Shown: positions 1 through 64,000 of the stretch, one piece after another
Layout of the letters: the number at the start of each line of letters is the position of its first letter
Numbering within the stretch: the stretch's first letter is position 1
DNA from: Aquiflexum balticum DSM 16537
Lineage (GTDB): Bacteria > Bacteroidota > Bacteroidia > Cytophagales > Cyclobacteriaceae
DNA length: 64,000 nucleotides
Assembly (NCBI RefSeq): GCF_900176595.1
Contig: NZ_LT838813.1
Location: 2,432,001 to 2,496,000 of the forward strand
Direction: 5' to 3'
Translations under genes and position numbers: made by a program
The notes under the pieces: model-generated
Told to the model about the DNA's origin: nothing
What the model saw: only the letters and a program-made list of their open reading frames with translations
The model's database searches: none

Positions 1-195
1 CAAATAAGATTGAAGAAGTTGATACTTCATGAAAAAGAGAGGTCTCAGGTTACTTTTTTGATTTCTTCCCATGACCTCAACCATGTTACTGAAATCTGTG
101 ACAGAATAGTCTTGTTGGAAAAAGGTAAAGTAATCAAGGACCTGAAAGAAAAGGAATTGATGATGTCCGAATTGGATTCCTATTTCACAGGCTGA
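1..195 (+). CDS. ABC transporter ATP-binding protein, C-terminal end (partial)
   Basis: Only the last 64 codons are present; the gene begins before the window and the frame is open from base 1. The visible part has the end of an ABC ATPase: the H-loop ISSHDL, then a strand and helix with EICDRIVLLEKGKVI, a typical 'dismiss the factor, read the output' ending. Such proteins hydrolyse ATP on the cytoplasmic face to drive a partner permease. The partner and substrate cannot be told because no permease gene lies downstream in the window. A hairpin terminator follows about 160 bases later. The family is clear, the role is not. Confidence 0.8.
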   Translation, partial: QIRLKKLILHEKERSQVTFLISSHDLNHVTEICDRIVLLEKGKVIKDLKEKELMMSELDSYFTG

Positions 196-356
196 AAATA
201 TTCCGGAATGAATTGCCAAGGTGATCAAATAGACGGTTGAATCCCAGAGAATTTCAATGGGATTATTATTTCTCTTATTGTTCTGTATTCCGATTTCAAG
301 CCATTGTTCTATAAAAAGATATTCCCTTCTAAATAAAGCGTATTCCCCTTTCCCTT

Positions 357-408
357 AATCCCGATCAATATTTATCTTATCGATAAGTTTTGATCGGGAT
401 TTTTTTTG
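357..408 (+). terminator. Rho-independent terminator
   Basis: A 12-bp perfect stem with arms AATCCCGATCAA (357-368) and TTGATCGGGATT (390-401) is followed by a T run. It lies downstream of the ABC ATPase gene and probably ends its transcript. Confidence 0.75.
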
Positions 409-540
409 CCTACAAATCTTTATAAGATAGCTCAAAAAGCGTTTTTAAGCCATGGGAATTTTTAATCGAAAGTTTTTTTAAAATAAATATTAAAAATTAT
501 TTGTTTTTTAAATATAAAAAAATGTAATTTGAATCGTAAT

Positions 541-591
541 AATTGTTGTATGAGACAATAATTAGTGATCTCGGTTCAGCTATCTCGCTGA
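541..591. promoter_or_regulatory. Two small dyads upstream of the 70-aa gene
   Basis: In the otherwise featureless A+T-rich gap 196-641 there are two inverted repeats besides the terminator: AATTGTTGT/ACAATAATT (541-563, one G:U pair) and TCAGC/GCTGA (576-591). They lie 50-100 bases before the next start codon, so they could be operators or leader hairpins. No protein can be assigned to them. Confidence 0.25.
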
Positions 592-641
592 TAATGTTAA
601 TAGTGAAAATTTTTAAGTAACAAATTTAAACTTGTTTGAAA

Positions 642-854
642 ATGATGAAATATGTAATCAAATTGGAAATCAACGGAATTGAGTTCCAAATCAAAACCCT
701 CGCAGGTAGTGAAAGAGAAGCAAAAGATAAAGCTTGGGATGTTATCATAGAAAGAACATCTTTTATTTCTATTCGTCCTGAAGCTATAATGGAAGTAAAC
801 CGCAGTTTCAGTCAAAAAATGGTCACTGGATTTAAAAGTGCATTGTTGTTCTAG
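642..854 (+). CDS. Small hypothetical protein (70 aa)
   Basis: A short soluble protein beginning MMKYVIKLEINGIEF and ending in a hydrophobic ALLF tail. The ATG at 642 is preferred over an in-frame TTG two codons upstream. It has no signal peptide and no membrane segment. Its predicted pattern (beta strands, then the helix REAKDKAWDVII, then a strand) resembles a small alpha/beta fold, but I recognise no family. It is probably real: it has its own terminator about 25 bases downstream, sits alone between two hairpins, and has a balanced amino acid composition. Function unknown. Confidence 0.6.
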   Translation: MMKYVIKLEINGIEFQIKTLAGSEREAKDKAWDVIIERTSFISIRPEAIMEVNRSFSQKMVTGFKSALLF

Positions 855-877
855 TTAGATGTAGTTTTTTTATTTTA

Positions 878-918
878 AGCATCTGGAAAGTATCCATCTT
901 TTCAGGTGCTTTTTTATT
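878..918 (+). terminator. Rho-independent terminator
   Basis: Arms AGCATCTGGAAA and TTTTCAGGTGCT pair, with one G:U wobble, and lead into a T run. The hairpin closes the 70-aa gene. Confidence 0.65.
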
Positions 919-946
919 TCTAATTCAAAAAGAAAGATCCATTTGA

Positions 947-981
947 TTTGAGGATAGGGAAATTATATATTGTTATGTTTG
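947..981 (+). promoter_or_regulatory. Possible Bacteroidetes promoter for the SDR gene
   Basis: TTTG at 947-950 and TATGTTTG at 974-981 fit the Bacteroidetes primary sigma consensus (TTTG, then TAnnTTTG). The 23-base spacing is a little long. The -7 box lies about 90 bases before the ATG at 1075. Confidence 0.35.
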
Positions 982-1074
982 TTAACATTGATCATCACTT
1001 TCAGATCTTCCCCTGGCAATTCTCAAAAAATATTTGATAGGGTTAAAATCTTGAAATGGCTAAAATAGATAAAC

Positions 1075-1836
1075 ATGGACTTAGGATTAAAAGGGAAGAA
1101 TGCGATAGTATTGGCTTCATCCAAGGGACTTGGGAAAAGTGTAGCTGTAGCACTTGCCCAGGAGGGTGCTAATGTGGCTATTTGTGGTAGGGATAAGAAT
1201 ACTTTGGAGGCCACAAAAAAGGAATTAGAAAAATTTGCTTCCGGCAGAATAATCTCTGGAACATGCAATATCATGGATGCAGGGGATAGAAGGCGTTTTT
1301 TTGAAAAGGTCAATGCTGCTTTTGGCGTGATTGATATTTTGGTCACCAATACAGGCGGTCCTGATGCAGGTAGTTTTGGAGATTTTGGATTGGAAGATTG
1401 GAAGAGGTTTTATGAATCCATGTTTTTGTCTGCAGTCGATTTCATACAGATGGTACTTCCGGGTATGAAAGATAAGGCGTTTGGAAGAATCTTGGCCATT
1501 ACTTCTGTTTCAGTCAAGCAGCCTGTTGACAACTTGATTTCCTCCAATGCAGTGCGCACAGCTTTACTTGGTCTGGTCAAAAGTCTTTCCAACGAGTTGG
1601 CCCCTTTGGGCATTACAGTAAACAACATTATGCCCGGCTACACCATGACAGATAGGCTAAACCAATTGCTGGAAGGCAATCCAAATGTGGATAAATTAAA
1701 AGATTCCGTTCCCATGAAACGTTTTGGCAAGGTTGAAGAATTTGCCGCAGCGGCTGTGTTTTTATTGAGTGAACGTGCAAGCTATATCACAGGGCAGTCA
1801 TTGGCTGTGGATGGGGGGTTGATAAAGGGATATTAG
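1075..1836 (+). CDS. SDR-family oxidoreductase-like protein, non-canonical active site
   Basis: The 253-residue protein has the length and layout of a classical short-chain dehydrogenase: a Rossmann N-terminus (NAIVLASSKGLG in place of TGxxxGxG), the NTGG motif after strand 4, and a C-terminus ending YITGQSLAVDGG. The catalytic YxxxK is missing. By alignment to the following ALLGL helix, Tyr is replaced by Ser and Lys by Arg (SNAVRTALLGL). A known SDR-like subgroup (cd05344, as I recall) is described as imperfect in both the nucleotide motif and the tetrad, so this need not be decay. Cytoplasmic; it is usually annotated as 3-oxoacyl-ACP reductase-like, but substrate and even activity are uncertain. 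It is monocistronic, with a hairpin downstream. Confidence 0.85.
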   Translation: MDLGLKGKNAIVLASSKGLGKSVAVALAQEGANVAICGRDKNTLEATKKELEKFASGRIISGTCNIMDAGDRRRFFEKVNAAFGVIDILVTNTGGPDAGSFGDFGLEDWKRFYESMFLSAVDFIQMVLPGMKDKAFGRILAITSVSVKQPVDNLISSNAVRTALLGLVKSLSNELAPLGITVNNIMPGYTMTDRLNQLLEGNPNVDKLKDSVPMKRFGKVEEFAAAAVFLLSERASYITGQSLAVDGGLIKGY

Positions 1837-1917
1837 GAAGGGATGAAGGTAGAAGGATGAGGGTGGTATCGAGAAGCGAGATTTTAGAGCTGGGAACCGA
1901 GAGGTGAAGCAAGAGCC

Positions 1918-1952
1918 AACCTTTGATGCGTCGCGGCGTATCGAAGGTTTTT
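1918..1952 (+). terminator. Hairpin terminator after the SDR gene
   Basis: Arms AACCTTTGATGCG (1918-1930) and CGTATCGAAGGTT (1937-1949) pair throughout with two G:U wobbles and end in TTTTT. A purine-rich, low-complexity stretch (about 1841-1917) lies between it and the gene. Confidence 0.5.
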
Positions 1953-2042
1953 ACCCGAATCCAAAACCATAAAATGTCAAGCAATGTCTAGGAAGTGTCA
2001 CTTTTCTTTAATCCCCACTAGGAGTAGAATGGCGTAACCTCT

Positions 2043-2178
2043 AAGCGTAGTTTGTAACTACGCTTTTCTATCATGTTGAATTTGTAATTCAAATTGCCAA
2101 GAATTGCCTTTCGTTAGAGTTTTTGGTTGAATTGTCCAATTGCAAATTGGAATATATAAGAGGGTGTAATTGCAAATT
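2043..2178. repeat. Cluster of REP-like palindromes with TTGTA/TTGCA centres
   Basis: Several short palindromes stand close together: AAGCGTAG/CTACGCTT around TTTGTAA (2043-2065), TTGAATT/AATTCAA around TGT (2076-2092), CCAATT/AATTGG around GCA (2136-2150), and the half-palindrome GGGTGTAATTGCAAATT (2162-2178) that the IS110 element interrupts. The shared TTGTA or TTGCA centres resemble the palindromes beside the transposase gene at 35 kb. IS110 elements are known to insert into REP sequences. Confidence 0.6.
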
Positions 2179-2204
2179 CATATCTTTAAACTGAACCAAA
2201 AAAC

Positions 2205-2365
2205 AGAATAAAGGTGTAGCCTGATTTGCAAATTAAGTACAGCAATGCTGATACTGCGGTGTAGGGATCACACCTTTATTTTTTCCTCTTCGAATCTGAA
2301 TAGTACCCAGGCATGAAGAACTCCTTCAATGCTCCATAACGATGAGTTAAGAACAAGAGGGGATA
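2205..2365 (+). ncRNA. Predicted bridge RNA of the IS110 element
   Basis: Two consecutive bulged hairpins lie just before the recombinase start. Loop 1 is closed by AATAAAGGTGT/ACACCTTTATT (2207-2217 with 2270-2280) and capped by GTACAGC/GCTGaTAC. Its 5' side carries TTGCAAATT (2226-2234), identical to the left flank. Its 3' side carries GGTGTAGG (2258-2265), the reverse complement of the right junction CCTACACC (3576-3583). Loop 2 is closed by TTCCTCTT/AAGAGGGG (2283-2290 with 2355-2362) and capped by GCATGAAG/CTTCaATGC. Its 5' side carries ATAGTACC (2300-2307), identical to the element's right end (3570-3577). Its 3' side carries ATGAG (2342-2346), complementary to CT plus CAT of the left end. 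This matches target and donor loops of known bridge RNAs; expression is inferred. Confidence 0.75.
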
Positions 2366-2389
2366 CTGTTTTTATAAACCTTCTATCCT

Positions 2390-3535
2390 ATGTTAAAATA
2401 TTCTGTCGGACTGGATGTTTCTAGTAAATCTATCAATGGCTGCTTATCTTCCATAGATAAAGGTCAAAAAGTAACGGTGAAATCCACCCAGACTTTCCCA
2501 AATTCAAAAACCGGTTTTAAATCGATGGATTCTTGGATCAAAAAAAACCGAAAGGATGAAAACGTCCCTTTGGTAATCTGTATGGAAGCTACGGGGAATT
2601 ACCATGAAACCTGTGCTTTGTACCTGTTTGAAAAGGGCTATTCTGTATCTGTGGTTTTGCCTACCAAGGCGAAAAACTATCTTCGCTCACTTGGAAATAA
2701 ATCTAAAAACGACACGATCGATGCCCGGGGATTGGCTCAGATGGGAGCCGAGCAATGCCTGTCTCCCTGGTCGCCGTTTGGCAGGTTTTTCTATGAACTC
2801 CGTTCCCTGACCAGGCATCACCAGAGCCTGCAGGAACAAAAGACAGCTTCAAGAAATCAGCTCCATGCCATTAAAAACGGCATGTATTCTTCCAAGGCAG
2901 TTGAAAAGCAGTTGGAAAACATGATCAAACTGATCGATAAACAGCTAGAACAGCTTGAATCCACAATCAAAAACCACCTCCAATCCAAGGCAGAAGTATG
3001 GGGCAAGGTCGGGAATATCTGTTCGATCAAAGGAGTGGGTATCCTTACAGCGGCAATAGTTTTGGCCGAAACCAACGGCTTTGAACTTTTTGAAAACAAC
3101 AAACAGCTGGTAAGCTATTGCGGATATGATGTCGTCGAAAACCAATCCGGAAAAACCAACGGAAAAACCAGGATCTCAAAAAAAGGAAACTCAAGGATAA
3201 GGCGCGCGATGTTCATGCCGGCATTCCAGACAATAACCTATCAGGTCAAACCTTTCTACAACTTATTCAACCGCACTTTCGAAAAGCATGGCTTGAAAAT
3301 GAAAAGCTATGTGGCTGTCCAAAAGAAAATCCTAACTACCATCTATGCATTATGGAAAAACAATATGCCGTTTATTGAGGATTATCAACCCGAAATATCC
3401 AAAGAACAGGAGCTGGAGCTTCCCTCTCCGGTCAGCTTTGAAAAAGCTGAAAAAAATAGTGCCGATCAAGTCGGCACTACACAAGGTAAACATCCAAGTG
3501 AACGATCACTGTATGCTTCCTCTCCGGTATCGTAA
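2390..3535 (+). CDS. IS110-family DEDD recombinase (transposase)
   Basis: 381 residues. The N-terminal RuvC-like DEDD domain shows Asp9 (GLDVS), Glu66 (MEATGN), and Asp108 and Asp111 (DTIDARG), with the coiled helices that follow. The C-terminal Transposase_20 domain begins near residue 205 (ICSIKGVGILTAA) and includes RISKKGNSRIRR, where the family's catalytic serine is expected. In this family the protein works with a bridge RNA that pairs with target and donor DNA, exchanging strands at a dinucleotide core. The frame is intact. The last 30 residues look added: the DNA there has two perfect hairpins (3432-3450 and 3458-3478) and two near copies of CTTCCTCTCCGGT. Confidence 0.95.
   Translation: MLKYSVGLDVSSKSINGCLSSIDKGQKVTVKSTQTFPNSKTGFKSMDSWIKKNRKDENVPLVICMEATGNYHETCALYLFEKGYSVSVVLPTKAKNYLRSLGNKSKNDTIDARGLAQMGAEQCLSPWSPFGRFFYELRSLTRHHQSLQEQKTASRNQLHAIKNGMYSSKAVEKQLENMIKLIDKQLEQLESTIKNHLQSKAEVWGKVGNICSIKGVGILTAAIVLAETNGFELFENNKQLVSYCGYDVVENQSGKTNGKTRISKKGNSRIRRAMFMPAFQTITYQVKPFYNLFNRTFEKHGLKMKSYVAVQKKILTTIYALWKNNMPFIEDYQPEISKEQELELPSPVSFEKAEKNSADQVGTTQGKHPSERSLYASSPVS
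3432..3478 (+). repeat. Twin palindromes inside the 3' end of the recombinase gene
   Basis: TCAGCTTT-GAA-AAAGCTGA (3432-3450) and AGTGCCGA-TCAAG-TCGGCACT (3458-3478) are perfect hairpins within the coding sequence. They may protect or end the IS transcript, or be part of a small palindromic insertion. Confidence 0.5.
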
Positions 3536-3603
3536 AGGTAAAAAAAATTAAAATAATCTTGATTTTAAAGATAGTACCTACACCCAGTCCTAGCATTCAT
3601 TGT

Positions 3604-3618
3604 TTGGCTACGCCAAGC
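3604..3618. repeat. Short REP-like palindrome right of the IS110 element
   Basis: TTGGC-TAC-GCCAA followed by GCGGG lies between the IS right end and the tmRNA terminator. It may be the continuation of the palindrome cluster split by the IS. The rest of 3579-3664 shows nothing else. Confidence 0.35.
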
Positions 3619-3664
3619 GGGAAATTTAAGTTGGGTTAGAATTATATTTTATTGAATACAAAAC

Positions 3665-3717
3665 AAAAATCCCCCCTCCCCCAAAACTCTTTGAGTTTTG
3701 GGGGAGGGGGGATTTTT
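3665..3717 (-). terminator. Terminator of the tmRNA gene, 25-bp perfect stem
   Basis: Left arm 3665-3689 and right arm 3693-3717 are perfectly complementary around a TTT loop, with a C6-T-C5 run in the stem and T runs at both ends. It can act in both directions and lies directly after the tmRNA 3' end. Confidence 0.85.
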
Positions 3718-3720
3718 AAG

Positions 3721-4122
3721 TGGAGCTGGAGGGATTCGAACCCTCGTCCAGATAGGGAAACACCGTACCGTCTACATGCTTAGTCACCTGTTGGGTTTTC
3801 GATCAAGTACTGCTGGATGACACACCTATACTTGACTTAGCCACTTGTCTTAGCCCTGCTTAGTAGCCTCACAGGGAGCGGCTCTATCATTTCGACACCC
3901 CAGAATCAACCCGGAAAGAGCGGCGGGTTGCGGGATGTGGCCGGGGAGAATCTATCGAATCTCAACCCTTTAAGCATTATCTATTCCCCTGAGGGACAGA
4001 TTAGGCAGCCATGGCGTAAGAAGTTTCGCCAGTTATAGTCGTATGAATTATTCAAGGCCGTACATACTCCGGCCTGCATGCGAGCCCAGTCCTTACACCT
4101 ACTGTCAAAACCGGTCAGCCCC
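3721..4122 (-). ncRNA. ssrA: Transfer-messenger RNA (tmRNA)
   Basis: One-piece tmRNA of about 402 nt that rescues stalled ribosomes. The 5' end GGGGCTG (from 4122) pairs with the 3' CAGCTCC before the discriminator A at 3721; CCA is not encoded. The T-arm reads GGTTCGAATCCC. The tag frame at 4030-4001 reads GGC GAA ACT TCT TAC GCC ATG GCT GCC TAA, giving GETSYAMAA after the charged alanine. The YAMAA ending is typical of Cytophaga relatives rather than the usual YALAA. The terminator follows directly, so 3721 is well supported as the 3' end. Confidence 0.95.
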
Positions 4123-4179
4123 ATTGTTTCTAAATGGGAGACAAATATAGGGGAAAAATGGTTCAATGTTAGATGGTAT

Positions 4180-4232
4180 ATATGAGATATGAGACACAAG
4201 ACACAAGACTTAAGACAAAAGAACCAAAGCCT
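4180..4232. repeat. Purine-rich CAAGA low-complexity tract
   Basis: About 50 bases of near-repeats of the form ACACAAGAC/TTAAGAC/AAAAGAACC. A similar tract with the same CAAGA unit occurs after rpsA (38876-38903). No coding or RNA signal. Confidence 0.45.
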
Positions 4233-4334
4233 GGAGAATTCTTTCGGGAGCATCAAGAGATTCCAGGTGTCTACCAACGACAAAATTTGAAATCGGGTGT
4301 CTAATACTACAAATAGCATTGAATTTATAATAAA

Positions 4335-4600
4335 ACTTTGCCTTGTCACTTCGACTTCAGGAGAAGTCTTCTCTCTTCAAGGTTAATAGATTTCTCTCTT
4401 ACTTACCAATGACATCATCATCGGAGCAGCCGTCATGCTGAACGTAGAGAAGCATCTCATGGGGATCAGAAAACGGTTAATATAATCATAAATAGGACCG
4501 ATGGAGATCCTTCGTACCTCAGGATGACGCCCATCTTGATGTCATTACCCTTTCTGTATATGCCAATTTTCTCCACTCGAAATGACAAAATCCGACAACC
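4335..4600. repeat. Bacteroidetes-type intergenic repeat block (GTCAT...CTGAACGTAG family)
   Basis: This gene-free block contains pieces of a palindromic intergenic repeat common in Bacteroidetes genomes. GTCATGCTGAACGTAGAG...GCATCTC (4432-4458) is an inverted near-copy of GAGATCCTTCGTACCTCAGGATGAC's family unit at 4504-4528. Further pieces resemble TTTCTCnnnTCGAAATGAC (about 4387-4413 and 4568-4587). The order suggests several nested insertions. I see no gene between the tmRNA and the DUF481 gene. Confidence 0.6.
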
Positions 4601-4664
4601 TGCCAATATCCTTGCAATCCGATTCAAAAATTGAAACCTTTGTGGCTTATTAATAAAATCTGTT

Positions 4665-5453
4665 TTGAGAAAGATTATTTTCATTGTATTGTTTTCCATC
4701 TCCTTTCCTTCCTACTCCCAAATACTAAATATTGAAAGATACCGGCTGAAAGGTGATTCTTCGAAGGTATTTGTAGCCAAAGCAACGGCTGGGCTCAATG
4801 TATATAACAGGAGCGCAGCTGCTGATGCCCCTGTCAATCTTTTTGGCTACAAATGGGATATCAATACCATGTATCATCCTGGAAAACATGCATATATTTT
4901 TGTTTCTAACTTTGATTACCTCCGAATAAATGATTCCGACTTTCTGAATTTCGGTCTGATTCATGGGCGTACGGTTTTTAATTTTGAGGAAAAAAATAAC
5001 ATTGAAACCTTCGTGCAATATTCTTTTGATAATTTCCGGGGCTTGTCACCAAGATGGATAGCAGGAGGGACTTTCAGGACAAGAGTATTAGAAAGCGATC
5101 GACTGACTTTGATTCTTGGTTTGGGGGGGCTTTATGAAAATGAAACTTGGCAGCATCCTTTTACTGAAGAATCCGTCAATGTGGATTTTTTCAAAAGTTC
5201 AAATTATTTCTCATTCCGATTAACTGTCAATGAATACGTCGATTTCAATATGGTCAATTATTACCAAGTTGGGTATGACCAGTCTATTCAGGCTTTCAGA
5301 AATAGGATTAACGGCAACTTCAACCTCAACACCAAGATTTCGGATAGGTTCTCATTTACGAATACTTTTGATTTTTCTTATGAAGACAAACCTATTGTCC
5401 CAATCACTAAGTTTATATTTGCTTTCAAGACCGGGATTTCTTTTGATTTTTAA
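4665..5453 (+). CDS. DUF481-like outer-membrane beta-barrel protein
   Basis: 262 residues with a Sec signal ending SYSQ, followed by alternating amphipathic strands and a C-terminal Phe (GISFDF), the outer-membrane barrel hallmark. The part from about residue 95 (FNFEEKNNIETFVQYSFD) through FRLTVNEYVDFNMVNYYQVGY and FRNRINGNFNLNTKIS matches the DUF481 pattern. No ATG suits the signal peptide, so I chose the TTG at 4665; an in-frame stop lies ten codons upstream. Function of the family is unknown; possibly a small porin. The gene stands alone before dnaX, 91 bases away. Confidence 0.8.
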   Translation: MRKIIFIVLFSISFPSYSQILNIERYRLKGDSSKVFVAKATAGLNVYNRSAAADAPVNLFGYKWDINTMYHPGKHAYIFVSNFDYLRINDSDFLNFGLIHGRTVFNFEEKNNIETFVQYSFDNFRGLSPRWIAGGTFRTRVLESDRLTLILGLGGLYENETWQHPFTEESVNVDFFKSSNYFSFRLTVNEYVDFNMVNYYQVGYDQSIQAFRNRINGNFNLNTKISDRFSFTNTFDFSYEDKPIVPITKFIFAFKTGISFDF

Positions 5454-5544
5454 TTCAGCTAGTAATGAATGATTTAATAAAAATTTTCTTCCTTGTATGG
5501 GTATCTTCTGAGTCAGGTTTCCAATAATTTTATATCTTGCGCTG

Positions 5545-6690
5545 ATGGAAAATTTTGTTGTTTCAGCTAGAAAATATAGGCCTTCCAATTTTAAAAGTGT
5601 CGTAGGTCAGGGGCATATTACCACCACCCTGAAAAACGCCATCAAAAACAACCATTTGGCCCAGGCTTTCCTTTTTTGCGGTCCACGTGGAGTGGGGAAA
5701 ACAACTTGTGCGAGAATTTTGGCCAAGACCATCAATTGTCAAAATCTCACAGCTGATTATGAGGCCTGCAATGAATGTGATTCCTGCAAAGCTTTCAATA
5801 ACAATGCCTCCTTCAATGTCCATGAACTCGATGCAGCATCCAACAATTCCGTGGATGATATCAGAAACCTGGTAGAACAGGTCAGGTATGCCCCGCAGCA
5901 GGGACAATATAAAATCTATATCATAGATGAAGTTCACATGCTTTCGAATCAGGCATTCAATGCCTTTTTGAAAACTTTGGAAGAACCGCCTAAGTATGCC
6001 ATATTTATTTTGGCAACCACTGAAAAATATAAAATCATCCCTACCATTCTTTCGAGATGTCAGATATTTGACTTCAACAGAATTCAGATTACCGATATTA
6101 CACATCATCTTAAATATATCGCTACGGAGGAAAAAATAGAAGCAGAAGAGGAGGCTTTGAGATTGATTGCTACTAAGGCAGATGGGGCATTGAGAGATGC
6201 GCTGTCCATTTTTGATTTGATAGTGACCTATTCAGCCGGGAAAAGAGTGACCTATCAGGAAACTATCAGCAACCTGCATATCCTTGACTATGACTACTAT
6301 TTTAAAGTCCTTGATGCCTTACTTTCAGGCAGTATTTCTGAAGCTTTGCTGATTTTTGATGAAATTCTCAAAAAAGGATTTGATGGTCACAATTTTATTT
6401 CCGGCTTGATGGAACATTTGAGGGATTTGATGGTATGTAAAGATCAATCGACCATTGAGTTGATACAGGTTTCTGATTCCGCTAAAGAAAGATACCTACA
6501 ACAATCGCAGCAAGCCGCTATTTCGTTTTTGCTGTCTGCCCTGAATATCTGCAGCCAATGTGATATACATTATAAAACCAGCAAAAACCAAAGGCTTCAT
6601 GTAGAATTGGCTTTAATGAAAATGGCTAAATTGCCCCAAGCCATTTCCTTGGCCGCTTTGGCGCAAGAAGAATCAAAAAAAAAAAACTGA
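5545..6690 (+). CDS. dnaX: DNA polymerase III subunit gamma/tau, N-terminal (gamma-like) frame
   Basis: Clamp-loader ATPase, 381 residues in this frame. It shows Walker A GPRGVGKT (46-53), the zinc cysteines C65, C75, C78 and C81, Walker B IYIIDEVH (124-131) and the sensor-1/arginine-finger region ILSRC (168-172). Domains I-III are complete. The frame then runs into 12 consecutive A (6675-6686) and stops at TGA 6688-6690 after SKKKN. The tau-specific part continues in the -1 frame. The product as read here would be a tau-less gamma form, as is made in other bacteria by frameshifting or slippage. A sequencing error in the A run would equally explain the break. Confidence 0.93.
   Translation: MENFVVSARKYRPSNFKSVVGQGHITTTLKNAIKNNHLAQAFLFCGPRGVGKTTCARILAKTINCQNLTADYEACNECDSCKAFNNNASFNVHELDAASNNSVDDIRNLVEQVRYAPQQGQYKIYIIDEVHMLSNQAFNAFLKTLEEPPKYAIFILATTEKYKIIPTILSRCQIFDFNRIQITDITHHLKYIATEEKIEAEEEALRLIATKADGALRDALSIFDLIVTYSAGKRVTYQETISNLHILDYDYYFKVLDALLSGSISEALLIFDEILKKGFDGHNFISGLMEHLRDLMVCKDQSTIELIQVSDSAKERYLQQSQQAAISFLLSALNICSQCDIHYKTSKNQRLHVELALMKMAKLPQAISLAALAQEESKKKN
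6675..6686 (+). promoter_or_regulatory. A12 slippery run in dnaX
   Basis: Twelve A residues, read TCA AAA AAA AAA AAC TGA, sit at the junction of the two dnaX frames. Adding one A during transcription, or a -1 ribosomal slip, joins gamma to the tau tail. Thermus dnaX uses slippage on an A run in a comparable place. Confidence 0.6.
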
Positions 6691-7277
6691 TTGAGCCCGA
6701 ACCTACTGTCGAAAAAAGCAGTGTTTCAAATTCTCTTTTTAAAGAAAAAAATCCCTTTGCTCCCAAGAAAACAGAAGTTCAGCGGACCCTTTCTATCCCT
6801 ACCAGTATTCATGCCGCAAAAAAATCTTTTGGCGAGAAGGCCCTTCAGATTGATTTGGATGAAAAGGAGTCCAAAGAGCGCAGCGAAGAGAATATCTCAC
6901 AATTGGCGGAAATTTTTGATTATGATAAACTGAAAAGTGTCATTCAGGAAATAATTGAAGACCTCAAATCCCAACACAAAACCCTAGAGGTGACTGTTTT
7001 GAAACAGTCGTTTATTTTGGAAGGAGAAACCATTACCTATCACCTCAATGGAGAAATACAGCAGGATATTTTTTTAAAAATCAAGAATGACATATTGGGG
7101 ATTCTTAGAAGGAAGCTGAACAACTATAGCATTCATCTCGAATCTGAAATAAAAGAAGATGACGAAAGTAGTAAGAAGAAACTCTATACGAGTACTGACA
7201 AGCTTCATTATCTTTTGGAAAAATCGCCAGCCCTGGCAGAATTGAAAAAGAGATTCGGACTTGAGACTGATTTTTAA
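6687..7277 (+). CDS. dnaX: DnaX tau-specific C-terminal domains (-1 frame continuation)
   Basis: The frame open from the A run encodes 196 residues beginning LIEPEPTVEK. First comes a charged, proline-containing linker (to about residue 55), then a compact domain with NISQLAEIFDYDKLKSVIQEI and a helical end LHYLLEKSPALAELKKRFGLETDF. In tau this part binds the polymerase alpha subunit and the helicase. There is no good start codon near the beginning, which supports production only by frameshift from the upstream frame; the joined protein would be about 577 residues, normal for tau. Its stop overlaps the stop of the convergent DUF3078 gene by three bases. Confidence 0.85.
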   Translation: MIEPEPTVEKSSVSNSLFKEKNPFAPKKTEVQRTLSIPTSIHAAKKSFGEKALQIDLDEKESKERSEENISQLAEIFDYDKLKSVIQEIIEDLKSQHKTLEVTVLKQSFILEGETITYHLNGEIQQDIFLKIKNDILGILRRKLNNYSIHLESEIKEDDESSKKKLYTSTDKLHYLLEKSPALAELKKRFGLETDF

Positions 7278-8263
7278 AAGTCCAGACCAATTCCAAAGTT
7301 AATCATGTTTTGAAACTGCACGGCCTGTTTGGGTGGTCCTGATTCCTGTTGTATCAGGACACTTTCATCGTATATTAATATAGTTTCTATTCTAGTGGTA
7401 ATATATTTATTGACTCTCAGGGAAATGATTGAATTGAAATTGACAACTAGATTTCCTAGCCTTTCAAAATTGGAGAAAAGGTTTAAATCCGCCCTCCATC
7501 TTACATTTTCAATCAATTGAATATCTGTAGTGGAACTTACTGAAATTCCTGCTTCTACCCGGACTATTTCTCCGGGTACTACCCCAAAGGCCCCCGCTCG
7601 ACTGAGAGAATCATCCAATACTACTGTGAAACGACCTGTAAATGGTGATCCGATGATTGAAATCCTATCTTTATTTTCATATTCCTTACGATAATTCAGA
7701 CCTGTCGAAGATTGAATGTAAGCGGGTGCCAAAAAATCAGAAAGTTTTGTTCTTTCATCTTCTTCAGCACCAGAAGGTCTAAAATATCTATATCCTGCCA
7801 ATAATTGGGTTCTCGCATCCAATTGAGTGGATAAAAACCAAATTTTCGTCAACTCTCTACCATATTTGGTTATAAAAAAAAAGTTATCATTCGTTTTTCG
7901 CAATGGGAATCTCCTATCAGCTTGCCTGTTAAAACCCAAATTAACCGTTAATTTAGTATCCCAGATTATCTCATTTTTACTGAAATTGGCAAACAGGTTC
8001 AGGCCTGTTGTCAATGCAAGGTTACTCGCTCCGCCCGCATTCCAGTTGGAAAGATGGACTTGTTGTAGACTGAAGTTAAAATTACCTCCCTTATTCCAAT
8101 AAACAGGCTTTACTTTTTGTTTAATTATAATGGAATCTCCAAGCATGATGATAGTATCGCCACTGATCAGTAAGGTATCGGCGAGTAATAATTCATCTTG
8201 GGCTTTTAAAGAAGCTAAAGAAGAAAAAAAAAGAAGAAGTAAAAGGATATGTTTTTTTGACAT
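7274..8263 (-). CDS. DUF3078 domain outer-membrane protein
   Basis: 329 residues. A Sec signal (LLLLLFFSSLASLKAQ) is followed by a short linker rich in D-T-L-x-I repeats, then the DUF3078 core starting at WNKGGNFNFSLQQVHLSNWNAGG, with later barrel strands and a terminal GIGLDF. The final Phe and alternating strands indicate an outer-membrane beta-barrel. The family is nearly confined to Bacteroidota and has no known role. Convergent with dnaX; the next upstream minus-strand gene ends 35 bases before its start. Confidence 0.9.
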   Translation of the reverse strand: MSKKHILLLLLFFSSLASLKAQDELLLADTLLISGDTIIMLGDSIIIKQKVKPVYWNKGGNFNFSLQQVHLSNWNAGGASNLALTTGLNLFANFSKNEIIWDTKLTVNLGFNRQADRRFPLRKTNDNFFFITKYGRELTKIWFLSTQLDARTQLLAGYRYFRPSGAEEDERTKLSDFLAPAYIQSSTGLNYRKEYENKDRISIIGSPFTGRFTVVLDDSLSRAGAFGVVPGEIVRVEAGISVSSTTDIQLIENVRWRADLNLFSNFERLGNLVVNFNSIISLRVNKYITTRIETILIYDESVLIQQESGPPKQAVQFQNMINFGIGLDF

Positions 8264-8298
8264 ATTAATTTTAAAGAACCAAAGTTCAAAAATAAAGA

Positions 8299-9885
8299 TC
8301 AGGGTTTATTTATTGTCAACTTTTGGCCAATCTTTATATCGTTGTTAGGTAACCTGTTCCATTTTTTGATGTCATCCACAGTTACCCCGTATTTTTGGCT
8401 GATTCGAAAGAGATTTTCTCCTTGAACCACAGTATGAATGATCGCTTTTGAACTTGAAGAAGGTGGGGTTGGGTTTTGTTGAGGTTGGGATGGATTAACC
8501 CTTGGTGAACTAGAGGATGTTGTCTGCTGATTGTTGTAAGCGATTACTTTTTTGAACTCAGAAGCAGGTACGATAGGAATTTCTTCACCCCTTTTGAGAT
8601 GTTCTCTCAAATTCAACATCATTCCTGCTTTCAAGTCATTATCATTATTGATCCTGTTTTTTGCTTTTAAAGCTGATAATTTGATTCCGTACATTTGGGA
8701 AATAGACCAAAGTGTTTCTCCTGGAAGAACCACATGTTGTTCTTCTTCCGCTCTGGTTTTCTTTGCTTTGGTATAATAATATTGTCCGGCCTCTATCTTT
8801 TCATTTTTATCCAGATCATTGATCCTTCTGAATTTATTTTCTTTTATACCGATCTGTTCCGTGAATTTTTCCTGCGTTGTGGTATTGGCAGCTTTAATCC
8901 CATCAATGTTGTTGACCTTGATCTGATTGGGTTGGGTAGCGTTTGTTTGGTTGCCGGTGACTTTGGGATAAGCGGTATTACTGACTACACTGACAGTTGT
9001 TGAAGCAGGTTGGGGTACAGGCTGGGTTTGGGCAATTGCAGGTCTTGCCTGTGGTGTTCCTTCCCTCAAATATACAATAGAGTAAGGCCTGTCATCGGGT
9101 ATATTGCCTTTGGCTGTCCATTTGTTGTATTCTTTTAAATGGGCTTCTGTAACGCCCAGCCTTGGCGCAAGGGCTTTCAAGGTTGTAGGGCCTTGGACCC
9201 GGATTTCTTCCAAATATCCTGAATTGCTTGCCAACATCACTGTAGGACCTTCGAAGGCTACCTTGTGGGCCAGGAATTTCTTGAAATACCAATGTGAATT
9301 TCTGTCTATTTCGACAACTTTCTTTCCGTTGTACTGGGTGCCAAAATATCCTCTAGCTCCGCCCAATCCCATTTGATAGGCTACCAAAGCACACATCCAA
9401 TTGTCAAACTGGGCATTATTTTTTTTCAGATATCTTGCTGCACCTTGGGTGGAGGCTACTATGTTTTTTCTGTCATCAACTTGATTGTCCACTCTTAAAT
9501 TTACTTCTTCTGCAGTTCCTTGTTTGAACTGCCAGAACCCTACCGCGTTTGAGGTGGAAACTGCATCAGGGATCAAACTGCTTTCCTGTATGACCAGATA
9601 TTTGAAATCAGTGGGTACTCCGGCATCTCTCAATTCCTGCTCCACTAAGGGCAAATAAAGATTTACCCTTTCGGCTTTTGCCTGGAAATAGGTAGGGCTA
9701 CGGTAAAGGGCATCCACATCACTTTGGATTTCTCTTCTCGCCTGTTCATTGATTTTGATGGTCAGATCTGCAAAACGGAGTTCATTGGGGACTTGTGGGA
9801 TTTGGGCTATGGCCATGGGGCCCATCAAAAAAGTAAAACAAATCAGTAAGTTTCTTTTGAAGGTTTTTAAATTATTCATGCTCAT
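8299..9885 (-). CDS. Lytic transglycosylase with two LysM domains (MltD-like)
   Basis: 528 residues. After a signal peptide ending AIAQ comes a goose-lysozyme-like SLT domain with the catalytic Glu101 (IQESSL), GFWQF (116-120) and a following NAQFDNW...YQMGLGGARGYF segment. A low-complexity T/Q/N linker leads to LysM 1 (HVVLPGETLWSISQMYG, about 380-425) and LysM 2 (HTVVQGENLFRISQKYG, about 485-527). The enzyme cleaves peptidoglycan between MurNAc and GlcNAc in the periplasm, and the LysM domains bind glycan. The start overlaps the stop of the O-methyltransferase gene (ATGA), so the two are translationally coupled. Confidence 0.93.
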   Translation of the reverse strand: MSMNNLKTFKRNLLICFTFLMGPMAIAQIPQVPNELRFADLTIKINEQARREIQSDVDALYRSPTYFQAKAERVNLYLPLVEQELRDAGVPTDFKYLVIQESSLIPDAVSTSNAVGFWQFKQGTAEEVNLRVDNQVDDRKNIVASTQGAARYLKKNNAQFDNWMCALVAYQMGLGGARGYFGTQYNGKKVVEIDRNSHWYFKKFLAHKVAFEGPTVMLASNSGYLEEIRVQGPTTLKALAPRLGVTEAHLKEYNKWTAKGNIPDDRPYSIVYLREGTPQARPAIAQTQPVPQPASTTVSVVSNTAYPKVTGNQTNATQPNQIKVNNIDGIKAANTTTQEKFTEQIGIKENKFRRINDLDKNEKIEAGQYYYTKAKKTRAEEEQHVVLPGETLWSISQMYGIKLSALKAKNRINNDNDLKAGMMLNLREHLKRGEEIPIVPASEFKKVIAYNNQQTTSSSSPRVNPSQPQQNPTPPSSSSKAIIHTVVQGENLFRISQKYGVTVDDIKKWNRLPNNDIKIGQKLTINKP

Positions 9886-10526
9886 AGTTTTCTTGCCAGC
9901 ATTAATCCATCTCTGATAGGAAGAAGTACATTTTCAACACGGGGATCATTCTGTACCATTTTATTGTAATCCATTATGATCTGAGTGTCTTTATCAATCT
10001 TTTTCCCTTCTTCGGTAATCACTTTTCCGGACCACAATACATTGTCTGCCAATATGATGCCACCTTGATTCATTTTTTCAACGACAAGGTTGTAATAATT
10101 GATATAGTTTGCCTTGTCTGCATCAATAAAGACCATGTCAAATTTCTCATCAATGGAAGGAATGATATCCATGGCGTTTCCGATTCGGTAATCTATTTTG
10201 AAGGCCAATCCTGACTTTTCAAAAAATTCCCTGACCATATCTTCCAATTCTTCATTGATATCCAAAGTGATAAGCCTGCCATTTTCCTGTAGTCCCCTAG
10301 CCATACAGATTCCGGAATAACCTGTAAATGTCCCGATTTCCAAGATTACTTGGGGATTCAATATTTTAACCAGCAATTCCAAGGTCTTTCCCTGTAAATG
10401 ACCGGACAGCATCCTTGGCATCAATACCTTTGCATGGGTTTCCCGGGTAATATGACGGAGCAATTCATCTTCACTACTGCTGTGGTCTTCACAATATGCT
10501 AATAGTTCGGGTGAGATAAAATCCAT
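9882..10526 (-). CDS. Class I SAM-dependent O-methyltransferase
   Basis: 214 residues, the size of the catechol/caffeoyl-CoA O-methyltransferase-like family. SAM motif I is ILEIGTFTGYSG. The acidic residue after strand 2 is in LITLDINEE. The metal and substrate loop has MVFIDADKANYINYY, and a later DNVLWSGKV matches the family. Cytoplasmic; divalent metal is expected from these motifs. The natural acceptor is unknown. It lies in a tight minus-strand run with an M16 peptidase upstream (2-base gap) and a transglycosylase downstream (4-base overlap). Confidence 0.92.
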   Translation of the reverse strand: MDFISPELLAYCEDHSSSEDELLRHITRETHAKVLMPRMLSGHLQGKTLELLVKILNPQVILEIGTFTGYSGICMARGLQENGRLITLDINEELEDMVREFFEKSGLAFKIDYRIGNAMDIIPSIDEKFDMVFIDADKANYINYYNLVVEKMNQGGIILADNVLWSGKVITEEGKKIDKDTQIIMDYNKMVQNDPRVENVLLPIRDGLMLARKL

Positions 10527-10528
10527 TT

Positions 10529-11758
10529 TCAGGCAGGTATATAATTCAGGTAACTCAATTGGTCAGGGCTATAGACCTCATTGGCAATATCCAGCAAATC
10601 TTCTGCGGTCGTTTCCCTAATGATGCCAAAGATAGTATCCAAGGAGTCAATTTTTCCCTTATCCAGCAAGTTTTTACCAAAAACCAACATCAATGCCGCA
10701 TAATTTTCTTCTGCCATCGCCATTTGTCCAATGGCCTGTTCTTTGGCCATATGAAGTTGCATGGTTCCCAATTTTTTAAGCCTCAACTTTTCCATTTCTT
10801 TCAGCACTACTTTCTTAGCGCGGTTTGCAGTCTTCGGTTCAGTACCAAAATATACGCCTACAAAACCTGTATCTGAATAAGCTTGATAATGGGATTCTAC
10901 ACTATAGACATAGCCATGTTTTTCCCTTAAGGAAAGATTTAAACGGGAATTCATACTTGGGCCACCAAGGATATTATTGAGTAGGTACAGTTGAAACCTT
11001 CTGCTATCATACATGGAAAATGCAGGTTTTCCTATGGCACAATGCGCCTGCGTTATTTCCTTTTCTACAAATTTAATTTTTGGTTGGTAATTTGTGAAAC
11101 TGCCCCTGATATAAAGACTTCTTTTCATCGGGATTTCAGTTAGAAAGGGTTCAACCTGCTGCAGCACTTTTTTGAAAGATATATTTCCGATTACTGAGAA
11201 GACTATCTGCGTGGTATCAAGCCGGGAAGAAATAAACTCAAAAAAGTCCTCCTGACTGAAGTTGGCTACTGTAAGTTCATTTCCCAGAATATTTCTACCC
11301 AAAGCATGTCCTTCAAAAATCATCTCATCAAAATCATCCTGAATAGAATCATCAGGTGAATCACGGTACATGGCCATTTCCTCCAATATGACTTGTCTCT
11401 CTTTGTCGATCTGTTTTTTTGGGAATGTACTGTTGAAAGTAATATCACATAAAAGCTCGGCAGCTTTTGGGAAGTGTTCCTTCAGGGTACTTGAATAAAA
11501 ACAGATTTTTTCCTTGGTGGTGTAGGCGTTCAACTCACCGCCAAGGGATTCCAATCGGTTGATAATGTGATAGGCTTTTCTTTTTTTGGTCCCTTTGAAG
11601 GCCATGTGTTCCCAGAAATGGGCCAGTCCTTCCTGTTCTTTGGATTCGTCTCTACTTCCAATATTGAGTACAAAACCACAATGTACCATTCGGGTATGGG
11701 TGACTTCCTGATGTACTATTCGGATCCCATTGGGAAGTTCCTTTAAATTATATTGCAT
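10529..11758 (-). CDS. M16 family zinc peptidase
   Basis: 409 residues, a single-chain M16 (pitrilysin/insulinase-like, processing peptidase type). The inverted zinc motif HFWEH is at residues 47-51 and the distal Glu is in the ERQVILEEM helix about 75 residues later. The second half has the usual inactive-domain features, including GGPSMNSRLNLSLREKHGYVYSVES. No signal peptide is visible, so it is probably cytoplasmic, with peptides or misfolded proteins as substrates. First gene of a three-gene minus-strand run with the O-methyltransferase and transglycosylase. Confidence 0.93.
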   Translation of the reverse strand: MQYNLKELPNGIRIVHQEVTHTRMVHCGFVLNIGSRDESKEQEGLAHFWEHMAFKGTKKRKAYHIINRLESLGGELNAYTTKEKICFYSSTLKEHFPKAAELLCDITFNSTFPKKQIDKERQVILEEMAMYRDSPDDSIQDDFDEMIFEGHALGRNILGNELTVANFSQEDFFEFISSRLDTTQIVFSVIGNISFKKVLQQVEPFLTEIPMKRSLYIRGSFTNYQPKIKFVEKEITQAHCAIGKPAFSMYDSRRFQLYLLNNILGGPSMNSRLNLSLREKHGYVYSVESHYQAYSDTGFVGVYFGTEPKTANRAKKVVLKEMEKLRLKKLGTMQLHMAKEQAIGQMAMAEENYAALMLVFGKNLLDKGKIDSLDTIFGIIRETTAEDLLDIANEVYSPDQLSYLNYIPA

Positions 11759-11899
11759 GCTTGATTTTTCCTTGCCTCAAAGTACAAAAATAAAAGACTT
11801 ATTGATGTGTTTTTTTACCCAATTGATAAATGGTATTTTTGGTTCAATATCTATTATGCTATTTTCATACTTCTCAAATACCAAATATCAGGACTCATT

Positions 11900-13186
11900 A
11901 TGAAATACACACCTTTGTCGCAGAACTTTTATATCAAAAACCGTCAAAAATTAAAAGAAAGACTTCTCCCAAAATCATTGGCAGTTTTTCATTCCAATGA
12001 TATTTTGCCAACCAACGCAGATGGAACAGTTCGTTTCCGACAGAATAATGATATTTTTTACCTCACCGGGATTGACCAAGAGGAATCAGTATTGGTTTTA
12101 TGCCCTGATTTTCCTGATCCTAATATGAGAGAAGTGCTGTTTTTGCGTGAAACCAACGAGCATATTGCCATTTGGGAAGGCCATAAATATACCAAAGAGG
12201 AAGCTTTGGCCACTTCAGGTGTTCAGAATATCCAATGGGTTTCCAATTTTGAAAGTGTCCTGAATACTTTGATGGCCTTAAGCGAAAATGTCTTTCTCAA
12301 TACCAATGAGCATCTTCGTGCCGCTGTGGTGGTGGAAACCAGAGATGCCCGTTTTATAAAATCCTGTAAGGAAAGATATCCCCTGCACCACTACCATCGT
12401 GTAGCGCCAATCATGCATGCATTAAGGGCTGTAAAGGAAAAAGAAGAAATTGATCAGATGCAAATCGCCTGTAATATTACAGAAAAAGGCTTTAGAAGGA
12501 TACTTTCTTTTGTTAAGCCTGGGGTAACTGAATTTGAGATCGAAGCCGAGTATATCCATGAGTTTATCCGTAATCGCAGTAGGGGTTTTGCCTATGAACC
12601 CATCATTGCCTGTGGGGCCAATGCCTGCGTGCTGCATTATATTGAAAACAAGGAGCTCTGTAAAGATGGGGATTTGATTCTTATGGATGTCGGGGCAGAA
12701 TATGGGAATTATAATGCAGATATGACCAGGACCATTCCAGTTAATGGGAGGTTTACAAAAAGACAAAGGGAAGTATATAATGCCGTATTGCGGGTTAAAA
12801 GAGGCGCCATGAATATTTTACGGCCAGGAATCAATATACAGGATTATCACAAAGAGGTGGGTTTGATGATGCAGTCAGAATTGCTTGAACTGGGCTTGAT
12901 AGACCAAACTGACATCAAAAATCAGGATCCCAAGACGCCGGCCTACAAAAAATATTTTATGCACGGCACCTCACACCACTTGGGCTTGGATGTCCATGAT
13001 GTAGGGACTATGCATGAACCCATCACACCGGGAATGGTTTTTACAGTTGAGCCGGGGATTTATATACCAAAGGAAAACCTCGGGATTCGGTTGGAAAATA
13101 ACATCGTTATTTTGGAAGAAGGGTATTTTGATCTGATGAGGAATATCCCCATAGTCGCTGAAGAAATAGAGGATTTAATGAACTGA
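11900..13186 (+). CDS. pepP: Xaa-Pro aminopeptidase (aminopeptidase P family, M24B)
   Basis: 428 residues from the chosen ATG at 11900 (MKYTPLSQNFY). A longer reading from 11807 would add a hydrophobic stretch unlike the family. The N-terminal AMP_N domain (NDILPTNADGTVRFRQNNDIFYLTGI) is followed by the pita-bread domain with all five metal ligands: Asp in LMDVGAEYG, Asp in YNADMTRT, His in GTSHHLGLDVHD, Glu in VEPGIY and Glu in LENN. It removes N-terminal residues before proline using two Mn ions. Divergent from the M16 gene. TATTTTTG at 11834-11841 fits a -7 box, but no well-spaced -33 box is seen. A hairpin follows the gene. Confidence 0.93.
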   Translation: MKYTPLSQNFYIKNRQKLKERLLPKSLAVFHSNDILPTNADGTVRFRQNNDIFYLTGIDQEESVLVLCPDFPDPNMREVLFLRETNEHIAIWEGHKYTKEEALATSGVQNIQWVSNFESVLNTLMALSENVFLNTNEHLRAAVVVETRDARFIKSCKERYPLHHYHRVAPIMHALRAVKEKEEIDQMQIACNITEKGFRRILSFVKPGVTEFEIEAEYIHEFIRNRSRGFAYEPIIACGANACVLHYIENKELCKDGDLILMDVGAEYGNYNADMTRTIPVNGRFTKRQREVYNAVLRVKRGAMNILRPGINIQDYHKEVGLMMQSELLELGLIDQTDIKNQDPKTPAYKKYFMHGTSHHLGLDVHDVGTMHEPITPGMVFTVEPGIYIPKENLGIRLENNIVILEEGYFDLMRNIPIVAEEIEDLMN

Positions 13187-13214
13187 GATTTAATTTCGAC
13201 CAGGGTATTTATCG

Positions 13215-13243
13215 GAACTGATCCATCTGATCAGTTCATATTT
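13215..13243 (+). terminator. Hairpin terminator after the aminopeptidase gene
   Basis: GAACTGATC (13215-13223) and GATCAGTTC (13229-13237) pair perfectly, followed by ATATTTT. The remaining gap up to 13648 is very A+T-rich and shows no gene or clear motif. Confidence 0.55.
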
Positions 13244-13648
13244 TGTTACTAAAAGTTATTGGAAACAGAATATTTATGCACTTTATAGTTATTTAGAATT
13301 ATTATAAAAATTTTGTTATTTATTATAATAATTAAATTTTATAATTTTTAAATTGTAATAAATCAACGATTTATTTTTAAATGCAAATTAAATTTTTTGA
13401 TAAGTACTTTTTACAATATTTAGGTTAGGGTTTTTGCTATTTTTTCATAAAAAATATGTAATTTCCCAAAAAAATTGAATTACATCCTGACAAAAGTGTT
13501 ATTCATAAGCTTTTAATTGTTTTCTTAGAGAGTTTTTTACTAAGACATTTGGATGTAATTATTTGATAAATTAAGTAAAAAAAGATACTCATTCTTTTAG
13601 TCTACTTAATTGAAATTCTTGATTTTTGACCAATTCGAAACATAAATT

Positions 13649-15013
13649 ATGAAAAAATCCCTTAATTCATCGCTCCTTTTATTCATTTCAATTTTATTCT
13701 TGGCAAGCTGTCAATTTACTAATCAAGAGGTGGTTACTGAAAAAATTGATGCGGAATTCAGAAAAGTAAATGTCGAGGATTTCAGAGCCGAACTTCCAGG
13801 ATACTTCACAGATCAGCTTGGAGAATTTGAAAAGGCTAGGATCAATAACTATGATGTGGAATTTGTGGGAAGAAATGTGGAAAAAATAGATGGAGTCACA
13901 AGTACCACATTCCACTATAAAGTAAGCGGCATCGGAAAATCTTCTGATTTAGAGAAATTTTTTCTCCAGGTACCTTCATGTGCCGGAATTCCTACCTCTT
14001 GGGAACCGCTCCAATCTTCTAAATTGGATTCAAAAGGGATCACTTGGAGTTTAACAATCGGAAAAGATGAAAGTAAGAGCTTTTCAATGACTTTCCTTGG
14101 CGATGTGCCTCTTGGGGTTATCGAAAGCAGCATCACCAGGAATGGCAAAAGAGAAAAATGTAAAATAATGGGACCTTGCGAAGGCGTGACAGATATTTGT
14201 GGAAGCATTTTTATTGATGCCAATGCAGACGGAATCAAACAAAACTCTGAATCAGGAATTCCTGAAACTGAAATATTTTTGAGGGACAAAAAAACAAATA
14301 AAATTTTAGGATCAGTAATGACCCTTGAAGATGGTTCTTTTTCTTTCCAAGTTTTGGAAGGTGAATACAATGTCGAAACCACAGACGAATTGCTCAACCT
14401 GAGTTATAAATCAACGACCCCATCGAGCGTGCACTTTTGTACTGATGAGACAGATGGGTCCTGCATCAATTTTGGATTCGAAATAGATTCAGAAAAAATG
14501 ACTCGTGAATTGGAAGAAGGAATTGTAGAAGGAACCGCTGAATGTGCTGATTTTTGGGTTGATCAGTTAAAATATTGTGGAACATCAAAAGGTGATTATA
14601 CTGAGGCTGAAATTTTAGAATTTCTCAAGCAAATTGAGAAACTCTTGTTGAATGAACCTTTTCAATTTGGGAGCAGAAAAATCAAAACAGCATTAGAAAT
14701 TTTGGAACCAACAGGCAAGTCTGACATAGAATTGTTCCTTAAAGAATTGCTTACTGCTGAATTGAACGTAGTCAGCCAAAGAGGAGCGCTTAAAGATAAT
14801 AATGGAGATCTAATATTATGGGATAATTATAATCAAGCATTATTGATTCATTCTGAAGCCATCGGATGTGAAGAGCTTGGTATTTGTTCAGAAAACCCCA
14901 ATGACAGAAAATCAAATATCACAGGTAAAGGTTCAAGAACAATGAATTCAAGGTTGGTTGACACCACAAATACACTTCGCGCATTTAATGGAACCGGAGG
15001 AATCAGGAATTAA
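13649..15013 (+). CDS. Lipoprotein with an SdrD B-like domain
   Basis: 454 residues with a lipoprotein signal (FLASC lipobox, Cys at about residue 21). Residues about 20-170 form an uncharacterised domain. Residues about 184-255 match the SdrD B-like/prealbumin-type fold: GSIFIDANADGIKQNSESGI, where DANADG looks like a calcium loop, and GSFSFQVLEGEYNVE. The C-terminal 190 residues, with two Cys-containing segments (AECADFWVDQLKYCG, IGCEELGICSENP), are unassigned. Probably anchored in the outer membrane and exposed. It lies 26 bases before a giant propeller sensor kinase, so they are likely co-transcribed and may act together. Confidence 0.8.
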   Translation: MKKSLNSSLLLFISILFLASCQFTNQEVVTEKIDAEFRKVNVEDFRAELPGYFTDQLGEFEKARINNYDVEFVGRNVEKIDGVTSTTFHYKVSGIGKSSDLEKFFLQVPSCAGIPTSWEPLQSSKLDSKGITWSLTIGKDESKSFSMTFLGDVPLGVIESSITRNGKREKCKIMGPCEGVTDICGSIFIDANADGIKQNSESGIPETEIFLRDKKTNKILGSVMTLEDGSFSFQVLEGEYNVETTDELLNLSYKSTTPSSVHFCTDETDGSCINFGFEIDSEKMTRELEEGIVEGTAECADFWVDQLKYCGTSKGDYTEAEILEFLKQIEKLLLNEPFQFGSRKIKTALEILEPTGKSDIELFLKELLTAELNVVSQRGALKDNNGDLILWDNYNQALLIHSEAIGCEELGICSENPNDRKSNITGKGSRTMNSRLVDTTNTLRAFNGTGGIRN

Positions 15014-15039
15014 TTAATGTAATTGATTATATTCATTCG

Positions 15040-18000
15040 ATGAATCTCCGTTTTTCTCTAGCCATTTCTTTTTTATTCATGTATAGTTTCAAAGTGGCAG
15101 CCCAAGAGCTGCCCTTTGTTCATTATACCCCTGACAATGAATTGAATCCATTGCCGTCAGCAATGGCTACAAATGTTTTTCAAGACAGTGAGGGATTCAT
15201 TTGGATGGCAATTCATTCATCTGGTTTGGTTCGTTATGATGGAACCAAAAAGGATCTGTATGGGCAAAAGGATGGTGTCAAAGACCTTGGGGTTTGGCAG
15301 GTGGTAGAAGATAAATTAGGCTATCTGTGGGTAACATCCAATTCTGGGTTGGTGGTATCAAAAGAGCCCGTATCTAACTATAAAAACGGGCGGAGGTTAT
15401 CTTTTACCTCAGAATATGAGGGTAAATCCCTCTACTCCGAAATCGTCAATCTCAATCAAATAGCGGTAGATAGCAGTGGGATTGTTTGGGTCGGTACTGT
15501 AGGGAAAGGGTTTTTAAAATACCTGATCAATGAAAAAAGAAATCTGGAAGTAGATACATTAAATATCGAAAAGAAAGGCAATACGCCTCAGCAGATTACC
15601 ACAGTTTTTTCAGGAAAGGGAGGAATATTGGCGGGGATAGGTGGAGGCCAACTTGTCCGAATATCAGGCAATAAAATCCAATTGATTTATTCTTCCGGCA
15701 AAAACTCTGAAGATCAAAATTTTGCTTCCATTCTGGAAGATGAGAAAGGGAAAATTTGGGCTTATAGGCAAAATGGAGAAGTCCTTCTTTTCCAAAGTGA
15801 ATTAAGCGAACCTATAAAAATTGCTCAATTAAAGCAATCCAATATTGCCAGTCTTGCAACTGTGACTGAAGGTAGTGTATGGGCAGTAAGCGGAGTCAAT
15901 GGGATTATCAGATTCAATGATCAATCCGGGGAAATAATCGGTCTTTTCACCCGATCAAATGGGTTATTGAGCGATAATGTTTTTAATGTAAGCAAAGACA
16001 GGGAAGGAAACGTATGGATTGCCCAATCGGGAGGGATTTCAAAGTTGAGGTTTAATTTCAATGCTTTTGAAAATTTTAGCACCCGTTCTATAGCTGGAGA
16101 AAAGCCCATTTTACCTTCTGCTAAAGTAAACTCTATACTTACGGTTCCTGCCAGTTCTTACCCTTTTCGGGTTTTGGTTGGAACCGAGGGGGGTGTCTCT
16201 TGTATCTCCGAAGACGGGAGTTCCACCTATATTACCCAGGCAAATGGTCTAACAGGAGATTGGGTAAATGGTCTCGAATTGGATCTCGAAGGAAGGATTT
16301 GGATAGCCACCACCCAAGGGTTGAATGGGTTGGTATTTGATCCGAAACTGGTTCTAAAAGATGCAGTTGAACTCAAAACTATCACTATAAATGGGAAAAC
16401 AGGAATCCTATTTACTATCCCCAACAGTCCCCCCATTATTGCTTCTGAAAAATTGGTCATTAAGGGGTCCACTGAGGTAGAAGATATAAGCTCCATTTGG
16501 TTTGCTGGATTAAGGAGTATAGTCGGAATTGTCTCAGGGAAAATATATGTCTTTGGAATTGAATCGGGGCTTCCTCCTGTATTAAATAAATCGATAGCTT
16601 TTGATGGAAATGGACACCTTTGGGTTGGTACTGTGGATAAAGGAATTTACAGAAGTATTAAAAAAATAACATTAGCATCTCTTTCTAAAGATGCTGATTT
16701 TGCAGATGAGTCTAAACTTTTTGAGCAGTTCTGGTCAACCCAAAATGGTGCTCCAACAAATCACATTGAAAAATTATTGTGGAAAAACGGTAAAATGTGG
16801 GTTGGAACTCAAGAAGGCCTACTGCTACTTGATCAAAACGCAGGTGCCATTTTGGATCATATCACCAAAGAAAATGGATTGCCTGCCAACAATGCGGTTA
16901 GTTTTGCAGTGGCGCCTAATACTCAAAATCTCTGGATAGGTACTAATAGCGGCCTTGCAGAAGTTGATATGGAAAGTGGGAAAGTTCTCAACCAAGTGAC
17001 CAAACAGGATGGATTGATTGCAAATGAGGTTTGGCTTTATGGTTCTGTGAAAGTAAATGATGAGGGACTTGTTTATTATGGAACCTCCAATGGCCTATCA
17101 ATTTATAACCCACGGTTAGATAGAAAAAATAATGTTCCACCTGTAGTGGTGCTAACCTCCGCCTTGATATCATACAGAACCGAAGGCCGTAATGAAGCAA
17201 TATTTGAATACTCCGCCCTTAGTTTTTCAAATATTTCAGGGGTAAAATACAAAACCAGACTTGTTGGTTATGATGATGATTGGTCTCCCGAAACAAACCA
17301 AAAGAGACTGAGATATACTAATTTGCCTGCTTTCTTTTGGTCCAAATCATATACACTAGAGGTGATGGCCATCAATGACAGCGGCGTGGAATCCTCGGAG
17401 CCCATGACATATACCTTTTGGGTGAAGCCTATATGGTGGCTCCGTTGGTGGGCATTTTTGATCGTATTATTCATTTTCGGTATGGTTATTTTTTATTTAG
17501 ACAGAATCCAAAGGAAACGGGTCTTAAGAAAAGAACGGGAAATTGCCAAATTACGGGAAGCCGAACTCCAAGCAGAAGCTGCAATAGCCAAGTCATTGGC
17601 CTCAGAAGCGCAAGCCCAGGCACTTAAGGCAGATAACGAAAAAAAGGCAATAGAACTGGAAAAAATACAGGAATTGGAGAAAGCCTATCAGGAACTCAAG
17701 TCCGCCCAAAACCAGCTCATACAGGCAGAGAAAATGGCTTCTTTGGGAAGACTTGCCACAGGTATCGCACATGAAATAAAGAACCCGCTCAATTTTGTCA
17801 ACAATTTTGCCGCACTTTCCAGTGAATTAGTCGATGAATTGACCCAAGCCATGAGGGATAATAATCAGGTTGAAATCGACTATTTGATGGAAAACCTAAA
17901 AATCAATGCAGGTTTAATCGAGAATCATGGAAAACGAGCAGATGCAATTGTAAGGTCAATGATGCAGCATACGCGTTTGGGGAAATCAACTTTTGAAATA

Positions 18001-18480
18001 GTTGAAATCAATAATCTTGTCGAAAAATACATCGATCTAACCTACAACAGTAAAGGCGCCAATAATCCCGGTTTTTTTACCACAATTAAAAAAGATTTCC
18101 AGCCAAACTTGAAGAAAGTTAAAGTATCGGGCCAAGAGATTGGTCAGGTTCTAATCAATATTATTGGAAATGCATTTGATGCGGTTTGGGAAAAAACCAA
18201 AAACAACCCAGTAGGATTTGAACCTGAGGTTACGGTTTCCACTTTTATGGCCGGGGATAAGGTAGGAATCAGGATTTCAGATAATGGACCGGGAGTACCA
18301 AGTGAGAATCAAGAGAAAATTTTTGAGCCCTTTTTTACTACCAAACCTACAGGAGAAGGGACAGGACTCGGTCTTAGCTTAAGCTATGAAATCATTACCC
18401 ACGGACATAATGGATCTTTGCTCTTGGAAAAGAAAAATGGTGAAGGTGCTTCGTTTGTTATTTTACTTCCTGTTTACTAA
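15040..18480 (+). CDS. Two-component-propeller sensor histidine kinase
   Basis: 1146 residues. After a signal peptide (FKVAAQ) there are two beta-propellers of Reg_prop repeats (FIWMAIHSSGLVRYDG, LWVGTVDKGIYR, LWIGTNSGLAEVD), a Y_Y_Y domain (about 720-790), one membrane helix (about 800-822) and a cytoplasmic coiled coil. HisKA has the phospho-acceptor in GIAHEIKNPLNF (near residue 910). HATPase_c has its N box (IGNAFDAV), DNGPGVP and GTGLGLSLS. Unlike many Bacteroidetes hybrids it has no receiver or AraC domain, so it must signal to a separate regulator not found nearby. The ligand is probably a periplasmic glycan or cell-wall signal, by analogy only. The upstream lipoprotein is the best candidate partner. 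Confidence 0.93.
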   Translation: MNLRFSLAISFLFMYSFKVAAQELPFVHYTPDNELNPLPSAMATNVFQDSEGFIWMAIHSSGLVRYDGTKKDLYGQKDGVKDLGVWQVVEDKLGYLWVTSNSGLVVSKEPVSNYKNGRRLSFTSEYEGKSLYSEIVNLNQIAVDSSGIVWVGTVGKGFLKYLINEKRNLEVDTLNIEKKGNTPQQITTVFSGKGGILAGIGGGQLVRISGNKIQLIYSSGKNSEDQNFASILEDEKGKIWAYRQNGEVLLFQSELSEPIKIAQLKQSNIASLATVTEGSVWAVSGVNGIIRFNDQSGEIIGLFTRSNGLLSDNVFNVSKDREGNVWIAQSGGISKLRFNFNAFENFSTRSIAGEKPILPSAKVNSILTVPASSYPFRVLVGTEGGVSCISEDGSSTYITQANGLTGDWVNGLELDLEGRIWIATTQGLNGLVFDPKLVLKDAVELKTITINGKTGILFTIPNSPPIIASEKLVIKGSTEVEDISSIWFAGLRSIVGIVSGKIYVFGIESGLPPVLNKSIAFDGNGHLWVGTVDKGIYRSIKKITLASLSKDADFADESKLFEQFWSTQNGAPTNHIEKLLWKNGKMWVGTQEGLLLLDQNAGAILDHITKENGLPANNAVSFAVAPNTQNLWIGTNSGLAEVDMESGKVLNQVTKQDGLIANEVWLYGSVKVNDEGLVYYGTSNGLSIYNPRLDRKNNVPPVVVLTSALISYRTEGRNEAIFEYSALSFSNISGVKYKTRLVGYDDDWSPETNQKRLRYTNLPAFFWSKSYTLEVMAINDSGVESSEPMTYTFWVKPIWWLRWWAFLIVLFIFGMVIFYLDRIQRKRVLRKEREIAKLREAELQAEAAIAKSLASEAQAQALKADNEKKAIELEKIQELEKAYQELKSAQNQLIQAEKMASLGRLATGIAHEIKNPLNFVNNFAALSSELVDELTQAMRDNNQVEIDYLMENLKINAGLIENHGKRADAIVRSMMQHTRLGKSTFEIVEINNLVEKYIDLTYNSKGANNPGFFTTIKKDFQPNLKKVKVSGQEIGQVLINIIGNAFDAVWEKTKNNPVGFEPEVTVSTFMAGDKVGIRISDNGPGVPSENQEKIFEPFFTTKPTGEGTGLGLSLSYEIITHGHNGSLLLEKKNGEGASFVILLPVY

Positions 18481-18622
18481 CCTCCTATTAAATGGGATTT
18501 TTTTTTGAGAATTAAATTCAAATAACCGCTCCAGATCATTGGCCCAAGCCTCCTCTGATATTTTTTCTTTATTGGCATGGTAAAATTAGCCCTAAACAAA
18601 AGTCATCTGAGGCTTATTCGTC

Positions 18623-19000
18623 TTATTTATTTGAATGAAGGGCGATTTCATTTCCTTCACAATCATGAAACAGAGCCATGAATCCAATGTTCGGGGCAAT
18701 TTCTGTTTTGGATTGAATGATCTTCCCGCCGGCTTTCTCAATTTTACTGAGCTCTACACTAACATCTTCAGATGAAAAATATATTTTGGTGCCCTCAGCG
18801 CTCGGTTTGTAGTATCCTTCAGCTTTCACAAGACTTCCTCCCGCACCCTGCTTGCTTTCATCCCAAGGAAACCATGCCATGTCGATGGGTCCCATTTGAT
18901 GACGATCCAATTTACAATCAAACACGGCTTCGTAAAAAGCTATTGCTCTTTCCATATTTTCGACCGGAATCTCGAACCAGCCAACGCTTACATGTCTCAT
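18623..19000 (-). CDS. VOC family (glyoxalase-like) protein
   Basis: 125 residues from the ATG at 19000 (MRHVSVGWFEIPVENMERA). A start further upstream would add an unrelated hydrophobic leader. The beta-alpha-beta-beta-beta modules of the vicinal oxygen chelate fold are seen twice: WFEIPVENMERAIAFYEAVF, then KIYFSSEDVSVELSKIEKAGGKII with the closing GNEIALHS. It is close to a widespread small VOC group annotated as glyoxalase/bleomycin-resistance-like, with no known substrate. Cytoplasmic. Monocistronic and divergent from the Gfo/Idh/MocA gene. The gap 18481-18622 shows only a T-rich end after the kinase gene. Confidence 0.88.
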   Translation of the reverse strand: MRHVSVGWFEIPVENMERAIAFYEAVFDCKLDRHQMGPIDMAWFPWDESKQGAGGSLVKAEGYYKPSAEGTKIYFSSEDVSVELSKIEKAGGKIIQSKTEIAPNIGFMALFHDCEGNEIALHSNK

Positions 19001-19071
19001 AATGATTAGGGTTTTAATCCATAAATTTAAATAAATTCGTTCAAAATTTTCCATATCAAAATAACAGCCTT

Positions 19072-20094
19072 ATGAAAAGTAGAAACCTGAATTCAAGAAG
19101 ATTATTTTTAAAAACATCCTCAATTGCCGGTATCGGTTTAGGGATTTTTGGGAATTCGCTCGGATTTTCTTCTGATGAAATAAATGATCCTAAGGAAAAA
19201 AAAGTCGGGATTATTGGGCTTGACACCTCCCATAGCATAGCCTTTACCAAAGTGCTGAACGGGCATAAAGATTCCAAGGATTATTTGGGATACCATGTGG
19301 TTGCGGCCTATCCTTATGGAAGCAGGGATATCAAATCAAGTATGGATAGAATTCCCGGCTATACGGAGGAGATCAAAAAAATGGGAATTGAAATAGTGAG
19401 TTCCATTGCTGAACTTATGGATAGGGTTGATGTGGTCTTATTGGAAACCAATGACGGTAAACTCCATTTGGAACAGGCAATGGAGGTTTTTAAAGCCGGA
19501 AAGCGTATGTTTATTGATAAACCCATGACAGCATCCTTGAAAGATGCGATAGCGATTTTTGAGGCAGCTGAAAAATTCAAGATTCCGGTTTTTTCTTCCT
19601 CGTCATTAAGGTATATCACCGGAATAGATAAAATCGATAAAAAAACAGTTGTGGGGGCAAGCGCCTTTAGTCCGGCAGAATTGGAACCTACACATCCGGA
19701 TTTGTTCTGGTATGGCATTCATGGTGTAGAGACATTATTTACGGTGATGGGAACAGGCTGTGAATCTGTAGTAAGGGTCAGTACCAAAGATACCGATGTC
19801 GTAGTCGGAACATGGAAGGATGGTCGGATAGGGACATTCAGAGGAACACGATCCGGCAAACATGATTATGGAGGAATGGCATTCACCGAATCAGGAAATA
19901 TAGTCTTGGGACCTTATGCAGGATATGAACCCCTTTTAGTGGAAATTGTAAAATATTTTGAAACCGGAATTGTTCCAGTACAACCAGAAGAAACCTTAGA
20001 AATACTTGCCTTTATGGAAGCAGCCGATGAAAGCAAGAGGTTGGGCGGAAGAAGTGTCAAATTGGAGGAGATAGTGAAAATGGACAGAGGATAG
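19072..20094 (+). CDS. Gfo/Idh/MocA family oxidoreductase, Tat-exported
   Basis: 340 residues. A Tat signal (SRRLFLKTSSIAGIGLG) precedes a Rossmann domain whose usual GxGxxG is replaced by GLDTSH (VGIIGLDTSHS). The EKP motif is present as DKP (FIDKPMTAS). The C-terminal domain contains HPDLFWYGIHGVETLFTVMG, typical of the GFO_IDH_MocA_C-like branch. Members oxidise sugars or cyclitols with bound NAD(P). Export by Tat suggests it folds with its cofactor and works in the periplasm. The altered nucleotide loop leaves cofactor use in doubt. No operon partner: a VOC gene lies divergent and a Fic gene convergent. Confidence 0.85.
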   Translation: MKSRNLNSRRLFLKTSSIAGIGLGIFGNSLGFSSDEINDPKEKKVGIIGLDTSHSIAFTKVLNGHKDSKDYLGYHVVAAYPYGSRDIKSSMDRIPGYTEEIKKMGIEIVSSIAELMDRVDVVLLETNDGKLHLEQAMEVFKAGKRMFIDKPMTASLKDAIAIFEAAEKFKIPVFSSSSLRYITGIDKIDKKTVVGASAFSPAELEPTHPDLFWYGIHGVETLFTVMGTGCESVVRVSTKDTDVVVGTWKDGRIGTFRGTRSGKHDYGGMAFTESGNIVLGPYAGYEPLLVEIVKYFETGIVPVQPEETLEILAFMEAADESKRLGGRSVKLEEIVKMDRG

Positions 20095-20173
20095 TTATCC
20101 AAACTTTCAACTTGGAAAATAAACATTGAAATGGAATTTCATACCGCCCTTTAATAAAAGAGGGGGGAGAGAT

Positions 20174-20258
20174 TAAAGTGAGCGTTTTTGTCCCTTTAGG
20201 GACTTAATATGGGTAGAAAAAAAATGGTTAAAGTCGCTTTCCGTGCCTTTAGGTATGG
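20174..20258. repeat. Two diverged tandem REP-like palindromes with TTTA loops
   Basis: TAAAGT...GTCCC-TTTA-GGGAC (20174-20203) and TAAAGT...CCGTGCC-TTTA-GGTATGG (20229-20258) share their lead-in and loop. The second closes with G:U pairs. They lie between convergent genes and could also act as terminators. Confidence 0.45.
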
Positions 20259-20318
20259 TATATATTCTATCCTTTTATTTCGGTCAAAATCTCATTTAAA
20301 AAAAAGGCCAAGGAAAGA

Positions 20319-21716
20319 TTAAACCTTCCTCGACCAATTCTCCTTCCATATCTTAAACTCAGAAAGAGAAACCCTGAACCTTGCAAAACTCCCTTCGTGG
20401 ATGGCAAGTAATTCACCTTCCACAAATTCCGCAAACTTGTCTCGATCTTCTTTCGGAAGTTTTGCTGCTTTTGATTTGATCAATTCAGAACCTTCTTTGG
20501 GACTCAGATTTGCCGAGATGATCTCAGTAATCAGATTTTTGATTTCATCCCTATATTTGGTCCTGAAAGGATCCGGCTCACTGACATTCTGTCGAATCGC
20601 TGCATAGCGAACGGCAGATTTCTCATAAGCCCACATAAAGATATCCTTCAACAGATCCATTTGATTCAACTCATAAACCCCGAGAATCCCTTGCGTGTAA
20701 AGTTCATTGGGAACTTCCACAAAAGAAATCGGTGAAAGGTTATGCTTGAACAATGGAATATTGGCAGCCAATCGGGAAGTCCTTTTATTGACATCATCAA
20801 AAGGCTGCAAATAGGGAAGGTGTACCATCATAAAGAATGCCTGTTCAAAGGGATTCTCGATGGCTTTTGCTTTTTCTAAAATCAGATCAAACAGCTCCGC
20901 TATCAATTGTGGAATCGACAGCGGAGTATAAGCCGATTGATAAATACCGACAGGAATAGACCTCAACCTACCGATTGAATTAGGGTCACGCATCAGGTTA
21001 TCAGCCAATAATGCATGAAGATTCAAAAGGATATACTTGTTGAAGTCAATTTCCTCACCCAATTGAATCAAAAACTCAATCGCATCCTTGTGATTGATGA
21101 TCATTTGCGCCTCTTCCAGGGATTTGCCCTCAGCCGACTCACCCAATTCAATCAACCTTTGGGTATCCAACAAAGAATAAGTATTTCCTTCCAGCCTACT
21201 TGAGTTCCAAGAAAGGTCAATCAACAACCTGTTCAGGATTTCCCTGGCATGGGTCCCGGCAGGTTGATTTTTATTGTTGGTTTGACCCAATACAGTCAGT
21301 TTATGGATTTCATCATAAGTCAGGTAGGCATCAAAATTTGGTCTGTAAGATTTCAGAAGGTTTAAATTGTAACCCACCTTTTTTCGTTCCAGAAGTGGTT
21401 TTGACAGGTAAGCTATAATTCCCTTCCCCTCTTTGGAAATTGAAATCCCCTCTTTCTTGGGACGGATAAGCTTTTCCTGCTCTCTTTCCATGACAAGACT
21501 TAGCCCATGAGAAATATGGTATTTGGTGGACTTTGATCCCCCAGAGGTATAAATTTCTCCCTCCTCCTTTAATGTCTTGAGTCGACGCTGTAAAGTCCTT
21601 AGCTCCAAGTCCACCCCATCACCATGCAGGATATCCTCAATAGAAGCACCATAAGGGAATCTCTCTATAATCCCTTTGATAACCAGAAGATCTCGTTTTG
21701 TGGATACATTAACCAT
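20319..21716 (-). CDS. HTH-Fic domain protein lacking the catalytic histidine
   Basis: 465 residues. Residues 1-70 form a winged helix (ASIEDILHGDGVDLELRTLQRRLKTLKEEGEI, DeoR/replication-repressor-like). A Fic_N region and the Fic fold follow. The inhibitory helix is present (SSRLEGN, 173-178), as in class II Fic enzymes. The active loop reads QPFDDVNKR (304-312) instead of HPFxxGNGR, so the catalytic His is Gln and two Gly are changed. Such a protein is unlikely to AMPylate. It may be a sensor or transcription regulator that has kept the nucleotide pocket. The promoter region has five TTGTCG-type sites, which fits autoregulation. Confidence 0.88.
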   Translation of the reverse strand: MVNVSTKRDLLVIKGIIERFPYGASIEDILHGDGVDLELRTLQRRLKTLKEEGEIYTSGGSKSTKYHISHGLSLVMEREQEKLIRPKKEGISISKEGKGIIAYLSKPLLERKKVGYNLNLLKSYRPNFDAYLTYDEIHKLTVLGQTNNKNQPAGTHAREILNRLLIDLSWNSSRLEGNTYSLLDTQRLIELGESAEGKSLEEAQMIINHKDAIEFLIQLGEEIDFNKYILLNLHALLADNLMRDPNSIGRLRSIPVGIYQSAYTPLSIPQLIAELFDLILEKAKAIENPFEQAFFMMVHLPYLQPFDDVNKRTSRLAANIPLFKHNLSPISFVEVPNELYTQGILGVYELNQMDLLKDIFMWAYEKSAVRYAAIRQNVSEPDPFRTKYRDEIKNLITEIISANLSPKEGSELIKSKAAKLPKEDRDKFAEFVEGELLAIHEGSFARFRVSLSEFKIWKENWSRKV

Positions 21717-21805
21717 TGTCGCAAATTTAATTATTCACGACAAATTTATGACAAATATTTAGAAAAAAGAATTTAAACGACAATATTTTATACATTCACG
21801 ACAAA
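21716..21805 (-). promoter_or_regulatory. Cluster of TTGTCG sites upstream of the HTH-Fic gene (possible operator)
   Basis: CGACAA occurs at 21738, 21778 and 21799, TGACAA at 21749, and the inverse TTGTCG at 21716, touching the start codon. The 12-mer ATTCACGACAAA appears twice (21733 and 21794). Read on the gene strand, TAAATTTG boxes of the -7 type lie among them. The arrangement suggests an autoregulatory operator. Confidence 0.5.
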
Positions 21806-21849
21806 AAGTATTTACTGCATTTATAAAAAGTTCAAGAATCAGGAGGTTT

Positions 21850-23727
21850 TTATTTAAGATTTTGCTGAAACACAACTTTGCCATCCTTGAAGATTTTTTG
21901 AACATAAATCTGACACCCTTCTTCCAAAGAAAAAATAACCACATCATTTTTTTGATCCAAATCCATATAAGCAGCAGGAATGGTGGATGCCATTTTCCAG
22001 GCATCTGAAAGGGATTTCAATTTCTTGTCAATTAGATATTGTACTCCTTCCAATAAACATTTACTTGCTCCTGCCAAAAGGCCATTTCCATGTTTTAATG
22101 CCAGTTTCCCATTTGGTTCCAGAATCACTTGTTCACCGATATGAGTGCCGTATTCTCCCGCTTCCATGCCACAAAACATCGTGCTGTCACTGACCAAAAA
22201 AGCTTTTTCACCTTTGGTTTTCAAAACCACTTTCAGAAAAGATTCCCCCAAGTGAAAACCATCTGCAATCAGGCTGGCATACAATCCATCATGAGCCAAT
22301 TGATCCCAAAGGATATTGGGATGACGGGGAAGCATCAAAGGAACCGCATTGCCCAAATGGGTGGAAAGACTTGCGCCGGCTTCTGCAGCCTTAGTGATTT
22401 CCCCAGACAACGCTAGGCTATGCCCAATCGCAACCTTAATTCCTGATTCTTGACATTTTTTGATTAAGTCCATTGCCCCTTCTAATTCAGGTGCCAGAGT
22501 AATCAATTTTATCAAACCTCCCGAAGCATCCTGAAATTCTTCAATCAATTCCCAGTTTGGAGACTGAATATATTTAAGATTGTGTGCCCCTCTTGCCCCA
22601 TCTTTTGGGGAGATAAAAGGCCCTTCCAGATGAATTCCGGCCACACAGGATGCAATCAAAGGGTGTTGATAAACGGCCTGACGAAAAGTTTTGAGTATCC
22701 GTAGGATATTATTCTTTTCATTGGTGATCAGTGTTGGGAAAAATACAGTAACTCCCTTGCTAAGGAGATATTGAGCAGCCTTTAATATTTCCTCCACAGA
22801 AAGATTTTCATTGTTGAAATCCACCCCATTGACCCCATTTACCTGCAGGTCCACCAAACCCGGAGCGAAAAAAAGATGCGAATCCGATTCATTTGGAGTC
22901 GGTTTGACACGGGTTTCAATCAGTTTGTTTTCGGAATTGAACAATGTATAGTAGCCGCTCAATAGGTCTTTTCCAATGGTTTCTTTTTCTAAGAAGATTT
23001 GTTCTTTGTAAGCATCTTTATCTGTAAACAAATGGCAATCCCCATGAATCCTTAAAATTGAAGCAGGGCATTGAGTTCCAATGAAACCGTAAAGAGCTTT
23101 TTGCAATGCTTCCTTCTTGTTTTTACCCGGAACAACACAGGAAATAAAATCTGCATTCAACAGAGCGGGAACAGTTAGGGTAAGCGCATGTTTAGGTACT
23201 TTCTGCAAATTGGGAAAACAGCCATCATTTACCTGCTGCTGTCGGCATGCTGTATCAAGGGTTACTTTTTTTACAATGGCAGGATCATTGAATAAGGCTA
23301 CAGGGGGGTCGTTAAAAGCAATATGTCCGTTTTCCCCAATCCCCATACAGACAATATCAATCGGGGATGCTTCTATAAGGGCAGCATATCGGAGACCTTC
23401 TGACTCAGGATCATTGTTGCCATCAATAAAGTGGATTTCCCTGAAAGGTACTTGATCAAATATTTTCCTTTTGAGAAAATTAGCAAAAAGGGCAGGATGA
23501 TCTTTTGGCAGTCCGAGATACTCATCCATATGAAATGCAGTGATCCTGTTCCATGGGATGTCCTTGATATTGACCAGTGATTCCAGAAACTCATTTTGGG
23601 AAGGTGCCGCCGCAAATACCATCCTTATGGATTCTTTTTTGGAAAGTAATTCAAGGATTTTTGACGCCACAACTTTTGCTGCAGCCTCACCCATTTCCTT
23701 CCTCGAATCGAAAACATTTACTTCCAT
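21850..23727 (-). CDS. NagB-NagA fusion: glucosamine-6-P deaminase-like plus GlcNAc-6-P deacetylase
   Basis: 625 residues with two complete enzyme domains. Residues 1-240 are NagB-like: FHMDEYLGLPKDHP and MGIGENGHIAFNDP. The second motif has Asn and Asp where E. coli NagB has catalytic Asp141 and Glu148, so this half belongs to the GIGENGH variant group. Residues about 265-625 are NagA-like: APGLVDLQVNG, HLEGPFISPKDGARGAHN, AIGHS, STHLGNA, DGFHLG and the catalytic Asp of LVSDS. Together they would turn GlcNAc-6-P into GlcN-6-P and then fructose-6-P plus ammonia. Two bases separate it from the upstream symporter gene. No kinase is nearby. Last gene of a three-gene operon. Confidence 0.92.
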   Translation of the reverse strand: MEVNVFDSRKEMGEAAAKVVASKILELLSKKESIRMVFAAAPSQNEFLESLVNIKDIPWNRITAFHMDEYLGLPKDHPALFANFLKRKIFDQVPFREIHFIDGNNDPESEGLRYAALIEASPIDIVCMGIGENGHIAFNDPPVALFNDPAIVKKVTLDTACRQQQVNDGCFPNLQKVPKHALTLTVPALLNADFISCVVPGKNKKEALQKALYGFIGTQCPASILRIHGDCHLFTDKDAYKEQIFLEKETIGKDLLSGYYTLFNSENKLIETRVKPTPNESDSHLFFAPGLVDLQVNGVNGVDFNNENLSVEEILKAAQYLLSKGVTVFFPTLITNEKNNILRILKTFRQAVYQHPLIASCVAGIHLEGPFISPKDGARGAHNLKYIQSPNWELIEEFQDASGGLIKLITLAPELEGAMDLIKKCQESGIKVAIGHSLALSGEITKAAEAGASLSTHLGNAVPLMLPRHPNILWDQLAHDGLYASLIADGFHLGESFLKVVLKTKGEKAFLVSDSTMFCGMEAGEYGTHIGEQVILEPNGKLALKHGNGLLAGASKCLLEGVQYLIDKKLKSLSDAWKMASTIPAAYMDLDQKNDVVIFSLEEGCQIYVQKIFKDGKVVFQQNLK

Positions 23728-23729
23728 TT

Positions 23730-25196
23730 TTATTCTTGACTTATGGATTTTAGAAGCGATTTGACATTTTCCGGAACCCTTTTGATTTGAATCAATCCGA
23801 TACCTGCATACACTATGGCCGACACAATCAAAGGTAAACTGACCTGTAAAGCCAAACTACTGATTTCAATGTTTTTGGTCAAAATAAAAGTCAACAAACC
23901 TGAAAATATAGATCCAATGGCTGCTATCGGCCCGCAGGACCTGAATGCTGGAATCAACCCAAAAAGCATCGGGATGGCAATCGGTCCTACCAATGCACCA
24001 AACCAGGAGATGATCAAGCCCAGAATTCCACCAAAATATTCATATTGGAGTGCAATAAGAATGGTCATGCTGGTGAAAATGAATGTGGTAATTCTGGCGA
24101 TTGCCAATGAAGATTTGCCGCGACCGAGTTTTTTTGAAAACGTAGGCAAAATATCCCTAGTAATCACAGCTGCAATGGTATTGATATCGGAGGAAGTCAT
24201 GGACATGGTATTGGCGAATAAGGAAGCGATGACCAATCCTACCAACCCAGAAGGTAAAAGCAAAAGGGTCAATTCCCCATAAGATTGACTTGGGTCAAGC
24301 AAATCAGGTAATAAAATCGGTGCTGCCCACATTGGGAAAAATAAAATCAAAGGCCAAATCAGGTACAAAATCCCGGAAAGCCTGGCCGCTTTGGTGGCTT
24401 GATCTTCGGAAGGTGATGAAATATACCTTGTAGCCAAATTCCATTGACCCCCGTTGTAAGACAGGAAATTGATAAAAAGAAAGGCTAGGGCAAAACCTGC
24501 CCCGTACGGTTCATTGAAAGGTTGGCTGTTTTCGGGAGGAAGCTGATCCCAAATGATATATAGACTTTCAAACCCGTCCATGTATTGCAATACAGCCACA
24601 AACATCACGATACCTGCCAACAGTTGGACAATAAATTGGGTGAAATCTGTGATTACCACCGCCCAAAGTCCACCGAAAGTAATGTATAGCAATGAAATCC
24701 CTCCTGATATCAGTATGCCAACAGGGAGACTGATTCCTGTAAAAACATTCAATAAAATGGCAATTGCTGCCCACTTGGCCCCGATATCAATCAACTTCAA
24801 CAATACCCCGCTCCAGGCCATAATCTGTTGGGTAAGGAGATTGTAGCGTTTTTCCAGGAATTCCAAGGGGGATTGAATCTGAAATTGTTTCCTCAACCTC
24901 ACCCATAACACCGGAAAAACCCGGGCGCTGGCAAGAATAGTTGTACCAATAGTCAAAGCCCACCAAAAATATACAGATACACCATGGGTATATGCCAAAG
25001 CAGCGTAGGCCACGAATACAGCACCACTGTAGCCGGATACGTGATGGGAAATCCCGGAAAGCCACCAGGGTAAATTGCCCCCTGCCACAAAATAATCTTC
25101 AGCGCTACTGTTTTTGAAATAGGCATATATCCCGATGGCCAGCATCAAAAGGAAAAACAGTCCTATAATAATAAGGTCTAAGTCGGTTAACTTCAT
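23730..25196 (-). CDS. Sodium:solute symporter (SSS family)
   Basis: 488 residues, almost entirely hydrophobic, with about 13 membrane helices beginning LDLIIIGLFFLLMLAIGIYAYF and the early signature GGNLPWWLSGISHHVSGYSGAVF. Later sections (AKWAAIAILLNVFTGISLPVG, NTMSMTSSDINTIAAVITRDI) match sodium-coupled sugar or sialic acid carriers of the SSS family. It probably takes up the amino sugar or sugar acid that the downstream NagB-NagA protein uses; this is inferred from a 2-base spacing. The upstream gene for a Tat-exported oxidoreductase ends 38 bases before its start. Confidence 0.92.
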   Translation of the reverse strand: MKLTDLDLIIIGLFFLLMLAIGIYAYFKNSSAEDYFVAGGNLPWWLSGISHHVSGYSGAVFVAYAALAYTHGVSVYFWWALTIGTTILASARVFPVLWVRLRKQFQIQSPLEFLEKRYNLLTQQIMAWSGVLLKLIDIGAKWAAIAILLNVFTGISLPVGILISGGISLLYITFGGLWAVVITDFTQFIVQLLAGIVMFVAVLQYMDGFESLYIIWDQLPPENSQPFNEPYGAGFALAFLFINFLSYNGGQWNLATRYISSPSEDQATKAARLSGILYLIWPLILFFPMWAAPILLPDLLDPSQSYGELTLLLLPSGLVGLVIASLFANTMSMTSSDINTIAAVITRDILPTFSKKLGRGKSSLAIARITTFIFTSMTILIALQYEYFGGILGLIISWFGALVGPIAIPMLFGLIPAFRSCGPIAAIGSIFSGLLTFILTKNIEISSLALQVSLPLIVSAIVYAGIGLIQIKRVPENVKSLLKSISQE

Positions 25197-25234
25197 TGTA
25201 ACTTTGGGCTATTGGGAGAGAATTGGGGGAACTT

Positions 25235-26587
25235 TCAAAGTGTCGGTTCCCAACCCGGTTGGTATTCCCTGCTCCAATATTTTGAAGCTTCCTTACTGTT
25301 AAGAATATGGCCGTTTTTTGCGTCTATGTTTAGGGTCTCTCCTGATCGCTGCGCAATATTTCCCAATTGGACCAAAAGGGTGCTGGTCTGTCCTCCATTG
25401 ATTTCTGCTGCCAATGGTGTTCCTTTTTTGATCGCATCAAACATGTTTTGGATATGAATGGCATCCAATTCCTGCGTAGGGTCAGAAAGATTTCTGGCAT
25501 CCACGGTACGTTCATATTTCACCTCTTTGACCAATTTGTTTTTCAGATCATAAATGGCATAAGCATTTCCTCCTCCGATATTGACAGACCCCTCTTCTCC
25601 ATAAAAAATCACCCCCACGCTTGAACCTTCATTGTTGATACCATTACAGCTTCTTCCTTCCCAGGTAATCAGAGAATTGTTGTCAAACTCCAAACTGATC
25701 ATTTGTGTATCCGGAGTTTCCCAGTCATCTTGGTATCGGTACCTTCCTCCCGAGGATGTTGCCTTAGTCGGGAATTCCACACCAAGTCCCCACCGGGCAA
25801 GATCTACCATGTGGGTTCCATTATTGAGGGCTTCACCGGTACCCCAATTCCAGAACCAATGCCAGTTATAGTGGATGATATTGTCCCGGTAATCTTCCCT
25901 CGGTGCAGGTCCCTGCCACAGCTCGTAATCTAGGTGCTCGGGTACAGGAACTTTCTTTCCAATCCCGATAGGTCCCCTGTTGTTGGTGTACCATGTTTTG
26001 GCGTAATAAGCCCTCCCTATTACTCCATCATGAACTTCCTTGATCGCGGCAGCCACATTGGGCCAAGAGCGCCTTTGGTTGCCCATCTGAATGACTCTTT
26101 TGTATTTTTGGGCAGCCAGAACCAAGATTTCTCCCTCATGTGGATTATGACTGGATGGTTTTTCCAAATAAACATCTTTACCCGCCTTGCAGGCCAAGAT
26201 TGCTGCCGGTGCATGCCAATGGTCTGGTGCTGCAACAACTAATACATCTACATCTTTATCTTCAAGGCTTTTTCTGAAATCCGGAGTGGCTTTTGGTTGA
26301 TTGTCCTGGATTTTTGTAACCGCGGTAATACATTTTTCAGCCGCAATGCTATCAACATCACAAATATGCAGTACTTCGGCATTGGGCTGCATGGCAAAAT
26401 TCTGGGCCAAGGCATTGCCTCGGCTGTTCACACCCATGACTGACACTTTGATCCGCTCATTTGCACCCAAGATTTTTGCATAACTTTTGGGGCTGAATCC
26501 GGGAAGTATCCCTCCGATGGACAGGGCGGTTGTTCCGGCTATGGTTTTTTTAATAAATGTTCTTCTATTGTTTTTTGGGCTATTCAT
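25235..26587 (-). CDS. Gfo/Idh/MocA family oxidoreductase, Tat-exported
   Basis: 451 residues from the ATG at 26587, chosen because it places a Tat signal at the start (NNRRTFIKKTIAGTTALSIGG); a reading from 26704 would bury it. Rossmann motif VSVMGVNSRG, EKP motif VYLEKPSSH, and a C-terminal domain with WHWFWNWGTGEALNNGTHMVDLARWGLG, typical of the large Bacteroidetes/Planctomycetes branch. Probably a periplasmic, cofactor-bound oxidoreductase on sugars or glycosides. First gene of the operon with the symporter and NagB-NagA. Divergent from the secreted RraA-like gene. Confidence 0.9.
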   Translation of the reverse strand: MNSPKNNRRTFIKKTIAGTTALSIGGILPGFSPKSYAKILGANERIKVSVMGVNSRGNALAQNFAMQPNAEVLHICDVDSIAAEKCITAVTKIQDNQPKATPDFRKSLEDKDVDVLVVAAPDHWHAPAAILACKAGKDVYLEKPSSHNPHEGEILVLAAQKYKRVIQMGNQRRSWPNVAAAIKEVHDGVIGRAYYAKTWYTNNRGPIGIGKKVPVPEHLDYELWQGPAPREDYRDNIIHYNWHWFWNWGTGEALNNGTHMVDLARWGLGVEFPTKATSSGGRYRYQDDWETPDTQMISLEFDNNSLITWEGRSCNGINNEGSSVGVIFYGEEGSVNIGGGNAYAIYDLKNKLVKEVKYERTVDARNLSDPTQELDAIHIQNMFDAIKKGTPLAAEINGGQTSTLLVQLGNIAQRSGETLNIDAKNGHILNSKEASKYWSREYQPGWEPTL

Positions 26588-26876
26588 AGGAGGGAGGTTA
26601 TTGGGTGGATACCATACATCGTTCAGATATTCCAAGATAGAAAATCCTCTTTTGATATTTGCTTTAAATATGCTTTCTTTATTCAAACGGTCAGTAGAAA
26701 TCATGAATAGCTTGGTGGGTTTTCAACTTTTTCACGAAGCATTCAAAAGATTTAAAAAATTTAATTTTCCACCTAGGTACAGTAAAAAAAATTGAATAAG
26801 AAGTATGATCCTCAGTTATTGGGTCAAGAGTATCAAAATGAGATTTAAAAAAAATTAACAATTAACCCATGATTAT

Positions 26877-27746
26877 ATGAAAAAACTATTCTTACCTCTT
26901 TTACTAATTGGTGTAATATCAGTACATACCAATCTTTTTGCCCAAGATGATATTTCTGACGAAGTATTGATAGAACTATACAAGGGCGCCCGTGTTACCG
27001 ATGTGGTGGATGGCTTGGTGACGGTTGGGTATATGGATGTGGGCGTGATGGATCCAAAAATCGCTCCACTTTGGAAAGATGTGGAAACCATGGCACATCG
27101 GTTTTCGGGGATTGCTGTGACGGTTCGGTACGGACCTACCAACAGGCCCATGCATCCCGGTGCAGATTTGACCAAACCGGAGAACTATGAGGAATATAGA
27201 AGATGGAGAGGCATGTGGTATTCTCAATTATCTTCCGAGCCATTTCAGCAATACATCAAACCAGGGACTGTTGTCGTGATGGATAACAAGGACGACAATG
27301 ATACCGGCTCAACAGGTTCCAAAAATATCATGGATTGGCAGGAAAAAGGGGCAGTAGGCTTAGTAGCCGCGGGAGGTGTCAGAGATATAGATGAGGTAAT
27401 CAGGCAACGGAATCCTGTATATATGAATTATTTTGAGAGAGGCAGGGGAGAAAGGATTGGCCGGAATGAATTTATTGATGCCCAAAGACCGGTTGTAGTG
27501 GGTGGCTGTTTGGTCTATCCCGGTGATGTAATCGTGGCCGATGGTGATGGTGTGGTTGTCGTTCCTAGGAGAGTAGCAGTTAGGGTTGGTCAGATAGCCT
27601 ACATGGAATTGGTAGACGATATGAAAGGCAGAAAAGAGCTTTATGAAAAAACAGGAAGGGAACTGGATAAGACAGTGATCATTTTGGAGGAACCAGCCGC
27701 ATTTTTCAAAAGACTGGGTTTACCAATTGACCCCAATAAGAAATAG
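26877..27746 (+). CDS. Secreted RraA-like (HMG/CHA aldolase-type) protein
   Basis: 289 residues with a Sec signal ending LFAQ. The RraA/dimethylmenaquinone methyltransferase fold follows: VTDVVDGL, the middle motif VAAGGVRDIDEV (the GxxRD residues bind substrate and metal in class II aldolases) and DGDGVVVVPRRVA. The family includes the RNase E regulator RraA and 4-hydroxy-4-methyl-2-oxoglutarate aldolases; a secreted copy beside oxidoreductases is more likely a lyase or aldolase for sugar-derived acids. A C-terminal remnant of a second copy lies at 29983-30081. First of three co-oriented genes. Confidence 0.88.
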   Translation: MKKLFLPLLLIGVISVHTNLFAQDDISDEVLIELYKGARVTDVVDGLVTVGYMDVGVMDPKIAPLWKDVETMAHRFSGIAVTVRYGPTNRPMHPGADLTKPENYEEYRRWRGMWYSQLSSEPFQQYIKPGTVVVMDNKDDNDTGSTGSKNIMDWQEKGAVGLVAAGGVRDIDEVIRQRNPVYMNYFERGRGERIGRNEFIDAQRPVVVGGCLVYPGDVIVADGDGVVVVPRRVAVRVGQIAYMELVDDMKGRKELYEKTGRELDKTVIILEEPAAFFKRLGLPIDPNKK

Positions 27747-27853
27747 AGTTGCTAAAATGAGGAAATCACAAATTCCTTAATAAAGCGGCAATATCTATTT
27801 CTGAATTAAAATCAAAAATGAATTTTAGTAAACCTCAAAAATAAAAAGCCTAA

Positions 27854-29167
27854 ATGGAATTTTCAACCGGTAATCCAGAAAACAAAAAACGAAGAACCTT
27901 TCTCAAAACTACTGGGAAGGCCTTGGTAGGTAGTGCGGCACTGCCTTTGGTTTTTAATATCAACAATAGTTTTGGCATGAAAGACGATATCCTAAAAGTA
28001 GGTTTGATCGGATGTGGGGGTAGAGGTACCGGGGCAGCCGCACAGGCGCTAAAAGCAGATCCAAATGCTATGCTGACATGTATGGCGGATATATTTTCTG
28101 ATTATTTGGATGAGTCTTATAATGCACTCATTCAGGTCAATCCGCTACAGGTTCAGGTGGCTGAGGATCATAAATTCATCGGGTTCGATGCTTACCAAAA
28201 GGTGCTGGAATCCGATGTGGATGTAGTTATCCTGACTACTCCGCCGGCTTTCAGGCCGGGTCACTTCAAAGCAGCAGTTCAGTCAGGAAAGCATGTATTT
28301 TGTGAAAAACCCGTGGCAGTTGATGCCCCTGGAGTAAGAAGTGTATTGGAAACAGCAAGGTTGGCTGAAGAAAAAGGTCTGAATGTGGTTTCAGGTTTTA
28401 CATTTAGGTATGACTTTCCAAAAAGAGCTTTGTTTGAAAAAATCAATAGTGGGGAAATCGGGGAAGTGATGTCGGTATTGACAGTCAGAAACGGTGGAGG
28501 ATTGTGGTATAAAGAAAGACAGCCTTCATGGACCGAGATGGAATATCAATTGAGAAATTGGTATTACTATGATTGGCTTTCCGGAGATTATATTGTGGAA
28601 ATGATGGTCCACAGCTTGGATATGATGTCTTGGGCATTTGGCGATAAGCTACCTCTAAAAGCCACCGGTACTGGAGGACGACAATCCAGGACCGAAGAAA
28701 AATGGGGAAATATCTATGACCACTTCGCCATTGAATATGAATATGAAAACGGTGCGAAAGGGATTCATTTCAGTCGGCAACAACAGGGATGTTCCAATGT
28801 CAATAAAGCCGAAGTGTTTGGTAAGAATGGAAGTGCCGTGGTCGATATAGGCAGGCAGACACATAGAATTCAAAATGATAGCCTATGGGATTATGAAGGC
28901 GAAAAAAACAATCCCTATGAAACCCAACATGAGGAATTATTCGCTGCAATTCGAGCTGGGAAGCCAATGAATGAAGGAGATTTGATGGCAAACAGTACCA
29001 TGTTGGCCATTTTAGGCAGAATGGTAGGGTATTCAGGTCAGACGATCACTTGGGAGCAAGCCATAAATTCCAATCAGGTCCTTGGCCCTGCTTTGGATGA
29101 ATACCGTTGGGATTTGGAATGGCCGGTTCCACCTGTGGCAATTCCCGGTAAGACCAAAGTATTATGA
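27854..29167 (+). CDS. Gfo/Idh/MocA family oxidoreductase, Tat-exported
   Basis: 437 residues. A Tat signal (KKRRTFLKTTGKALVGSAALP) precedes a canonical nucleotide loop (VGLIGCGGRGTGAAAQ) and EKP motif (VFCEKPVAVD). The C-terminal domain has YDWLSGDYIVEMMVHSLDMMSWAFG with the His of the active site. The GCGGRG loop is more standard than that of the 19-kb paralogue. Likely periplasmic oxidation of a glycoside or polyol. 41 bases before the DUF1080 gene, so the pair may carry out the oxidation and cleavage steps of one 3-keto-glycoside pathway. Confidence 0.92.
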   Translation: MEFSTGNPENKKRRTFLKTTGKALVGSAALPLVFNINNSFGMKDDILKVGLIGCGGRGTGAAAQALKADPNAMLTCMADIFSDYLDESYNALIQVNPLQVQVAEDHKFIGFDAYQKVLESDVDVVILTTPPAFRPGHFKAAVQSGKHVFCEKPVAVDAPGVRSVLETARLAEEKGLNVVSGFTFRYDFPKRALFEKINSGEIGEVMSVLTVRNGGGLWYKERQPSWTEMEYQLRNWYYYDWLSGDYIVEMMVHSLDMMSWAFGDKLPLKATGTGGRQSRTEEKWGNIYDHFAIEYEYENGAKGIHFSRQQQGCSNVNKAEVFGKNGSAVVDIGRQTHRIQNDSLWDYEGEKNNPYETQHEELFAAIRAGKPMNEGDLMANSTMLAILGRMVGYSGQTITWEQAINSNQVLGPALDEYRWDLEWPVPPVAIPGKTKVL

Positions 29168-29208
29168 TCATTGTTTAGAAAACCTCTTAAACTTTAAAAT
29201 CCCAACAA

Positions 29209-29964
29209 ATGAAATGTAATTATCCTTATGTCATCATTTTCGTATTCTTTTTAATAGGTAATCCTGTTGCAGGTCAAGAGTTTTTATTTGAATTTGGAAA
29301 GTCTAGAGGATTGGAGTCTTTGGTCAGCGATAAGCAACCTGAAGAAATTCCCCTGAAATGGTTCAATGTAAATACTGAAAAAGAAACCTGGTATTTTGAA
29401 GGAGATGAACTGGTTTGCAGAGGCTTACCCATTGGGGTAATCCGGTCTGAAAAGCAGTACGAAAATTTCATCATGTACATAGAATGGAAGCACATGGAAG
29501 CAGGGGGAAATTCAGGGACATTTGTATGGAGCAGTGCAGTTCCAGGTGATAACCGACTACCTGACGGGGTTGAAGTTCAGATGTTGGAATTGGATTGGGT
29601 CAACCAAAACAAAAAAGATGGGGTTTTGCCGCCAATAGCCTATGTACACGGGGAATTGTTTGGAGTTGGGGGAGTGACTACCGTACCTGATAATCCAAGA
29701 GGAACAAGGAGCAAATCCATCGAAAACCGCTGCTTGGGCAAAGGGCAGTGGAATACCTATGTAGTAGTCTGTGTGGACGGAGTCATCAAACTTTCGGTAA
29801 ATGGAAAATTTGTCAATGGCATCAGTCAGTCCAGCCAAAAGAAAGGATACATCTGTCTGGAATCGGAAGGAGCTCCCATACATTTCAGAAATCTTAAAAT
29901 CACCGAACTCCCAGCTGGAGTCACCTCAGTAGATCAAATTGCTCCATTGATTTCCAATAATTAA
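29209..29964 (+). CDS. Secreted DUF1080 protein (3-keto-disaccharide hydrolase family)
   Basis: 251 residues with a Sec signal (NPVAGQ). The DUF1080/PF06439 concanavalin-like fold shows [37 protein letters not shown], the acidic [12 protein letters not shown], and the closing [20 protein letters not shown]. The Pfam family is named 3-keto-disaccharide hydrolase, and members act on C3-oxidised glycosides; its place right after a Gfo/Idh/MocA oxidoreductase fits that. It probably works in the periplasm. Substrate not determined. Confidence 0.9.
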
Positions 29965-29982
29965 TGTATATCAATATCAAAT

Positions 29983-30081
29983 GAAAAAAAAGGTGGCGAA
30001 TCAGATAAGAGAGAAATCATATTGGAAGAGCCTTTAGATTTCTTCAGGCGATTGGGATTGCCCAATGATCCAAATAAATAA
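29983..30081 (+). pseudogene. C-terminal remnant of a second RraA-like gene
   Basis: In the gap after the DUF1080 gene one frame reads REIILEEPLDFFRRLGLPNDPNK and stops. This is nearly the same as the end of the intact RraA-like protein upstream (VIILEEPAAFFKRLGLPIDPNKK). Nothing before it in any frame resembles the rest of the protein. It is best read as the tail of a deleted tandem copy. The rest of the gap up to 30390 is A+T-rich and holds nothing I recognise. Confidence 0.75.
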
Positions 30082-30399
30082 TGATAACAATTGGAAATAA
30101 AATTGAACTGAACTTTTTTCAAACCCAGGAAAAAAAGTATGAAATTCTGTTCTCGATAATTCTACTTATTTATTAGTTTGTAAATTGGTGCGGGTAAACG
30201 AAAGTCTTAGAATATAATTTGGTTTTTGTATGTTGGAAAAGTGTAATATTAAGATGAAATGATTTTGTCCATTTGATATGAATTAGGAATTTTTATAAAA
30301 ATAATTTAGTTTATACAAAGGTTTTCTGGAAAGCAACTTTTAGGGATTCCATTCCTGCCCTACACATTGAGAAAGAGGTTAAGTTAGTTTTTGAAAATA

Positions 30400-30876
30400 A
30401 TGAAAAATAAATGCTTTGAATCAGCGGTTATAAATGGTATAAAAGCTGCGCAATGGAAAAAGGGTAGGGATTGGATAGATGACAGTGAGACAATTTGGAA
30501 TGGACTGACTAAATCAAGCAGAATGGAAACTCAACCATATATGGCGCATGTTTGGAGACCCTGTGAGGATCCTTTTCAGCCACAAAATGAAAGAATCAAT
30601 TCTGTTCAAAATCAGGATTGTGGCTTTTGGGTTTGGGAGGCAAGGACAAGAAATGTGATGGTCCATTACCCCTCTGACGGCTTTATCCCAAGCTACAGTC
30701 AGGACATCGCCTCCCTACCTGCATCCAACAGGTACTTTATCAACGGTGCCAACCATATCGAACTCCTCAATATGTCCAATAGCAGTCTGAATGGTGTGCC
30801 TAATGATGCAACAAAAGTTGAGTTTGATAATGTATTTCAATTGAGATCAGATATTTTCTTTGTCAATCCGAGATAA
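30400..30876 (+). CDS. Probable C-terminal fragment of an alpha/beta-hydrolase-like protein
   Basis: 158 residues from the ATG at 30400; an in-frame TTG three codons earlier is possible. The end shows YPSDGFIPSYSQD and, about 25 residues later, NGANHIELLN, which looks like the Asp and His of a hydrolase triad. There is no nucleophile elbow and no signal peptide, and the front half (WKKGRDWIDDSETIWNGL) is unassigned. So the gene may have lost its front part; the disturbed gap upstream, with another remnant, supports this. Its stop overlaps the start of the next gene (TAATG). I cannot name the full-length family. Confidence 0.5.
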   Translation: MKNKCFESAVINGIKAAQWKKGRDWIDDSETIWNGLTKSSRMETQPYMAHVWRPCEDPFQPQNERINSVQNQDCGFWVWEARTRNVMVHYPSDGFIPSYSQDIASLPASNRYFINGANHIELLNMSNSSLNGVPNDATKVEFDNVFQLRSDIFFVNPR

Positions 30877-32150
30877 TGAAGAGTATAATTTCAATACTTA
30901 TAGTTTTAATCCTTCTTGGTGCCTCGTGTACCAAGGAGGATTTTCCAAGATTACAAATAAATGAAGAAGGTGAGATTGTGTCCCTTCCTTATTTTTGGAA
31001 AAAATTATTACATAAATCATCACCTGAATATTTTGGTTTTCTAAAATACCCTATCTTTTTTAATCAAAATCCTATTATTCCGATGACTGATGGAGGTTCT
31101 GGAAGGTTACTTTCTATGATTAATAGAGAAAATGGGGAAACTATATGGGAATGGGATGATAGGTTTATTCAAGAAACCGAGGAAATTCTTATGGGTAGAT
31201 ATCATCAATATGAGAACCTTTTGGTTTATACCATGGGGAGTAGAGTGTATGGTATCAATCTGGAATCAGGCCAAACTCACTGGAAGAACAGGAATAATTT
31301 GGACAGGTCTTTTTGGTCGCATGTATATGGTAAAGATTCAGATTTTTATATGTTTGGAAGATCCGATTTCTTTCCCGATAGTGTTGATCAAATGGTAGTT
31401 TTTAAAGGAGATATTAATACTGGACAGTATGAAGAATACCTGATTCCCAATTTTACCATGGATTATTTCTTTCCAGGAAACCGAATTGGAAACGTCATTG
31501 CTGTAACTCCGGTTTCACTTGATGGCAAAGACTTCCTTGCCGTGGTGTGGCAAGAACCTTTTTTTGAGTTTAACTGGCAGTCCTATATTGGTCTTTGGGA
31601 TATAGATAACGAAGTTTGGGTCTATGAAAAGGCGATCATCAATCCAGAAAAAAGTTTCAACGGGATATTGTTGAATCCCCCTGTTGTTTATCAGGACAGG
31701 ATTTATCTGGCAGTAGGCTTTGAGCTGGCCTGTCATGATATCCGTACAGGAGCACAGCAATGGAAAAAGAAATTTGATGGGGAGATTTTCTTTTCAAATC
31801 TTTTGATCGAGGAAGGAAAACTTGTGGTGAACAATGAGGATCAGAATGTGTATTGTTTTGACCCCATATCGGGCAGTCAGTTATGGAAAACGAAAGGCTC
31901 CGGCACGAGCAGCTTTATGAGCTACTTGGAAGGAGTAGTCTATTTTAACGGAGGAGCCACGGGCAGGCTCCATGCAATCGATATCCGTTCGGGGAAGACG
32001 GTATGGAAAATAGATACCGACCGTCTGGGGCAAAGGGGGGACAGGTTCAGGGGCACTGCGGTATACACCATTCCCGGGGAAAAAGGGAAAAAAGGCAAGG
32101 TGGTCGCCTTGAGCGGAATGTATGCCTATTGTTTTGAAGCTTATCGATAA
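30876..32150 (+). CDS. Lipoprotein with PQQ-type beta-propeller repeats
   Basis: 424 residues with a lipobox (LLGASC, Cys about 18). Repeats of the PQQ/BamB type are clear: NRENGETIWEWDD, NLESGQTHWKNR, DIRTGAQQWKKKF, DPISGSQLWKTKG, DIRSGKTVWKIDT. No catalytic cofactor ligands are evident, so it is probably a binding or scaffold propeller of the BamB kind rather than a dehydrogenase. The start overlaps the previous stop and a barrel gene follows after 11 bases, so the three likely form an operon. G+C rises toward its 3' end. Confidence 0.88.
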   Translation: MKSIISILIVLILLGASCTKEDFPRLQINEEGEIVSLPYFWKKLLHKSSPEYFGFLKYPIFFNQNPIIPMTDGGSGRLLSMINRENGETIWEWDDRFIQETEEILMGRYHQYENLLVYTMGSRVYGINLESGQTHWKNRNNLDRSFWSHVYGKDSDFYMFGRSDFFPDSVDQMVVFKGDINTGQYEEYLIPNFTMDYFFPGNRIGNVIAVTPVSLDGKDFLAVVWQEPFFEFNWQSYIGLWDIDNEVWVYEKAIINPEKSFNGILLNPPVVYQDRIYLAVGFELACHDIRTGAQQWKKKFDGEIFFSNLLIEEGKLVVNNEDQNVYCFDPISGSQLWKTKGSGTSSFMSYLEGVVYFNGGATGRLHAIDIRSGKTVWKIDTDRLGQRGDRFRGTAVYTIPGEKGKKGKVVALSGMYAYCFEAYR

Positions 32151-32161
32151 AAAAATCTAAT

Positions 32162-32791
32162 ATGAAAAAAGGAATACTGCTTATGCTATTCATGGCACTT
32201 TTGGTTACAGTTCACGCCCAGACTGAAAAAGGAAATTACTTACTTGGATTTGGTACTGCTATAGGAATAGGTGAAAATGAGGGGCTGATGGGACTGGCAT
32301 TTTCCAACTCAACAATCAAAGATGGCAATGCCACCGTGAGCGAAACCAAGTTTACCAGTTTATTTATCACTACCAAAGTCGGTTATTTTGTAGCTGATAA
32401 TCTTGCAACAGGACTGGATTTGGCGGGTTCTTTTTCCAGTGGGAGCAGCAGCGTGGCAAGTTTTGACCTGGAATCCCAAAACAGCTTTATTGGAATAGGC
32501 CCATTTGTAAGATATTATTTTCCAACCGGAAAAATACTCCCTTTTGCTGAAGTCAATACCCTTTTTGGCAACAGGAAACAATCTACTACCGGTCAGGGAG
32601 TTGATAATGAAAACAAATATGCTGTATCTAATTTTGGTGGTGGATTGGGGTTGGCATTTCTTCTTGGGGAAAAAAGTTCCTTGGACCTGGGGTTGAATTA
32701 TAATTCGACTGCTTTAAATGAAAAGGAAGCTGATATTAAAACCAGACAAAATACCCTAGGTCTAAGGTTATCTTTTACTATCTATCTATAA
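32162..32791 (+). CDS. Small outer-membrane beta-barrel protein
   Basis: 209 residues with a Sec signal ending VHAQ, then alternating strands with GxGxAxGI-type turns (LLGFGTAIGIGENEG), GIGPFVRYYF, GLGLAFLLGEKSSLDLGLNYNS and a final aromatic-hydrophobic strand LGLRLSFTIYL. This is the OMP_b-brl type of eight-stranded barrel (OmpX/OmpA-like). Function unknown; it is the last gene of the set with the PQQ lipoprotein. A hairpin terminator follows. Confidence 0.85.
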   Translation: MKKGILLMLFMALLVTVHAQTEKGNYLLGFGTAIGIGENEGLMGLAFSNSTIKDGNATVSETKFTSLFITTKVGYFVADNLATGLDLAGSFSSGSSSVASFDLESQNSFIGIGPFVRYYFPTGKILPFAEVNTLFGNRKQSTTGQGVDNENKYAVSNFGGGLGLAFLLGEKSSLDLGLNYNSTALNEKEADIKTRQNTLGLRLSFTIYL

Positions 32792-32819
32792 AAAAAAATT
32801 GCAATTGCATTTTAAAAAT

Positions 32820-32846
32820 AAAATCAAGCATCCACGCTTGATTTTA
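32820..32846. terminator. Bidirectional hairpin terminator between convergent genes
   Basis: AAATCAAGC (32821-32829) and GCTTGATTT (32836-32844) with A and T runs outside. It serves the barrel gene on the plus strand and probably also the propeller gene ending at 32969 on the minus strand. Confidence 0.65.
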
Positions 32847-32850
32847 AATC

Positions 32851-32956
32851 AATATCTACAAATATCCAACCTTTCTACTGAAAGCAGTCATCAATAATAT
32901 CAACAAATATCAAATATCAATAAATATCCAGTTCTACTTTTTGCAAGGTTAATATC
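32851..32956. repeat. Seven copies of AATATC at roughly helical spacing
   Basis: AATATC begins at 32851, 32861, 32896, 32906, 32913, 32923 and 32951. Several spacings are 10 bases. It lies between convergent genes, so a promoter role is unlikely. Unclassified. Confidence 0.4.
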
Positions 32957-32968
32957 CAGTCTCTTCAA

Positions 32969-34012
32969 TTAAATCCTTGTCAACTTAATCGGATAGGTTT
33001 TAGAAGCATTCCATTGGCATACATAGATGTTTTCATCCTGGTCAATGCAGACATCATGGCAATGTTTGAAGACCGGTTCTTTCTGAATCATCAATTGCAA
33101 CTCACCATCAATGTATTTCGGAGCTGTTCCTCCCGGATTGGAAACCACCTTGTCATTTTCATCAAGAATGGTAACAAATCCCGAATTGTCCATCTGCTCC
33201 AAATATTTTGCCCGCGACCAGCAAACTCCTGCATAGAGGTTTTTGCCATGGATAACCGGACGGCAGACAAATGCACCAGGTAAAAATATAGTTTCCAGAT
33301 ACTTGCCTTCCATGGTGAATCTTTTGAAAGAATTATGTCCCCGGGAAGTGCACAAAAGGGTAGGGGTTCCGCCTTTACGTTGGTCTACCGCAATGCCGTG
33401 TACTGTTTTGAACTGCGCATCCCCATGTCCATCTCCCCCGAACTTTCGGATAAAATTTCCTTTTGAGTCATATTGCAATACAAATTGGGAACCATATCCA
33501 TCAGTGATATACAGGTCTCCATTTGGTGCTACGCAGGTTTCAGTGGGTACCCATCTCATTTTTTCGGAATAAATCCCATTGTTTAAGGGGGAGGATATTT
33601 CAGTAATGATTTTCCCTTTCAAATCGGTTTTGATCACCCTTCCTCCATTGTCTACGATCCATAAAAATTCCTCACCGCCTTCATTGACCAAGCTTAATCC
33701 ATGTGCGGAAGGTAAATTCAAGGTCCATGAATCCAGAAGTTTTCCGGATTGGTCGTATATGATGATGTTGTTTTTTGCTTCATCTGTCACCATAATCAAA
33801 CGGCCCTTTTTATCCATGACCATTTCATGACAATTGACAACAGGTGTTTTACTTGGGTCAAGATTTCCCCATGCGGTGTCAACTTTGTATCTGAAATCAC
33901 CATGTCCTAGAATGGTGTCATTGTCTATGGAAAAGGATAAGTTAGGTTTGATGGTCATGGCAAGTCCTGTCAGTGCGGTTAGTTTGAGAAAGTTTCTACG
34001 ATTGCTGGGCAT
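32969..34012 (-). CDS. Tat-exported NHL-type beta-propeller protein
   Basis: 347 residues. A Tat signal (SNRRNFLKLTALTGLAMTI) precedes a six-bladed propeller with repeats such as MVMDKKGRLIMVTDEAKNNIIIYDQSGKLLDSW, CVAPNGDLYITDGYGSQFVLQYDSKGNFIRKFGG and VCIDQDENIYVCQW. The His/Tyr pattern recalls the lyase domain of peptidyl-glycine amidating enzymes, but I cannot confirm metal ligands. Likely periplasmic; possibly a sugar lactonase or lyase given its neighbours. Divergent from the isomerase-like gene. Confidence 0.82.
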   Translation of the reverse strand: MPSNRRNFLKLTALTGLAMTIKPNLSFSIDNDTILGHGDFRYKVDTAWGNLDPSKTPVVNCHEMVMDKKGRLIMVTDEAKNNIIIYDQSGKLLDSWTLNLPSAHGLSLVNEGGEEFLWIVDNGGRVIKTDLKGKIITEISSPLNNGIYSEKMRWVPTETCVAPNGDLYITDGYGSQFVLQYDSKGNFIRKFGGDGHGDAQFKTVHGIAVDQRKGGTPTLLCTSRGHNSFKRFTMEGKYLETIFLPGAFVCRPVIHGKNLYAGVCWSRAKYLEQMDNSGFVTILDENDKVVSNPGGTAPKYIDGELQLMIQKEPVFKHCHDVCIDQDENIYVCQWNASKTYPIKLTRI

Positions 34013-34150
34013 AAATTTGAATTAAATCTGTGAAGGCAATTTAGCATTATTATCAGATAATTCTAAAATTGATAATGTCCACTGGTCAAAATTTAAAACC
34101 AAAGATTGATGAGTTATATTTATATTTAAAATCAAACCCATAATGATCCT

Positions 34151-34987
34151 ATGAAAAATCTAACCAAAACACTTTTATTGGCCGTCTTAATACTTTGCGC
34201 CAGTCCATTGAATGCCCAAGAAATAGCCCTGCAATTGTACAGCCTGCGAAATGAAATGAAACAGGATGCCAAAGGAACCCATGCTTTGATCCCCGGTATG
34301 GGGATCAAATATCTGGAAGGTGGGGGCACTTACGGTATGGAAAAAGAGGAATACAAAGCTTTCCTTTCAGGATTAGGACTTTCAATTGTTGCCGTTGGGG
34401 CAGGATATGAAGCCTTGAGGGATAATCCCCAATCTGTCATTGACAATGCCAATTCCTATGGGGCAAAATTTGCAACCTGTACCTGGATTCCCCATCCTTC
34501 GGGCCAGTTCAGTATCAAGGAAACCAAGGAAGCAATAGAAGTTTTCAATAAAGCGGGAAAGATTCTGAAAGATGCAGGAATCACCCTTTGCTATCATCCT
34601 CATGGTTATGAGTTTAAGCCTTATGGTAAAGGAGTTCTTTTCGATGAAATGCTCAAAAATGCCAAGAATTATGATTTCAATATGGATGTGTATTGGGTTC
34701 AAATGGGTGGAGGGGACCCATTGGCCATCATGAAAAAGTATCCAAAGAAATTTCCCCTTTTACATTTGAAAGACCGTGCCCATGGGACACCCGGGAATAC
34801 TGATGGCAGGGGAGATGTCGAGACCAATGTAGTCCTTGGTACAGGTGACGTTGATATCCAAGGCCTGATCAAACAAGCCCAAAAAGTCGGCACCAAATAT
34901 CTGATCATTGAAGACGAGTCTTCCAGGTCAGTGCAGCAGATTCCTCAGAGCGTGGAGTATATCAAGAAGGTGATGGCAGAGAAGTAA
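34151..34987 (+). CDS. Secreted sugar phosphate isomerase/epimerase-like TIM-barrel protein
   Basis: 278 residues. A Sec signal ending LNAQ is followed by the AP-endonuclease-2 type TIM barrel: EIALQLYSLRNEM, VVAVGAGYEALRDNP, ITLCYHPHGYEFKP, DFNMDVYWVQMGGGDP, PLLHLKDRA and LIIEDESS. Metal-binding His and Glu/Asp are present in these strand ends. Secreted members often accompany Gfo/Idh/MocA and DUF1080 proteins and may act as lyases or epimerases on keto-sugars rather than on phosphosugars. Monocistronic and divergent from the NHL propeller; REP-like palindromes follow. Confidence 0.88.
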   Translation: MKNLTKTLLLAVLILCASPLNAQEIALQLYSLRNEMKQDAKGTHALIPGMGIKYLEGGGTYGMEKEEYKAFLSGLGLSIVAVGAGYEALRDNPQSVIDNANSYGAKFATCTWIPHPSGQFSIKETKEAIEVFNKAGKILKDAGITLCYHPHGYEFKPYGKGVLFDEMLKNAKNYDFNMDVYWVQMGGGDPLAIMKKYPKKFPLLHLKDRAHGTPGNTDGRGDVETNVVLGTGDVDIQGLIKQAQKVGTKYLIIEDESSRSVQQIPQSVEYIKKVMAEK

Positions 34988-35000
34988 GCGTTGGTTAGTT

Positions 35001-35111
35001 GTCCAACGGTTGTACCGTTGGACTTCCTGAGTTTAGCGCTTGTAGCGCTGGTATTATCAGGTTGAGCCAGAGGCTCAGGGACTCAGCGATCCGAAGGTAC
35101 AACCTTCGGAT
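35001..35111. repeat. Four-palindrome REP-like unit, left of the RAYT gene
   Basis: Four palindromes in order: GTCCAACGG/CCGTTGGAC around TTGTA (35001-35023), AGCGC/GCGCT around TTGTA (35035-35049), TGAGCC/GGCTCA around AGA (35063-35077), ATCCGAAGG/CCTTCGGAT around TACAA (35089-35111). The last has the loop of the first in inverse orientation. The unit is 111 bp. Confidence 0.85.
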
Positions 35112-35115
35112 AACC

Positions 35116-35664
35116 TTAATAAACCTCAACCTTAACCAATCCTTTTATCCCAGCATAATCCCTTGCCGAGCTGAATAAATAATGATGTTCTTCTTCAACA
35201 ATCATCGCCCTTACGGGATTTTGGTGGATATAATGTAGTTTTTGTTCAAAAAACTTTGGGGATTCAATACCGATTGCGTGTAAGCCATCAAACCAAAATT
35301 TGTAGGTATCAACTCTTTTGGAAATATTTCCCCGAAATTTAAACTGATTGAGTATCCATTTAGACCTTGAATCAATTGACTCGGTTTCAAGGCTCATAAG
35401 TATTTTTTTGGCAACAAAGCTTTTAAAATCTCTCATAATATCACTCAAAAATGCTGGCTCTTTGGCACGGCATAACAAATGAAGATGATTTGACATCAGG
35501 CACCAAGCATAAATTTCGAGACCTTTATTGTTGACACAATAATTCAAACTGTCAACAACATCAAGTTTATACTCTTTTCTAGTAAAAATATCTATCCAAT
35601 CCATGACGGTGAATGTCAAAAATTGAATACCGTTTTGGTCGCTTATTTGAAATGGTTTCAGCAT
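35116..35664 (-). CDS. REP-associated tyrosine transposase (RAYT, IS200/IS605-like Y1)
   Basis: 182 residues. The HUH motif is NHLHLL (His60 and His62) and the catalytic Tyr is probably Tyr145 in LHYIHQNPVRAMIV, a standard RAYT arrangement. The N-terminus ISDQNGIQFLTFTVMDWIDIF fits the same family. The enzyme cuts single-stranded DNA beside REP hairpins. It is single-copy in most genomes and thought to spread its flanking palindromes. Here the gene lies exactly between REP-like units, which supports an intact RAYT/REP system. The C-terminus ends 5 bases from the left unit. Confidence 0.93.
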   Translation of the reverse strand: MLKPFQISDQNGIQFLTFTVMDWIDIFTRKEYKLDVVDSLNYCVNNKGLEIYAWCLMSNHLHLLCRAKEPAFLSDIMRDFKSFVAKKILMSLETESIDSRSKWILNQFKFRGNISKRVDTYKFWFDGLHAIGIESPKFFEQKLHYIHQNPVRAMIVEEEHHYLFSSARDYAGIKGLVKVEVY

Positions 35665-35739
35665 AAAAAGTTAGAATTAAAAACCTGAATGGAATTTAAG
35701 TATAAAAATGTAATTTTTCAACTAGAAAAATATTGGGAT

Positions 35740-35904
35740 TGAGCCAGAGGCTCAGGACTCAGGGATCCGAAGGTACAACCTTCGGATAACGTTGTCCAAC
35801 GGTTGTACCGTTGGACTTCCCGAGTTCAGCGCTTTTAGCGCTGGTGTTGAGTAGGTTGAGCCAGAGGCTCAGGACTCAGGGATCCGAAGGTACAACCTTC
35901 GGAT
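35740..35904. repeat. REP-like units, right of the RAYT gene (partial plus full)
   Basis: Order: TGAGCC dyad (35740-35754), ATCCGAAGG dyad (35765-35787), then the full series GTCCAACGG (35794-35816), AGCGC with loop TTTTA (35828-35842), TGAGCC (35857-35871), ATCCGAAGG (35882-35904). The full copy is again 111 bp and matches the left unit almost base for base. It ends two bases before the plsC stop codon. Confidence 0.85.
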
Positions 35905-35906
35905 AA

Positions 35907-36635
35907 CTATTCATGCGTCAAAATCATTGCTTCCAATCTATTGAAGCATTTTTCAGCTAATCTACTGTATCCTTCCTCTCCTGAGAAAGAGGTTGTTTCA
36001 ATGGGTGAGGAAAAATAAATATGGATTATTCCTGGTCTCATTAATAAAGAACTTCTCTTCATTATCCTGTCCGCACCGATCACAGCCATTGGCAAAATCC
36101 GGATACCTGTTTCCGCTGCAATCCTAAATGCGCCTTTTTGAAAAGGTAATAATGCCTGACTGGTATCGTTCCTTGTGCCTTCAGGTGCGACCACTATAGA
36201 AATTCCTTTTTCCAATATTTTCAATAATTTCTCGACGGATGCCTTTCTTGATGCCGCATCTTTTCTATCCACCCAAACAGCAACCCGGGACACTATAAAT
36301 CCAAAAACAGGGATTTTGGAAAGTTCTTTTTTGCCTATAGCCCGGACTTCTTGGCGAATGGCAATGGGAATGACAGGCGCATCAATAAATGAGCGATGAT
36401 TGAAAATGTAGATGTAGGGCTGATTTGGATCTATATATTCCTTGCCATGTATTCGATACCTAATCCCCACCAAATATGACCAAACAGAGGCCCAAAGCCG
36501 TATAAAAACAAAAGATACCTTGCCACCACGCGAACTTACTATTAGAGGGATTACGATAAACAGTCCAAAAACCAGCATTAATACAATAAATAAAAGAGCT
36601 GCGTAGAGGGTGTAAATCCACAGGAATATTTTCAT
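35907..36635 (-). CDS. plsC: 1-acyl-sn-glycerol-3-phosphate acyltransferase (PlsC family)
   Basis: 242 residues. An N-terminal hydrophobic segment (about 5-33) anchors it to the membrane. The acyltransferase motifs are NHRSFID (HX4D, His80 and Asp85) and APEGTRN (Glu150 to Arg153). It adds the second acyl chain to lysophosphatidate in phospholipid synthesis. It stands alone; a REP-like unit abuts its 3' end. A hairpin (36700-36725) lies upstream of the start. Confidence 0.92.
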   Translation of the reverse strand: MKIFLWIYTLYAALLFIVLMLVFGLFIVIPLIVSSRGGKVSFVFIRLWASVWSYLVGIRYRIHGKEYIDPNQPYIYIFNHRSFIDAPVIPIAIRQEVRAIGKKELSKIPVFGFIVSRVAVWVDRKDAASRKASVEKLLKILEKGISIVVAPEGTRNDTSQALLPFQKGAFRIAAETGIRILPMAVIGADRIMKRSSLLMRPGIIHIYFSSPIETTSFSGEEGYSRLAEKCFNRLEAMILTHE

Positions 36636-36699
36636 AGTCTGATTAATTGATTATTTTTGGGCAATATTTAATCAATTTACTAACTCTTTGCTTGCAAAC

Positions 36700-36732
36700 A
36701 ACCCCTGGGAGAGATTTCAGGGGTTTCATTTT
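36700..36732. terminator. Terminator-like hairpin without an obvious gene
   Basis: AACCCCTG (36700-36707) and CAGGGGTT (36718-36725) pair perfectly and lead on the plus strand into a T-rich tail. No plus-strand gene precedes it, so it may end a small RNA or form part of the plsC leader. A further dyad, TTGGCA/TGCCAA, lies at 36786-36801, and a CGGTCTTCCGAC-type low-complexity patch at about 36851-36879. Confidence 0.4.
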
Positions 36733-36953
36733 TTTGCAATATTATTGACTTCATTCAAGGATTAAAAGATAAATGAATAAGTAAATTGGCAGATATGCCA
36801 ATAAAATGGGAGTACGATATAATTATTTGTAGGAGACTTTAATGACCTGTACTGCGGTCTTCCGACTTCGGTCTCCGGTCCTGCCAATTATAGATTATCG
36901 GATTATTGGCAAAGAAGGGGTTAACTATTTAAATGTATTTTTCAATCTAAATA

Positions 36954-36983
36954 TTTCACTTTTCCCAAAAAACCTTACCTTTG
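36954..36983 (+). promoter_or_regulatory. Promoter of rpsA
   Basis: TTTC (36954-36957), 18 bases, then TACCTTTG (36976-36983), a full match to the TAnnTTTG box of Bacteroidetes. Predicted start of transcription near 36990. Confidence 0.6.
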
Positions 36984-36987
36984 CAGT

Positions 36988-37090
36988 CCGTTCGGGTGAA
37001 CGGGGTCTCGGGGGCTGATTCTCAGGGATTTTATCTAACACTAAAAACCTCAACCCACATGACCCTAGGGTTGTTGATAAACAGGGTCAT
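36988..37090 (+). promoter_or_regulatory. Structured 5' leader of rpsA
   Basis: The leader has CCGTTC/GAACGG (36988-37003) right at the expected transcript start and ATGACCCT/AGGGTCAT (37059-37090) just eight bases before the start codon. S1 is autoregulated in other bacteria. The second hairpin is placed to control initiation. Confidence 0.45.
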
Positions 37091-37098
37091 TACACAAT

Positions 37099-38868
37099 AT
37101 GTCTAATCAAAAAGAGTTTAACTGGGACAATTTCTCCACCAAAGGTTTTGGCGAAGGCTATTCCAAAGATCAGCGTGCTGAAATGGAAGCCATGTATGCC
37201 GGCACTTTGAATGAAATCACCGAAAAAGAAGTCATCAAAGGTACTGTAGTAGGTATCAATGATAAAGACGTAATCATCAATATCGGTTTCAAATCCGATG
37301 GTTTGGTACCTGTATCCGAATTCCGTGATCTTCCCAACCTAAAAATCGGTGACGAAGTGGAATTGTTCATCGAAGAGCAGGAGAATTCATTGGGTCAATT
37401 GGTGCTTTCCAGAAAGAAAGCCAGAATGGTCCGTGCATGGAGCGATATTGAAGATGCTTTGGCTAACGATAGCGTTATCGAAGGTCTTGTAAAAAGAAGG
37501 ACCAAAGGTGGTCTGATCGTAGATATCTACGGTGTTGAAGCCTTCTTGCCAGGTTCCCAGATTGATGTGAAGCCTATCAGGGATTTTGATATCTATGTAG
37601 GTAAGAAAATGGAAGTGAAAGTGGTTAAAATCAACCACACCAATGATAACGTAGTTGTTTCTCACAAAGTCTTGATCGAAAAAGATCTTGAGAAACAAAA
37701 AGCTGAAATATTGAACAACCTTGAGAAAGGTCAGGTATTGGAAGGTGTGATCAAAAACATGACCAACTTCGGTGTATTCATCGATTTGGGTGGTGTAGAC
37801 GGTTTGCTACACATTACTGATATCTCTTGGGGAAGAATCAACCATCCTGAAGAAGTGCTTAACCTTGACGACAAAGTTCAGGTGGTGGTACTTGATTTCG
37901 ATGATGACAAGAAGAGAATTTCTTTGGGTATGAAGCAGTTGACTTCTCATCCTTGGGATGCGCTTTCTGCTGATCTTGAGATTGGATCCAAAGTCAAAGG
38001 CAAGATTGTAAATGTAGCCGATTACGGTGCATTCCTTGAATTGGCTCCTGGTGTTGAAGGCCTGATCCACGTTTCTGAAATGAGCTGGTCTCAGCATTTG
38101 AGAAATCCTGCTGACTTCGTGAAAGTTGGTGATGAGATCGAAGCTGTTGTATTGACTTTGGACAAAGACGAAAGAAAAATGTCTTTGGGCATCAAGCAAT
38201 TGACTGAAGATCCTTGGACCAAAGGTGATATGTCTACCAAATATGGTGTCGGCACCAAACACAAAGGTGTAGTTAGAAACCTGACCAACTTTGGCTTGTT
38301 CCTTGAATTGGAAGAAGGTATCGACGGTTTGGTTCACGTATCTGACCTTTCCTGGACCAAGAAAATCAAACACCCTGCAGAGTTTGTGAAAGTAGGCGAT
38401 GAATTGGATGTTGCTGTCTTGGAACTTGATGTGGACAACAGAAGATTGGCCCTTGGTCACAAGCAATTGGAAGAAAACCCATGGGATACTTTCGAAACAG
38501 TATTCCCTGTAGGTTCTGACCATAAGTGTACAGTGGTTTCCAAAAACGACAAAGGTGCAGTTCTTGAACTTCCTTACGGATTGGAAGGATTTGCTACTTC
38601 CAAGAATTTGGAAAAAGCTGACGGTTCTTCTGTAGAAGTTGGTGAGGCTTTGGATTTCAGGGTAACTGAATTCTCCAAAGATGACAAGAGAATTGTTCTT
38701 TCCCATACGGCTACTTTTAAAGAAGAGGCCAAACCAGCCGCAGCACCTAAGAAAGCTGCGAAAAAACCATCTGCCCCGGCACCAGAAGCTACTGCTGATA
38801 AATCCACTTTGGGTGATATCGATGCTTTGGCTGAGTTGAAGGAAAAGATGGAAGGCGGGAAGAAGTAA
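37099..38868 (+). CDS. rpsA: 30S ribosomal protein S1
   Basis: 589 residues with six S1 (OB-fold) repeats. The first begins at about residue 42 (GTVVGINDKDVIINIGFKSDG). Strong repeats follow: EGVIKNMTNFGVFIDLGGVDGLLHITDISWGR, KGKIVNVADYGAFLELAPGVEGLIHVSEMSW and KGVVRNLTNFGLFLELEEGIDGLVHVSDLSW. An alanine/lysine/proline tail (about 545-570) ends it. S1 binds mRNA on the small subunit; in Bacteroidetes, where Shine-Dalgarno sites are rare, it is likely important for initiation. Codon use is highly biased, as expected for an abundant protein. Promoter, leader and terminator are all visible. Confidence 0.97.
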   Translation: MSNQKEFNWDNFSTKGFGEGYSKDQRAEMEAMYAGTLNEITEKEVIKGTVVGINDKDVIINIGFKSDGLVPVSEFRDLPNLKIGDEVELFIEEQENSLGQLVLSRKKARMVRAWSDIEDALANDSVIEGLVKRRTKGGLIVDIYGVEAFLPGSQIDVKPIRDFDIYVGKKMEVKVVKINHTNDNVVVSHKVLIEKDLEKQKAEILNNLEKGQVLEGVIKNMTNFGVFIDLGGVDGLLHITDISWGRINHPEEVLNLDDKVQVVVLDFDDDKKRISLGMKQLTSHPWDALSADLEIGSKVKGKIVNVADYGAFLELAPGVEGLIHVSEMSWSQHLRNPADFVKVGDEIEAVVLTLDKDERKMSLGIKQLTEDPWTKGDMSTKYGVGTKHKGVVRNLTNFGLFLELEEGIDGLVHVSDLSWTKKIKHPAEFVKVGDELDVAVLELDVDNRRLALGHKQLEENPWDTFETVFPVGSDHKCTVVSKNDKGAVLELPYGLEGFATSKNLEKADGSSVEVGEALDFRVTEFSKDDKRIVLSHTATFKEEAKPAAAPKKAAKKPSAPAPEATADKSTLGDIDALAELKEKMEGGKK

Positions 38869-38875
38869 TCTTTAG

Positions 38876-38903
38876 AAACAAGAGACAAGAATCAAGAACC
38901 AAG
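38876..38903. repeat. CAAGA low-complexity tract after rpsA
   Basis: AAACAAGAGACAAGAATC-AAGAACCAAGA: near-repeats of CAAGAnn like those at 4180-4232. It lies between the rpsA stop and its terminator. Confidence 0.4.
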
Positions 38904-38921
38904 ATGGTTCATATCAAATAT

Positions 38922-38957
38922 AAAAAGTGGCTGCTGAGAGGTGGCCACTTTTTTTAT
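38922..38957 (+). terminator. Terminator of rpsA
   Basis: AAAAAGTGGC (38922-38931) and GCCACTTTTT (38944-38953), with further T. A second hairpin, ATCCTTtGAGGTTTT/AAACCTCgAAGGAT (38961-38991), with its own T run, follows and acts as a backup or is a REP-like palindrome. Confidence 0.75.
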
Positions 38958-39089
38958 ATGATCCTTTGAGGTTTTTAAAACCTCGAAGGATTTTTTGATT
39001 TTAATAATATTTAAAATTATCGCATTTTGGAATTTAGTTTCGTCCTGACTTTAACCTCTATTGTATTGATTGTGGATGAATTTTATTGA

Positions 39090-39272
39090 GAACATTTGAA
39101 ATGTCGAATCACTTCAAGTCTTTATTATGAAAAGGTTTCATTCCTTAAGGATGATTTTCTCAGTACTTCTTATAGAAATTTAATTAGTAGGGTTGATCAG
39201 GAAAATGGAATTACAGTTCCTGTCAGTGGTATTGGTGGGATAAAATTAGTTAAAATCCCGGTGCCCGATTAA
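39090..39272 (+). pseudogene. Short coding-like fragment (C-terminal remnant?)
   Basis: One frame without a plausible start reads 60 codons ending DFLSTSYRNLISRVDQENGITVPVSGIGGIKLVKIPVPD. The composition looks like real protein, and the GGIKLVKIPVP ending vaguely recalls restriction-modification specificity subunits. No match is secure. It may be all that remains of a lost gene between rpsA and the molybdenum hydroxylase. Confidence 0.25.
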
Positions 39273-39325
39273 ATAGCGTGATATATTCCATCTTCAGTGA
39301 ATTTTATTCAAAGGATGAGCTATTA

Positions 39326-41560
39326 TCAATTTGTCTTACTCCAATCAATTTTATCTGATGTAATCGGCAATGTCCGAACTCTCGATCCTATCCCTTCAAA
39401 AACAGCATTTGCTATCGCCGCAGCCACTGGCCCTTGTGCCGCTTCACCCGCCCCCATTGGAGGAAGTTCAGGTCTATTGATGATATGGACTTCGATTTCC
39501 GGCACATCCTTAAACCTCATAATGGGATAAGAATTCCAATCCTTGCTCAAAATCCCATTTTCATCATACTGAACAGATTCCATTAAAGTCCAACTTGCCG
39601 ATTGGACCATGCCGCCTTCGGTTTGGTTTTTTAACCCATCAGGATTGATGCATTGCCCGGAATCAATCACTCCGGTCATTTTGGTCAGTTTAAATGATCT
39701 TTCAGCTTTGTTGATTTCCACCTCAGCCAAAACCGCAAAAAAGGAGGCTGAATTTTTGTATTTGGAAAAAGCAACACCATAACCATTTCCTGGGTTTTTC
39801 CCTTTGGAATCCCATCCTGTTTTGGAAGCTAAAGTTTCAAGGACAGCAATAGCCCGATCATCTTTCAGGTTTTTGATCCTAAAGGCAATAGGATCCATTC
39901 CTGCCTCAGATGCCAGTTCATCCATAAAGGATTCCAAAGCAAAGATATTCCCATAAGCTCCAAGTCCTCTCAAAGCAGAAGTCCGCAATGGCCCATCATA
40001 ATTGTACAACTGTAATCTTTTATCAGGGATATTATATAAAGGTGTGGCATTACGGTATGAACCTCCCGAAAAGCCTCCTTTTTGAAATTCAAAAGGATCT
40101 TTTAAATGCCTGGCAGAAACATAATGACCTGCCTTGCCATTGGGTCGGGTGCTGTGGGTATCTGACCAGATATGGGTGTCCCAAGCCAGAATCTTTCCAT
40201 TTTCATCCATACCAGCTTCCAACTGAATAACCATGGCAGAACCATAAGGTTCCCATTGGTGTTCATCCTCCCGCATCCATTGCAGGCGTACAGGTTTACC
40301 AGGATAATGTTTAGCAATCAGTGCTGCTTCTGCAGAAACATCATCTGCACCGTTATGTCCGTAGCAACCTGAACCAGGCATACCAATACATCTGATTTTT
40401 TCTTTTTCCAACCCAAAAAGATCAGCTAGGGAATTTTGGAGGGGATAAACTCCTTGTGTTGGGGACCAAACAGTCAAGTAATCATCATCCCATTTTGCCA
40501 CTGCGCAGGAGGGACCAGTGGAAGCATGCATGTGGTAAGGCCTTTGATACTCAGCTTTTATTTTTTTCGAAGAGGAATTGATCTTACCTGAAATGCCAGG
40601 GCTGTCCTCTACCATCTGGGGTGGATTGGCATTTGCTTTCATATTCTCAAAAAGTGATTCCAACAATGGTCCCAATTTCGGGCTTTCCCACTTAGTGCTT
40701 TCCTTGAGCTGTTGCCATGCTTTGACTGCCTGAAATTCTCTTTTTGCTATAACCGCTACAAAACTCCCATCTTCAATTATTTTCAAAATCCCTTCTTGGT
40801 CTTTTATTTTGTCAAGGTCAATAGACACTAGCTTTGCATTGTAGACAGGAGGGTGAAGAACACGGGCATGAACCATGTCAGGCAATCTCAGGTCGTGGAC
40901 AAAGTGTGGTTCTCCTCGTACTAATGACCTGATATCTTCTCTGGGAACTGCTTTTCCTATATGAACATGGTCTTTATGATCTTTTATGGGTGCTTCCCCG
41001 GTTATTTTTTCTTCCAGATACTTTCCCTCCAACAACTCCCAATAGGATATTTCTTGATCAGGACCACCTTGAATAACACCGTTTTTGACCTGTAACTTTG
41101 AAATGTCTGTCCCCCATTTTTCACTTGCCAATTTCAATAGTACCAACCTTGCCTCAGCGGCAGCCTGTCGGATGGCTTTGCCGCTGCCCTCTATAGAATT
41201 GCTTCCTGCGGTATAACCTTCATTGGCAGTCTGACCTGTATCTCCATTGATAATATGACATATTCCCAGATCAACATCCAGTTCATCAGCGGCAATTTGC
41301 ATCAAGGCCGTCCTTATCCCCTGACCCAATTCCTGTTTGCCAGTTAGAATAGTCACATGTCCATCCGTATCTAATCTTATCCAGGAATCGATCAGGTTGC
41401 TGTCAATATGGGGTCTTTCAGGAATACCGCTATAATTTTTCATCACGGAATTTTCTGTTTCCTTGGATTGGCAAAAGGCCAAAGGAAAAAGATTGAATCC
41501 AATCAGCAACTGACCGGACGTTTTGAGAAATGTTCTTCTGGAGTTTGTGGTCTGTTCCAT
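39326..41560 (-). CDS. Molybdopterin-binding subunit of a xanthine dehydrogenase-family (IorB-like) hydroxylase, Tat-exported
   Basis: 744 residues. A Tat signal (NSRRTFLKTSGQLLIGFNLFP) is followed by the two aldehyde/xanthine oxidase domains, with the Moco-pocket glutamine region TGKQELGQGIRTALMQIAADELDV and the base Glu in PMGAGEAAQGP near the C-terminus. Layout and export match isoquinoline 1-oxidoreductase-type enzymes, which lack the FAD subunit and pass electrons to cytochromes. Substrate unknown (aldehydes or N-heterocycles). Three bases separate it from the iron-sulfur subunit gene upstream. Confidence 0.92.
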   Translation of the reverse strand: MEQTTNSRRTFLKTSGQLLIGFNLFPLAFCQSKETENSVMKNYSGIPERPHIDSNLIDSWIRLDTDGHVTILTGKQELGQGIRTALMQIAADELDVDLGICHIINGDTGQTANEGYTAGSNSIEGSGKAIRQAAAEARLVLLKLASEKWGTDISKLQVKNGVIQGGPDQEISYWELLEGKYLEEKITGEAPIKDHKDHVHIGKAVPREDIRSLVRGEPHFVHDLRLPDMVHARVLHPPVYNAKLVSIDLDKIKDQEGILKIIEDGSFVAVIAKREFQAVKAWQQLKESTKWESPKLGPLLESLFENMKANANPPQMVEDSPGISGKINSSSKKIKAEYQRPYHMHASTGPSCAVAKWDDDYLTVWSPTQGVYPLQNSLADLFGLEKEKIRCIGMPGSGCYGHNGADDVSAEAALIAKHYPGKPVRLQWMREDEHQWEPYGSAMVIQLEAGMDENGKILAWDTHIWSDTHSTRPNGKAGHYVSARHLKDPFEFQKGGFSGGSYRNATPLYNIPDKRLQLYNYDGPLRTSALRGLGAYGNIFALESFMDELASEAGMDPIAFRIKNLKDDRAIAVLETLASKTGWDSKGKNPGNGYGVAFSKYKNSASFFAVLAEVEINKAERSFKLTKMTGVIDSGQCINPDGLKNQTEGGMVQSASWTLMESVQYDENGILSKDWNSYPIMRFKDVPEIEVHIINRPELPPMGAGEAAQGPVAAAIANAVFEGIGSRVRTLPITSDKIDWSKTN

Positions 41561-41563
41561 CCC

Positions 41564-42037
41564 TTAAAATTTTGAGGATTTTTCGGATGCCTTTTTGATA
41601 GCAGAAATGAATCGGGTATGTGTCCCACAACGGCAGATAACTGGCTGTAAGGCTTCTCTTATTTCATTTTCGCTTGGTTTTGGATTGGACCTCAACAAAG
41701 CCAATCCGGCTATCATCATGCCGTTCAGGCAATACCCGCATTGTGCTGCCTGTTCTTCAAAAAATGACTCCTGCAAAGGATGGAGACCATTGCTTTTGAT
41801 TAAACCTTCAATGGTCTCGATTTTTTTACCTTCAAATGATTTACATGGTTGCATACATGATGGAACAGCCTCACCGTCCACCAATACCATACAGCTGCCA
41901 CATTGGTGCATACCACAGCCAAATTTTGGTCCGTTGAGACCAAAGTCTTCCCTTAGTACATACAAAAGCGGTTCATCTTCATACACTTCCACCTGTACAT
42001 TCTTGCCATTTAGATGAAATAGGGCTTTAACAGTCAT
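41564..42037 (-). CDS. [2Fe-2S]-binding subunit of the molybdenum hydroxylase (IorA-like)
   Basis: 157 residues. The plant-type [2Fe-2S] site has C41, C46, C49 and C61 (CGMHQCGSC...SC). The second, all-helical domain has C100, C103, C135 and C137 (QCGYC, CRCG). It takes electrons from the Moco subunit. It has no signal peptide of its own and is probably carried through Tat with its partner. Promoter-proximal gene of a two-gene operon; the tRNA-Cys terminator lies upstream. Confidence 0.93.
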   Translation of the reverse strand: MTVKALFHLNGKNVQVEVYEDEPLLYVLREDFGLNGPKFGCGMHQCGSCMVLVDGEAVPSCMQPCKSFEGKKIETIEGLIKSNGLHPLQESFFEEQAAQCGYCLNGMMIAGLALLRSNPKPSENEIREALQPVICRCGTHTRFISAIKKASEKSSKF

Positions 42038-42186
42038 TTTGCTTTATTTCCAATGAAAAATTAAAATACCCTTTATCCCCCAAATTTCAAATCAAACAAG
42101 TTTGAAAGGAGCATTGCTGTGGATAGACGGAAGTGCAGTAAATAACAATTGAATGTTAAAAAATAAGATTTTTTTAAATACCATTT

Positions 42187-42237
42187 AAAAACAAAGAAAC
42201 CCTCTTCGAAGAATGAGAAGAGGGTTTCTTTGTTTTT
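42187..42237 (-). terminator. Terminator of tRNA-Cys, 21-bp perfect stem
   Basis: Left arm 42187-42207 and right arm 42217-42237 are complementary over 21 bp around a 9-base loop, with A and T runs at the ends. Directly 3' of the tRNA on the minus strand. Confidence 0.8.
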
Positions 42238-42241
42238 ATTG

Positions 42242-42312
42242 AGGTCGCGAGCGGATTCGAACCGCTGTACAAGGTTTTGCAGACCTCTGCCTAGCCACTC
42301 GGCCACGCGACC
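42242..42312 (-). tRNA. tRNA-Cys (GCA)
   Basis: 71 nt. Acceptor GGTCGCG/CGCGACC, discriminator T (U73, the main CysRS identity base), D stem GCC/GGC, anticodon loop CTGCAAA with GCA at 42278-42280, 4-nt variable loop, T arm AGCGG/CCGCT with loop TTCGAAT. CCA is not encoded. Confidence 0.95.
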
Positions 42313-42433
42313 TTTTGAAATCGGAATGCAAATGTAGGTATATTCAGTTTTTAAGCAAACGTAATAAGACTAAATTTTGATTCAATCCCATTTTAACATT
42401 CAGGTATTCTGAAATGGATTATGCAGGACATGA

Positions 42434-42461
42434 AAAAAGCGCTTAAAACTAAGCGCTTTTT
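42434..42461 (-). terminator. Terminator of the second tRNA
   Basis: AAGCGCTT and AAGCGCTT form a self-complementary pair flanked by A and T runs, just beyond the 3' end of the tRNA at 42463. Confidence 0.65.
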
Positions 42462-42462
42462 G

Positions 42463-42532
42463 AGGTCGGGGGTGGATTCGAACCACCGTAAAGGGTCTTG
42501 CGAACCCTCGCCTTACACTCGGCCACCCGACC
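42463..42532 (-). tRNA. tRNA-Cys-like gene (GCA) with atypical anticodon loop
   Basis: 70 nt. Acceptor GGTCGGG/CCCGACC with U73, D stem GCC/GGC, anticodon stem AGGGT/ACCCT, T stem GGTGG/CCACC. The loop is TCGCAAG: GCA sits at positions 34-36, but position 33 is C instead of the near-universal U. All stems pair, so the gene is folded like a true tRNA. Whether it decodes is uncertain. Confidence 0.6.
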
Positions 42533-42657
42533 TTACAAGTCAATTGGATGAGACTTTTGCTCAAATTACCATTCCTTTAACAGTCTTTTTGATGATAAAG
42601 TTTAGTAAAAAAATATAAAACAATAGTCTTCAGGAATATAAATTGTCCAATAAATAG

Positions 42658-42727
42658 AGGTCGAGGGTGGAATCGAACCACCGTATGAAGTCTTGCGAAC
42701 TTCTGCCTAACACTCGGCTACTCGACC
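42658..42727 (-). tRNA. tRNA-Cys-like gene (GCA) with atypical anticodon loop
   Basis: 70 nt. Acceptor GGTCGAG/CTCGACC with U73, anticodon stem GAAGT/ACTTC, T stem GGTGG/CCACC with loop TTCGATT. It has the same loop, TCGCAAG (C33, GCA, G38), as the gene at 42463. The body differs at many places with compensating changes in the stems, so it is not a fresh duplicate. The gap from 42728 to 43203 is A+T-rich without a gene. Confidence 0.6.
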
Positions 42728-43203
42728 ATATGAATAAAATTCATGTTGGCTTATCCAACACTTCTTAAGTTTTAATCCTTAGCAGATTACTATAGTTGTT
42801 AAAATTTATGGGAACGGATTATCTGGGGTGATTAAAACGTTCTTTTGATAGCAGAAATAAATTTTAAAATAATTTAAAGTTCTGGAATCTTAAATTCATG
42901 ATTCCTTTTTCATTTCTACATATTTACAAAGAAAAGTAAATAACTTTTATATTCAAATTTTTAAAAGTTTAATTTTATCTTGATATCAAATGAAATCTTA
43001 AAAAAAGAATTCATCTTTGACCAAAACCCCCAAGAGTTTAATTTGGCTTTTGGATTTAAATTGAAATAGATGAAACATTCTTTTATTTATAATGATTCTA
43101 AATTGAAATAAGGGAAAATTTTGTTTATTTAAAACATTGTAATACAATAACTTACAATTATTTCGAATCCATAAATTTGATAGGTTAGTCTATCTCATGC
43201 AAG

Positions 43204-43234
43204 TTTGAAAAATAGAATTGGGGTAGTACATTTG
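43204..43234 (+). promoter_or_regulatory. Promoter of the act-cox operon
   Basis: TTTG (43204-43207), 19 bases, TACATTTG (43227-43234): an exact match to the Bacteroidetes consensus with ideal spacing. It lies 48 bases before the actA start. Confidence 0.75.
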
Positions 43235-43282
43235 CAGTGTTTATCAAAAAACGTGCACTAAACTGTTTAATAAGTAATAAAT

Positions 43283-44542
43283 ATGACGATCAAGCGCTCA
43301 TTATTAAGTGTTCCCTTAAGGTTAAGCACATGGTTACTGGTGTTTCTCCTTTCCATGGGTACACAGGCCTTTGCGGTCAATCCCGATGTTTCTGATAGTG
43401 AAGAGGCGATTGCAGCTGGTAAATCTATTTTCAATGCCAATTGTAGAACCTGTCACAGATTAGACCAAAAGAATATTGGTCCAGCTTTAAGGGGAGTTTC
43501 AGACCGTCACTCCATTGAATGGAACAAAAGTTTCATCAGAAATTCCCAGGCATTGATCGCATCCGGCGATCCTGAAGCCGTGGCTATTTACAATGAATTC
43601 AATCAGTTGGCTATGCCGTCCCATGAATTCTTGTCTGATGAAGATGTGATGAATCTATTATCATACATTGAATATGGTGATAAAGCAGATCCTGCTGCTG
43701 CTGCAGCTACAGGAGGAGAAGGAGGGCAAGTAGGAGTCGATGGCGGTATTCCAAGTGAGTATCTTACCATTATTTTGTCAGTTTTGGTGGTTGTATTGCT
43801 ATTGATACTTGTAGTATTGGGTTTAATAATTTCCATACTTACAAAGTATCTTTCAAATCAGAATTTGGATGAGGTTGATGCTGAATATGTCAACCAAAAA
43901 TTTGATTTCAAAAAAATATTGAGATCCGATGCATTTGTGATCATCATTACCACCCTTGTAGTGGCATTTGTTGCCAAATCAGGGATTGATCAATTATATA
44001 CCATTGGAGTTCAGCAAGGGTATGCGCCTGCACAACCCATAGCTTTTTCACATCAACTTCATGCAGGTCAATATGAAATGGAATGCCAATATTGCCACAC
44101 CGGGGTAGAAATTGGTAAATCTGCCAATATTCCATCTGCCAATATTTGTATGAACTGTCATGCACATATTCAGAATGTTGGAGGAAAAGAAGGAATTTCC
44201 CCCGAAATCCAGAAGATCTATAATGCAGTTGATAACAATCAACCTATTGAATGGGTCAGAATTCACAATCTTCCTGATTTAGCTTATTTCAATCACTCCC
44301 AACATGTCGCAGTTGGCGGCTTGGAATGTCAAACCTGTCATGGTCCCATTGAAGAAATGGAAGTGGTCTATCAGCACAGTTCACTGACAATGGGATGGTG
44401 TATAGACTGTCACAGACAGACCGAAATCAAATCGCAGGGTAATGAATATTATGATAAATTGGTTCAGCTTCATTCTGAGTCAAAAAATGCTTTGAAAGTC
44501 AAAGACATTGGCGGTTTAGAATGCGCGAAGTGCCATTATTAA
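43283..44542 (+). CDS. actA: Alternative complex III, multiheme cytochrome c subunit ActA
   Basis: 419 residues. A signal peptide (TQAFA) is followed by a monoheme domain (CRTCH, residues 54-58), a membrane helix (about 159-190) and another hydrophobic helix (about 212-230), then five more heme motifs: CQYCH, CMNCH, CQTCH, CIDCH and, at the very end, CAKCH (414-418). Six hemes in all. ActA collects electrons from the iron-sulfur subunit in the quinol:cytochrome c oxidoreductase that replaces bc1 in these bacteria. The extra N-terminal monoheme domain is fused here. First gene of the operon. Confidence 0.93.
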   Translation: MTIKRSLLSVPLRLSTWLLVFLLSMGTQAFAVNPDVSDSEEAIAAGKSIFNANCRTCHRLDQKNIGPALRGVSDRHSIEWNKSFIRNSQALIASGDPEAVAIYNEFNQLAMPSHEFLSDEDVMNLLSYIEYGDKADPAAAAATGGEGGQVGVDGGIPSEYLTIILSVLVVVLLLILVVLGLIISILTKYLSNQNLDEVDAEYVNQKFDFKKILRSDAFVIIITTLVVAFVAKSGIDQLYTIGVQQGYAPAQPIAFSHQLHAGQYEMECQYCHTGVEIGKSANIPSANICMNCHAHIQNVGGKEGISPEIQKIYNAVDNNQPIEWVRIHNLPDLAYFNHSQHVAVGGLECQTCHGPIEEMEVVYQHSSLTMGWCIDCHRQTEIKSQGNEYYDKLVQLHSESKNALKVKDIGGLECAKCHY

Positions 44543-44580
44543 TTTAAATCAATTCAGAACGTACTCTTCTTGATTATACA

Positions 44581-47500
44581 ATGAAAGAAAATAAAAAGAC
44601 CTACTGGAAAGGGTTAGAAGAACTAACAAATGATCCGGAGTTTGTCAAAAATGCAGATAGAGAATTTCCTGAAATGCCTTCCTCTCTTAATTCTGAAGAA
44701 GGACCTTCAAGAAGGGATTTTTTAAAACTTATGGGTTTCAGCCTTGCAGCAGCATCTTTGGCTGCATGTGAAGCTCCGGTAAGAAAAGCAATCCCTTATG
44801 TCAACAAGCCTGTTGATATCAATCCCTCAATTCCCAATTATTATGCATCAACCTTTTCTTCGGGTGGCGATTATGCCTCTGTAGTAGTAAAAACCAGAGA
44901 AGGTAGACCGATTAAAATTGATGGAAATGCATTGTCTCCGATCAATAAAGGTGGTGTCAATGCCATTGTGGAAGCCTCAGTTTTATCTTTATATGATAAG
45001 GAAAGACTTTCAGGTCCACATATCAATGGTGAAAAAGTTGAATGGTCTGCCTTGGATTCTGAAGTAAAAAGTAAATTGGCTTCAGCAGGTCAGGTAAAGA
45101 TCGTTTCAAATACTGTACTTTCCCCTTCGACTCAACTCACGCTCAATCAACTTGCTGAAAAATTTGGTGCTGATATTATCACTTATGATCCATTATCAAA
45201 TTTTGGTATCAGTAGTGCTGCAAAAACCACCTATGGCGTTGATGGCCTGCCAAGTTATCATTTTGATAAAGCAAGCGTTATTGTCAGTTTCGGTGCGGAT
45301 TTTCTAGGTACTTGGATTTCTCCGATAGAATTCGCAAAACAGTATAGTAAAGGAAGAAAGATTTCTAAAGAAAAGCCGGTCATGTCCCGTCATTTCCAAT
45401 TTGAATCAACCCTTTCTTTGACAGGTGCGAATGCTGATTACAGAACACCAATAAAACCATCTCAGAGTGGTTTGGCAGTATTGTCATTGTATAACTCATT
45501 GGCTAAACAAGCTGGCGGCCCTACAGTTTCAGGTCCCGCTGTGGAAGTGGAATACCTTGAGAAGGCTGCGAAAGAACTTTGGGCAAATAGGGGGAAATCC
45601 TTGGTGGTTTCAGGATCCAATGATCCAAATGTTCAGATCGTTATCAATGCCATCAATGACCTTCTTCAAAACAATGGTGTGACTGTGGATTTTTCCAAAC
45701 CATCGTACTACAGAAAAGGTGATGATGCAAAAATGAATCAATTTGTCGCAGATCTTAATGCAGGAAGAATTGGCGGAGTGATTTTTTATAACTGCAATCC
45801 TGTTTATGATTTTGCCAAAGGTGCTGAGATTGCTGAGGGATTGTCCAAGGTCAAGGTTTCTGTCGCCACAAACGGCACAATGGATGAGACAGCATCTTTA
45901 GTACAATATATCGCTCCGGATCATCATTATTTAGAGTCCTGGAATGATTTTAATCCTAAAAATGGAGAATATAGCTTGTCCCAACCGGTTATTTCACCTC
46001 TTTTTAGTACCAGACAGGCACAGGAATCTTTCTTGGTTTGGTCTGATTCAGGTGTAAACTACTATGACTCCTTACAGGAAAATTGGAAATCAACTTTATT
46101 TGCGTCTCAAACAGAAATAACCGGTTTCCAGGAGTTTTGGGATAGATCTCTTTTCAATGGAGTGTATTCTGTTCCTTCTGAATCTTCTGCTGTTGAAGGT
46201 TTTGCTGATATTTCAGTAGCAGCTTCGGCTGTTTCTAAAGCATATAAAGCATCAAGTGAGGGAGTCGAATTAAGTATTTATACCAAAGTCGGAATAGGAA
46301 ATGGTACTTTCGCCAATAACCCTTGGCTTCAGGAAATGTCCGATCCTATCTCAAAGGCGACTTGGGATAACTACCTGACAGTATCACAAAAGTGGGCCAA
46401 TGAAAACGGCTTGAAAATGGCCGAAGGTGCAACCAGAAAGGCAAAAATTACTGTGGGTGGAAAATCTCTGATTGTACCAATAATGGTGCAACCGGGACAG
46501 GCTTATGGAACTATAGGTTTAGCCCTTGGTTATGGCCGTGTCAAAGCCGGGAAAGTCGCCAATGGAGTTGGTGTAAATGCCTATGAGCTCTTGGACAGTA
46601 CCAAAGGTTTTGTAAATTTTGATATTACGGAAGGTGTAAGTGTGGAGCTTTTGGCCGATACATATAAAATCGCTCAAACCCAGACCCATCAGACCTATAT
46701 GGATAGAGAGTATGTCATTCAAGAGGCTACTCTTCCTGAATACAAGGAAAATGCATCTGCCGGAAGATACCATCCGAAAGTATATATGGAAGGTGAGTTT
46801 GTAAAACCTTCTAAAATATCTTTGTGGAAAGGGCATCAGTACAGCCAACACCATTGGGGTTTGGCAATTGATATGAATTCATGTATTGGTTGTGGAGCAT
46901 GTACAGTTGCTTGCCAAGTAGAAAACAATGTGTCTGTTGTAGGTAAGCAAGAAGTTCTCAACAGAAGAGAAATGGCTTGGTTAAGGATAGACAGGTACTA
47001 TAGTTCGCCTGAAGGTGCTTCAACTAATAAGGAATTGGAGACTGCTGCAGAGAATCCTGAGGTTACTTTCCAGCCTATGATGTGTCAGCACTGTAACAAT
47101 GCGCCTTGTGAGACAGTTTGTCCGGTTGCTGCTACTACCCATTCTTCTGAAGGTCTAAATCAAATGACTTATAACAGATGTATTGGTACCAGATATTGTG
47201 CCAACAACTGTCCATATAAAGTAAGGAGATTCAATTGGTTCAAATATCATGATAACAAAGATTTTGCAACAGTCAATGTCGCACAGAATGATGATATGGG
47301 CAAAATGGTATTGAATCCTGATGTTACCGTAAGGGCCAGAGGGGTCATTGAAAAATGTTCAATGTGTGTTCAAAGAATCCAATCAGGAAAGCTTACTGCC
47401 AAAAGAGAAGGCAGAAAGGTTCAGGACGGTGAAATTACAACAGCCTGTGCTACCGCTTGTCCGACAGAAGCGATTGTTTTTGGGGATATGAATGATACCA

Positions 47501-47661
47501 ATAGCAGAATCACAAAAATGCTTAAAATCCAGGAAGATACTACTTCAGCGATGAAAGAGGTGAATGAGGAAAGGGCATATCATGTGATTGAATACCTTAA
47601 TGTAAGCCCGAATGTGTGGTATTTTACAAAAATCAGAAATAAGGATAAATCAGAAGCGTAA
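44581..47661 (+). CDS. actB: Alternative complex III, iron-sulfur subunit ActB
   Basis: 1026 residues. A Tat signal (SRRDFLKLMGFSLAAASLAAC) ends in a lipobox, so it is an exported lipoprotein. The large middle region resembles a molybdopterin oxidoreductase that has lost its cofactor. The C-terminal part carries four cysteine clusters: CIGCGACTVAC, CQHCNNAPCETVC, CANNC with CSMC, and CATAC. It passes electrons from quinol to the heme subunits. 38 bases after actA. Confidence 0.95.
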   Translation: MKENKKTYWKGLEELTNDPEFVKNADREFPEMPSSLNSEEGPSRRDFLKLMGFSLAAASLAACEAPVRKAIPYVNKPVDINPSIPNYYASTFSSGGDYASVVVKTREGRPIKIDGNALSPINKGGVNAIVEASVLSLYDKERLSGPHINGEKVEWSALDSEVKSKLASAGQVKIVSNTVLSPSTQLTLNQLAEKFGADIITYDPLSNFGISSAAKTTYGVDGLPSYHFDKASVIVSFGADFLGTWISPIEFAKQYSKGRKISKEKPVMSRHFQFESTLSLTGANADYRTPIKPSQSGLAVLSLYNSLAKQAGGPTVSGPAVEVEYLEKAAKELWANRGKSLVVSGSNDPNVQIVINAINDLLQNNGVTVDFSKPSYYRKGDDAKMNQFVADLNAGRIGGVIFYNCNPVYDFAKGAEIAEGLSKVKVSVATNGTMDETASLVQYIAPDHHYLESWNDFNPKNGEYSLSQPVISPLFSTRQAQESFLVWSDSGVNYYDSLQENWKSTLFASQTEITGFQEFWDRSLFNGVYSVPSESSAVEGFADISVAASAVSKAYKASSEGVELSIYTKVGIGNGTFANNPWLQEMSDPISKATWDNYLTVSQKWANENGLKMAEGATRKAKITVGGKSLIVPIMVQPGQAYGTIGLALGYGRVKAGKVANGVGVNAYELLDSTKGFVNFDITEGVSVELLADTYKIAQTQTHQTYMDREYVIQEATLPEYKENASAGRYHPKVYMEGEFVKPSKISLWKGHQYSQHHWGLAIDMNSCIGCGACTVACQVENNVSVVGKQEVLNRREMAWLRIDRYYSSPEGASTNKELETAAENPEVTFQPMMCQHCNNAPCETVCPVAATTHSSEGLNQMTYNRCIGTRYCANNCPYKVRRFNWFKYHDNKDFATVNVAQNDDMGKMVLNPDVTVRARGVIEKCSMCVQRIQSGKLTAKREGRKVQDGEITTACATACPTEAIVFGDMNDTNSRITKMLKIQEDTTSAMKEVNEERAYHVIEYLNVSPNVWYFTKIRNKDKSEA

Positions 47662-47680
47662 TTAAATAATTTTATAAGAT

Positions 47681-49045
47681 ATGCAGGTTACTTCATCCGT
47701 ACGCGAGCCGCTGATTACTGGCGGGAAAACCTTAAAAGACGTCACACACGATATTTCCAGACAAGTAGAAGGTAAACCAAGTATGTCTTGGTTGCTTGCC
47801 TTTCTTGTTTCAGTCGGTGCATTGGTGCTTGGCTTTTTAGCTTTGGCAGCCACACTCTGGGAAGGTATTGGTATGTGGGGTCTGAACAAAACTGTTGGTT
47901 GGGCTTGGGATATCACAAACTTTGTTTGGTGGGTTGGTATCGGTCACGCAGGTACATTGATCTCAGCTGTACTCTTACTGTTCAGACAAAAGTGGAGAAT
48001 GGCGATTAACAGGGCAGCAGAGGCCATGACGATTTTCGCTGTAATCTGTGCGGCTATGTTCCCAATCATTCACATGGGACGTCCCTGGCTTGGCGCTTAT
48101 TGGGCGCTTCCTCTTCCCAATACATTCGGTTCGTTATGGGTTAATTTCAACTCTCCTCTTTTGTGGGATGTTTTTGCCATTTCGACCTATTTCTCAGTTT
48201 CTCTGGTATTCTGGTATGTCAGCTTGGTTCCTGACTTTGCTACAATCAGAGACAGGGCAACTGGAATTCGTAAATCAATCTATGGTGCTTTGGCTCTTGG
48301 CTGGGATGGTGCCGCAAAAACTTGGAGCAGATTTGAAGCAGTTGCATTGATTCTAGCAGGTTTGGCTACACCTCTTGTGTTATCTGTACATACAATTGTA
48401 TCTTTTGACTTTGCCACATCAGTTATTCCTGGTTGGCATACAACCATCTTTCCGCCCTACTTTGTTGCAGGAGCGATTTTCTCGGGTTTTGCAATGGTAT
48501 TGACCCTGATGATTGTAACCAGAAAAGTTTTTCACCTGGAAGATTATATCACTATAGGGCATATCGAATTGATGAATATTGTAATTATCATCACGGGTTC
48601 TATTGTTGGTATCGCTTATATCACTGAGTTCTTCATGGCATGGTATTCAGGAGTGGCAGCTGAACAATATGCATTTGTCAATAGGATGTTCGGACCTTAT
48701 TGGTGGGCATATTGGACCATGATGACATGTAATGTTATTTCGCCACAGCTTTTCTGGATCAAAAAAATCAGAACATCCATAGTAGCCACTTTCATACTTT
48801 CTTTGGTAGTAAACACAGGAATGTGGTTTGAAAGGTTTGTGATTATTGTAACCTCTTTACACAGGGATTTTCTCCCTTCCTCTTGGGCAATGTTTTATCC
48901 AACTTTGTCTGATGTTGGGGTTTACCTTTTCACCTTTGGTTTATTTTTCACCTTCTTCTTCCTTTTTGCGAAGTTTTTCCCGGTGATCAATATGTTTGAA
49001 GTAAAATCTATTTTAAAATCTTCCTCAAAAAAAATAAATAAATAA
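47681..49045 (+). CDS. actC: Alternative complex III, NrfD-like membrane subunit ActC
   Basis: 454 residues with about ten membrane helices. NrfD/PsrC motifs include [18 protein letters not shown] and [17 protein letters not shown], where quinol binds in the family. A later [21 protein letters not shown] is typical. Nineteen bases after actB. Confidence 0.95.
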
Positions 49046-49049
49046 AAGC

Positions 49050-49580
49050 ATGGAAAGAGATAAAAATTTTATCCTCGGAGTGTATGAAGATGAGGATGTT
49101 TTAATGGATGCGGTAGTCAAAATCAGAAAAGCAGGTGTCAAAATCCATGAGGTTTATTCACCCTTTCCTGTACATGGATTAGATGAGGTTCTTGGGTATA
49201 AAAGGAGCCGTTTGCCCATTGCAGCCTTCCTTTTTGGATTGTTGGGGACAATTCTGGCTTTGACCATGCAGTTTTACATGATGAAATTTGATTGGCCAAT
49301 GATTATCGGGGGAAAGGATTTTGCTGCCGTCCCTTCATTTATCCCTGTGACCTTTGAAATGACAGTTCTTTTGGCTGCATTTGGAATGGTTGGGGTTTTC
49401 CTGATATCAAGCAATCTTAAGCCTTGGGGACAACCAAAAATATTTGATTTAAGAATCACTGATGATAAGCATGTTTTGGCTATTGACTTAGCAGTAAATG
49501 CTAATTTTGGTGAGGAAAAACTTAGGGAAGTACTTAAATCAGCAGATGCTTCAGAGGTAAATAAAAAAAGTTTCGAATAG
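49050..49580 (+). CDS. actD: Alternative complex III, DUF3341 subunit ActD
   Basis: 176 residues. A soluble N-terminal part (NFILGVYEDEDVLMDAVVKIRKAG, VYSPFPVHGLDEVLG) is followed by two membrane helices (about 51-72 and 105-125). This is the DUF3341 layout. Structural subunit linking ActC and ActF; no cofactor. Four bases after actC. Confidence 0.94.
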   Translation: MERDKNFILGVYEDEDVLMDAVVKIRKAGVKIHEVYSPFPVHGLDEVLGYKRSRLPIAAFLFGLLGTILALTMQFYMMKFDWPMIIGGKDFAAVPSFIPVTFEMTVLLAAFGMVGVFLISSNLKPWGQPKIFDLRITDDKHVLAIDLAVNANFGEEKLREVLKSADASEVNKKSFE

Positions 49581-49593
49581 GTAATAGGAGAAT

Positions 49594-50220
49594 ATGAAAA
49601 TCAGACACTTTATATATTTAATCGGTTTTGTAACAATGTCTTTTGTGATGTTGTCATGTGGGGCCTCAGGGGACGACCCTGGTTATGAATTTGCTCCTCA
49701 AATGTACAATTCAGTGGCCTATGAACCCTTGAATCAAATTGTAAATGAAGATGAAGGAAGCTGGCTTTCTTCAAGGGAAGATGGGAAGGGTGAATTTTTC
49801 AACAGCAATATCAATAATCCTTACAGGATGAACATGAGAGAACCTGTTGCGAATACAGTTCCAAGAACCAAGGATGGTTCACTTCCATATAGATTGAAGG
49901 CTTTTGAATTGGAGGCTGCTGCTTTAAATGAGAACCCAATCGAACTTTCAGACAAAGTTCTGGCAGAAGGCAAAGTATTGTACACCCAATATTGCGCTAC
50001 TTGTCATGGTCCTGGAGGAGAGGGTGATGGAAAAGCCGGTGAAGTTGTTGGCGGGGTAGCCAATTTGAAAGGTGGCGCATACATCAATTTACCTGAAGGA
50101 CATATCTTTCATGTGATAATGAAGGGCAAAGGAAGAATGGGAGCCCATGGTTCTCAAATCCCTCAAGAAAGAATTTGGAAAATTGTTCATTATGTCAAAC
50201 AAGAAATTCAAAAACAATAA
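49594..50220 (+). CDS. actE: Alternative complex III, monoheme cytochrome c subunit ActE
   Basis: 208 residues. Lipobox MLSCG (Cys about 22). A single heme site, CATCHG (about residue 133), has its distal Met probably in KGKGRMGAHGSQIP. Lipid-anchored in the periplasm, it takes electrons from ActA and passes them toward the oxidase. Thirteen bases after actD. Confidence 0.94.
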   Translation: MKIRHFIYLIGFVTMSFVMLSCGASGDDPGYEFAPQMYNSVAYEPLNQIVNEDEGSWLSSREDGKGEFFNSNINNPYRMNMREPVANTVPRTKDGSLPYRLKAFELEAAALNENPIELSDKVLAEGKVLYTQYCATCHGPGGEGDGKAGEVVGGVANLKGGAYINLPEGHIFHVIMKGKGRMGAHGSQIPQERIWKIVHYVKQEIQKQ

Positions 50221-50222
50221 TC

Positions 50223-51509
50223 ATGGCGCACGGTACAACAAATTATAATTTGGATCAAAAATTTGATTTTACAGCTGCGCTGAAAAAATCAATCCTCATG
50301 ACCTTGGCTATAGGTGCAGTTATTTTGGCTGTGGGAATCATCTTGGCAATGACGGGAGGTCATGAACATGCAGAAGGAGATGGCCATGCATTTCATTGGT
50401 ATGAGAGGCTTTTTGCCAATATCTGGATCAATAATGTCTATTTTACAGGCATTTCTGTTATTGGCGTTTTCTTCTTTGCTATCCAATATGCTGCCCAAGC
50501 GGGATGGTCTGTAGCTTTGAAGAGAATTATGTTATCTTTTGGCTACTGGTTGCCGATAGCAGGTGTCTTAATGATTGGAAGTTTCTTTTTGATTAACCAT
50601 GATATTTTCCATTGGACACATTCCTATTTATTTGATAAATCAAGCCCCGAGTTCGATTATATCATTGATGGCAAAGGGTCTTATTTCTACTGGCCGTTGG
50701 AGAAAGGGACTTTCCCATTGTTCTTTGTTATCAGGATGGTATTGTTTTTTGGATTTTGGGTTTTCTTCTTCAATAAACTGAAATCCTTATCCTATGAAGA
50801 AGATCTTCAGGGAGGAACTCAATATTTCTTTAGATTAAGAAAGTGGTCAGCAATATTTTTGATATTCTTTGCTGTATCTTCTTCTGTATCTGCTTGGGAC
50901 TGGGTGTTGTCAATAGATACCCATTGGTTCTCTACCATGTTTGGTTGGTATGTTTTTTCGTCTTGGTTTGTTGCTGGTTTGTCGGCTATCACTTTAGTCA
51001 CTCTCTTTCTTAAGGGCAAAGGATATCTTGAAATGGTGAATGAAAACCATATTCATGATTTGGGTAAATTCGTGTTCGCGTTTTCAATATTTTGGACATA
51101 TATCTGGTTTTCCCAGTTTTTATTGATCTATTATGCAAACATTCCTGAAGAGACTTTTTACTTTGTAGAAAGACTCCAGAGTGATGTGTATAGCCCGTTC
51201 ATTTTTGTAAATCTAGGTTTAAACTTCTTCCTACCTTTCCTTGTTCTTATGACACGTGATGCAAAAAGACATGGAATATTTCTTAAATTGGTTTGTTCCT
51301 TGATTATCTTAGGTCATTGGTTTGATTTCTTCCTAATGATTCAGCCAGGGACTCTTGGTCAAAATGGAGGTTTTGGCTTAATGGAAATAGGTATGTTATT
51401 GGTATATGGTTCTGCTTTTGTTTTTGTTGTCATGAGCAATCTTTCCAAAAGAAATCTAATTGCCAAAAATCATCCTATGTTGGAAGAAAGTTATCATCAT
51501 CACATTTAA
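50223..51509 (+). CDS. actF: Alternative complex III, membrane subunit ActF
   Basis: 428 residues from the ATG at 50223 (MAHGTTNYNL), two bases after the actE stop. An upstream start would overlap actE by 46 bases. About ten helices; NrfD-superfamily like ActC but more divergent, with a His-rich periplasmic loop (GGHEHAEGDGHAFHW) and a His-rich end. It pairs with ActC in the membrane core. Confidence 0.93.
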   Translation: MAHGTTNYNLDQKFDFTAALKKSILMTLAIGAVILAVGIILAMTGGHEHAEGDGHAFHWYERLFANIWINNVYFTGISVIGVFFFAIQYAAQAGWSVALKRIMLSFGYWLPIAGVLMIGSFFLINHDIFHWTHSYLFDKSSPEFDYIIDGKGSYFYWPLEKGTFPLFFVIRMVLFFGFWVFFFNKLKSLSYEEDLQGGTQYFFRLRKWSAIFLIFFAVSSSVSAWDWVLSIDTHWFSTMFGWYVFSSWFVAGLSAITLVTLFLKGKGYLEMVNENHIHDLGKFVFAFSIFWTYIWFSQFLLIYYANIPEETFYFVERLQSDVYSPFIFVNLGLNFFLPFLVLMTRDAKRHGIFLKLVCSLIILGHWFDFFLMIQPGTLGQNGGFGLMEIGMLLVYGSAFVFVVMSNLSKRNLIAKNHPMLEESYHHHI

Positions 51510-51530
51510 TTATCCGAAAAATTTAAAATT

Positions 51531-52568
51531 ATGTACGGATTACTAATTACAGTAGGTATAATATTATTACTGTCCATAATTTGGATGGTTTACAGGATTC
51601 AGACGCTTGTTTCTGTAGTAAAAGGTAGTGATAAGAAAATTGCTTCAGGAAGTAATAAAATCAATGCCTTCCTATTTATCGTTTTCCTTGTAGGTGGTGG
51701 TGGTTGGATGATTTGGTATTCCATTAAAGAATTTGACAATTATCAGCTTCCGATTGCTTCTGAACACGGAATTGTAACTGACCAGTTGTTTTGGATTACA
51801 ATGGCGATAACGGGTATAGTGTTTTTAATTACACATGTACTCTTATTTTGGTTTCCCTATAAATATCAATATACAGAAACCAGAAAAGCTTCTTTCTATC
51901 CCGATAACAATAAATTAGAACTTATTTGGACTATAGTTCCAGCGTTTGTTCTTGCAGCCCTCGTTATAGGTGGGTGGAAAGCTTGGTCTGATATTACAAA
52001 ACCTGCTCCCGAAAATTCACATGTAGTCGAATTAATGGGTTATCAGTTTGCTTGGGAGGTGCGCTATCCGGGTTTGGACAATGTCTTGGGAGAAAATGAT
52101 TATAGACTTACCAATGCATCAAATGTATCAGGTGTAGATTTCTCAGATAAGAATTCATTCGATGATTTCTCTTCACCTGTGGTAATTATTCCTAAAGGTG
52201 AACCTGTGTTGTTCAGAATTCGGGCTAGAGATGTTTTACACTCTGTTTTTGCTCCTCATATGAGATTGAAAATGGATGCAGTGCCCGGAATGCCAACGAG
52301 GTTTTGGTTTACAGCTACCAAAACGACTGAAGAGATGAGAGCTGAATTGGGCGATCCTGAATTTGTTTATGAAATAGCTTGTACAGAGATATGCGGACGA
52401 GGTCACAATGCCATGAGAAGGGAATTGAGAGTGGTCGAGCCTGATGAATACAGAAAGTGGATGTCAGAGCAAAAACCTTACATAGTCAATAATCCTGCTT
52501 TGGTTTCTGACCTACCCACTGAATTAAAAGAACTGGCTGATATTACTATCAGTGAATATAAGAAGTAA
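51531..52568 (+). CDS. coxB: Cytochrome c oxidase subunit II
   Basis: 345 residues. The CuA site is complete: CTEICGRGHNAM (about 284-295), with the upstream His in ARDVLHSVFAP. There are four hydrophobic segments, two more than the classic subunit II (residues 1-23 and about 45-67 are extra), as is usual in Bacteroidetes. No fused cytochrome c domain is present, so electrons must come from ActE or a separate cytochrome. Starts 21 bases after actF. Confidence 0.95.
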   Translation: MYGLLITVGIILLLSIIWMVYRIQTLVSVVKGSDKKIASGSNKINAFLFIVFLVGGGGWMIWYSIKEFDNYQLPIASEHGIVTDQLFWITMAITGIVFLITHVLLFWFPYKYQYTETRKASFYPDNNKLELIWTIVPAFVLAALVIGGWKAWSDITKPAPENSHVVELMGYQFAWEVRYPGLDNVLGENDYRLTNASNVSGVDFSDKNSFDDFSSPVVIIPKGEPVLFRIRARDVLHSVFAPHMRLKMDAVPGMPTRFWFTATKTTEEMRAELGDPEFVYEIACTEICGRGHNAMRRELRVVEPDEYRKWMSEQKPYIVNNPALVSDLPTELKELADITISEYKK

Positions 52569-52586
52569 TTAAATTATATCATTATT

Positions 52587-54476
52587 ATGGCAACAGCTCA
52601 TACTGCTACACACAGTGATACTTCTCATGATCATCATGATCATGAACATCACGAGAACTTTATTACAAAGTATATTTTCACTCAGGACCATAAAATGATC
52701 GGTAAACAGTTTCTGATTACCGGGATGTTTTGGGCAATAATCGGTGGTTTATTATCCTTGATTTTCAGGCTTCAATTAGGTTTTCCTGAAATGGATTTAG
52801 GATGGTTAAGACCCGTTTTAGGTGGGTGGATATCTCCTGATGGCAAATTAGATCCTGAGTTTTATTTAGCTCTTGTAACCATGCATGGAACCATTATGGT
52901 GTTCTTTGTACTTACAGCTGGATTGAGCGGTACTTTTTCCAATTTCCTGATTCCCTTGCAAATTGGAGCTAGAGATATGGCGTCCGGATTTATGAACATG
53001 CTATCTTACTGGTTCTTCTTTTTATCAGGAGTAATCATGTTTATTTCCTTGTTCATAGAAACTGGACCTGCTTCTGGTGGTTGGGTGGTTTACCCCCCTC
53101 TATCTGCATTGGAACAAGCAATGCCTGGGTCTGGTTTGGGAATGACTCTTTGGCTGATAGCCATGACTTTCTTTATAGCTTCATCTTTATTGGGAGGGAT
53201 TAATTATATCACTACTGTAATTAATCTAAGAACTAAAGGAATGTCATTTTCGAAGCTTCCTTTGACCATTTGGGCGTTTTTCCTAACTGCGATTATTGGA
53301 TTACTTTCATTCCCTGTTTTATTTTCAGCAGCGCTTTTGTTGGTGTTTGATAGAAGTTTTGGTACAAGTTTCTACCTTTCTGATATTTACATCGGAGGAG
53401 AAGCATTGCCAAATACAGGAGGAAGTCCTGTCCTTTACCAGCATTTATTCTGGTTTTTAGGACACCCTGAAGTATATATTGTATTGTTGCCGGCATTAGG
53501 TATCACCTCAGAAATTATTGCCACAAATTCAAGAAAACCTATCTTCGGTTATAAGGCTATGATCATTTCCATGTTGGGAATAACTATACTTTCTTTTGTT
53601 GTTTGGGCTCACCATATGTTTGTGTCAGGGTTGAATCCTTTCTTGGGTTCAATATTTATGTTCCTTACCCTTATCATTGCGATACCTTCTGCAGTTAAGG
53701 TCTTTAATTACCTTACTACACTTTGGAGAGGTAATCTGATCTTTACTCCCGGAATGTTGTTTTCCATAGGACTGGTTTCTTTCTTTATCTCAGGTGGTTT
53801 GACAGGTATTTTCTTAGGAAATTCCGCAATCGACATACAATTGCATGATACTTATTTTGTGGTAGCGCACTTTCACCTTGTAATGGGTTCTGCATCTTTC
53901 TTTGGATTGATGGCTGGTGTATATCATTGGTTCCCTAAAATGTTTGGTAGAATGATGGATGCCCGCCTTGGTTATGTCCATTTCTGGTTAACTTTCGTCG
54001 GGGTTTATCTTGTATTTTTCCCAATGCACTACATCGGAATTGCAGGGTTTCCAAGAAGATATTATTCATGGACTGGATTTGAGTTCTCAAATATGTACAC
54101 GGACCTTAACATGTTTGTCTCCATAGCTGCGATTCTTACTTTTGGAGCTCAGTTGATATTCCTATTTAATTTCTTCTATTCAATGTATAGAGGTAGGGTT
54201 GCCTCTTTGAATCCATGGAGATCAACAACATTGGAATGGACGACTCCTTTACATCCCGGCCATGGTAACTGGCCCGGAGAAATCCCTGCTGTTTACAGAT
54301 GGCCATATGATTATTCCAAGCCAGGAGCCAAAGAAGATTTCATCCCTCAAACTGTACCATTGTCTGCCACTCCAGAATCCAATCTTCCCCATGAACAAGA
54401 ATTAGTGAAGTTGGAAAAGGAAATTATAGCGGATGAAGAGGCAGTATTGGTAGCCAATGAAGCAAAAGAATCTTAA
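52587..54476 (+). CDS. coxA: Cytochrome c oxidase subunit I
   Basis: 629 residues with twelve helices. Heme and copper ligands are seen in TMHGTIMVFF, GHPEVYIVLLP (His and the cross-linked Tyr of A-type oxidases), WAHHMF (CuB His pair) and VAHFHLVMG (heme His). The N-terminus is His-rich (HATHSDTSHDHHDHEHH), possibly binding metal. Proton-pumping core of the aa3-type oxidase. The 3' end overlaps ctaA by 20 bases. Confidence 0.97.
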   Translation: MATAHTATHSDTSHDHHDHEHHENFITKYIFTQDHKMIGKQFLITGMFWAIIGGLLSLIFRLQLGFPEMDLGWLRPVLGGWISPDGKLDPEFYLALVTMHGTIMVFFVLTAGLSGTFSNFLIPLQIGARDMASGFMNMLSYWFFFLSGVIMFISLFIETGPASGGWVVYPPLSALEQAMPGSGLGMTLWLIAMTFFIASSLLGGINYITTVINLRTKGMSFSKLPLTIWAFFLTAIIGLLSFPVLFSAALLLVFDRSFGTSFYLSDIYIGGEALPNTGGSPVLYQHLFWFLGHPEVYIVLLPALGITSEIIATNSRKPIFGYKAMIISMLGITILSFVVWAHHMFVSGLNPFLGSIFMFLTLIIAIPSAVKVFNYLTTLWRGNLIFTPGMLFSIGLVSFFISGGLTGIFLGNSAIDIQLHDTYFVVAHFHLVMGSASFFGLMAGVYHWFPKMFGRMMDARLGYVHFWLTFVGVYLVFFPMHYIGIAGFPRRYYSWTGFEFSNMYTDLNMFVSIAAILTFGAQLIFLFNFFYSMYRGRVASLNPWRSTTLEWTTPLHPGHGNWPGEIPAVYRWPYDYSKPGAKEDFIPQTVPLSATPESNLPHEQELVKLEKEIIADEEAVLVANEAKES

Positions 54477-55539
54477 AAATTTAAACAGCTTTCGCAGGAT
54501 TTCTTTGATCACTGTGCTAGCTGTTTATTTCCTGATACTGGTCGGAGGGATTGTACGAAGTACAGGTTCCGGAATGGGATGTCCCGATTGGCCAAAATGC
54601 TTTGGGAGCTGGGTTCCACCAACAAGTGTGAATCAGCTCCCAAGTGATTATCAGGAAATCTACTTGCGCAAAAGAGTAGAAAAGAATGAGAAGTTTGTAG
54701 CGCAATTGGACCGTCTCGGTTTTAAAAATAAGGCTGAGGAAATTAGAAATGATAAAAGTATTCTGATTGAGGAAGAGTTTAATCCAACCAAAACTTGGAT
54801 AGAATATATCAATAGGCTTATCGGTGCTGTCATTGGCGTTTTGGTCCTGCTGACCTTCATCAAATCACTTTCGCTTTGGAGCCTGGATAAATTAATCCCT
54901 GTTCTGGCATTCTTCAACTTGGTTTTGGTTTTATTCCAAGCTTGGATCGGCTCTATAGTTGTTTCTACCAATTTGCTTACTTGGATGATTACCTTGCATA
55001 TGGTTTTGGCGCTGCTGATAGTATGCCTACTGCTGTACATTCATTATAGGTCCTATAAATTGGCTTATCCTATTAAGCCCATGACTGAAAAGCCAAAAAG
55101 GCTATATTCCATTCTGCTTATTGCTTTTTTGCTTATGGTTATTCAGATTGTATTGGGAACTCAAGTAAGAGAGACTGTAGATATGATTGCATTTGAATAT
55201 GGAAATATGTTGCGTGGGGAATGGATTGAAAATTTGGGGTTGGAATTTCTAATACACAGGTCATTTTCCTTGTTGATTCTTGGAGTTCATTTATTGTTTA
55301 TTTATAAAATATATAAATATTCTCTCAGGCATGCCAATGTATTCAAATGGTCTCAATTATTGTTGTTAGTGCTATTTCTTGAGATAATGACGGGAGTAGG
55401 GATGGCTTATTTTGCGATACCTGCTTTCTTACAGCCATTACATCTCTTATTGGGTTCTTTGATCATTGGTATTCAATTTATCATTTTACTTCAATTGAGT
55501 GATCAGAAAAAATTAAATATTGAAAAGGTAAGTTCATGA
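54457..55539 (+). CDS. ctaA: Heme A synthase (COX15/CtaA family)
   Basis: 360 residues with about eight helices in two fourfold halves. GGIVRSTGSGMGCPDWPKCFGSW and the His-bearing helices ITLHMVLALL and LIHRSFSLL are the family signature. It oxidises the C8 methyl of heme O to give heme A for subunit I. It has an extra hydrophilic loop of about 60 residues after helix 1 (KRVEKNEKFVAQLDRLGF). Overlaps coxA by 20 bases and ctaB by four. Confidence 0.93.
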   Translation: MKQKNLKNLNSFRRISLITVLAVYFLILVGGIVRSTGSGMGCPDWPKCFGSWVPPTSVNQLPSDYQEIYLRKRVEKNEKFVAQLDRLGFKNKAEEIRNDKSILIEEEFNPTKTWIEYINRLIGAVIGVLVLLTFIKSLSLWSLDKLIPVLAFFNLVLVLFQAWIGSIVVSTNLLTWMITLHMVLALLIVCLLLYIHYRSYKLAYPIKPMTEKPKRLYSILLIAFLLMVIQIVLGTQVRETVDMIAFEYGNMLRGEWIENLGLEFLIHRSFSLLILGVHLLFIYKIYKYSLRHANVFKWSQLLLLVLFLEIMTGVGMAYFAIPAFLQPLHLLLGSLIIGIQFIILLQLSDQKKLNIEKVSS

Positions 55540-56438
55540 GAACTATAAATATTACAGAAGAATCAATTTTGGATTTATTGGTTTTTAGGGCCAAGGTATA
55601 TTTTGAATTGGTCAAATTCAGATTGTCTGCCCTAGTTACTTTCTCTGCAGCGTTCGGGTTTATTCTGGGTGATTCCGGAGTAGTCTTTTCCTGGGGAAAT
55701 TTTATTGCTTTGATATTTGGAGGATTTCTTATCAGCGGAGCATCGGGTGCTGCAAACGAGATTTGGGAAAGGGATTTTGATAAACTAATGAAAAGGACGG
55801 AAAACCGTCCCTTACCACTTAATCAGATTTCTTTAAAAGAAGCATATTGGTTTACTACATTAATAGCTCTTGCCGGTATTTTTATTCTTTGGATTTTCAC
55901 TAATCCCCTGACTACCGCACTTGGAGTTTTAAGTATGATTCTTTATGTGTTCGTTTATACACCCCTGAAAAGAGTGGGACCAATTGCTGTATTTGTGGGA
56001 GCAATACCTGGCGCTATGCCACCTCTTCTTGGTTGGACCGCCGCTACGGGAGCCATATCCCATGAGGCTTTGATCATTTTCGGAATACAATTCATTTGGC
56101 AATTCCCTCATTTTTGGGCTATTGCTTGGGTGAGTGATGAAGATTATAAAAGAGCAGGTTTCAAATTACTTCCAAGTGGTGGAAAGAAAGATTTGAATAC
56201 AGCTATTCAGATTATGATTTATACCTTATTCTTAATTCCATTAGGGTTATTGCCCACATATTTTGGACTCACCGGCCTTAATTCAGGGATAGTTGCAACC
56301 ATATGTGGTGTTTTATTTTTGGCACAGACATTTTCTTTGATGAAAGACTGTTCAAGAAAATCAGCATTGAAGATTATGTTCGGTTCATTCCTTTATCTTC
56401 CTATAGTTCAAATCGCATATTTATTAGATAAAATTTAA
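55536..56438 (+). CDS. ctaB: Protoheme IX farnesyltransferase (heme O synthase)
   Basis: 300 residues, UbiA-type prenyltransferase with nine helices. First Asp-rich motif: NEIWERDFDKLMKRTENRPLP. Second: SDEDYKRAGFKLLP. It attaches farnesyl to heme B, giving the substrate for CtaA. ATGA overlap with ctaA indicates coupled translation. Confidence 0.95.
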   Translation: MRTINITEESILDLLVFRAKVYFELVKFRLSALVTFSAAFGFILGDSGVVFSWGNFIALIFGGFLISGASGAANEIWERDFDKLMKRTENRPLPLNQISLKEAYWFTTLIALAGIFILWIFTNPLTTALGVLSMILYVFVYTPLKRVGPIAVFVGAIPGAMPPLLGWTAATGAISHEALIIFGIQFIWQFPHFWAIAWVSDEDYKRAGFKLLPSGGKKDLNTAIQIMIYTLFLIPLGLLPTYFGLTGLNSGIVATICGVLFLAQTFSLMKDCSRKSALKIMFGSFLYLPIVQIAYLLDKI

Positions 56439-56440
56439 TC

Positions 56441-57022
56441 ATGGAAGAAAAGATCAGCTATATAGAAGGAGCAGAGCAACCAATTGCCATGCATCCCAAA
56501 AAATTTGCACTGTGGCTCTTCATTGTCACGGTAGTGATGATTTTTGCTTCATTGACAAGCGCGTATATTGTAAGACAATCAGAAGGGAATTGGCTGGAAT
56601 TCGACCTGCCGGAAATTTTCTGGTATAATTCTGCAATTATTTTACTGAGCAGCATTACCTTACATTGGGCGTATATGTCTGCCAAGAAGGATGATTTAGC
56701 TAAAGTCAGATCAGGTATGATCCTTACTTCGATCCTTGGAGTCATATTTCTTGTTGGGCAATGGTATAGCTGGGGAGCTTTGGTAGATAGAGATGTGTTT
56801 TTTGTAGGGAATCCTGCAGGATCGTTTCTTTATGTTTTCACAGGTTTGCACGCATTACACTTGATCAGTGGTGTGATATTTCTAATTATTGTATTAATTT
56901 CGTCCTTTAGATTTCAGGTACATTCCAAAAACATGGATTCAATGGAAATGTGCGTGACTTATTGGCATTTTCTTGGAGGACTTTGGCTTTATCTGTTTAT
57001 GTTCTTATTATTGAATCATTAA
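56441..57022 (+). CDS. Cytochrome c oxidase subunit III (short form)
   Basis: 193 residues, five helices, COX3-type: KKFALWLFIVTVVMIFASLTSAYIVR, FVFTGLHALHLISGVIFL and TYWHFLGGLWLYLFMFLLL. It lacks the first two helices of long subunit III. Two bases after ctaB. The next gene is a second subunit III, so two paralogues are made in tandem, as is common in Bacteroidetes. Confidence 0.92.
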   Translation: MEEKISYIEGAEQPIAMHPKKFALWLFIVTVVMIFASLTSAYIVRQSEGNWLEFDLPEIFWYNSAIILLSSITLHWAYMSAKKDDLAKVRSGMILTSILGVIFLVGQWYSWGALVDRDVFFVGNPAGSFLYVFTGLHALHLISGVIFLIIVLISSFRFQVHSKNMDSMEMCVTYWHFLGGLWLYLFMFLLLNH

Positions 57023-57046
57023 GTAAAAAAAGTAAATAAAACATTT

Positions 57047-57823
57047 ATGTCTACGACTGCTACTGCTATCGGGGTTAGCCCCAAAAGAGGGACTTGGGGA
57101 GGTGGAAATGAACCACTCAAGGCCAGTTATGGAAAACTGATGATGTGGTTTTTCCTCCTTTCAGATATTTTTACATTTGCTGCTTTATTGATTACTTACA
57201 TTTCGTTAAGAGTCAGTTTCCCGGCTTATGATGGTCCTGCAGAAACTTTTGTTGGTTCAAATGAATATTGGCCAGTGCCGGAACTTGTATTTGATGCCAT
57301 TCCTTTTATTCATGGGGTGCATATACCTTTGGCCTTTGTGGGATTGATGACCTTCATTTTGATCATGAGTTCGGTTACAATGGTTTTGGCGGTGGAAGCA
57401 GGTCACAGAAATGATAAGAATGATGTGGTAAAATGGTTGTTGTGGACACTACTTGGAGGAATAACTTTCCTTAGCTGCCAGGCTTGGGAATGGAGTCACT
57501 TTATCCATGGAACAGAAGCGGGTTCAGTAATGACTTACGTCAATAATTTGGGCCAAACTGTTACCGGAGTAGTAAATGGGGCCAATCTTTCGGTCAATGA
57601 ATATGGACCTTCTAATTTTGCGCAATTGTTTTTCTTTATTACCGGTTTCCATGGTTTCCATGTGACATTAGGTGTTGTACTATTGTTTTTGGCTTTTTAT
57701 CAAGCAGCTGTGGGAGTTTATGAAGGAAGAGGCCATTATGAAATGGTTGAAAAAATCGGACTTTACTGGCACTTTGTTGACCTGGTCTGGGTATTTGTGT
57801 TCACTCTTTTCTACTTGATCTAA
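57047..57823 (+). CDS. Cytochrome c oxidase subunit III (second copy)
   Basis: 258 residues, COX3-type: LMMWFFLLSDIFTFAALLITYISLR, CQAWEWSHFIHG, FFITGFHGFHVTLGVVLLF and LYWHFVDLVWVFVFTLFYL. It contains an extra loop between helices 4 and 5 (AGSVMTYVNNLGQTVTGVV). Stabilises subunit I and its proton uptake. Twenty-four bases after the first copy. Confidence 0.94.
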   Translation: MSTTATAIGVSPKRGTWGGGNEPLKASYGKLMMWFFLLSDIFTFAALLITYISLRVSFPAYDGPAETFVGSNEYWPVPELVFDAIPFIHGVHIPLAFVGLMTFILIMSSVTMVLAVEAGHRNDKNDVVKWLLWTLLGGITFLSCQAWEWSHFIHGTEAGSVMTYVNNLGQTVTGVVNGANLSVNEYGPSNFAQLFFFITGFHGFHVTLGVVLLFLAFYQAAVGVYEGRGHYEMVEKIGLYWHFVDLVWVFVFTLFYLI

Positions 57824-57843
57824 AATTTAAATAATATAAAATT

Positions 57844-58173
57844 ATGGCTTTGCAAGAAAATAAATCAATGCTCGAAGTAGTTCCTCGTGATGAAGCTAAG
57901 ATAAAAAAAATCTGGAAAACAGCTGGTATCTTACTCTTATTGACTCTTGTCGAATTCGTGTTTGCATTTACTCTCCCCAGAGGGATTATTTTATATGCGA
58001 TTTTCATTGCGTTGACTATATGGAAAGCTAAATATATCATGATGGAGTTTATGCACCTAGGTGAGGAAGCTAAGCCGCTTTTCTACTCCATAATTGTTCC
58101 TTTGATTTTCTTGGTATGGTTGGTTATCGCTTTGATGCGTGAAGGAAGTGATATCTTCCTTTTGAGATGGTAA
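57844..58173 (+). CDS. Cytochrome c oxidase subunit IV-like protein (COX4_pro type)
   Basis: 109 residues with three helices (about 28-43, 45-60 and 78-98). KAKYIMMEFMHLGEE matches the prokaryotic subunit IV family. Last gene before the terminator at 58190. Confidence 0.9.
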   Translation: MALQENKSMLEVVPRDEAKIKKIWKTAGILLLLTLVEFVFAFTLPRGIILYAIFIALTIWKAKYIMMEFMHLGEEAKPLFYSIIVPLIFLVWLVIALMREGSDIFLLRW

Positions 58174-58189
58174 AAAAAATTTAATTATA

Positions 58190-58230
58190 AAAAAAATAGG
58201 TCGGAGTTAAGAACTCTGCCCTATTTTTTT
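58190..58230 (+). terminator. Strong terminator inside the respiratory cluster
   Basis: AAAAAAATAGG (58190-58200) pairs with CCTATTTTTTT (58220-58230), and CGGAGTT with AACTCTG inside, around AAG. It lies between the oxidase genes and the SCO gene, so the latter need read-through or their own promoter. Confidence 0.75.
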
Positions 58231-58249
58231 GTTTATAAGAAAAAGAAAC

Positions 58250-58918
58250 ATGAAAGGAGTGCGGATTTTGCAGGGTATGGTTTTATTGAGTATCCTGATG
58301 ATACCTATTTTGGTTTTCGTCTTTTTAAAGACTTTTGGGGTGAATAAGTATGATATTCCAATTTTGTATCAAAACGGAGTTGAAGATCCTTTCCAGGAAT
58401 GTGACGCGGTAGAAGAGGGACAGCATTTTATACCAGACTTTTCACTTACTTCAAGCCAGAATAAAGAAAGAGGCAGAAGTCAAATGGAAGGTAAAATTAC
58501 TATTGTGGATTTCTTTTTTACTTCCTGTCCAAGTATCTGTCCCATCATGTCCACCGAAATGGAAAGGGTAGATGATGCTTTTAGAAATGAAAGCAGTGTT
58601 CAGATATACTCCATTTCCATTGACCCTGATTATGATACTCCGGAGGTTCTTGCCGAATATGCAAAACGACATAATGCAACTCCGGAAAAATGGTTTTTCC
58701 TTACAGGAGACAAATCACAGATCTATAACCTTGCACGATGTGGATTTATTCTGCCGACTTTAGACGGTATGGGGGATCCTGAAGAATTTATTCATAGTGA
58801 TAAGTTTGTACTTGTAGATGACCTTGGCAGAATTAGAGGGTATTATAGTGGTACGAATAGAGATGAGGTAGATAGGTTGATTTTAGAAACAAAAATTCTG
58901 TTACATGGAAAAGAATAG
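58250..58918 (+). CDS. SCO family copper chaperone
   Basis: 222 residues from the ATG at 58250 (MKGVRILQGM). One N-terminal membrane anchor; thioredoxin-like fold with the copper site CPSIC (FFTSCPSICPIMSTEM) and the distal His in EFIHSDKFVLVDD. It inserts copper into the CuA site of subunit II. It overlaps the DUF420 gene by 14 bases. It lies just after a terminator and may be transcribed separately from the oxidase. Confidence 0.93.
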   Translation: MKGVRILQGMVLLSILMIPILVFVFLKTFGVNKYDIPILYQNGVEDPFQECDAVEEGQHFIPDFSLTSSQNKERGRSQMEGKITIVDFFFTSCPSICPIMSTEMERVDDAFRNESSVQIYSISIDPDYDTPEVLAEYAKRHNATPEKWFFLTGDKSQIYNLARCGFILPTLDGMGDPEEFIHSDKFVLVDDLGRIRGYYSGTNRDEVDRLILETKILLHGKE

Positions 58919-59459
58919 CGAAGTTATACAGAAAAATAATAAGGGTGTAATCAGATGGATTACGCTGATTGCAATAGCTGTACCCGTGGTAGTTGCAATC
59001 TTATTGTTTATGCCATCCAAAATAGACGTGGCAAGTGATTGGGTTTATTTCTTGCCGCATCTAAATGCAGTCATTAACACTGCTGCTACAGTTGCCTTGA
59101 TTGCTGGGGTGGTTTTTATTAAAAAAGGTAATATTGAATTTCACCGTGCAGCAATGACAACTGCTTTTGGACTTGGCGGAATTTTCCTTGTTTCCTATGT
59201 AATATACCACGCTACAGCAGAAAGCACATCATTTGGTGGGGAGGGTTTGATTAAGTATTTCTATTACTTTATTTTGATTACGCATATTATATTGGCTGCT
59301 GTCGCTTTGTTTCCTATTCTTTTGGCGTATTTTTATGGATATACCGACCAAAGAGAGAAACACAGAAAAGTAGTCAAATATGCTTTCCCTATTTGGTTGT
59401 ACGTTACAGTTACCGGAGTATTGGTATATTTGATGATCAGTCCTTATTACAATTTCTAA
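58905..59459 (+). CDS. DUF420 membrane protein
   Basis: 184 residues with five helices. DUF420 motifs: LPHLNAVINTAATVALIAGVVFIKKG, FHRAAMTTAF and HIILAAVALFPILL. The conserved His residues may bind heme or copper. Members (CtaM-like) accompany oxidase genes and are needed for assembly in some bacteria. Overlaps the SCO gene. Confidence 0.92.
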   Translation: MEKNSEVIQKNNKGVIRWITLIAIAVPVVVAILLFMPSKIDVASDWVYFLPHLNAVINTAATVALIAGVVFIKKGNIEFHRAAMTTAFGLGGIFLVSYVIYHATAESTSFGGEGLIKYFYYFILITHIILAAVALFPILLAYFYGYTDQREKHRKVVKYAFPIWLYVTVTGVLVYLMISPYYNF

Positions 59460-59491
59460 ACTAATTTGAAAAACCAGACGTTTCTCTTAGT

Positions 59492-59755
59492 ATGAAACTG
59501 ATATTAAAATCCTTTTTCGTAGTTGTATTGTTCCTGGTCATGCATGTCCCGGCTTATGCACAATGTGCCATGTGTAGGGCTTCTATTGAAAATAATGTCA
59601 GTAATGGGGAAACCAGTATAGGTGCAGGGTTAAACCTTGGGATTTTATACCTTTTCTCCATGCCCTATATTATAGCAGCAATAATCGGTTTTTTTTGGTA
59701 TAGAAAAGCTAAAAAGAGAAAATCTAAATTTATTTTTCACGGAGAAAAATATTAA
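59492..59755 (+). CDS. Small exported CxxC membrane protein of the cox cluster
   Basis: 87 residues. A signal peptide ending AYAQ is followed at once by CAMCRASIENN, a membrane helix (GILYLFSMPYIIAAIIGFFWY) and a basic tail. The CxxC in the periplasm next to SCO and DUF420 suggests a copper or thiol role in oxidase assembly. No family name that I recognise. Confidence 0.8.
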   Translation: MKLILKSFFVVVLFLVMHVPAYAQCAMCRASIENNVSNGETSIGAGLNLGILYLFSMPYIIAAIIGFFWYRKAKKRKSKFIFHGEKY

Positions 59756-59800
59756 AATAAAAGTAAAGTCTGGGTACGGATTTTGCTTTTTGCTTAACTT

Positions 59801-62800
59801 ATGGTTGTGCACAAAATCAAACCTGTTCCTCTTTTTATTGCTTTAGCTGGTTTTGCCATTTTTCTGGCAGTGATTTTCGTGTTTTCGGATAAGGATGACA
59901 CCGAAAAACTTGTCCGACCCATTACCGAAAAAATCCAAAAAATTGACGCTCAATTTGACGAAGACTACCTTGCATTATTAATGGCAAACCGGCCTGATGA
60001 AAGTTTTTCTTTTACCAAACTTACCATTCCATCCCATCATCCTTATTATATATTTACAGAATCCGGTGACCTGGTTTATTGGTCTGATTTTTCATTTATG
60101 CCGGAATTTGAATTGGTAAATCCCGTCGCAAATCAACGAATTTTAGAAGATAGATTTGGAATTTTTTTTTCAAAAATCAAAAGGTTTTCACGAAACAACA
60201 AAGGTTATTGGCTGGTCCAAATGTATCCATTGTATTTTAAGAGGGATATTCAAAACGAATTCCTACAATCAGGATTTAATAAAGAAGTTTTTGGAAACGG
60301 ATTGGTTGACATCTCAGAAAAAAAGACAGATGGGTATTTCGAAATTCTAGGAGCAAAAGGCGAATATCTGTTTTCTGTCTATTTTGATCCGGATTATTCC
60401 CCTTCGGACCAATCAAATAGACTGACCATTTTGATTTTTTTCTTTTCCCTTATTGTATTGGTGGTGATTCTGGCCAGAGACCTGGTACTTTCTTATTGGA
60501 AAAAAGGAGAAAAGATCAGGGCTATCGTTTACACGTCAATAGTATTGTTTTTTGTCAGATTCTTAATGTTGCTCTTTCGATTTCCGAGGGATTATTTTGA
60601 TTTCGGCTTATTTGATCCTTCCGGCTATGCCTCTTCATGGATCAATCCAAGCCTGGGGGATCTTTTTATCAATGTAATTGGACTTGCAATATTGTTTGGG
60701 ATGATATTAGTCTATATAGCCGGAAGCGATTTCAAATCCTGGTTTAAACAAAAAAATATCAATAGCAATAGCAGGCTGTTATTATTGCTTGCCTTATTCT
60801 TTTCCACTTGTTTATTGGCAGTCTTTTATAGTCTGTATATTGATATTTTGAGTAACTCTCAATGGGATCTGAATATCTTAAGTCTTCCTTCTCTGGATTG
60901 GTTTAAATTGGTAAGTCTTTTGGTGATATTTATTGGTGGGGCAGGCTATTTTATGTTTACAGTCCTGATGCTCAATATTGTTTTTTATGATAAAAATGTA
61001 AAAAAAGCTAAGGCCATAGTCACCTTGGTATATTTCTCATTTCCTATTATTGTTCTTTTGATTTTTTTGAATTGGATGTGGCTGATAGCATATTTGGCAC
61101 ATTTTGTCTTTTTGGTTGCAGCTATTCAATTCAATATTTACAGGCATATTTTTATCGTTGGTCTGAACACTTTTCTTACCTTTTTCTTTGGATGTCTTAT
61201 CGCCGCAATAATTATAGGTGTTGCATCTCATCAGGTTTATTTGGACAGGAATTTTCAGTCAAAGGTCAGTTTTGGTACAGAGCAACTCGTAGAGAATGAT
61301 ATTCTTGCTGAATTCTTTTTAGCTGATATCATGTCGAGGATAAGTGATGATTTATTTATCAAAGCGTCCTTGGTGGACCCACTTATGCAAAAAGAATCCA
61401 TTGAAAAAAAGATCAGAAAAATCCACATGGATAATTACTTTGATCAATATGCACTCAAGATCAAGGTTTTTAATACCTCAGGAGATAATGTGCTGGACAG
61501 ACAAAAGACATATGAATTGAATAATCTGAGAATGCGATATGTCAAAAGTGATTATGCCACCTCAGTGAAGGATTTGTATTTTATCAACCAAGGCAAAGAA
61601 GGGGAGGGGAACCAATACTATGCTTTCATTCCGCTCTATAGCGAAAATAATTATATAGGCACTGTTTTTATAGAACTTCGGCAATTAAGAATCCTGGCGG
61701 GGTCAGTTTTCCCCAAGTTATTGATGGATGAAAAATATGTAGGTAGCTTAAATCAGAAAAAATTTGATTATGCCATTTATGAAGAAGGTGAATTACAATA
61801 TGGTGTAGGACTTTTCAATTATAGGGCTGCAGATCTGGCAAATGACTTGGAGCAAACCAATCTCTATGATTATGGTATTTACAGGCAGAAATTTCATCAT
61901 GTAGGTGTAAGGGAAGGTGATCGGGTTATAATTGTTTCCTCTCCCGTTTATCCATTCTACTATATCATGGCTGATATCTCACTGTTCTTTTTGGGTTTTA
62001 TTTCCTTTACTCTGATCAGTCTTTTTGTAGTTACTTTTTCAAAAAAAGTCGGGACTTTTGAATTTAACTATGCTACCAAACTGCAGCTGTATCTTAATTT
62101 CGCTTTCTTTTTCCCCATTTTGATTATAAGTCTTATCATAGTGGGATTATTCACCAATTCTTATCAAGAGGAACTTCACAGACAATACCTGCAAAAAACG
62201 TCATTGGTCACAGATAACCTTTCCACCTTGGTGGAGAAACAAAAAAGCGGACTACTGGAAAAAGATGAATTGGAAGAAGCCATGAATAATTTATCAGGCA
62301 ATGCCAATACTGATATAAACCTCTATAATAAAAGTGGTGTTTTGATCAGTACATCCCAACCAAATATTTTTGACAAGAAAGTCCTTACAAAATTCATCAA
62401 TCCAAAAGCGATTGTGGATTTGGTAGAGGGACAAAATAATCTTGCTTTGTTGGAAGAAAGGATCGGAAATCTAAGCTTTAAATCAGTTTATGCTGCCATT
62501 AGATCAAATGATGGACAAGAAGTTCAGGCAATTGTAGCTGTTCCGTTTTTTGAATCTGAAACTGAACTGGACTTGTTGATTGCCGATGTACTGAGCAATA
62601 TCATCAATATTTTTGTCCTGGTATTCATTATGTTTCTAGTCATTTCATATTTTGTTTCCAAAAACCTGACCTTTCCTTTCAAACTGCTTACCCAAAAGCT
62701 GAAAGTTACAGGTCTTGATAATAACGAACCTATGTATTGGCCTGCAAAAGATGAGATCGGATTGTTGGTAAACGAATATAATAACATGCTCTTCAAATTG

Positions 62801-63511
62801 GAGGCGAGTAAAAAAGACCTGGCTGATTCAGAAAAGGAATCTGCATGGAGAGAAATGGCCAAACAAGTTGCGCATGAGATAAAAAATCCCCTCACCCCGA
62901 TGAAGCTTACCTTGCAGCATTTGTTGAGACTTCAGGCGGAAGGAAATCTACAGGATCCACAAAAGTTAAAAAAACCTTTAGAAACGTTGATCCATCAGGT
63001 AGATACACTTAGCGACATAGCGAATTCTTTTTCCAATTTTGCTAAGATGCCCCAACCAAAAAAGGAATTGATGGATTTCAAAGAAGTGGTATTGGGCACC
63101 TTAGAGCTATTCAAAAACAGAGAGAATGGGAAAATTATTTTTGGTGATCTTACTGCAGAGGAGGAAAAATTAACAGTGATGGGGGATAAGCAACTTTTTG
63201 GCAGGATCATCGGAAATCTCATTATCAATGGGTTTCAGGCGTCTGATCAAATGAAAAAGGCTTTGATACATATTTTTCTGAGAATGATAGATGGACAGGT
63301 CGTTTTGGAGGTGCGGGATAATGGTAAAGGAATTCCGCGGGAGTTGAAGGATAAGATTTTCATACCTAATTTCAGTACCAAATCAGAAGGTTCAGGACTA
63401 GGTTTGGCCATAGCTAAAAGAGGGGTGGAGACTGAAGGTGGTAAAATTTGGTTTGAAACAGAAGAAGGAAAAGGCACTTCTTTTTTCCTTGCCTTTGATA
63501 TTGTCAGGTAA
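59801..63511 (+). CDS. NtrY-like sensor histidine kinase, 1236 aa
   Basis: A long N-terminal membrane region (one helix at 12-28, then about nine between 205 and 480) holds two periplasmic segments. A second sensor part (about 480-720) ends in further helices (about 725-745, 765-790). HAMP (KNLTFPFKLLTQKLK) precedes the dimerisation domain with WREMAKQVAHEIKNPLTPMKLTLQHLLRLQ, the NtrY-type H-box (His near 1026). HATPase_c has NLIINGFQAS, VRDNGKGIP and SGLGLAIAKRGVE. No regulator is nearby. Its position after the oxidase genes suggests sensing of envelope or redox state, but that is not shown. Confidence 0.92.
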   Translation: MVVHKIKPVPLFIALAGFAIFLAVIFVFSDKDDTEKLVRPITEKIQKIDAQFDEDYLALLMANRPDESFSFTKLTIPSHHPYYIFTESGDLVYWSDFSFMPEFELVNPVANQRILEDRFGIFFSKIKRFSRNNKGYWLVQMYPLYFKRDIQNEFLQSGFNKEVFGNGLVDISEKKTDGYFEILGAKGEYLFSVYFDPDYSPSDQSNRLTILIFFFSLIVLVVILARDLVLSYWKKGEKIRAIVYTSIVLFFVRFLMLLFRFPRDYFDFGLFDPSGYASSWINPSLGDLFINVIGLAILFGMILVYIAGSDFKSWFKQKNINSNSRLLLLLALFFSTCLLAVFYSLYIDILSNSQWDLNILSLPSLDWFKLVSLLVIFIGGAGYFMFTVLMLNIVFYDKNVKKAKAIVTLVYFSFPIIVLLIFLNWMWLIAYLAHFVFLVAAIQFNIYRHIFIVGLNTFLTFFFGCLIAAIIIGVASHQVYLDRNFQSKVSFGTEQLVENDILAEFFLADIMSRISDDLFIKASLVDPLMQKESIEKKIRKIHMDNYFDQYALKIKVFNTSGDNVLDRQKTYELNNLRMRYVKSDYATSVKDLYFINQGKEGEGNQYYAFIPLYSENNYIGTVFIELRQLRILAGSVFPKLLMDEKYVGSLNQKKFDYAIYEEGELQYGVGLFNYRAADLANDLEQTNLYDYGIYRQKFHHVGVREGDRVIIVSSPVYPFYYIMADISLFFLGFISFTLISLFVVTFSKKVGTFEFNYATKLQLYLNFAFFFPILIISLIIVGLFTNSYQEELHRQYLQKTSLVTDNLSTLVEKQKSGLLEKDELEEAMNNLSGNANTDINLYNKSGVLISTSQPNIFDKKVLTKFINPKAIVDLVEGQNNLALLEERIGNLSFKSVYAAIRSNDGQEVQAIVAVPFFESETELDLLIADVLSNIINIFVLVFIMFLVISYFVSKNLTFPFKLLTQKLKVTGLDNNEPMYWPAKDEIGLLVNEYNNMLFKLEASKKDLADSEKESAWREMAKQVAHEIKNPLTPMKLTLQHLLRLQAEGNLQDPQKLKKPLETLIHQVDTLSDIANSFSNFAKMPQPKKELMDFKEVVLGTLELFKNRENGKIIFGDLTAEEEKLTVMGDKQLFGRIIGNLIINGFQASDQMKKALIHIFLRMIDGQVVLEVRDNGKGIPRELKDKIFIPNFSTKSEGSGLGLAIAKRGVETEGGKIWFETEEGKGTSFFLAFDIVR

Positions 63512-63617
63512 TTCTTACCCCCAAAAATGTAGCTTGGCCTGTCAAATATGGTTTGTTTGTTTATTAATCCCTTCTTTTTCAATCTTTTTGCTTAAAATAT
63601 TACCTTAGCGAGGTTAT

Positions 63618-64000
63618 ATGGGGTTTAATATGTTCAGGTTTGGGTACTTAGTCTTGGTTTTGATATCGACTTTGGGCTTTCGGATAAGCACTTTTGCCCA
63701 ATCCGAGACTTGTAAATGGATTCCAACTGAAACCGCCAAAGACCTTTTCTTGCTTGACTCTTTGAGTGTCATTGAAGAGAGTATCCAAGTGACTGATCAG
63801 AATAATAAGACCTATACTTTTTCATACCAGATTAATACCGGATTAATAAGCATTGATGTAGGCAACCCTCCGGTTGTCGATTCCTTGCTTATCTGTTACC
63901 GTACTTTCCCCTATAGTTTCAATCAATCAGTGTCCAATAGAACACTAATGGCAGACTATGATTCCATGGCTTTGTTCAGAGACAACAGGGTAAAAGCCAT
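63618..64000 (+). CDS. Secreted protein of unknown function, N-terminal part
   Basis: The frame is open to the window edge (127 codons). A start at 63618 or, four codons on, at 63630 is followed by a signal peptide (FRFGYLVLVLIST...STFAQ). The mature part begins SETCKWIPTETAKDLFLLDSLSVIEESI and has beta-strand-like segments. It lies 106 bases after the kinase gene without a clear terminator. I do not recognise the family. Confidence 0.65.
   Translation, partial: MGFNMFRFGYLVLVLISTLGFRISTFAQSETCKWIPTETAKDLFLLDSLSVIEESIQVTDQNNKTYTFSYQINTGLISIDVGNPPVVDSLLICYRTFPYSFNQSVSNRTLMADYDSMALFRDNRVKA

What the first reader, a model, noticed from the sequence alone, without database searches (positions are those of the whole stretch)
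2177..3578. Complete bridge RNA with all four guides readable in an IS110 element
Seen: between the element's left end and the recombinase gene are two bulged hairpins. The 5' side of loop 1 has TTGCAAATT (2226-2234), equal to the left flank (2170-2178). Its 3' side has GGTGTAGG (2258-2265), the reverse complement of CCTACACC at the right junction (3576-3583). The 5' side of loop 2 has ATAGTACC (2300-2307), equal to the right end (3570-3577). Its 3' side has ATGAG (2342-2346), complementary to CT plus CAT, the core plus left end. Each guide is on the side where IS621-type target and donor loops have it. Known: IS110 recombinases are directed by such RNAs. Inference: this Bacteroidota element has a functional, readable programme.
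Basis: partly seen in the sequence, partly recalled or inferred. Interest (0 to 1): 0.9.

Follow-up and report, generated by a model that had tools for sequence, protein, structure and literature searches.

The report
IS110 bridge RNA aimed at REPs
This is a recently active jumping gene that carries its own two-part guide RNA; the guide can be read directly from the DNA, most of its five copies in this genome sit where the guide says they should, and its preferred sites look like the hairpin repeats that accompany another kind of mobile gene.

Summary
Window 2177-3579 is a complete IS110-group element: a bridge RNA (about 2198-2373) upstream of a recombinase with the expected catalytic residues. 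All four guides are present; the two right-end coordinates were one base low. The genome holds five copies, identical over 1402 bp. Their left flanks match the left guide 9/9 in three, 8/9 and 5/9 in the others; right flanks 5/5 in four, 4/5 in one. A same-genus genome without the element has one site uninterrupted, fixing a 2-bp core. In relatives the loop-1 guides differ and, with exceptions, follow their own flanks (0 of 20,000 permutations). Both 'handshake' bases covary (15/18 and 15/15).

Additions: (1) the target is a dispersed hairpin that brackets REP-associated tyrosine transposase (RAYT) genes in two relatives, so probably a REP; sister elements in Algoriphagus use another REP-like hairpin. 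(2) All 3 exact targets in this genome are occupied, against 0 of 4 one-mismatch sites. (3) Four of five copies have left core TT but right core CT: target core kept left, donor core right.

New member of a known kind. Transcription and activity are untested.

The parts
2177..3579 (+). Whole IS110-group element, both core dinucleotides included (1401 bp if one core is counted)
   Evidence: Five copies identical over the 1402 bp compared; junctions fixed by the uninterrupted gene in a same-genus genome
2162..2178 (+). Left part of the interrupted target hairpin: arm GGGTGTAATT 2162-2171, loop GCA 2172-2174, start of the other arm AATT 2175-2178 (left core TT = 2177-2178)
   Evidence: Sequence; 10-bp perfect inverted repeat when the flanks are joined, reached by 0 of 300 shuffles; intact copies in G001
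3580..3585 (+). Right part of the target hairpin, ACACCC (right target)
2179..2184 (+). Right donor (element left end) CATATC
   Evidence: Same in all five copies; CATAT, CGTAT or CCTAT in the relatives scored
2198..2373 (+). Bridge RNA gene as delimited by the covariance model (true transcript ends unknown)
   Evidence: Model R1, 187.5 bits (this sequence is one of the six the model was built from)
2199..2206 (+). 5' strand of a predicted stem closing around both loops (AAAAACAG), pairs with 2366-2373 (CTGTTTTT)
   Evidence: RNAalifold consensus of six close RNAs; nearly invariant, so hardly any covariation support
2207..2217 (+). Target-binding loop, basal stem 5' strand, pairs with 2270-2280
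2226..2234 (+). Left target guide TTGCAAA-TT (core TT included)
   Evidence: 9/9 with left flanks of L001, L004, L005; 8/9 L002; 5/9 L003
2258..2264 (+). Right target guide GGTGT-AG, antisense to CT-ACACC
   Evidence: ACACC in 4 of 5 right flanks, ACGCC in 1
2265..2265 (+). Handshake base of loop 1 (G), pairs with donor position 7 (C3577)
   Evidence: 15 of 15 Watson-Crick over the elements with a right end, permutation p 7e-4
2282..2291 (+). Donor-binding loop, basal stem 5' strand, pairs within 2351-2363
2300..2307 (+). Left donor guide ATAGTACC
   Evidence: Equals the right end 3571-3578; in relatives it changes with the end sequence (ACAGTACC, ACAGAAT)
2336..2346 (+). Right donor guide, AT (2336-2337) ... 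ATGAG (2342-2346), discontiguous as in IS621
   Evidence: ATGAG antisense to core CT + CAT; ACGAG where the end is CGTAT. The AT part is by analogy with PMC11208158 (passages seen)
2347..2347 (+). Handshake base of loop 2 (T), pairs with target position 7 (A2176)
   Evidence: 15 of 18 Watson-Crick, 0 of 200,000 permutations
2390..3535 (+). IS110 RNA-guided recombinase, 381 aa; D9, E66, D108, D111, S253 correspond to IS621 D11, E60, D102, D105, S241
   Evidence: Pfam PF01548 + PF02371; NCBIfam NF033542 203.5 bits, cut-off 140; alignment to IS621 8wt6 (numbered assuming two extra residues in that chain; D9 lies outside the aligned stretch)
3571..3579 (+). Left donor ATAGTAC (element right end, 3571-3577) and right core CT (3578-3579)
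2043..2065 (+). Neighbouring hairpin of the same dispersed repeat, AAGCGTAGTTTGTAACTACGCTT
   Evidence: Sequence; analogous GTGTAG..CTACAC hairpin beside the target hairpin in L113, L201, L202
2136..2150 (+). Neighbouring hairpin of the same repeat, CCAATTGCAAATTGG
   Evidence: Sequence; same pair of hairpins in G001 copies L095 and L096

Best explanation
The feature is an intact IS110-group insertion sequence with a readable bridge RNA. Inferred working, by homology with IS621: the RNA is transcribed from the left end and bound by the recombinase; loop 1 pairs with the genomic target (left guide with the bottom strand of TTGCAAA+core, right guide with the top strand of core+ACACC) and loop 2 with the circular junction ATAGTAC-CT-CATATC; top strands are cut after the 2-bp core and exchanged. 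Shown here: the four complementarities; that over relatives loop-1 guides follow the flanks and loop-2 guides the ends; that the two handshake bases covary with their partners; that one copy interrupts a gene exactly as a 2-bp-core insertion would; that the three exact targets in the genome are occupied. Also shown: the target is a dispersed hairpin that in two other genera brackets a RAYT gene. Inferred from that: the programme is aimed at the REP repeats of another mobile system.
For: IS110 domains and catalytic residues. Five identical copies with mostly guide-matching flanks. Orthologue in G001 uninterrupted (558-aa frame..RYELTNYAQFLKS..) with one TT core: GATATGAATTAACTAATTATGCG against GATATGAATTGGCAAATTACGCC joined. 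Flank tracking over 18 RNAs (17 left, 15 right flanks usable): 0 of 20,000 permutations. Handshake bases 15/18 and 15/15. The covariance model finds the RNA at every own copy, at two G239 copies not used in training (170 bits) and at distant relatives L013 (E 3.9e-10) and L014 (2.6e-7); none in G001 (150 of 888 first-look candidates scored). Exact 14-mer target: 3 of 3 occupied; 0 of 4 one-mismatch sites; 1 of 103 two-mismatch sites. RAYT genes bracketed by the exact target hairpin: L201 and L202 (NF047646, 93.2 and 88.2 bits, cut-off 80).
Against: No transcript or activity data. Own copy L003 matches the left guide in only 5 of 9 positions (a one-base shift in that repeat variant). Among relatives the right flanks of L040 and L026 do not fit their right guides, the left flanks of L011, L016 and L063 are no better than swapped ones, and G239 copy L155 fits 4/9. 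Base-pair covariation of the fold itself is thin: 3 of 60 pairs have changes on both sides, because the six close RNAs are alike. Of 25 distant homologue loci given to the model (L006 and L007 not counted), 2 matched with E below 1e-6, 11 at 17-27 bits, and 12 not at all or at 9 bits.
Confidence: 0.93

Rival explanations
1. The flank matches are mere consequences of the repeat: a protein-recognised hairpin (REP) is the target and loop 1 happens to resemble it, or derives from captured target DNA, without guiding.
For: The target of the close clade is a hairpin (6 of the 8 joined sites of that clade tested, p <= 0.003), and hairpin-binding transposases exist (recalled).
Against: Distant relatives with non-hairpin targets still show guide-flank agreement (L020, L028). 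Own copy L002 lies in a gene, its site shows no significant hairpin (p 0.117), yet it matches the guides 8/9 and 4/5. The handshake bases covary too.
Confidence: 0.05
2. Dead element: it has the anatomy but no longer moves.
For: No expression data; only five copies.
Against: All five copies are identical over 1402 bp with the recombinase frame open in each; catalytic residues kept; no recombinase match in same-genus genome G001.
Confidence: 0.07
3. Some of the five copies spread by homologous recombination or segmental duplication of repeat arrays, not by separate guided insertions.
For: L001 and L004 lie in similar repeat copies; L003 and L004 are about 2 kb apart in opposite orientation; the two sides of L005 are not contiguous in G001.
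Against: L002 lies in a gene, L003 in another repeat variant, L005 in a further context; flanks outside the repeat differ. At least three insertions look independent.
Confidence: 0.08

Closest known systems
IS621 / ISCro4 (IS110 group) and their bridge RNAs
   Same: DEDD + serine recombinase, RNA in the left end, two loops with left/right target and donor guides, CT donor core, handshake bases, discontiguous right donor guide, REP targets (PMC11208160 and PMC11208158: passages seen, and section 12 of the former; solved structures). These are IS621 features; for ISCro4 only the protein match was seen
   Different: Bacteroidota by its relatives (Algoriphagus, Cyclobacterium); other guides; right target guide with 5 bases beyond the core; target core mostly TT; predicted stem closing around both loops; probably the REP of a different RAYT
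IS1111 group / seekRNA elements (ISPa11, ISKpn4, ISEc11)
   Same: RNA-guided DEDD recombinases, some of which hit folded repeats such as REPs and attC (PMC11187229, passages seen)
   Different: They carry subterminal inverted repeats, usually 11-13 bp, and the RNA at the right end; here the RNA is at the left end and only an ATA/TAT symmetry flanks the core
REP-targeting insertion sequences described in 2006 (ISPsy8, ISPa11, ISPpu9, ISPpu10, ISRm19, ISRm22)
   Same: Insertion into REP repeats (PMC1525189, abstract seen)
   Different: Here the guide that specifies the REP can be read and is seen to differ between sister elements with different REP-like targets

Membership tests
IS110 group of the IS110 family | DEDD (PF01548) plus Transposase_20 (PF02371) recombinase | tested here: met
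   E 1.5e-21 and 9.2e-23; NF033542 above cut-off
IS110 group of the IS110 family | Catalytic D, E, D, D and S | tested here: met
   E66, D108, D111, S253 aligned to IS621; D9 by position only, outside the aligned stretch
IS110 group of the IS110 family | Bridge RNA in the left non-coding end with target and donor loops | tested here: met
   (sequence and prediction; no transcript)
IS110 group of the IS110 family | Guides covary with target and donor over homologues | tested here: met
IS110 group of the IS110 family | Insertion at a 2-bp core without other target duplication | tested here: met
   Uninterrupted orthologue in G001
IS110 group of the IS110 family | Circular intermediate | not testable with these tools
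   Needs PCR or reads
IS110 group of the IS110 family | RNA transcribed and bound by the recombinase; re-programmable | not testable with these tools
   Needs RNA and protein work
IS1111 group | RNA in the right end and subterminal inverted repeats of 7-17 bp | tested here: not met
   Between the stop (3535) and the right core (3578) lie 42 bp; the RNA lies at the left end
REP/RAYT repeat (the target) | Dispersed palindrome that flanks a REP-associated tyrosine transposase gene | tested here: met
   Exact target hairpins on both sides of RAYT genes in L201 and L202; by eye, no other PF01797 match in G001, G107, G206, G120 or G223 is bracketed by exact targets
REP/RAYT repeat (the target) | Mobilised by that RAYT | not testable with these tools
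   Inference only

The most novel reading that the evidence does not exclude
In this Cyclobacteriaceae clade the target guides are kept in step with the REP hairpins of RAYT genes: an RNA-guided transposon follows another mobile system's repeats, and sister elements have been re-programmed from one REP type (TTGCAAAYT-ACACC) to another (GAGACT-TGCGC). The element reads only the loop and 3' arm of the hairpin, and in this host it has filled every exact site.
Probability: 0.45. Interest if true: 0.6.

Novelty: new member of a known kind. Interest (0 to 1): 0.45.

Why it matters
Bridge RNAs are candidate tools for programmable DNA rearrangement, and natural variants with fully readable guides, a known empty site and several identical copies are useful test cases beyond IS621. 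The natural core mismatch (target TT, donor CT) records which core survives at each junction. The REP link suggests a question that can be tested in sequence alone: do bridge RNA guides evolve to follow the commonest hairpin repeats of each host?

Tried and rejected
Rejected: IS1111 membership (RNA at the wrong end). Rejected as a general rule: 'the target must be a hairpin'. Of 18 joined sites tested (single-base shuffles), hairpins with p <= 0.003 were found at L001, L004, L005, L012, L011 and L042 only; L002 (p 0.117) and L003 (p 0.373) of the own genome and all 10 distant-relative sites (lowest p 0.083) were not significant. Partly supported only: that Algoriphagus guides follow host-abundant hairpins. 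With a fixed 3-base loop CAAGTC..GACTTG was absent from G157 and G305; with loops of 3-5 bases it is found 19 times in G305, 21 in G314, 25 and 16 in two Algoriphagus in which no close element was found (G226, G259), but only 3 times in G157, 2 in G223, and 9 and 7 times in G000 and G001 (reversed controls 0-2).

Rows dropped: 18 RNAs were used; L013 has too little left flank (contig start); L014, L017, L044 have no right end. Not scored at all: own copies L002-L005 (same RNA), duplicates L041, L043, L061, L062, L064, same-element copies L065 and L066, the two G239 copies, L006, L007, and the homologues L018, L021, L023, L025, L027, L029-L039 and L045-L060, most of which lack a recognisable end or RNA; a few of them (for example L021, L030, L033) have one recognisable end and could have been used. 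The search windows overlap the donor loop, so the L040 right score stems from the donor guide and really counts against the model. The first automatic reading of the loop-2 handshake base took a wrong GAG in several rows and gave 9 of 18 (permutation p 0.033); reading it from the invariant GAG column of alignment A1 gave 15 of 18. The rows are related (six close sequences share one state), so these p-values overstate independence. The comparison of RAYT positions (44 matches) with exact targets was made by eye; G305 was not. Rfam found no bridge RNA family at gathering thresholds (one tmRNA, three tRNAs). In one search the model also gave weak opposite-strand hits at own copies (15-19 bits). 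No structure prediction was run.

Full report
What is there. Between a short-chain-dehydrogenase-like gene (1075-1836; NCBIfam SDR models match, those shown below their cut-offs) and the tmRNA gene (3718-4122, minus strand) lies an IS110-group element. Its recombinase (2390-3535) carries both Pfam domains and is above NCBIfam's cut-off for 'IS110 family RNA-guided transposase' (203.5 bits against 140). Against IS621 in the PDB it aligns over residues 32-329 (E 1.9e-29), with E66, D108, D111 and S253 on the IS621 catalytic residues named in PMC11208158; D9 fits the first aspartate by position.

Guides. The element runs from the left core 2177-2178 to the right core 3578-3579. Loop 1 carries TTGCAAA-TT (left target guide) and GGTGT-AG followed by G; loop 2 carries ATAGTACC and ATGAG followed by T. 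Order and strand are those of IS621, in which the core is part of all four pairings (PMC11208160, passages seen).

Copies. The genome has five copies of the recombinase at 100% identity and two distant homologues at 22%. The five elements are identical over 1402 bp. Left flanks, 9 bases including the core: TTGCAAATT (L001, L004, L005), TGGCAAATT (L002), TTTGCAACT (L003). Right flanks: ACACC in four, ACGCC in L002. The right core is CT in 5 of 5; the left core is TT in 4 of 5 and CT in L003.

Empty sites. A same-genus genome, G001, has no recombinase match and no bridge RNA match among the 150 of 888 candidates scored. It has the orthologue of the gene interrupted by L002: the joined site aligns over 399 bases at 77% identity, without a gap at the junction, in an open frame of 558 aa; at the core it reads TT. 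Thus the insertion adds the element and one extra core dinucleotide. For L005 a similar repeat with TT is in G001 (L103), though the two sides of L005 are not contiguous there. For L001 and L004 the TT is what completes the 10-bp inverted repeat GGGTGTAATT-GCA-AATTACACCC and what G001 copies of the hairpin show. The target core was therefore most likely TT in four cases; it is kept at the left junction and the donor's CT at the right. That is the top-strand outcome if the top strand is cut after the core, as in IS621 (PMC11208158, passages seen; the same paper says that TT cores also supported recombination). Four cases, perhaps not all independent, are few; this step is inference.

Relatives. 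A search of 295 genomes of the family matched 100 at E <= 0.001, most only distantly. Close elements (82-87%) are in Algoriphagus boritolerans (L011 = L041), A. locisalis (L042, and L044 cut by a contig end), Algoriphagus sp. A40 (L040) and Cyclobacterium sp. 1_MG-2023 (L012 = L043), and in pieces at contig ends of G239. Their donor guides and ends agree with those of the window; their loop-1 guides differ except in L012 and G239, which are close to the window's. Examples: L012 guide TTGCAAACT, flank TTGCAAACT; L042 right guide antisense to CCTTGCGC, right end CCTTGCGC; L011 CCTTGAAC likewise. Distant elements (33-48%) do the same (L013 CCTACGAC, L015 CCTGCCGC, L020 CCTGAGGA, L028 CCTAAAATG), and where their ends differ (CGTAT for CATAT, ACAGAAT for ACAGTAC) the donor guides differ with them. 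Swapping flanks between elements never reached the observed agreement in 20,000 permutations. Not every row agrees; the exceptions are listed under evidence against.

Handshake bases. In IS621 the base after each right guide can pair with position 7 of the other DNA after strand exchange (PMC11208158, passages seen). In alignment A1 the base after the loop-2 guide is the complement of target position 7 in 15 of 18 elements (U-A, A-T and C-G all occur; permutation mean 6.2, 0 of 200,000 reach 15), and the base after the loop-1 guide is the complement of donor position 7 in 15 of 15 (G-C and A-T; p 7e-4). Relatedness makes these figures optimistic, and a first, faulty reading gave 9 of 18.

Fold. 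Six close RNAs share a consensus with a target loop, a donor loop and a stem that closes around both. Of 60 pairs only 3 show changes on both sides, so the fold is plausible rather than proven by covariation. The derived covariance model finds the RNA at all own copies and at two G239 copies outside the training set (170 bits), at L013 and L014 with good E-values, and at further distant relatives only weakly or not at all. The closing stem may be a local variant; IS621 has a 5' stem-loop (PMC11208158, passages).

What the programme aims at. The exact target TTGCAAAYTACACC occurs in 59 of 295 family genomes, up to 20 times in one (G178), while the reversed control gives at most one hit in any genome listed. 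It is the loop and 3' arm of a hairpin that belongs to a dispersed, in places tandem, repeat with further hairpins (L113: 162-bp period). In G206 (L201) and G107 (L202) such hairpins lie directly on both sides of a REP-associated tyrosine transposase gene (NF047646, 93.2 and 88.2 bits against a cut-off of 80). The hairpin is thus probably that RAYT's REP. The link is to one RAYT subfamily: of 44 PF01797 matches in seven genomes I found only these two bracketed by the exact sequence. G001 has a gene of the same subfamily (L203, 93.6 bits) with diverged hairpins around it. Such genes also lie next to IS110 copies: a RAYT remnant (84% identical over residues 109-170, with stop codons) lies about 50 bp from the right end of own copy L003; one with a stop codon lies beside a G239 copy (C32:409-915); and in A. 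locisalis a RAYT of another sequence type (101.5 bits) lies about 570 bp from the left end of L044, among CAAGTC..GACTTG hairpins. IS621 and several other elements were already known to use REPs (PMC11208160, passages; PMC1525189, abstract), so this is a further case, not a new principle.

Occupancy. In the own genome no vacant exact target is left and three are occupied (L001, L004, L005). Of sites with one mismatch 0 of 4 are occupied; of sites with two, 1 of 103 (L002; 102 vacant, many of them probably chance: 106 places in all with one or two mismatches against 68 for the reversed control). L003 sits at a site with three mismatches. G001, without the element, has 9 vacant exact sites. The guides thus predict the preferred sites, with tolerance for imperfect ones.

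Literature. Seven searches of the held library were made, the last two naming Algoriphagus with Cyclobacteriaceae or Cyclobacterium; in the listings (25 of 38 and 20 of 22 papers shown) I saw no paper on bridge RNAs of Cyclobacteriaceae or on this repeat. 'Bacteroid' has no occurrence in the main texts of PMC11208160 and PMC11187229, and the repeat survey PMC3733652 does not name Algoriphagus or Cyclobacterium. Supplements were not seen and most subscription journals are not held.

Verdict. Observation confirmed, interpretation supported, mechanism known: a new, unusually legible member of the IS110 group.

Noticed in passing
window 35116-35664 (-): A RAYT gene (182 aa; NF047646 86.4 bits, cut-off 80) lies in the same window; it is 42% identical to the G001 gene of the subfamily whose REP is the IS110 target.
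   Followed up: partly
L113 (G107:C11), 1493-2526: Tandem array of the multi-hairpin repeat, 5.2 copies at a 162-bp period and an overlapping 1.9 copies at 199 bp; exact targets spaced 113 bp in G120:C31 and 125 bp in G107:C32.
   Followed up: partly
L040, 3183-3210: The right flank of this Algoriphagus element is CT-CATATTC, which resembles the element's own left end, not its right target guide; perhaps recombination at a donor-like site.
   Followed up: no
G000:C1:5158.8-5163.7 kb (L003, L004): Two identical copies about 2 kb apart in opposite orientation beside a RAYT remnant, a natural setting for inversion.
   Followed up: no
L006, L007: A second, distant IS110-type element (22% identity) is present twice in the genome, with an identical stretch upstream of both genes.
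   Followed up: no
window 3670-3712: Strong inverted repeat (20 pairs counted) that reads as a terminator on both strands, between the element and the tmRNA gene.
   Followed up: no
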